Source: a virus
IMG/VR virus record: IMGVR_UViG_3300049845_000616
Span: 1-20,697 of that record
DNA: 20,697 bases
Reading direction: 5' to 3' (one strand)
In this document: piece by piece, positions 1 through 20,697 of the stretch
Position numbering within the stretch: the first letter of the stretch is position 1
Layout: each line of letters begins with the position of its first letter
Notes under the pieces: generated by a model
Database searches by the model: none
Told to the model about the DNA's origin: nothing
Seen by the model: the letters and a program-made list of their open reading frames with translations, nothing else
Translations under genes and position numbers: made by a program

Positions 1-2688
1 GAGGCAGTCACCTGCCGTGATGCGAACATCGCCACCGGACCCGTCGACTGTAGAGCTTCCAGCCGTCAGGACAATTCGTCCAGCGTTGTCGTCTTGCGTG
101 CTTCCAGCGGTGATGTTGACATGAGAGGCGTTGGTTGGATTCGTCAGGACGATTGAGCTCTGGCCGGCGTAATCTGCGTTGGTTCCGCTGTACAGCGCCA
201 CCTCGCCCATGTTCGTGCCATCCACACTTTCGTTCACATAGAACGACTGTGTGGACCGGTCATACCTCAAGTTCGGTGTGCTGGTGTTGGATCCAGTTCC
301 CCCTCCCATGACCAACAGCCCGCTTGGGGCACCAGATCCAACGAGCCTAACATCGTGCTCATGGAAGTCGGTTTGATCGGTGATCGTTGCCGACGTGACG
401 ATCGGCGTCGCGTTGTTGTAGTCGTAGAAGATCTCCAGGGTATGCGTGTGCACGTACCCAGGGCTGGCTGAATCTGCATTGGCGTTCGAAACAACGAACA
501 CCGATGGCTGCGAGGGATCACCAACTGGCACTGACTTGTTCGTACCCTGGATCAGCGTGTTCAGCTGTTCTACTGTGAGGCCGGCATAGTGCAGGTGTGT
601 GACACCAGGCACGCCGATCTGGAAGACCAGCACGTCACTTGATCCACCACCGCCGCCTGTGCTAGAGAGCGTGATCTGACCTGTTCCTGTGTTGAAGTTC
701 TTGATGATGCCAGAGCCTTCAACGATCGCGTTGTTCAACGCGGCCGCAAAGTCCGTGACCTGGGCTGCGGTGTGCGTGTGAGACAGCGCGGCCTTGCCAT
801 CCAGGGCCGTCTGCAGCCCGCTGACATCACCGATCACGTGCTCGTGCACCGAGGCCGCCTTGCCGTCAAGGGTCGTTTGAAGCCCAGTGACGTTTGCAAT
901 AGTATGCGCATGCGAGGTCAGAGCGTACTCGGTGTGAGTGTGCCCGACGTTCGATTTCCCATCAAGAACCGTCTGGAGACCAGTCACGTTCGCGATCGTG
1001 TGCGTGTGCGCCAGGGCGGCTTTGCCGTCCAGCGCCGTTTGCAGTCCGGTGACGTTTGCAATGATGTGCGTGTGAGACAGCGCGGCCTTGCCATCCAGGG
1101 CCGTCTGCAGCCCGCTGACATCAGCAATGACGTGCCCGTGAACCAATGCTGCGTACGGGTGGGTGTGGCTGACATCGGCTTTACCAGCCAGAGCTGTGAC
1201 CAAGGTCGATCCTGAGCCGACGTCTGTCTCACCAGCTCGGTTGACCGTCTGGAAGATCTCGTCAAAGGAGTTCAGGTGCGTCCTGAAGGCCTTGTTGTTC
1301 AGCGCGGTCTGAAGCCCGTCAACTTGCACGATGGAGTGCGTATGCCCAAGGAGTGAGTACTCAGTATGTGTGTGCCCAAGGAGTGAGTACTCTGGGTGAG
1401 CGTGTCCAACGTTTGATTTGCTATCCAACGCGGCCTGAAGACCGGTCACATTCGCGATCGTGTGCGTGTGCACCGTGTTCGCCTTCTGTGTCTGCAGGTT
1501 CAGGACTGAGGTGTCAAGCCCGCCAAGTCGAGTCTCATGCTGGTTCAGCATGATCACCTGCGCCGGCGACATCGCCCCCGGCAAGGTCGTGCTTGCATTC
1601 AGGATAGAAACCGTGATGACACGCTCGTTCAAGCCGTTGATGGTGTCAGTGCTCTGGATCGGGGTGATGCCAGAGACGATGAAATCGTTGGTGCCGGCCG
1701 ATTGGACGTACGGCGTCGTCTCGGCATCAATGCTGAAGATAATGGTCTGCGCGTTCTTGACGAAGCCCACACGGTACGCCATCAGGCCGGGTGGCTTCGT
1801 TGTTGTGAGCTGCCCACCACCAGTCGTGCAGTACAGTGGCTTACCAATATGGGCTGACCAGTCCCATAGATCGTACGAGATCTCGCCTGTGGTCACCAAC
1901 GTACCGACATCACCGGCCACCAGCCCAGAGGTCACGATGCCGACAGGGATTCGAGCTGGCATGAGGCTCGGATCGCTTGCAGCCAACCTGACAGTATCTG
2001 GTGACGAGAAGTACACCAGCGACATCGGCGGCAACGCCTCGCCAGCCTTGACTGGGATCACGTGATTCAGCGGGTACACCAAGACGCCGGACGTGTTCAC
2101 GGTCGTTCGCACATGGGACGGTTCTTCGCTGGTGACGAACTCGCCGTTGTACTTCTTGATTGGATTCAGGAGGGTGTCCTGCACCAGGTACCCAGCGATG
2201 CACGGCACGTTTCCTTGTGGGCCGAGCTGCGTGCCAAGAGCACGCGCTGTCACCGCGCTTGTGTTGCCGCTTGGCACCGTTCCCGCGAAGACCCGGATCA
2301 CCTCGATCCAAGCCGCGTGATCGGCACTCCAGACCTTCATCTTGAAGGCCCCGAGGTCGAACCAGTGCTGGTCATTAGACGGGTTGATTGGTGTTGAACC
2401 CGAGACTACGGGTTCAACTAACGTTCGACCGTAGGTGACGTTCCCGCTGAACTTGTCGATGTCCCAATACAACCAGTTCGTGACCCCAGCGGTGACAGAC
2501 CACGCTGGGTCAACGGTCTGGTCGAAGACCTGCAGGTAGTTCGAGGTTCCATGCGCAAAGGTGACGATCGTTGGGTTCGGTTCAACGATCAGGGCAACGG
2601 TGCCCGGTGTGGTAGACGCTTGGAGAAAGGTCGGCGTTCCACCGGCAGTCTGGAACGCCACAATGCCTTGGCGGAACGGCAAACGCAT
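1..2688 (-). CDS. Tail fibre protein with HxH repeats (3' end outside window)
   Basis: An open frame of 896 codons starts at the ATG at 2688 and runs off the left edge, so the C terminus is missing. The first ~400 residues are non-repetitive and Thr/Val/Gly-rich. From about residue 400 to 640 (roughly 1490-770) there are tandem ~20-residue units containing GLQTALDGK followed by an HTH, HAH, HGH or HEH triplet. About 15 HxH triplets are visible, a few of them after a Gly-rich linker near residue 680. The last visible part has VxITAG-type beta repeats. In T4 gp37 such HxH triplets bind iron along the trimeric fibre axis, so a trimeric, metal-bound shaft and a host-recognition role at the distal end are inferred. 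The start overlaps the upstream stop (TAATG). It probably shares the late promoter near 3100. The exact fibre type (long, short or side) cannot be decided without the C terminus. Confidence 0.85.
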   Translation of the reverse strand, partial: MRLPFRQGIVAFQTAGGTPTFLQASTTPGTVALIVEPNPTIVTFAHGTSNYLQVFDQTVDPAWSVTAGVTNWLYWDIDKFSGNVTYGRTLVEPVVSGSTPINPSNDQHWFDLGAFKMKVWSADHAAWIEVIRVFAGTVPSGNTSAVTARALGTQLGPQGNVPCIAGYLVQDTLLNPIKKYNGEFVTSEEPSHVRTTVNTSGVLVYPLNHVIPVKAGEALPPMSLVYFSSPDTVRLAASDPSLMPARIPVGIVTSGLVAGDVGTLVTTGEISYDLWDWSAHIGKPLYCTTGGGQLTTTKPPGLMAYRVGFVKNAQTIIFSIDAETTPYVQSAGTNDFIVSGITPIQSTDTINGLNERVITVSILNASTTLPGAMSPAQVIMLNQHETRLGGLDTSVLNLQTQKANTVHTHTIANVTGLQAALDSKSNVGHAHPEYSLLGHTHTEYSLLGHTHSIVQVDGLQTALNNKAFRTHLNSFDEIFQTVNRAGETDVGSGSTLVTALAGKADVSHTHPYAALVHGHVIADVSGLQTALDGKAALSHTHIIANVTGLQTALDGKAALAHTHTIANVTGLQTVLDGKSNVGHTHTEYALTSHAHTIANVTGLQTTLDGKAASVHEHVIGDVSGLQTALDGKAALSHTHTAAQVTDFAAALNNAIVEGSGIIKNFNTGTGQITLSSTGGGGGSSDVLVFQIGVPGVTHLHYAGLTVEQLNTLIQGTNKSVPVGDPSQPSVFVVSNANADSASPGYVHTHTLEIFYDYNNATPIVTSATITDQTDFHEHDVRLVGSGAPSGLLVMGGGTGSNTSTPNLRYDRSTQSFYVNESVDGTNMGEVALYSGTNADYAGQSSIVLTNPTNASHVNITAGSTQDDNAGRIVLTAGSSTVDGSGGDVRITAGDCL
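771..1123 (-). repeat. Tandem ~60-bp repeats in the fibre gene, including a 59-bp exact repeat
   Basis: The HxH units are repeated at DNA level with a period of about 60 bp. The 59 bases at 771-829 recur exactly at 1065-1123, 294 bp (98 codons) apart, so recombination between them would stay in frame. The surrounding units are diverged copies. This is seen directly in the sequence. A role in changing fibre length by recombination is inference. Confidence 0.85.
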
Positions 2689-3074
2689 TACTTGATCTCC
2701 TCGTCGGCTTCATCTTTCTTGGCGTCACGAATTGACTTTTCGTTGTACTGGTACTTGGCCGAGATGAACTTGCTGAAGCCTTCGATCGAGGCAACGTACG
2801 CCAGGTACACCAGGAACAGTTCCATGGAGATTGAACCCATGAGCGTGGTCTTGATGATGACCCATGTTGCCGTTGCACCACCAACTAGCTGGAGAACCTT
2901 GGTCAGCGACACCGTTCGGCCGTCTTTGGTCAGCATGTCCGCGAATTCCAGCTTCTTGGTCAGCTGGATGCGAATGAACAGTGTGATCAGGCCAACGATC
3001 AGAGAAAAGATCATCAACGAAATCAGGTTCACCTCATTGCCGAAGAAGGTCATGACGTAGGCGGATTGAGACAT
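2688..3074 (-). CDS. Three-segment membrane protein (holin candidate)
   Basis: This is a 128-residue protein. Hydrophobic stretches lie at about residues 14-36, 60-78 and 82-99, and the tail is highly charged and hydrophilic (KKDEADEEIK). It has no signal peptide. The start ATG has a good AGGAG seven bases upstream. A TCTAAATA late-type promoter lies 24 bases before the start, and the stop overlaps the tail fibre start, so both are probably made late. Its size, membrane segments, charged tail and late promoter fit a holin, and the endolysin at 7485-8063 lacks its own export signal and would need one. However, the endolysin is 4.5 kb away and I do not recognise the family, so holin is only a candidate. 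A virion or host-membrane protein is also possible. Confidence 0.75.
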   Translation of the reverse strand: MSQSAYVMTFFGNEVNLISLMIFSLIVGLITLFIRIQLTKKLEFADMLTKDGRTVSLTKVLQLVGGATATWVIIKTTLMGSISMELFLVYLAYVASIEGFSKFISAKYQYNEKSIRDAKKDEADEEIK

Positions 3075-3097
3075 GGTGCGCTCCTATATGGGTTCAG

Positions 3098-3105
3098 TAT
3101 TTAGA
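3098..3105 (-). promoter_or_regulatory. Late-type promoter, TCTAAATA
   Basis: On the minus strand TCTAAATA lies 24 bases upstream of the membrane-protein ATG. It differs from the T4 late promoter core TATAAATA only in its second base. The same core occurs before the endolysin (8085-8092) and gp32 (14216-14223). The position would give a leader of about 15-20 bases containing the AGGAG. Confidence 0.6.
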
Positions 3106-3120
3106 GACCGATCACCCGGA

Positions 3121-3154
3121 AGCAGTCGAGGGGCCAAATGGCCCCTCGACTGCT
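3121..3154. terminator. Perfect 15-bp hairpin after the glutaredoxin gene
   Basis: The arm AGCAGTCGAGGGGCC (3121-3135) is followed by the loop AAAT and its exact inverted complement (3140-3154). It lies 29 bases after the glutaredoxin stop and just before the late promoter, which is where a terminator of the nrd operon would be expected. On the minus strand no U-run follows. The short ATTTG tract is on the plus-strand side, so the direction of termination is uncertain. It could also act as an mRNA 3'-end stabiliser. Confidence 0.55.
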
Positions 3155-3183
3155 ATTTGTCACCTAATGCCTGTTCTCGGCGC

Positions 3184-3450
3184 TCACCTCATGCTGAGGT
3201 ACTCCTTCAGCTCGGTGTACCCGCCAAGGTGAGACGCAGAAGTTGCCGTCTCGACACATACCTGCGGCATGGTTTTGGCATGCGGGAAGCGGGCTAGCAG
3301 CTCATCCCTGGTGATGTACGTCTCACCGTCGACCTTTGGTTGGCCAACGTCCAGGTTGATGACCTTGTACTGGTATCCTTTGCTCTGAATGAGGCTCTTG
3401 GCCTGCTCGCAGAAAGTGCAGGCCGGCTTGCTGTACACCGTGAAGATCAT
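3184..3450 (-). CDS. Glutaredoxin / thioredoxin-like protein
   Basis: This 88-residue protein has the glutaredoxin fold signature. The redox CTFC (Cys11 and Cys14) follows the first beta strand. The TMP cis-proline motif is at 60-62 and a GGYTEL segment at 77-82, the usual place of glutathione binding. Enzymes of this type, such as T4 NrdC, re-reduce ribonucleotide reductase, and here the gene sits two genes downstream of nrdB in the same direction, which supports that job. The ATG overlaps the upstream stop (ATGA), so translation is probably coupled. The only Shine-Dalgarno-like AAGGAG lies rather far upstream. Confidence 0.9.
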   Translation of the reverse strand: MIFTVYSKPACTFCEQAKSLIQSKGYQYKVINLDVGQPKVDGETYITRDELLARFPHAKTMPQVCVETATSASHLGGYTELKEYLSMR

Positions 3451-3980
3451 AGGCTTTCAAACTCCTTGAGTGAATGTGCCTCGAGCAAGAACCTTGTGCT
3501 CTTGAACTTGACACGAACATGAACTCGACTGAGTTGTGGTGCCATTCCACCAGGCTCAGTTGAAAGATGGACTGAGACCTTTTCACCGTTCTCCATGTTC
3601 CTCAGCTCGCCTGAGGTCTGGGACGCGAAAGGCGCGTACGTAAGCTCCTCGAGCTCGAACGACAGCTCTTCTGGGTTGTTGAACCAGAACGCGTTCACTA
3701 CGGTATCGTTGCCGTCCATCAACGCGAGCTTCACGCTGTCTAAAGCGACCGCCGCATCTGAGATGATGGTACTTAGGACCCGACCATCAAGATCGTCTTC
3801 AAAGACGAAGATGACCTCATTCCAAGCGTTGAACGGCAGCCAGACGCAGCCATTCTTCTTGACACAGGCGGCCAGGCTGAACTTTGGCAGCTTGACCGAC
3901 ACCAGCTGCGAGTTCAGCAACGGTGTCTCAAAGAACCCAAGAAAGCGGTTCTTGAGCCGTGGATGCAGGATGCCTTGCAT
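3447..3980 (-). CDS. Unknown protein between nrdB and glutaredoxin
   Basis: This is a 177-residue soluble protein of a family I do not recognise. The N terminus (HPRLKNRFLGFF) and the alternating hydrophobic pattern suggest a beta-rich fold. There are no membrane segments, no signal peptide and no obvious catalytic motif. It is tightly set in the nucleotide operon: its ATG directly follows the nrdB stop with GGAG six bases upstream, and its end overlaps the glutaredoxin start. A helper role in ribonucleotide reduction is possible from position only. The KNRF-type start loosely recalls phage tail-tube-type proteins, but that resemblance is too weak to use. Confidence 0.8.
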   Translation of the reverse strand: MQGILHPRLKNRFLGFFETPLLNSQLVSVKLPKFSLAACVKKNGCVWLPFNAWNEVIFVFEDDLDGRVLSTIISDAAVALDSVKLALMDGNDTVVNAFWFNNPEELSFELEELTYAPFASQTSGELRNMENGEKVSVHLSTEPGGMAPQLSRVHVRVKFKSTRFLLEAHSLKEFESL

Positions 3981-5063
3981 TTAGATCTCCGGAAGTTCTT
4001 CGTACCGTACGTCGGTGGTCATCGCACCAATCAAGTACGACACCGACTCGTTCTCTTGGAGCGCGGTCTGGGTCTTGTTTGTGTTCAGATGCTTGTTCAT
4101 CCAGGGCAGAGGGGTGCTCTTGAGACCAGCATCGTACTTCACACCGATGAGCTTGAACTTCTCTTGCGCGGTCCAATCAACTTGATCAGCTAGGATGCGC
4201 TCATTCAAGCCAAGCACTGGACCCTTTTGCATCTGATACTTGGCCCAGGCCTTCTCTTCAGCGACGACACCCTCAAGCATGTCGACAACTTCTTTGCGGC
4301 ACTCAAAGGCGACCTCACGGAAGCGTGCATCGTCCTTGACGACGGCATTCAGCATCCAGGCCGTGGCGTCAGTGTGAAGCAGCTCGTCGGCCAAGATCAG
4401 CGAGATGATGTTCCCGTTTCCGATGAAGAGCTTGTTCTCGACCATGCCGAGCGACGTGCAGAACGACACCATGAACCGAATGGCTTCAAGACCGTATGAC
4501 GCCACCAGTGCCATGTACACCGCAGTGACCATTGCATGCTCTGACACTGGGGTGCCAAGCTCAACGTTGCAGTTGAAGTCATGCAGCCGTGTGTAGTACG
4601 CGTCGATGCCGCTTAGCATCTGTACGATCTCAGACGTGTCATGAATTTGATTGAACTGCTCACTCGGCATCTGATAGATGTTCCGAATGATGTGGCTATA
4701 CGACTCACTATGGATCTGCTCAAAGGCCGACCACCATAGCACCCAGGCCTCTGCTTCTGGCACCGAGCAGACCGGCGTGAAGATCTGCACTGGAGCACGA
4801 CCCTGAATGGAGTCTAGAGCGGTTTGGCGCAGCAGGTTAGAGGTGAAGATGAACCGAGTGGCCTCGTCCGCCTTGCTGTAGTCGATCTTGTCCTTAGTGA
4901 GGGTGATCTCGTCTGGAATCCAAAACTGTCCACGTTGGGTCTTGGTGAACTGCGCCAACTTTGGGTACGCGTAATCATCGTACCGCTGGATGCTCACAGG
5001 ACCAGCAGGATCAAGGAACATCTGGCGTTGGCCGTAGTTGGTTTGTTTTGCGAAGTCAGTCAT
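3981..5063 (-). CDS. nrdB: Ribonucleotide reductase class Ia, small subunit (R2)
   Basis: This 360-residue di-iron subunit generates the tyrosyl radical used by NrdA to reduce ribonucleoside diphosphates. All diagnostic residues are visible. The metal ligands are Asp84 (ALDSIQGR), Glu115 and His118 (FEQIHSESY), Glu193 (GLEAIRF), and Glu227 and His230 (DELLH). The radical Tyr122 is in HSESY. The numbering of the first ligands and the tyrosine matches E. coli NrdB exactly. Tyr343 near the C terminus (VSYLIG) corresponds to the radical-transfer Tyr356, and the acidic tail should dock on NrdA. The ATG lies ten bases past the nrdA stop with a GAGGAG-type binding site, so the two are co-transcribed. 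Confidence 0.97.
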   Translation of the reverse strand: MTDFAKQTNYGQRQMFLDPAGPVSIQRYDDYAYPKLAQFTKTQRGQFWIPDEITLTKDKIDYSKADEATRFIFTSNLLRQTALDSIQGRAPVQIFTPVCSVPEAEAWVLWWSAFEQIHSESYSHIIRNIYQMPSEQFNQIHDTSEIVQMLSGIDAYYTRLHDFNCNVELGTPVSEHAMVTAVYMALVASYGLEAIRFMVSFCTSLGMVENKLFIGNGNIISLILADELLHTDATAWMLNAVVKDDARFREVAFECRKEVVDMLEGVVAEEKAWAKYQMQKGPVLGLNERILADQVDWTAQEKFKLIGVKYDAGLKSTPLPWMNKHLNTNKTQTALQENESVSYLIGAMTTDVRYEELPEI

Positions 5064-5072
5064 TTCTTCTCC

Positions 5073-7409
5073 TCAGAGCACACAGCTCTCGCAGAATTCC
5101 TCAGCCTTGGCCGCTTCCGCGGCCTCCGCGAGCAGCATGTTGATGTCTTCCAAGCTCTTCATTGGCTCCTTCAGGGCCTCAAGTGCTGCTTGCTTCTCGA
5201 CCAGGGCGTAATAGAAGGACTTGACGCCCCAGCGATGCGCTAGCATGTGATTGCGTGCCACGACGTTCACGTCGATCTTGCCATCAGGGAAGTTCCGTGG
5301 GCTGTAGAACGTGTCGGCCGAGATGCCTTGATCGACGTATGCTTGTAGCACGGCCACGGTCTTGATGTAGTCAAGGCAGGGCGTGCGCCATAGGTGCTGG
5401 TAGTGCTTCTTGAGCTTCTTGTACTCTGGCGCAACCTGCACAAAATCACCAGCCTTGGAACGCTTCGTGACAATCAGCTCCTTGACCAGGTTGATGCCGT
5501 TCGTGCTGTTCAGCACGACACTTGACGACTCGACAGGGGCGATGGCCATCAACGTTGTGTTCCGCACACCGTAGATCTTCATCTTCTCACGCAGACCTTC
5601 CCAGTCAAGCTCGTCGCTTGGGGTGAAGTCCGTGAGCTCGTTGACGCCTGCAGCACGACGCTCCCAAGGAAAGACGCCGCGCCCGTACCACGTGTTGTCA
5701 GACTCGAGGCACTTGCCCTTCTCCTTGGCGAGATCAACGGACGCTTCTGTCAGGTAGAACGCCTGGTGCTCAATCCAGCGCTTGAGTTCGGCCAGCGCTT
5801 CAGGCTCTCCGTACTTGAGCTTCCGTTTCGCATGCCAGTACGCTAGGTTGGTGACACCGATACCAAGTGGTTCGAATTCTTTGTTGTGCAGCTCTGAGTG
5901 CACCGACAGGAAGTCTTGGTACTGCAGCAGGTTGTGCAGGCCACGATGAAGCAGCTTTGCGGGACGGCGCAGCTCTTCTGGGTGGCGCACGGCGCCGTAG
6001 TTCAGCGAGCCAAGGGTGCACAGCGCGATCCGGCCGTTTGGATCCTCGATGGACTCGAACGGCCGGGTGTGAAGCATGATCTCCGTGCAGAGATTGGTCT
6101 GGTAGATCGGGTGGATCTTGACATCATACGGCCCCTGATTGGCCACGTTGTCAATGTTCAGCAGGTAGATCCGCCCAGTCTCTGCACGCTCAGTGAGCAG
6201 CCAGTCACGAATGACAACCTCAGCTGGTTGCTGCTTGATGCGCAGGTCCTTGCGCTTCTCGTACTTGGTGTACAGCTCTTCGAACTTCGCGCTGTCCTTG
6301 TAGAACGCATCGTACAAGTCGGGCACTTGGTTTGGATCGAAGAACGTGATGATCCCCTTTTGCTTGAACCGACGCCAGAAGAACGCGCTCATCACGACGC
6401 AGTAATCCATCTGCCGAACACGTGTCTCTTCGGTGCCCTTGTTGTTCTTGAGCACGATGAAGTCATCGAACTGGTAGTGCCAGATCGGCAGGTTCACGGT
6501 TGCTGAGGCATTTCGGATGCCGCCTTGCGAGCAAGAGCGCAGGTCGCCGTACCACTTCTTGAGGAAGGGAATCAGCCCTGTGTGCATGACCTCACCGTCA
6601 CGAATCGATGCGCCAAGCGGCCGCATACGACCTATGTCCAGGCCAATGCCAGCACGCTTTGAGGCGTAGTCGGCCATGACCTGACCGGTGGCAAAGATGC
6701 TCTTCAGTGTGTCATCGGTCTTGAGCAGCACGCATGAACTGAACTGCTTGGTCTTGGTGCCGAGGCCCGCTAGCACGGGTGTGGCGAGCGTGAACATGCC
6801 ATCCGACGCCGCGGCATAGAAGTCCTTGACGTACTTCAGGCGGTCCTTTGGTTCAGCATGGAACATCGTTGCCGCTGCCACCATGTACCGAACCTGCGGC
6901 GTCTCCACCATGAGACCAGTGGCACGATTCCGAATCAGGTACTTCTCAACGAGCTGCTCAACCGCCGCATACGGTAGGAGCTCGTCCTTGTCGTGATCAA
7001 TGAACTTGTCGAGGTAGTTCCAGTCCTCTTCGGTGTACCATGTCAGCAGGTCGGGAGTGTACAGCTTGAGCTCGACGTTCCGCTTGATGATGTCGTACAG
7101 CTTGGGCGGCTTGTAGTCCCCGTACACGTCCTTGCGCAGCATGGTGATGCGCTGCTTGCCGGCCACGTACTGGTAGTTCACGTTCCCAATGTCTGGGTTG
7201 AGCTCCTCATCGATCAGGTTCACCATGCTCTTGAGCGCGATCTCATCGAGCTCCTTGGTGGTCATGCCATCATGGAAGTGCGCCTGAGCGGCGATCTCGA
7301 TCATCGATGGGGACACGTCAGCAACACCTTCACAGACCTTGGCGATCTGAGCCTGCCACTTTGACAGGTCAAATGGTTCTTTCTTTCCATTACGCTTGAT
7401 GACATGCAT
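5073..7409 (-). CDS. nrdA: Ribonucleotide reductase class Ia, large subunit (R1)
   Basis: This is a 778-residue catalytic subunit that makes deoxynucleotides for phage replication. It has an N-terminal ATP-cone (VIKRNGKKEPFDL onward, residues 3-90). Redox Cys226 lies in QFSSC. Asn439, Cys441 and Glu443 are in NLCTE, and partner Cys464 is in ALCTL. The radical-path tyrosine pair is 733-734, and a C-terminal Cys773/Cys776 pair shuttles electrons. Numbering is within two or three residues of E. coli NrdA. The frame is open to 7460, but I place the start at the ATG at 7409: it has AAGG at the right spacing, and the protein then begins like other NrdA proteins. A GNRA hairpin and a promoter-like element lie directly upstream. 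Confidence 0.96.
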   Translation of the reverse strand: MHVIKRNGKKEPFDLSKWQAQIAKVCEGVADVSPSMIEIAAQAHFHDGMTTKELDEIALKSMVNLIDEELNPDIGNVNYQYVAGKQRITMLRKDVYGDYKPPKLYDIIKRNVELKLYTPDLLTWYTEEDWNYLDKFIDHDKDELLPYAAVEQLVEKYLIRNRATGLMVETPQVRYMVAAATMFHAEPKDRLKYVKDFYAAASDGMFTLATPVLAGLGTKTKQFSSCVLLKTDDTLKSIFATGQVMADYASKRAGIGLDIGRMRPLGASIRDGEVMHTGLIPFLKKWYGDLRSCSQGGIRNASATVNLPIWHYQFDDFIVLKNNKGTEETRVRQMDYCVVMSAFFWRRFKQKGIITFFDPNQVPDLYDAFYKDSAKFEELYTKYEKRKDLRIKQQPAEVVIRDWLLTERAETGRIYLLNIDNVANQGPYDVKIHPIYQTNLCTEIMLHTRPFESIEDPNGRIALCTLGSLNYGAVRHPEELRRPAKLLHRGLHNLLQYQDFLSVHSELHNKEFEPLGIGVTNLAYWHAKRKLKYGEPEALAELKRWIEHQAFYLTEASVDLAKEKGKCLESDNTWYGRGVFPWERRAAGVNELTDFTPSDELDWEGLREKMKIYGVRNTTLMAIAPVESSSVVLNSTNGINLVKELIVTKRSKAGDFVQVAPEYKKLKKHYQHLWRTPCLDYIKTVAVLQAYVDQGISADTFYSPRNFPDGKIDVNVVARNHMLAHRWGVKSFYYALVEKQAALEALKEPMKSLEDINMLLAEAAEAAKAEEFCESCVL

Positions 7410-7425
7410 AGCTTTACCTTTTCCT

Positions 7426-7441
7426 TGAGAATATTGTAACC
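7426..7441 (-). promoter_or_regulatory. Promoter-like element before nrdA, shared with gp32
   Basis: On the minus strand this reads GGTTACAATATTCTCA, identical in 15 of 16 bases to 14241-14256 upstream of gp32. It contains TACAAT (7433-7438), a good -10 hexamer. TTGCAC (7455-7460) lies 16 bases upstream as a weak -35. It ends 16 bases before the nrdA ATG. The shared element suggests common early or middle expression of the DNA-metabolism genes. The promoter call is inference. Confidence 0.5.
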
Positions 7442-7442
7442 G

Positions 7443-7462
7443 GGCTGCACTTTCGTGCAACC
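7443..7462 (-). promoter_or_regulatory. 8-bp hairpin with GAAA tetraloop upstream of nrdA
   Basis: The minus-strand RNA can fold as GGUUGCAC-GAAA-GUGCAGCC, eight pairs including one G-U, capped by a GNRA tetraloop. It sits between the endolysin stop (7485) and the nrdA start. No U-run follows, so it is not a classical intrinsic terminator. It overlaps the candidate -35 of the nrdA promoter. It may be a 3' end for read-through endolysin mRNA or a stabilising or processing site. Confidence 0.55.
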
Positions 7463-7484
7463 TAATCGGTGGTAGATTTGAAGC

Positions 7485-8063
7485 TTAAGCTAAGTGCGTG
7501 ACGTTGAACTTGTCAAACGCCTGCGCCAGCTTGATGTCGTACCGATTGAGGTGGTACGATGGGCCGTTGTAGTGCCGCGCGAAGTCGGCCCAACGGTGCT
7601 CCTTGAGCTCATCGGCGAGCCCGGAGTTGATGATGTACTCGGTGAACGCGGCAAGCTGCTCGTTCTCACCCTTGCACATGGCGTTCACAAAGGTCTGCAC
7701 GGTCTTGAAGCCGCAACGAGCATGGTTAAAGCCCATGATCTGGAACATGCCCCAAGACGCTGATTGCATGGCGGCATTGCGATCAAGCGCGATCGCCTCG
7801 GCGAGACGAGCTTTCTCTTCGCGCCACGTGCGGCCGTAGAACTTCTTGGTCCACTTTGGATAACACAGCGTTGGGTGCGAGGTGGCGAACTTACCGTTCG
7901 TCAGCTTGTAGAACCAATGACCTTCGAACAAGGTCTTTGGGAAGCCCTCTGGATCAAAGCCACCACCACGGGACTCAACCGCGGCAACGGCCATGATTGC
8001 TTCAACGTCGCAGCCGATCTTGGCGGCGTCATCCAGAAAGTCTTCTCTCTTCAAGCTGCTCAT
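7485..8063 (-). CDS. Endolysin, N-acetylmuramidase family
   Basis: This 192-residue single-domain protein resembles the phage N-acetylmuramidase family (Pfam PF11860), which cuts the glycan backbone of peptidoglycan at lysis. Signature segments are AVESRGGGFDPEG (residues 28-40, with Glu30 the likely catalytic acid), TLFEGHWFYKL (44-54) and SASWGMFQIMGFNH (101-114). There is no signal peptide, SAR anchor or separate wall-binding domain, so release should depend on a holin. It has its own late-type promoter (CATAAATA, 8085-8092) and a strong GGAG six bases before the ATG, consistent with late lysis expression. Confidence 0.9.
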   Translation of the reverse strand: MSSLKREDFLDDAAKIGCDVEAIMAVAAVESRGGGFDPEGFPKTLFEGHWFYKLTNGKFATSHPTLCYPKWTKKFYGRTWREEKARLAEAIALDRNAAMQSASWGMFQIMGFNHARCGFKTVQTFVNAMCKGENEQLAAFTEYIINSGLADELKEHRWADFARHYNGPSYHLNRYDIKLAQAFDKFNVTHLA

Positions 8064-8084
8064 GTCATTCTCCGTTTGATGGAG

Positions 8085-8092
8085 TATTTATG
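8085..8092 (-). promoter_or_regulatory. Late-type promoter, CATAAATA, for the endolysin
   Basis: On the minus strand CATAAATA matches the T4 late consensus TATAAATA in seven of eight bases and lies 22 bases before the endolysin ATG. The bases just downstream (CTCC) and the spacing resemble the copy before the membrane protein at 3098-3105. Confidence 0.65.
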
Positions 8093-8095
8093 AGG

Positions 8096-8122
8096 CTCGG
8101 CCGATCGGCCCGTTCAGCCGAG
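8096..8122. terminator. Palindromic hairpin after the 8114 gene
   Basis: GGCCGATCGGCC at 8099-8110 is a perfect 12-base palindrome. CTCGGC (8096-8101) also pairs with GCCGAG (8117-8122), giving two alternative folds. The element spans the stop of the upstream gene (8114-8116) and lies immediately before the late promoter of the endolysin. No U-run is present. A transcript-end or insulating role is inferred from position. Confidence 0.35.
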
Positions 8123-8623
8123 AAGATCACCAACGGTCTTGCCACCAATCCAGCGGTACAAGTCGTGTGGGCTGATCAGCACGCCGCGTGGGATCATTTC
8201 ACCATGAGAAAGCCCGGGTGTGATTGCGTGCACGATGCCAGTGGCTTTCTCAACGGCTGGGTAGATCGAGACCTTCTTCGGTTCCCACTGCACAATGCGC
8301 ACTGGTTCCGAGATCAGCTTGCTGTCGTTTGGTGAGAACACCAGAGCTCGGTGCTCGAACGCCGCACATGCGGTAACAGGCACCGCATCAACGGTGTACG
8401 TCTCATAGTCCACGATCACAATGTTCCAGCTGCCCGGCACCTCGACCAGACAGTCCGCGATCATCAGCGAGACCGTTGGACCCAAGGTTTCCTCAAGATG
8501 CTGGATCTCCTTCATGCAGAAGTCCATCATGTGCGCATCGAAGACCCAGTGGTGACGCAGCACGAGTGGCTGGGTCAGAGAATCGATGACGTACGGGCGG
8601 TTCAGCTCATTGAGCACGATCAT
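8114..8623 (-). CDS. Unknown protein
   Basis: This is a 169-residue protein of a family I do not recognise. It looks soluble and beta-rich, with several IV/VI-rich strands, no membrane segment and no clear nucleotide-binding or nuclease motif. The C-terminal third (SPHDLYRWIGGKTVGDLLG) looks like a small helical cap. The ATG overlaps the upstream stop (ATGA), with AAGGA nine bases before it, and the gene is the last of a four-gene overlapping run starting with uvsW. The context suggests a role around DNA recombination or late-phase metabolism, but nothing in the sequence shows it. Confidence 0.8.
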   Translation of the reverse strand: MIVLNELNRPYVIDSLTQPLVLRHHWVFDAHMMDFCMKEIQHLEETLGPTVSLMIADCLVEVPGSWNIVIVDYETYTVDAVPVTACAAFEHRALVFSPNDSKLISEPVRIVQWEPKKVSIYPAVEKATGIVHAITPGLSHGEMIPRGVLISPHDLYRWIGGKTVGDLLG

Positions 8624-9138
8624 TGTTGTTGTCCTTTGAAGGCGAGGTACTGCTCATGCAGCTCTGGAAACATGTCAGGTAGCAGCTCCTTGAGGCGCTG
8701 CACGGAATGAGAAGCAAAGTTCCCTTGGAGGAAACGACCGCCAGAACGTTCCCAGACCTGCAACACGCCGTTCTTGACGAGAGCTGCCGAGTTCGTTGCG
8801 TGCGGCGGTGGGGTGATGAAGATCTCGACACGCTCGCCGATCTTCTTTCGAAAGGCCGGTTCATCCATATCGCTCCAGAGCTCCAGCTGTTGGAAGGCGA
8901 ACAATGAGCTGAACAGGTCAAGCACGCCATTGAGCTCGTCCTCAGACAGCCTAGAGCGGTTCAGGTGAATCCGTGTCAGCATGCCGAGCTCGGTGCCGGC
9001 CTGCAGCGCGCCCTTGATCTGCTCAACCAGATCAACATGATGGAAGCACGCCACACCAAGAAGACGTGTACGAACGTGCTGGATCTCGCCAATGCCGGCC
9101 TGACGAATGAACTTCCAACCGTCTAGCTCAAGCTCCAT
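8620..9138 (-). CDS. Unknown protein
   Basis: This is a 172-residue, probably mixed alpha/beta soluble protein of unrecognised family. The N-terminal half contains KFIRQAGIGEIQHVRTRLLG and a helix-rich middle (residues 66-95). The second half has a short beta region (RVEIFITPPPHA) and a terminal amphipathic helix ending in QQQ. No catalytic motif is evident. The ATG has GAGGAG seven bases upstream and lies one base past the previous stop. Its own stop overlaps the start of the next gene, so it is translated within the uvsW run. Confidence 0.8.
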   Translation of the reverse strand: MELELDGWKFIRQAGIGEIQHVRTRLLGVACFHHVDLVEQIKGALQAGTELGMLTRIHLNRSRLSEDELNGVLDLFSSLFAFQQLELWSDMDEPAFRKKIGERVEIFITPPPHATNSAALVKNGVLQVWERSGGRFLQGNFASHSVQRLKELLPDMFPELHEQYLAFKGQQQ

Positions 9139-9139
9139 T

Positions 9140-9517
9140 TCACGTCTCCTCGTGAATGGCGTCGATGCTGATCAACGAGTAATCAGCGATCTTGCCGTCG
9201 CCGATCAGACGGCCAGTTCCACGTGGGCGAAACCGAATGCTGGCGTCGTTCTTCATGAGCTCGGCAAGGGCTCGGCCGGCCGGGGTGTCAAGGACCTTGA
9301 TGTTCGTTTGAACGGTGCCGTCCACGATCTCAGCGGCCTCAATGACATGCGAGACATTTCCGAGCTCAATGTACATGTCACCAGACGGACAGCCAAGCTC
9401 ACCAAAGACCTTCTTGCGTTCAATGTGCTGCACGATTGCTTCGGCGATCTCACGTGTGTACACGCGCCCATTGCGGTCGGGCCTGTCAATTGCGAGAACG
9501 GTTGCGGTGATCTTCAT
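9140..9517 (-). CDS. Prohead-protease-fold (S80/gp21-like) protein lacking catalytic residues
   Basis: This 125-residue protein's layout follows T4 gp21-type prohead proteases. DRPDRNGRVYTREI (11-24) matches the NRNKRLYPKRI segment, GELGCP (39-44) aligns with GELNHP, and RFRPRGTG (95-102) aligns with VSSRGLG, followed by ISIDA (117-121). In this alignment the catalytic His becomes Cys43 and the catalytic Ser is replaced by Arg or Pro, so it is probably inactive. It is also shorter than gp21 (about 210 residues) and lies beside uvsW instead of head genes. The ATG overlaps the uvsW stop. The fold assignment is from memory of motif order and the inactivity is inference. A structural or regulatory role is likely. 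Confidence 0.6.
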   Translation of the reverse strand: MKITATVLAIDRPDRNGRVYTREIAEAIVQHIERKKVFGELGCPSGDMYIELGNVSHVIEAAEIVDGTVQTNIKVLDTPAGRALAELMKNDASIRFRPRGTGRLIGDGKIADYSLISIDAIHEET

Positions 9518-10917
9518 ACCTTGACCTTGATTGGTTTACGAACTGGGTACGACGCCTCAATGTAGTACTTCTTGCGATCACGGGCGTGCTTCTTGCCCCA
9601 CTTCAAACCGCTGTACACATCGCACACGTGCACACGGTCCTTGTCGTGCCCCTTGCGCAGACCACGACCGATCGACTGGATGCACTTGATGAAGGACTTG
9701 CCGGCATCGATCAGCATCAGGTTGAACACGCGATCGATGCTGATGCCCGTGCTGGCAATGCCGCTTGTTGCGATCACGATCAGATCGTCACGGTGCTCAA
9801 AGGTCCCGTACCACTCGGCACGAACTTCGTTCTCTGTGGCGCCTTGCAAGAACACCGAGTCCTTGATCAGCTTCTGGAGCTGCTGACCTTGCTTGATCGT
9901 GTTCACCAAGACCAACGTGTTTCCGAACTGATTTGCGCGGTCGATGATCAGATCAGCCAGCAGCTCAAGTCGCTTCGGCTGGCGGCTTGTGTACGACTTC
10001 TCTGAGCCGTAATCAGGGAACTCCTCGTCAACTGACTCCTGGATCTCGATGGGCTCGATGTCCAGCTCGGCCAAGTACCCCATGGCAATGAGCTCGGCTG
10101 CGCTGATCTCGAAGAGCTTCTCACCAAGCGACCCACGCAACGTCATCAGGTCGGTCTTGGACTTTGGCAGGGTGCCTGTGAAACCGAAGCGGTACGCGAT
10201 GTGCTTGCCGTGCTCAGTGATCAGGTCACCGATGGTCTTGGCTGATGCGCCATGTGCCTCGTCAACAACGACACAGCCAAAGTCACTGACGATACCAGGG
10301 TTGTTTTGCAGCGCCTGCCAGGTAGCGATTACATGCTGGTGCGCCAGGGTCTTGGTGCCACCGCTGTACAGGCCATGATCGATGCCGACAAGCTTGAACG
10401 TGTTCGAGGTCTGCTCTACCAGATCGGAGCTCGGCACGATGATCACAGATCGTACGTTCTCTTCACCCAGCACAGAAGCCAGGCCGGCAACCATCAGGGT
10501 TTTGCCCGCACCAGTGGCTGCCAAGATGATACCAGAGCCGGCCTCTAGTGCCGAGTTCACGGCCTCAACCTGGTATGGACGCAGATCGATCTTGACTTGA
10601 GCCCGACCATGGAACCAATCGGGCGTCAGGCGACCCTGAACGAGCTTGACAGGGAAACGCTCGTCGTGCAGCTCAATATCGTACCCCCACTTCTCAAGGA
10701 AGGGCACGATCTCGTCCAGCAGTCGGAGGTACGTACGCCCAGTCTTGTCGAAGAACCGAAGCTTGCCGTCCCAACGACCAAGCTTGCGGGCCGGCATGAA
10801 CCATGAGCCCTCAACCTCGATGGCGAACTTGTTCCAGAGAAAGGTGTTGTCAGAGGGCTCGAGGCCGGCAATGGTCATCCAGACCTCATCACGGACCCAG
10901 ATGTGTGCAGTCTTCAT
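9514..10917 (-). CDS. uvsW: UvsW-type SF2 DNA helicase
   Basis: This 467-residue superfamily 2 helicase has motif I ATGAGKT (134-140), motif II DEAH (219-222), motif III FTGT (246-249) and motif VI QSIGRGLRKG (about 414-423). About 110 residues precede the helicase core, as in T4 UvsW, where the N-terminal domain helps bind DNA. UvsW remodels branched DNA and R-loops and drives the shift from origin-dependent to recombination-dependent replication. The surroundings (uvsY-like, uvsX and gp32 upstream) support this function over a generic DEAH helicase. The ATG overlaps the stop of a 50-codon gene upstream (ATGA), and its end overlaps the next gene. Confidence 0.92.
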   Translation of the reverse strand: MKTAHIWVRDEVWMTIAGLEPSDNTFLWNKFAIEVEGSWFMPARKLGRWDGKLRFFDKTGRTYLRLLDEIVPFLEKWGYDIELHDERFPVKLVQGRLTPDWFHGRAQVKIDLRPYQVEAVNSALEAGSGIILAATGAGKTLMVAGLASVLGEENVRSVIIVPSSDLVEQTSNTFKLVGIDHGLYSGGTKTLAHQHVIATWQALQNNPGIVSDFGCVVVDEAHGASAKTIGDLITEHGKHIAYRFGFTGTLPKSKTDLMTLRGSLGEKLFEISAAELIAMGYLAELDIEPIEIQESVDEEFPDYGSEKSYTSRQPKRLELLADLIIDRANQFGNTLVLVNTIKQGQQLQKLIKDSVFLQGATENEVRAEWYGTFEHRDDLIVIATSGIASTGISIDRVFNLMLIDAGKSFIKCIQSIGRGLRKGHDKDRVHVCDVYSGLKWGKKHARDRKKYYIEASYPVRKPIKVKV

Positions 10918-11066
10918 TTGAGCCCCGCCAATCGTCGCGCTTCAGCGATGACGCGCTTCTCTTTCGCTGTGAATCGCAACGGGCGCCGCCGCCATGCACG
11001 ACTGATTGCCTGCTTGATCTTGTCAAGCACCGCACCGATCGCGATGAAGATCGAACCGTCTCTCAT
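10914..11066 (-). CDS. Small basic protein upstream of uvsW
   Basis: This is a 50-residue open frame packed exactly between two genes. Its ATG shares a base with the upstream stop (TGATG) and its TGA overlaps the uvsW ATG. The protein has a hydrophobic start (SIFIAIGAVLDKIKQAI) and a strongly basic centre (RAWRRRPLRF), ending in a helical basic segment. Both overlaps and the continuous frame support a real gene. The charge suggests nucleic-acid or membrane contact. I recognise no family. It is not in the same position as T4 uvsW.1, which lies downstream of uvsW. Confidence 0.65.
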   Translation of the reverse strand: MRDGSIFIAIGAVLDKIKQAISRAWRRRPLRFTAKEKRVIAEARRLAGLK

Positions 11067-11371
11067 CAGACACTCATCCTGAAATGTCGTTCAAGGTTGT
11101 GTGCCCGAATGAACTTCATGAGCGCGGCATTAGACGGTTTGTTCGAGGCGCCCATGAGTGACGCGAACAGAACGTTCATGAGCAACGATTCCTTAGGCGT
11201 CATATCGCTTTCTGGAGTCAGCTGCAGCTTGACGACCTGGTTGTTCTCTTCACCATGCAGCGTGATCTGCATGGATGGTTCCCACTGAATCGACATCAGC
11301 TTCGCCGGTTCAGGCGACAGGTTGATGCTGTACCCAAGTCCGTCGCCAATCGTGTACGTGATGTTGCTCAT
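11066..11371 (-). CDS. Small unknown protein in the recombination block
   Basis: This is a 101-residue protein with a beta-rich first half (MSIQWEPSMQITLHG) and a helical, Met/Leu-rich second half ending in FIRAHNLERHFRMSV. No known motif, membrane segment or signal peptide is seen. Its ATG overlaps the stop of the uvsY-like gene (ATGA) and its stop overlaps the next start, so it is translated as part of the uvsY-to-uvsW run. It is likely a phage-specific accessory factor. The function is unknown. Confidence 0.8.
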   Translation of the reverse strand: MSNITYTIGDGLGYSINLSPEPAKLMSIQWEPSMQITLHGEENNQVVKLQLTPESDMTPKESLLMNVLFASLMGASNKPSNAALMKFIRAHNLERHFRMSV

Positions 11372-11856
11372 ACGATGATGTCCCTGAGCTCCGCAACGCG
11401 GAGCTTCGTGATGTTACCGACCATCCAACCAAGCTGCTTGATGGCCTCAACGATTTCCTCGAACTGCTGCTGCCGGAGCGCGGCCTCGACGATCAGTTGA
11501 TTTATTTCGACGATCTCTTTTTCGCCTTGCAGATAAACCGCCTGCTCGCGCGCACCAAGCGCGCGTGGCGCGCTATGGTAGTTCTTGAGGTACTTGGCCT
11601 CTTTCTGGGCCTTGAAGATCTCCAACCACTTCACACACGCGCGAGCCTCCATGGCGCGCTGCGCGTAAAAGGCCTGGTGGTGTGCGACATCGCGTGCGAT
11701 CTTTTCCAAGAACTCGCCCTCGATCTCGAAGATCGGGGCTGCCGCCTCAATCTCTTCAGACCATGAAGTAAAGAACTTGGCCAAGTCAGCCGCCAAGGCC
11801 TCGTACGTGATGCCAAGACCGAACAGATCAAGGCGTGGTGCGATTGGTTTCTTCAT
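11368..11856 (-). CDS. UvsY-like recombination mediator
   Basis: This 162-residue, almost entirely helical protein resembles T4 UvsY, the factor that loads UvsX onto gp32-coated single strands. The C-terminal half (residues ~90-155) has the same arrangement of a Tyr-containing basic segment, a long heptad-like helix (EKEIVEINQLIVEAALRQQ) and a terminal LGWMVGNI segment, and the size is close to UvsY (137 residues). It is encoded between uvsX and uvsW. The match is by pattern and context, not clear identity. Oddly, no Shine-Dalgarno precedes the ATG at 11856, and a terminator ends only five bases before it. Confidence 0.65.
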   Translation of the reverse strand: MKKPIAPRLDLFGLGITYEALAADLAKFFTSWSEEIEAAAPIFEIEGEFLEKIARDVAHHQAFYAQRAMEARACVKWLEIFKAQKEAKYLKNYHSAPRALGAREQAVYLQGEKEIVEINQLIVEAALRQQQFEEIVEAIKQLGWMVGNITKLRVAELRDIIV

Positions 11857-11861
11857 AGCGG

Positions 11862-11895
11862 AAAAAGGGCGGACATTACATCGTAACGCCCGCCC
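11862..11895 (-). terminator. Intrinsic terminator directly before the uvsY-like gene
   Basis: On the minus strand GGGCGG (11895-11890) pairs with CCGCCC (11872-11867). There is an internal loop, then an inner TTAC/GTAA stem, followed at once by TTTTT (11866-11862). This is a textbook intrinsic terminator after the small gene ending at 11921. It lies between that gene and the uvsY-like ATG at 11856, so it would limit read-through from uvsX into uvsY-like and uvsW. Confidence 0.75.
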
Positions 11896-11920
11896 AAACT
11901 CACGGAAAATCGATTTGGGA

Positions 11921-12127
11921 TTACTCTTCCGAGTCTTCCTTCGAAGTTTGCACCAGCGAGAAATCGGTGACAGCGCGCTTCACAGCGCGCATGGCCTTGC
12001 CAACGGTGGTCGCGACCTCGCTGACGTACTCGATTCGATGATCTTCACCAGAGCCATAGGACTTTGGGTACCGAACAACGAAGCCACCGACTGCTGGCTG
12101 GATGGTGATGAAAACCTCTTGTGTCAT
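11921..12127 (-). CDS. Small unknown protein downstream of uvsX
   Basis: This is a 68-residue protein with beta-strand-like segments at the start (EVFITIQPAVGGFVVRYP), a central helix (VGKAMRAVKRAVTDF) and an acidic end (KEDSEE). The ATG has AGGAG about seven bases upstream and overlaps the uvsX stop (ATGA). A strong terminator follows the stop, making it the last gene of the gp32-uvsX transcript. The family is not recognised. Confidence 0.8.
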   Translation of the reverse strand: MTQEVFITIQPAVGGFVVRYPKSYGSGEDHRIEYVSEVATTVGKAMRAVKRAVTDFSLVQTSKEDSEE

Positions 12128-13233
12128 GTCTTGCTCCTTTGTGGGACCTCATCTTGGTCCACGATGCCATCGATGTCGTCAGGACTGACCTCATCATCAG
12201 GCGTTGGGTTTCGGGCGAGCATTGGCTGGCACAGCGGGTGCTGCAGCAGCTTCTGCACGACCTCGTGTGTCAGCTCGGCTGGGCGGAAGAAGAAGTCCTC
12301 ACCGTTGATCTCGCAGACCTTCCAGCCCTGCTTCTTGCCAGGAATGGTGCTGTCCTTGAACGGCAGCCCCATGTCGGCGAGCAGGTCAAGCAGCCCAGAG
12401 AACGGGCTCATGCCCTTGTTGTATGGAACCTCGAGCTCGACCTTGGTGCCAAGCTTGGCGAACCGAGACTTGTACGTCTCGAACCGCATGCGGACACCGG
12501 TTACCTCGCCCTCTTCCTTGAGCTTCAGCTTCGTGACGATGCCGATGATCGACGAGGAGAACTTGGTGCTGTTCGTGATGGCCCATGCACCATCACCAAG
12601 CATGATGTCCTGTGGGTACACGTGGTCAGTCAACACCATGCCGATCGGCAGGCGGCCGAGATAACCAACGGCCATTCGCAGCATGGCCTTGCGGCGCTTT
12701 GCGAGCTGGCCTTGGTCGCCTTTGACAACTCCCTTGCCCTCATAGTTCTCCATCTCGGTCTCTGACGACAGCATCGCCAGCGAGTCCAAGACGATCAGCA
12801 CACGTGGGGCCTCGTAGTTGTCCTTGCCGTTCTCCTTGATGTACCCACGGAAGAAGTTCGCCAACACTTGGTTGACGTCCTCAATCGTGGTGACGGAGAG
12901 GTACGTGAGCTTGTCCTCCGAGACGTCGACACCGATCTTGGACAGGTAGTCCACATCGATGGCGTGCTCTGAGTCAAGGTACACGACGTGATACCCAGCG
13001 AGCTGGGCATGCAGGCAGAGATTGCCTGCGATGAACGACTTGCCTGAGCCTGACGGGCCAGCGAACAGCGAGATCTTTCCAAGCGGAATTGCCTTGGTGA
13101 AGTCCCCACTGAGCGCTCGATTCAGGGCGTAGTTTCCAGAGCTGAGCCAGAGCTCAGTTTTCTTGATGCCTACACCAACCGTGTCAAGCTTAGCAACGTC
13201 GTTCTTGAATTTCTTCAGGAACGAAAGTGCCAT
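12124..13233 (-). CDS. uvsX: UvsX recombinase (RecA/Rad51 family)
   Basis: This 369-residue strand-exchange ATPase forms filaments on single-stranded DNA in recombination-dependent replication and repair. Walker A GPSGSGKS is at 59-66. YLDSEHA (85-91) contains Glu89, at the position of the catalytic RecA Glu96. Walker B RVLIVLD is at 144-150. The C terminus is acidic (DDEVSPDDIDGIVDQDE), as is common in phage recombinases. The ATG at 13233 has GGAG seven bases upstream. The gene lies just after gp32 with a GC-rich hairpin between them, and before the uvsY-like and uvsW genes. Confidence 0.95.
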   Translation of the reverse strand: MALSFLKKFKNDVAKLDTVGVGIKKTELWLSSGNYALNRALSGDFTKAIPLGKISLFAGPSGSGKSFIAGNLCLHAQLAGYHVVYLDSEHAIDVDYLSKIGVDVSEDKLTYLSVTTIEDVNQVLANFFRGYIKENGKDNYEAPRVLIVLDSLAMLSSETEMENYEGKGVVKGDQGQLAKRRKAMLRMAVGYLGRLPIGMVLTDHVYPQDIMLGDGAWAITNSTKFSSSIIGIVTKLKLKEEGEVTGVRMRFETYKSRFAKLGTKVELEVPYNKGMSPFSGLLDLLADMGLPFKDSTIPGKKQGWKVCEINGEDFFFRPAELTHEVVQKLLQHPLCQPMLARNPTPDDEVSPDDIDGIVDQDEVPQRSKT

Positions 13234-13244
13234 GATGGTCTCCA

Positions 13245-13268
13245 GGGGAGGGTCACTTGACCCTCCCC
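13245..13268. terminator. 10-bp GC-rich hairpin between gp32 and uvsX
   Basis: GGGGAGGGTC (13245-13254) is followed by the loop ACTT and its exact inverted complement (13259-13268). It lies between the gp32 stop (13278) and the uvsX binding site. A TTTT tract follows on the plus-strand side (after 13268), while on the minus strand no U-run follows. For gp32 mRNA it may therefore act as a partial terminator or 3'-end stabiliser rather than a full intrinsic terminator. Confidence 0.5.
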
Positions 13269-13277
13269 GTTTTCAAG

Positions 13278-14162
13278 TTACGCGTCGGCAGCAGCTGCAG
13301 CGCGGGCAGCGGCAGCACGTTGGCGAAGTTGCTCAACGACGCTGAGCTTGCCATCAGCAGCCGGAGTGGGGGCTGGAGCAGGGGCAGCCGCGGCAGGTGT
13401 CGGCTTGGAAGCAACGGGCGCGGGAGCTGGCGCTTCATCACCACCTTCATCACCCTCGTACGTGCCACCAGTCTGAGCAGCGACCAGCATGGCTTCCATG
13501 GCCGCGCGATCAACACGGGCTGCACGGTAGTTCTTCAGGTCGAAGAGCTGGATGGACTCGATCACGTCATCGCTGACATCGGTCTGCTTCGGTGCGAAGC
13601 TCGAAGTCGTGTACGAGTTCTGACCAGAGCCCGTCAGGGTCTTGCGGAAGCGGAAGTTGTATCCACCCTTGAGATCGAACGGTGCGTTGTCCAGGTCACC
13701 GCTCTGGAACGCGGCTTGGATCTGCTTGAAGACCTGCGGGCCGAACTCGATGAGCTTGACCAGCTGATCGGCGTCGTGCTCGACTGGGGACTCCAGCACC
13801 AGCACCTGACCAACATAGGACTTCTTGCGGTAGAACTTCTGGCCGAGCTCTTCGTTATGCTCAGGAGAGTTCTTGTCGTAGAACCGAGCGGAAAGCTCGC
13901 AGATCGGGCAGGCCTCGCCGTACATCTTCAGGCATGCGACCTTTTCGCGCTTGCCGTTGATGGTGAGCTCATGCACCAGATTCTCGACGAGGAAGCCCAT
14001 GGGGTTGGATTCGTCTGCGTCAGGCAGGAATCGAACGGTCGACACGCTGTCGACGGGGGCCTTCCAGAAGGGGAAGAATTTTTTCCAATCGGCATTTCCA
14101 CCATCGTTTGCCTTAGCAGTAAAGGCGGCAGCCAGATCAGCAAGAGAACGTTTTGTAGCCAT
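13278..14162 (-). CDS. 32: Single-stranded DNA-binding protein, gp32 family
   Basis: This 294-residue protein covers single-stranded DNA at forks and recombination sites. From the ATG at 14162 the zinc ligands fall at His64, Cys77, Cys85 and Cys88, almost exactly as in T4 gp32 (His64, Cys77, Cys87, Cys90), with VRFLP at 43-47 and an N-terminal KRS resembling the T4 cooperativity motif. AGGAG lies eight bases before this ATG. An open frame 12 codons longer was not used because it would break this numbering. The C terminus is unusual: a short acidic stretch, then an Ala/Pro-rich linker and an Arg/Ala helix, in place of T4's acidic protein-docking tail. Confidence 0.93.
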   Translation of the reverse strand: MATKRSLADLAAAFTAKANDGGNADWKKFFPFWKAPVDSVSTVRFLPDADESNPMGFLVENLVHELTINGKREKVACLKMYGEACPICELSARFYDKNSPEHNEELGQKFYRKKSYVGQVLVLESPVEHDADQLVKLIEFGPQVFKQIQAAFQSGDLDNAPFDLKGGYNFRFRKTLTGSGQNSYTTSSFAPKQTDVSDDVIESIQLFDLKNYRAARVDRAAMEAMLVAAQTGGTYEGDEGGDEAPAPAPVASKPTPAAAAPAPAPTPAADGKLSVVEQLRQRAAAARAAAAADA

Positions 14163-14194
14163 TTCAAATCTCCTAAAGTTGTAAACAGAGTGTG

Positions 14195-14209
14195 CCACCT
14201 GAATGGTGG
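14195..14209 (-). promoter_or_regulatory. Leader hairpin in gp32 mRNA
   Basis: On the minus strand CCACC, the loop ATTCA and GGTGG form a 5-bp hairpin 33-47 bases upstream of the gp32 start, followed by an A/U-rich stretch with the AGGAG. T4 gp32 represses its own translation by nucleating on a leader pseudoknot followed by unstructured A/U-rich RNA. The layout here is compatible, and the loop could pair with UGAA just before the start codon. It is short, so the call is tentative. Confidence 0.35.
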
Positions 14210-14215
14210 GCTCTC

Positions 14216-14223
14216 TATTTAGA
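14216..14223 (-). promoter_or_regulatory. Late-type promoter, TCTAAATA, for gp32
   Basis: On the minus strand TCTAAATA, the same octamer as at 3098-3105, lies 54 bases before the gp32 ATG. Transcripts would include the whole leader hairpin. Together with the TACAAT element further upstream, it suggests both earlier and late transcription of gp32, as in T4. Confidence 0.55.
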
Positions 14224-14224
14224 C

Positions 14225-14238
14225 GTTACACATGTAAC
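14225..14238. promoter_or_regulatory. Palindrome GTTACA-CA-TGTAAC before gp32
   Basis: This is a perfect 14-base inverted repeat placed between the TACAAT element and the late-type promoter. The same two hexamers, in the opposite order (TGTAAC-G-GTTACA), occur at 19688-19700 before the small-gene cluster. It is a candidate binding site for a phage or host dimeric regulator. The regulator is unknown. Confidence 0.4.
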
Positions 14239-14240
14239 GA

Positions 14241-14256
14241 TGAGAAAATTGTAACC
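14241..14256 (-). promoter_or_regulatory. Promoter-like element before gp32, shared with nrdA
   Basis: The minus strand reads GGTTACAATTTTCTCA, one mismatch in 16 from the element before nrdA (7426-7441). TACAAT (14248-14253) is a candidate -10. No good -35 sits 16-18 bases upstream, so an activator-dependent middle-type promoter is possible. Confidence 0.45.
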
Positions 14257-14321
14257 TTATCGGTCAAAAATCCATCCCAAGATCTGGATCATGGCTCATT
14301 TTCCAGATTGATAGATACCTG

Positions 14322-14951
14322 ATGCATAAACCATACACTTACCTTATTGGATGGCCTGAGAGAAACCTCTGGTACTACGGTGTTCGTTTTGCTAAGAGGT
14401 GTGATCCACTGGACTTGTGGTCTAGATATTTCACCAGCTCCATTCACGTCCATAAACAGCGGGAGCTAGGAGAACCTTCAGTTATTCAGGTTCGACGTGT
14501 GTTTGAGACAAGTGAAGCTGCAAGAAGCTGGGAGCTCAGAGTGCTCCGCCGTATGCGCGTTAAGGGGGATCCTAGATTTCTAAATCGAAGCGAAATTGCC
14601 GCCAGACCTGCTGAGAAGCACCCGTCACACGTAGAAGCTATTGCGGCCAAGCTTCGCGGCCAGAAGAGAAGTCCAGAACAGCGAGCTAAGATGGGCCGAA
14701 ATGGAGCCACCTGGAAATTGTCAGAAGAAACAAAGCGCAGACAGTCACTAGCCAAGAAGGGTGTTCCAAAACCGCCGGGATTTGGAGCAAAGGTCAGCAA
14801 GCTGATGACTGGAAGGAAACAATCAGAGCAGACGCGCTTGAAGAGAAAAGCTTCTCTAACAGGGAAGAAGAAATCTCCTGAACACGTGGCAAAGGTTGTA
14901 GAAGCCAAACGAATAAATCGATTGGCTAGGGAGGCTCAAAAGAGCAAGTAG
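14322..14951 (+). CDS. GIY-YIG-type homing endonuclease with NUMOD3-like repeats
   Basis: This 209-residue protein is the only plus-strand gene. The N-terminal domain fits a GIY-YIG nuclease: YLIG (7-10), WYYG followed by Arg22 (17-22), a candidate catalytic Glu71 (SWELRVL) and FLN with Asn88. The C-terminal half (about 100-200) holds several basic NUMOD3-like DNA-binding repeats of the type KKSPEHVAKV and SEETKRRQSLAKKG. Such free-standing genes spread by cutting uninfected alleles. It stands between the gp32 control region and a gene pointing the other way, has no clear ribosome binding site and looks less GC-rich than its neighbours, all signs of recent insertion. A GC-rich hairpin follows its stop. 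Confidence 0.82.
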   Translation: MHKPYTYLIGWPERNLWYYGVRFAKRCDPLDLWSRYFTSSIHVHKQRELGEPSVIQVRRVFETSEAARSWELRVLRRMRVKGDPRFLNRSEIAARPAEKHPSHVEAIAAKLRGQKRSPEQRAKMGRNGATWKLSEETKRRQSLAKKGVPKPPGFGAKVSKLMTGRKQSEQTRLKRKASLTGKKKSPEHVAKVVEAKRINRLAREAQKSK

Positions 14952-14964
14952 ACCCGGAAACGAC

Positions 14965-14987
14965 CGAGGGGGCCTTAGGCCCCCTCG
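14965..14987 (+). terminator. 10-bp hairpin after the homing endonuclease
   Basis: CGAGGGGGCC (14965-14974) pairs perfectly with GGCCCCCTCG (14978-14987) around the loop TTA, 13 bases after the endonuclease stop. The tract after it (TGTATGGTACTGTGT) is only moderately T-rich. It resembles the hairpin at 3121-3154 (CGAGGGGCC arms), so this may be a common terminator type in this phage. Confidence 0.6.
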
Positions 14988-15007
14988 TGTATGGTACTGT
15001 GTCTTCA

Positions 15008-15026
15008 GCCGGTCAGGTCAACCGGC
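15008..15026. terminator. Small hairpin after the membrane-protein gene
   Basis: GCCGGT (15008-15013) pairs with ACCGGC (15021-15026) around a seven-base loop. It lies just beyond the 21-base palindromic repeat that follows the gene ending at 15052, so the two may together form the 3' end of the minus-strand transcript that meets the endonuclease transcript head-on. Confidence 0.35.
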
Positions 15027-15043
15027 GTCGCCTGGTGTCGCCG
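15023..15043. repeat. Palindromic intergenic repeat, copy 1
   Basis: This 21-base element matches the copy at 19786-19806 at 19 of 21 positions. Its right arm is GGTGTCGCCG and its left arm carries two changes (CGGCGTCGCC), so one pair is mismatched and one becomes G-T. It starts eight bases after the stop of the small membrane protein (minus strand). It is likely a transcript-end element. Confidence 0.5.
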
Positions 15044-15051
15044 AGGCGGTG

Positions 15052-15237
15052 CTATCGGCGAGGCCGATCAAAGCGCATAACCAGCCAGATCAGCCCGTTG
15101 AACGGAGCCAAGAAGATCTTCTTCAGCCCTGATGGTTCTTGACGGCTGCCAAGGGTGTGCACGATCCAGACGATGAACCCGATAGCCAGGTACAGCAGAA
15201 GTGCCAGGATCACGATGATGATGGTGGACATGCTCAT
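15052..15237 (-). CDS. Small single-segment membrane protein
   Basis: This is a 61-residue protein. A long hydrophobic segment at residues ~5-30 (IIIVILALLLYLAIGFIVWIVHTLG) is followed by a short basic linker, a second weakly hydrophobic stretch (FLAPFNGLIWLVM) and a basic end (RFDRPRR). The ATG has AGGAG five bases upstream. It starts eight bases past the ATP-grasp gene, so it is probably the last gene of that cluster. The family is not recognised. A role at the inner membrane of the infected cell, such as exclusion, anchoring or lysis timing, is only a guess. Confidence 0.75.
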   Translation of the reverse strand: MSMSTIIIVILALLLYLAIGFIVWIVHTLGSRQEPSGLKKIFLAPFNGLIWLVMRFDRPRR

Positions 15238-15245
15238 AGGAACTC

Positions 15246-16109
15246 CTACATTTTCACGATAGCGTTCAACAACGCGGAAACGTCAGCGTGGTACAGACCA
15301 GAGCAGTTGATGCAGTTGTACTCCACGATCCGTAGCCTTCCGTCTGACAGCACAGCTATGTCCAGCGTGAACGCCCGAGCGGGCTCGTAGAGCAGTGCCC
15401 AGGCTTGGGCTTGATCGAACACAGTGGTTGGAACAGTGGAATCGTACTCGACCTCACCATGCAACATGTACTGCGAGCCGGTGATGACTCGCCCGTTCAC
15501 CACGAAGAACCGGTACTCGCGCTCGATGTCCTTGACCTGCGACATCAGCACCGTTCCATCTTGCTCGATGTACTCGTGCAATGAAACGTCAACCATGCCT
15601 TCGTGAATGAACTGGTTCAGCGTCATGCCAGCGCTGACAACGCCGCCCTTGAAGGCCTTCAAGTCTGTGGTGGGCTTGAAGAACGCGTCGTACGACAGCT
15701 CCTCGTGCAGGACCTGGCTGATTGGCAGGACTCGAGCGCTGGCATTCAACAGGTACTGTCCAATGTACGGGCTCTTGATGTACGTGGCCTGATCAAAGGC
15801 CACCGGATCGTAGAAGATCCCAGCCAACAAGCTTTGGCGCAAGGCCTCGGCATGCTCAGCGGTGGCATGCACAAAGATCTCGTTGGACTTGACGCTTTGG
15901 TCGATCAGAATCCTGAGGACCTTTGTCGAGCAGTGCACGAACGTCGGCTCGACAATGAAGTCCTCCCAGCCCGTGAGCTCATTCGTGAACGGAATGCATC
16001 CAAACGAGTGGTGCCGCAACCCGACAGCCTTCAAGGCCTCGAGCATTCTGGTCTCCGCCTCTTCATTGATGCGGAGACCAGAGGTTTGGATCGCGACCGC
16101 GTGGATCAT
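15246..16109 (-). CDS. ATP-grasp ligase, R2K type
   Basis: This 287-residue protein resembles the R2K clade of ATP-grasp enzymes, which are common in phages and thought to join an amino or peptide group to a carboxylate using ATP. Signature segments are FFKPTTDLKAFKGG (143-156), the metal/nucleotide segment REYRFFVVNGRVITG (197-211) and the terminal IVEYNCINCSGLYHADV (261-277), the typical ExN...SG end of the active site. The frame is open to 16172, but I use the ATG at 16109 because it overlaps the upstream stop (ATGA). No Shine-Dalgarno is visible, so translation depends on coupling. The substrate is unknown. It lies in a cluster with an HD-Pnk gene. Confidence 0.78.
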   Translation of the reverse strand: MIHAVAIQTSGLRINEEAETRMLEALKAVGLRHHSFGCIPFTNELTGWEDFIVEPTFVHCSTKVLRILIDQSVKSNEIFVHATAEHAEALRQSLLAGIFYDPVAFDQATYIKSPYIGQYLLNASARVLPISQVLHEELSYDAFFKPTTDLKAFKGGVVSAGMTLNQFIHEGMVDVSLHEYIEQDGTVLMSQVKDIEREYRFFVVNGRVITGSQYMLHGEVEYDSTVPTTVFDQAQAWALLYEPARAFTLDIAVLSDGRLRIVEYNCINCSGLYHADVSALLNAIVKM

Positions 16110-16888
16110 ACGAACTGTGGCGCGATCTTCTTCATAGCCGCCGTGCTTTTCTCGCCGAACTCCAGAACCCAAGGCATGGGCCAGCCCTGCTCGCTTGTCG
16201 AGCCGCTCAGCAGCCGTTGAAGCATGGTCTCGATACGGTCCTCACCACCAAAGGTCGGCTGCTTGTGATGCACCGAGAGATCCGCCTCGTACACCGCCAC
16301 GGTGCCGTTCTTGACCAGCATCGTCACGACAGGCACGATGTTCTCCTCGCACTGCTCACCGCTGAACATGGTGCATGCCAGGTCGATGTACGGGAAGGCC
16401 TTGGCGAGCTCGATCCAGTCGTTCTCGATCTCTTCCACCGATGGCCACTTCCCGTAATTGTGTCCATCGCTGAAGATGTCACCTTCAGGTGAGCACCAAC
16501 CGTGCGGGCCACCGATGTATGCGCTGGACAGCCAGCTGTTGTTCACGTACTGCGTCTTGACGATGCCCATCTCCTTGCACCAGTCCTCGAGGACCCCGTA
16601 CGTATCCGAGACCGACTTCCCGGCAGCGAGCTTCTCTTGGCGCTGCCCATCGGTCAGGCGGTACCAGCTGTCCTGCTCGTCGAACAGCTTCTGCCAACCG
16701 AAGATCTTGAAGCAGTACTCCTTGAACCGGTGGTTGTTCCCGAAGCCGTACGGTGACGGCATGTGGAAGTTCGAGTCCGTGCGGAACAGGATGTCCTTGG
16801 CCTGTTCGGGCGTCACGCTCTTACCGGTGACGAAGGCCATGGGCCACTTGGGCAGGCCAGGGTACTGCTCTCTAGACAGACGGTTCAT
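16106..16888 (-). CDS. Unknown protein between HD-Pnk and ATP-grasp genes
   Basis: This is a 260-residue soluble protein. It is rich in aromatics and has well-defined motifs: WPMAFVTGKSVTPEQAKDIL near the start, then GGPHGWCSPEGDIF and DGHNYGKWPSVEEI in the middle, and VYEADLSVHH in the last third. The many Trp, Gly and His in short conserved-looking blocks suggest an enzyme or a specific binding protein, but I know no function for it. The frame could start at TTG 16900. The ATG at 16888 is preferred because GGAG lies six bases before it, directly after the HD-Pnk stop. It overlaps the ATP-grasp gene, so the two products are made together. Confidence 0.82.
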   Translation of the reverse strand: MNRLSREQYPGLPKWPMAFVTGKSVTPEQAKDILFRTDSNFHMPSPYGFGNNHRFKEYCFKIFGWQKLFDEQDSWYRLTDGQRQEKLAAGKSVSDTYGVLEDWCKEMGIVKTQYVNNSWLSSAYIGGPHGWCSPEGDIFSDGHNYGKWPSVEEIENDWIELAKAFPYIDLACTMFSGEQCEENIVPVVTMLVKNGTVAVYEADLSVHHKQPTFGGEDRIETMLQRLLSGSTSEQGWPMPWVLEFGEKSTAAMKKIAPQFV

Positions 16889-16889
16889 G

Positions 16890-18041
16890 TCATTCTCCAA
16901 TGATGGTCAGGACCTGATCAACTTCATCGCCCAGCCAGGCTAGACGAACGGCATCGTACTGCGCACGGACGCTGCGCTCGACGACATGCTTGTCGGTACG
17001 TGTCTGTTGGCGAGCCAACAGCGTACCAAACGAGTTCCAGAACTCAGCCGCGACCACATGGTACGCGTGCTGACGCGCGGTTTGAACGAACATCGCGCGA
17101 CGCTTTCTCGAGGAGTTCACAACGTCTACGACGACGTCATGTCCCTCATGAGCGGCGCGCTTGAAGGTCTCATGCATCTTGGTCACGAAGTACTTGTCGA
17201 ACTCCGAGCCGTGATCGATCGTGCAGTACCGCCAGGCGAGGTCATAGAACTCGGGTGATGGCATGCTGGTTTTCTCGACACCAGTCTGGAGCGTGAACCA
17301 CTCTTCCTTGGTGTCGTCAGCGCTGATCACGCTGATGCCACGGGACATGAACCCAGGACGCAGCCCGTTGCGAAAGGTGGTCTTGCCAGAACCAGACGGC
17401 CCAATCAAGATGTACGCGTTCCTCGCGGCACGCGAGAACATTGGAGTTGCGTTGATGGAGTCAAAGACATGAATCCAGTCCTCGACCGCCGCAAGCTTCT
17501 GCTCGTGGTCGTCACTGATCCTGCCAGCGGCGTCCGAGCGCAGCACGTCATAGAACGTCTGGATGGTCAGCCCAACCTCATCCAGTGCGGAGATGGTTCC
17601 GATCTTGAGGCCAAGGCGCTTCTGCTTGTCCTTGTACCCATACGGAAGGTGATGCTCGATCAACCAACGGATGGCACGCGCCTGCAGAGGGCGGATGTGC
17701 TCGCGCAGGCCCATGCGCAGGTACGCGTCCATGAACCCGTTCGCGCTGGGCCCTTCGTGGCCAGCGTACCGTCGGTACACGGATCCATCCTCACGCTGCA
17801 CGACCTCCTCAGCAGAGGGCTTGCCAACGTCATGGAACAACAGCGCCATGCGGCTCACCAGGTTCTCATCTTCCGTACGGTGCGGGGCGAACCGCTGGTT
17901 GTACTGCTCAAGCACCATCTCCGTGTGCACTGCAACGTTGGCTTCACGGTGCCATGGGGAATCTTCAACGGTGCGCTCCATCTCCTGGTACTCAGGGGAC
18001 GAGCGGAACCGCGCCAAGAACGCGTCAAAATCAAAGGCCAC
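16890..18041 (-). CDS. HD phosphohydrolase / polynucleotide kinase fusion (HD-Pnk-like)
   Basis: This is a 383-residue two-domain enzyme. Residues ~30-190 form an HD domain with His39, His70-Asp71 (LFHDVGK), His95, His130-His131 and Asp170. Residues ~208-383 form a P-loop kinase with Walker A GPSGSGKT (214-221) and VVDVVN (about 301-306) as a likely phosphate-donor-side strand. Bacterial HD-Pnk proteins with this order heal broken RNA or DNA ends: the HD domain removes 2',3'-cyclic or 3' phosphate and the kinase phosphorylates the 5'-OH. T4 PseT does the same job with a different phosphatase domain on the other side. A role in repairing cleaved tRNA is inferred. No partner ligase is seen here. 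The start is GTG with AGGAGG four bases upstream, inside a hairpin. Confidence 0.85.
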   Translation of the reverse strand: MAFDFDAFLARFRSSPEYQEMERTVEDSPWHREANVAVHTEMVLEQYNQRFAPHRTEDENLVSRMALLFHDVGKPSAEEVVQREDGSVYRRYAGHEGPSANGFMDAYLRMGLREHIRPLQARAIRWLIEHHLPYGYKDKQKRLGLKIGTISALDEVGLTIQTFYDVLRSDAAGRISDDHEQKLAAVEDWIHVFDSINATPMFSRAARNAYILIGPSGSGKTTFRNGLRPGFMSRGISVISADDTKEEWFTLQTGVEKTSMPSPEFYDLAWRYCTIDHGSEFDKYFVTKMHETFKRAAHEGHDVVVDVVNSSRKRRAMFVQTARQHAYHVVAAEFWNSFGTLLARQQTRTDKHVVERSVRAQYDAVRLAWLGDEVDQVLTIIGE

Positions 18042-18044
18042 AAT

Positions 18045-18067
18045 GCCTCCTAGTCAGCCTAGGAGGC
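18045..18067 (-). promoter_or_regulatory. Hairpin covering the HD-Pnk ribosome binding site
   Basis: The minus-strand arm GCCTCCTAG (18067-18059), the loop GCTGA and CTAGGAGGC (18053-18045) give nine perfect pairs. The AGGAGG that serves the GTG start at 18041 lies wholly in the 3' arm. In any transcript entering from upstream the ribosome binding site would be masked. Confidence 0.7.
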
Positions 18068-18068
18068 T

Positions 18069-18096
18069 ATTGTACCGGGGATTAGCTCCTTGTCAT
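18069..18096 (-). promoter_or_regulatory. Sigma-70-like promoter at the HD-Pnk hairpin
   Basis: On the minus strand ATGACA (18096-18091, five of six to TTGACA) and TACAAT (18074-18069, five of six to TATAAT) are separated by 16 bases. The expected start is near 18062, inside the 5' arm of the hairpin, so its transcripts would lack most of that arm and expose the AGGAGG. Confidence 0.6.
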
Positions 18097-18115
18097 CTCA
18101 ATTCTGGGCTCAAGA

Positions 18116-18322
18116 TCAGTGCGTGATCTCGCGGACGAAGATCCGAACCTCTGGCACGTGCATCGGGTGCACGACGTCCGTGACGTCGAAGTACGCCCCG
18201 TCAAGCACGACGCGCTCACCGATCCGAGGCGGCGGGCGCAGGACCGCGAAGCCGCGTGGGTCGAGCGCGATGGGCGTGACCTCGATGGGCGCACGGGTTT
18301 CGGAGTAGAAGATGTACTTCAT
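18116..18322 (-). CDS. Small unknown protein
   Basis: This is a 68-residue protein predicted to be mostly beta strand (KYIFYSET, GERVVLDGAYFDVTDVVHP, VRIFVREI). It resembles in style the many short phage accessory proteins but belongs to no family I recognise. The ATG overlaps the stop of the 59-codon gene upstream (ATGA) and no clear Shine-Dalgarno is present, so translation is probably coupled. It is the last gene of the small-gene run. The next 74 bases hold the HD-Pnk promoter and hairpin. Confidence 0.7.
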   Translation of the reverse strand: MKYIFYSETRAPIEVTPIALDPRGFAVLRPPPRIGERVVLDGAYFDVTDVVHPMHVPEVRIFVREITH

Positions 18323-18498
18323 GCGGGGGCGCTCAGGTCCTGGATCATCCGCACGGCCTTCGCCGCACGATGACGATCCTGGCCGTAGTGGAAGAACAGC
18401 TCGGTGAGTGCGTGAATGCGCTCCAGCACTGGCAGGTTCTCGTCCTCGCCCTTGGCGAGGAGCTCCTTTTCAAGCTGCAACCAGGCGTTGACGTTCAT
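18319..18498 (-). CDS. Small helical unknown protein
   Basis: This 59-residue frame is fixed by overlaps at both ends: its ATG overlaps the upstream stop (AAATGA) and its TGA overlaps the next ATG. The protein is helical and charged, with LQLEKELLAKGEDENLPVLE followed by RIHALTELFFHYGQDRHRAAK. No known motif is seen. The continuous frame and the regular overlaps are the support for calling it a gene. Confidence 0.65.
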   Translation of the reverse strand: MNVNAWLQLEKELLAKGEDENLPVLERIHALTELFFHYGQDRHRAAKAVRMIQDLSAPA

Positions 18499-18653
18499 TT
18501 GTCCGAGACGTTGATGGTCATGGTGTCGCCGAGTTCGACCCCGTGCTCGAACTCGATGTCGCTGATGGCCCGCCGCAGGCTCGCTTCGATGTGATCAGCG
18601 TACTCTTCCTCGACTTCGAGCTGCACGGTGATGAGCTTCACGGGAATGGTCAT
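18495..18653 (-). CDS. Small acidic unknown protein
   Basis: This 52-residue frame starts at an ATG with GGAG six bases upstream. It starts with a beta-like IPVKLITVQLEVEEEY, continues with a helix (IEASLRRAISDIEFEHG) and ends VELGDTMTINVSDK. It is acidic, with no membrane segment. Its stop overlaps the following gene (ATGA). The family is not recognised. Confidence 0.65.
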   Translation of the reverse strand: MTIPVKLITVQLEVEEEYADHIEASLRRAISDIEFEHGVELGDTMTINVSDK

Positions 18654-18662
18654 GAGTTCTCC

Positions 18663-19007
18663 TCAGTCAATTCGGGTGCAGACCTTGAGCTTCAGGCTCG
18701 GCAGCAGCTCGTTCAGCTTCGTGACGAACGCGCGGCAGCCGATCTCCTTGGCGTCCATCCACTGCGTGTTGTTCCCGGACGGGTTCCAGATGTCGTACCC
18801 GCCCTCGCACTCGTTCGTGTGCCCAACCTTTTGGTCCTTGCACATCTCGACGAAGCGACCGCGGGCCGGCTTGACCTTGACCCACGCAAAACCGCACGGG
18901 TACCAGGTGTTCGGGTTCTTGTTCAGGTGTTCTTGGGTCGCCTCCGCGGCGGCCTTCGTGGCGGCACGCAGCGCGTCGAGCTCGGCTTGGTAGCGGTACG
19001 GTGTCAC
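18663..19007 (-). CDS. Conserved-looking phage protein of unknown function
   Basis: This is a 114-residue protein starting at GTG 19007, chosen because it overlaps the upstream stop (GTGA) and has GAGGAG eight bases before it. The open frame itself extends to 19046. The N-terminal helix is Ala-rich (LDALRAATKAAAEATQEHL), followed by WYPCGFAWVKVKPARGRF, GYDIWNPSGNNTQWMDAKE and a final helical part. To my memory this WYPCGFAWV/IWNPS/MDAKE pattern recurs in unnamed proteins of many phages, but no function is attached. Four cysteines are present without a clear metal-binding spacing. Confidence 0.78.
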   Translation of the reverse strand: MTPYRYQAELDALRAATKAAAEATQEHLNKNPNTWYPCGFAWVKVKPARGRFVEMCKDQKVGHTNECEGGYDIWNPSGNNTQWMDAKEIGCRAFVTKLNELLPSLKLKVCTRID

Positions 19008-19270
19008 TTGAAGATCTCCTCGAGCAGTTGGTCGAGATAGGCGCACGGCTCCGTGTCGTACGCACCGAAATCAGAAAGCCCGCGCATCACAACGAGCATC
19101 ACCTCGCGAATCTCGTCCTTGGTCTTACCGTCGGCCACGTGGAACTCGAGCAGCGCATTCAGCGCGTGCGCGACACGATCAGCACCAGGCTTTGAGGTGT
19201 ACAGCTGCCAGTCCTCCGCGGTCATGCGTGCGCTGATGCGCACGACCCTCGTGATCGACAGGTTCCTCAT
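19004..19270 (-). CDS. Small unknown protein
   Basis: This is an 88-residue protein. The frame is open further upstream, but the ATG at 19270 has GGGGAG five bases before it and overlaps the preceding stop, whereas the longer version would read the neighbouring gene's DNA as a low-complexity Arg/Gln/Gly sequence. The product is helical, with VADGKTKDEIREVMLVVMRG in the middle and an acidic end (TEPCAYLDQLLEEIFK). No motif is recognised. Its stop overlaps the next start (GTGA). Confidence 0.75.
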   Translation of the reverse strand: MRNLSITRVVRISARMTAEDWQLYTSKPGADRVAHALNALLEFHVADGKTKDEIREVMLVVMRGLSDFGAYDTEPCAYLDQLLEEIFK

Positions 19271-19521
19271 CCGAGCTCCCCGTAGAACTTGATCTTGAAT
19301 CGCTCGCGGTCGGGACGAAGCTCCAGGTCCTGGGCTCGCACCCAGTTCCCATCGCCCGAGCCGTACGCCGTCGGCTCGTTGGTCTTGGTGGCGATGCGCA
19401 CGAGACCGGTGAAGGTCGACTTGTTGATCACGCCGGTCTTGACCCACTCGAAGATCAAGGCCATGGCAGGCCCGGTCTCGAGGTGCTCGATGCGCTCAGC
19501 GCATTCCTTGAAGGTCTTCAT
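19267..19521 (-). CDS. Small unknown protein
   Basis: This is an 84-residue protein with the start at ATG 19521, which shares a base with the upstream stop (TGATG). A longer in-frame start to 19602 would lie inside the previous gene and is not preferred. The first half is helical (FKECAERIEHLETGPAMALIFEW) and the second contains beta-like KSTFTGLVRIATKTN and ERFKIKFYGELG. The family is not recognised. It ends overlapping the next gene. Confidence 0.72.
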   Translation of the reverse strand: MKTFKECAERIEHLETGPAMALIFEWVKTGVINKSTFTGLVRIATKTNEPTAYGSGDGNWVRAQDLELRPDRERFKIKFYGELG

Positions 19522-19655
19522 CACCAGTACCACCGCAGGCTGCCGATCCACAGGCTGCCGTTGAAGTTCACGTTGATCTGCGTGTGCGGGACCTTGTTCC
19601 ACCAGGCTTCATACCAGGCGGTCGAGGACTGAATTTGGGCGGTTTCAGCGTTCAT
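19521..19655 (-). CDS. Very small Trp-rich protein, first of the small-gene run
   Basis: This is a 44-residue protein with six tryptophans, ending in SLRWYW. I start it at ATG 19655. A perfect TATAAT ends seven bases upstream, so the transcript could begin at or next to this ATG, making it leaderless. No Shine-Dalgarno is present. An in-frame GTG at 19760 would give 79 residues but would place the TATAAT, a UUCG hairpin and a palindrome inside coding sequence, so it is less likely. Expression of the short product is uncertain. It could also act as a leader for the genes that follow. Confidence 0.5.
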   Translation of the reverse strand: MNAETAQIQSSTAWYEAWWNKVPHTQINVNFNGSLWIGSLRWYW

Positions 19656-19661
19656 GTGGGC

Positions 19662-19667
19662 ATTATA
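19662..19667 (-). promoter_or_regulatory. Promoter -10 hexamer TATAAT
   Basis: This is a perfect TATAAT on the minus strand, before a run of seven genes. No good -35 is present 16-18 bases upstream. Instead the palindrome TGTAAC-G-GTTACA (19688-19700) lies about 33-45 bases before the expected start, where an activator would bind. The position and the gene order support a start point for the small-gene cluster. Confidence 0.5.
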
Positions 19668-19687
19668 GCCAGCACTGAACCTGGACA

Positions 19688-19700
19688 TGTAACGGTTACA
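19688..19700. promoter_or_regulatory. Palindrome TGTAAC-G-GTTACA
   Basis: This is a perfect 13-base inverted repeat just upstream of the TATAAT promoter. It contains the same hexamers as the gp32 upstream palindrome (14225-14238), with arms in opposite order. It is a candidate regulator-binding site. Confidence 0.4.
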
Positions 19701-19708
19701 GATCTGCG

Positions 19709-19729
19709 CGGCGACACCAGGTGACGACC
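19709..19729. repeat. Palindromic intergenic repeat, degenerate copy 3
   Basis: The left arm CGGCGACACC is identical to that of the copy at 19786-19806. The right arm (GGTGACGACC) carries three changes, so the palindrome is partly lost. It lies upstream of the small-gene promoter. Confidence 0.4.
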
Positions 19730-19750
19730 GTGGGACCCGAAGGTCCCACG
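19729..19750 (-). terminator. 9-bp hairpin with UUCG tetraloop
   Basis: On the minus strand CGTGGGACC, the loop TTCG and GGTCCCACG form nine perfect pairs closed by the C(UUCG)G arrangement, an unusually stable RNA tetraloop. It lies downstream of the cysteine peptidase gene and upstream of the next promoter. No U-run follows, so it is more likely a transcript-end or protective structure than a classical intrinsic terminator. Confidence 0.55.
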
Positions 19751-19785
19751 TGTTAGGCACTACAGCCTGAACGCTTCAGTGTCGT

Positions 19786-19806
19786 CGGCGACACCTGGTG
19801 TCGCCG
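19786..19806. repeat. Palindromic intergenic repeat, perfect copy 2
   Basis: The arm CGGCGACACC, a single central T and the exact inverted complement form a perfect 21-base palindrome. It begins six bases after the peptidase stop on the minus strand. A short second inverted repeat (CTGAA-CGC-TTCAG) lies just beyond. It matches 15023-15043 at 19 of 21 positions. Confidence 0.6.
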
Positions 19807-19812
19807 CAGCGG

Positions 19813-20697
19813 TCACTTCGGCACGATGACCCAGGCGTCCGCGACCAGGCCGTTCATGTTGTCGAACCACTTGTAGTCCATGGTGAAGTACCCGTCCTTG
19901 CCCCAACCGGAGCCGTACGAGTTCCGAACCAGCACGGTCTTCATGGCATCGCTGTACCCAACCGCGACCACCGCGTGACCGCCATAGAATTTCTCACCGG
20001 TGGCAGGATATGGCAGGTGGCCAGTCGTTCCAGTGCTGTACACGAACGTGTGCGTCATCGAGAAACCGAAGACCACTGGAAGACCCTTGGCCAGCGCTTC
20101 CTTGAGACCAAGCACTGTCGTCACGCGCTGGTACGACGCGATCATCGGGCGAACCGTCAGACCGTCGGTGTACGCAGCAGCGCTGGGCTTGGTGCGCAGC
20201 GCTGAGGTGTTCCATGGCCACAGCGCCTCAGTTGACGCGCCGTACGTTGAGACACCACGCATGGCGTTTCGAATCTGGCAACCTGGGTCACTTGCAGTCG
20301 TGCCTTCGAACGAGCGTGCGTTCCAGTACACGAACAGGCGTGAACGATCTACCGTCGAGCGGAGGACCGCTTCGAGCGCCGACGTCGTGGCGTGCCCGAC
20401 ACAGGAGTTGGTGCTGCCTTGGTTTTCGACGGCGGTGCGAAATCGCGCTCGGAGGTCGACCTCCGCTGGCAGCGTCGAACGGTCCTTGGCGAGACTGCGC
20501 TCTTCGAAGACGTAGTCGCGTAGGTCAGTGTGATCCGGGATCCAACCACTTGGAGGGCCGCCGCCACCGTCCCATACTGGATTCGGGTCTTCGGGTTCAG
20601 TTGGGGTCGGCATTGGTGTCGGTGCCGACTGATAGTGCTGGTGTTTGATACCGAGCAGGTCAAGCAGCTTGCACCACAGTTTCTTCAAGAAGCTCAT
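19813..20697 (-). CDS. Papain-like (C1A) cysteine peptidase
   Basis: This is a 294-residue protein starting with the ATG at the very edge of the window, so upstream signals are not visible. The catalytic set of the papain family is complete and in order: Gln93 and Cys99 (ENQGSTNSCVGHA), His241 (GGHAVVAVGY) and Asn259 (VRNSYGSGWGKDGYF). In place of a signal peptide or long inhibitory propeptide there is a short amphipathic N terminus (FLKKLWCKLLDLLG) and a Pro/Gly-rich linker (residues ~24-50), so the enzyme may be active in the cytoplasm or be carried on a particle or membrane. Its target is unknown. Possible roles are processing of phage proteins or cleavage of a host factor. A perfect palindrome follows the stop. 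Confidence 0.9.
   Translation of the reverse strand: MSFLKKLWCKLLDLLGIKHQHYQSAPTPMPTPTEPEDPNPVWDGGGGPPSGWIPDHTDLRDYVFEERSLAKDRSTLPAEVDLRARFRTAVENQGSTNSCVGHATTSALEAVLRSTVDRSRLFVYWNARSFEGTTASDPGCQIRNAMRGVSTYGASTEALWPWNTSALRTKPSAAAYTDGLTVRPMIASYQRVTTVLGLKEALAKGLPVVFGFSMTHTFVYSTGTTGHLPYPATGEKFYGGHAVVAVGYSDAMKTVLVRNSYGSGWGKDGYFTMDYKWFDNMNGLVADAWVIVPK

Follow-up and report, generated by a model that had tools for sequence, protein, structure and literature searches.

The window analyzed here, a 20.7-kb record of an uncultured giant phage (the whole stretch of 20,697 nucleotides), carries T4-like replication genes on its minus strand, namely, those for NrdA, NrdB, and UvsW-like, UvsX-like, and gp32-like proteins. 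The closest isolates to its UvsX are jumbo phages, at 37 to 40% identity, and IMG/VR holds related contigs of up to about 350 kb whose UvsX shares 55 to 77% identity with that of the window. Many of these related contigs contain, near uvsX, an HD-Pnk-like gene, which in the window occupies positions 16890 to 18041 of the minus strand (383 codons, phrog_6931, with a match to the AAA_33 kinase domain). Its product has an HD motif and, after it, a P-loop kinase domain, both conserved in homologues, with H70 and D71 as well as G214...G219, K220, and T222 invariant across 24 of them, and by homology it is predicted to be an RNA end-healing enzyme. Amino-acid identity to this protein is only about 50% even in the nearest relatives; its GTG start codon (18041-18039) is backed by a comparison of the N terminus with those of relatives.

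HD-Pnk is part of a longer co-directional unit, in which minus-strand genes continue from upstream. An upstream ORF of 68 codons (18116 to 18322, minus strand) has its stop 48 bases ahead of the 5' arm of the hairpin described below, so that its ribosomes should not unwind this hairpin, and a terminator scan of the minus strand from 18322 to 18041 reported no terminator-like site. The nearest upstream promoter-like box is a TATAAT on the minus strand (19667-19662), located exactly 6 bases before an ATG (19655-19653). The small ORF that begins there is likely the leaderless head of an operon running toward pnk and, as such, the source of read-through RNA.

Elsewhere in the window, the NrdA ORF as listed begins at TTG 7460, and a TACAAT box sits 23 bases before ATG 7409 (window 7438-7407) with a Shine-Dalgarno-like stretch in between, suggesting that ATG 7409 is the true NrdA start. 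A perfect 10-bp hairpin (13245-13268) lies between the gp32-like and UvsX-like genes, with a Shine-Dalgarno sequence just outside it. CTAAATA boxes on the minus strand, one upstream of the gp32-like gene (14222-14216) and one upstream of a small ORF (3104-3098), resemble the T4 late TATAAATA and are possible late promoters of this clade.

Layout and folding of the HD-Pnk leader

On the minus strand, the DNA leading into HD-Pnk consists of ATGACA, 16 bases, TACAAT, A, GCCTCCTAG, GCTGA, CTAGGAGGC, ATT, and the GTG start. Here GCCTCCTAG (18059-18067) and CTAGGAGGC (18045-18053) are the 5' and 3' arms of a hairpin with GCTGA as its loop; the 3' arm holds the Shine-Dalgarno sequence AGGAGG (18051-18046), and the 5' arm, an anti-Shine-Dalgarno sequence, lies mostly upstream of the predicted transcription start. 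A preliminary description of this DNA had placed AGGAGG in a perfect 9-bp hairpin at 18045-18067. These coordinates are right, and the pairing is even larger than claimed. In the read-through fold, ACAAT (18073-18069) of the -10 box TACAAT (18069-18074) extends the 5' arm outward and is paired to ATTGT (18044-18040), and GGT (18076-18074) pairs with GCC (18038-18036). At the start codon, the mask therefore consists of ATTGT-(G)-GCC (18036-18044) bound to GGT-ACAAT of the promoter, and the full helix comprises 17 bp interrupted by two single-base bulges. Thus, the GTG start codon would be masked as well.

The preliminary description had further read ATGACA (18091-18096), the 16-base spacer, and TACAAT as a promoter whose transcripts would start near 18062. 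This layout is correct and the predicted start falls in the 5' arm; the match itself is at chance level. A promoter scan of the window returned 3 sites versus 3.0 expected, with the -35-like hexamer not rising above chance on its own, and both hexamers are mediocre; the promoter match alone is worthless. No late promoter TATAAATA was found between 18116 and 18041, where the box is TACAAT with a -35-like hexamer. The distance from this -10 box to the start codon is 27 bases, not the approximately 6 bases of leaderless genes, and the predicted leader comprises about 21 bases and includes the Shine-Dalgarno sequence.

Folding of both RNA forms, which the preliminary description had put forward as a check, agreed with its expectation: opening the Shine-Dalgarno sequence costs about 14 to 15 kcal/mol in the read-through RNA versus 1.7 to 5.2 kcal/mol in RNAs with 5' ends from 18065 to 18059. 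These positions are, judging from the opening energy, the predicted transcription starts that would free the site. With 5' ends at 18070 to 18067, the site stays closed (10.5 to 10.9 kcal/mol), and a 5' end at 18066 gives 6.5 kcal/mol. Since the start expected from the -10 box, at approximately 18062, falls inside the 18065-18059 range, the Shine-Dalgarno sequence is predicted to be open in the proximal RNA. This RNA is not wholly open, in that the Shine-Dalgarno sequence is weakly paired to codons 2 to 4.

When only the DNA upstream of the predicted transcription start was shuffled, the opening cost was 6.2 ± 2.1 kcal/mol, versus 14.5 kcal/mol for the true sequence (p = 0.003); a second shuffle run of the upstream DNA gave p = 0.016, the floor of that run. 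With up to 3 mismatches allowed, the pattern was found a single time in the window, and 100 shuffles did not produce it. Perfect hairpins of at least 9 bp number 9 in the window versus 0.7 per shuffle, several of them being intergenic and some terminator-like; what is unusual at HD-Pnk is the position of the hairpin over the Shine-Dalgarno sequence, and not the hairpin or the promoter match themselves. A test for perfect stems cut at the predicted start proved too strict, as it split the 5' arm of the window and yielded only a weak signal, and it was replaced by the opening energy with shuffle and swap controls. A search for close DNA relatives of the HD-Pnk leader found none in phages. Taken alone, the window site is only suggestive, and it is the relatives that decide.

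Predicted masking of starts in related jumbo phages

Among 58 distinct pnk leaders (window included), TATAAT or TACAAT boxes are found at two preferred distances from the start. In 14 of the 58, against an expectation of 0.37, exactly 6 bases separate a -10 box from the start codon, a spacing that would mark a leaderless transcript; a second group carries the box 23 to 38 bases upstream, together with a Shine-Dalgarno sequence. Fifteen leadered pnk genes were tested, and those of the window, L118, L045, and L117 conceal their Shine-Dalgarno sequence in a hairpin with a 5' arm located in or beside the promoter, ahead of the predicted transcription start. The arms of these genes are unrelated in sequence (TTATAATTCCTTA / TAAGGAATTATAA in L045, AGCAGATTC / GAATCTGCT in L118, and ATCCTTGTC / GACGAGGAT in L117), and further stems are present in the leaders of L042 and L101. 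The combined p value for the 15 leadered genes is 0.006, or 0.045 without the window, and the pnk leaders alone provide modest support. The specific hairpin of the window is not conserved in the pnk genes of its nearest relatives (about 50% amino-acid identity), and the closest relatives are mostly apparently leaderless instead. A contig search of the genomes for pnk returned only distant HD proteins.

Other arrangements were also observed ahead of pnk. The leaders in L011 and L026 carry, in place of a mask, terminator-like hairpins directly upstream of the promoter, perhaps as another means of stopping read-through. In Salicola phage SCTP-2 (L268, 510-591), a long A/T-rich stem-loop and a late-type TATAAATA box precede the pnk homologue, indicating that the promoter class of pnk differs between phages.

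The mask is not special to HD-Pnk: masks of unrelated sequence recur at many genes of related jumbo phages. Our class sample consisted of 7 whole or nearly whole related jumbo genome records plus related loci. Gene starts in it were called mechanically, some of the class boxes are spurious, and all transcription starts are predicted; such errors in starts and boxes should dilute, not create, the signal of the swap test described below. The distance from TATAAT/TACAAT to ATG shows a sharp peak at 6 (53 versus a background of approximately 6) and a broad peak at about 24 to 33. The swap test covered 148 non-redundant genes with a box 19 to 37 bases before a Shine-Dalgarno start; in each, the segment ahead of the predicted transcription start was traded for that of another gene with a similar G+C content. 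Opening the ribosome binding site costs 7.79 kcal/mol with the true segments versus 6.18 ± 0.17 kcal/mol with the swapped ones (z = 9.2, with p at the floor of 5000 permutations), and stems scoring at least 8 number 29 versus 3.5 ± 1.8. Genes without a box that were given a mock start and the same swap treatment yielded z values of 0.06 and 0.39. By position, the excess has a z of 8.4 at the ribosome binding site, 2.1 just after it, and 0.8, 0.5, and -0.7 further downstream. By genome, z reaches 6.6 in G007, 4.6 in G005, 3.5 in G002, 3.4 in G010, and 2.9 in G003; G009 (z = 1.2) and G004 (z = 0.1) show no pattern. Pairing averaged by position is raised only modestly, suggesting that some of the genes, not all, carry the signal.

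Examples of such masks are those of L264:12885 (TCCTGTTGGTCA / TGACCAACAGGA), L255:3990 (CTCCGTGGTA / TACCACGGAG), and L169 (ACGGCTCCA / TGGAGCCGT), whose 5' arms fall either between the -35 and -10 boxes or around the latter. The arms differ from gene to gene, even inside one genome. The RNA ligase gene of G002 (L197:6050), whose promoter score is low, has one of the strongest predicted masks, which is at most a hint that the guarded genes include repair genes.

A second set comprised 67 apparently leaderless genes, with a box 5 to 7 bases before the ATG. Here the AUG and the next nine bases are likewise masked by promoter DNA (4.91 versus 3.88 ± 0.21 after swapping, z = 5.0), as exemplified by TGCCCATAGTTGAA-TATAAT-TTCAACTATGGGCA at position 2854 of L036. 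In leaderless phage mRNAs, a 5'-terminal AUG is recognized, according to Brock et al. 2008 as cited in PMC5312081, and an internal AUG without a Shine-Dalgarno sequence is expected to be poorly used. The leadered and leaderless layouts would thus share one rule, namely, translation from the gene's own promoter only. The jumbo genomes G005 (L159-L176) and G002 (L193-L209) abound in apparently leaderless genes: in their called genes, we counted 14 and 11 distance-6 boxes, respectively, and G005 has 21 occurrences of TATAAT-N6-ATG versus 0 of the reversed pattern.

Probable insulation from read-through and its alternatives

We consider it probable that HD-Pnk is under a promoter-gated translation mask that insulates the gene from read-through. 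According to this model, the promoter DNA between the -10 box and the transcription start, box included, would also serve as an anti-ribosome-binding site. Read-through RNA from the upstream operon would fold the 17-bp helix over AGGAGG and the GTG, and ribosomes would be blocked; RNA from the local promoter would start within the 5' arm, lose most of it, and leave the site open apart from the weak fold with codons 2 to 4. The amount of HD-Pnk would then follow its own sigma-70-type promoter alone, and related jumbo phages would use the same mask at many short-leader genes, or a leaderless start with equal consequence. We also lean, with more reserve, toward a wider reading, in which the early-type promoters of this clade of uncultured T4-like jumbo phages encode gene-specific anti-ribosome-binding sites that, at many genes with short leaders or none, license own-promoter RNA only. 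Such a rule would hold across the genome and keep translation uncoupled from read-through by many independently evolved RNA masks, with no protein regulator.

Alternatively, the leader could act as a temporal switch identical to that of T4 gene e, with read-through RNA silent in one phase and the proximal promoter active in another (turning the gene on late, or turning it on early and silencing late read-through), which we regard as unlikely. The architecture is shared with e, soc, and I-TevI (PMC3014915, PMC2988022). T4 early-type promoters get shut off, and a mask would possibly confine the product to the phase in which the early promoter fires. However, the proximal box is TACAAT and not the late TATAAATA, and the upstream box at 19667-19662 is also of the sigma-70 type. 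Because both promoters look sigma-70-type, insulation is favored over a clock, and the earlier proposal that the mask times HD-Pnk is left unsupported.

Rather improbable is a ribosome-binding-site hairpin present in all transcripts, acting as a thermosensor or as the target of a protein or small RNA, with a spurious promoter match. While the chance-level score of the local promoter is in line with this idea, and an RNA begun at 18067 or further upstream would retain the hairpin, pnk relatives with their own box strongly favor set -10-to-start distances, and the masks have their pairing partner ahead of the predicted transcription start and are destroyed by promoter swapping. It is quite improbable that the hairpin at HD-Pnk arose by chance and has no function: the p value of 0.003 for a mask at this start codon, together with the class-wide excess, weighs against it, even in a window that has nine perfect hairpins of at least 9 bp. 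More doubtful still is a terminator, or a PeSL-type cassette of promoter plus stem-loop, that ends the upstream operon. The promoter does adjoin a G+C-rich stem-loop, and the arm pattern of the window matches one unrelated phage contig (L005), where a T-rich stretch follows the stem in a terminator-like manner; at HD-Pnk, in contrast, the stem is followed by ATTGTGG without a T-run, the terminator scan reported no minus-strand site at 18045-18067, and the 3' arm is the Shine-Dalgarno sequence itself.

The mismatches within the stems bear on whether the pairing acts in RNA or in DNA, as G-T and A-C mismatches are equivalent in a DNA dyad and G-U is tolerated in an RNA helix. In the best stems, scored without pair preference, G-U accounts for 26 of 52 mismatches versus 252 of 1252 in swapped stems (p = 3e-6), and A-C is not enriched (6 of 52 versus 122 of 1252, p = 0.63), although at the highest stem scores A-C is somewhat raised too, in small numbers. 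Swapped stems serve as the reference because raw G-U and A-C counts are confounded by the purine-rich Shine-Dalgarno sequence, which makes the controls lean toward G-U. This enrichment of G-U without one of A-C points to RNA and not to a DNA operator. The least probable explanation, a DNA-level dyad forming a repressor operator over the -10 box and transcription start with incidental RNA pairing, would fit the inverted repeat of the window, since a repeat that overlaps -10 to +20 is in a classic operator position, but it is disfavored by these mismatches, by an excess confined to the ribosome binding site, by the presence of the window's sequence only once in the window, and by arms that vary between genes even within one genome, which argues against a shared operator.

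If promoter-gated insulation is indeed at work, phages with dense genomes and few terminators could, even under heavy read-through, tie the output of each gene to the promoter of that gene, and a second message would be written into the -35/-10 spacer and the stretch just ahead of the transcription start.

Comparison with known systems

As a positive control, we applied the analysis to the late boxes of T4, where gene e ranked first and I-TevII was also picked out, both being known cases; the T4 late-box set as a whole was borderline (z = 2.0, p = 0.052). The pattern is absent from KVP40 (n = 6), IME-SM1 (n = 11), and jumbo phage Munch (n = 44, z = 0.4), which argues that it is general neither to short leaders nor to jumbo phages. 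At the TATAAT/TACAAT boxes of T4, one gene is outstanding, regB (NC_000866 62279-62740, L274), with 18.4 versus 3.4 kcal/mol after swapping: the spacer TTTTCCTCTTGACTG of its promoter is complementary to its ribosome binding site CAGTTAAGAGGAGAA, with two G-U pairs. The established post-transcriptional control of regB is self-cleavage at the Shine-Dalgarno sequence, and the papers searched contained no report of the pairing between spacer and ribosome binding site. The regB promoter belongs to the early class (PMC3014915), and a gene e-like mask on an early gene would be a new prediction for this classic gene.

Occlusion of the ribosome binding site that is lifted by a proximal late promoter has been described for T4 e, soc, 49, I-TevI, I-TevII, I-TevIII, and segB and for Aeh1 mobE (PMC3014915, PMC2988022), and all known T4-type cases are described as late genes (PMC2988022, PMC3014915). 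The likeness to T4 gene e drawn in the preliminary description stands for architecture and proposed mechanism, which the computation and the relatives support, and falls for the late-promoter class, as the box is sigma-70-type. As in the e group, the Shine-Dalgarno sequence lies in a hairpin that only upstream-initiated RNA would form, and the placement of the putative proximal promoter, with a start predicted near 18062, would give an RNA without most of the 5' arm. Unlike the e group, with its late promoter, the window has a sigma-70/early-type box, and masks of this type recur at many genes of one clade, also over leaderless AUGs.

A similar logic is found in IS10/Tn10, where external read-through RNA folds over the transposase start and internal-promoter RNA does not; that system guards one transposon gene, whereas here a phage clade features many independent masks. 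Leaderless phage mRNAs likewise tie translation to the adjacent promoter, and many pnk relatives look leaderless; the pnk of the window differs from them by its leader of about 21 bases with a Shine-Dalgarno sequence. The PeSL cassettes of RB49/phi1-type phages also have a sigma-70-like promoter adjoining a stem-loop, but their stems are terminators, whereas the stem of the window is without a T-run and carries the ribosome binding site. So far, occlusion of the ribosome binding site undone by internal initiation has been described as peculiar to a small number of T4 late genes and of homing endonucleases. In this clade of jumbo phages, it would be a design that recurs, independently evolved, at promoters of the sigma-70 type, accompanied by leaderless starts of the same logic.
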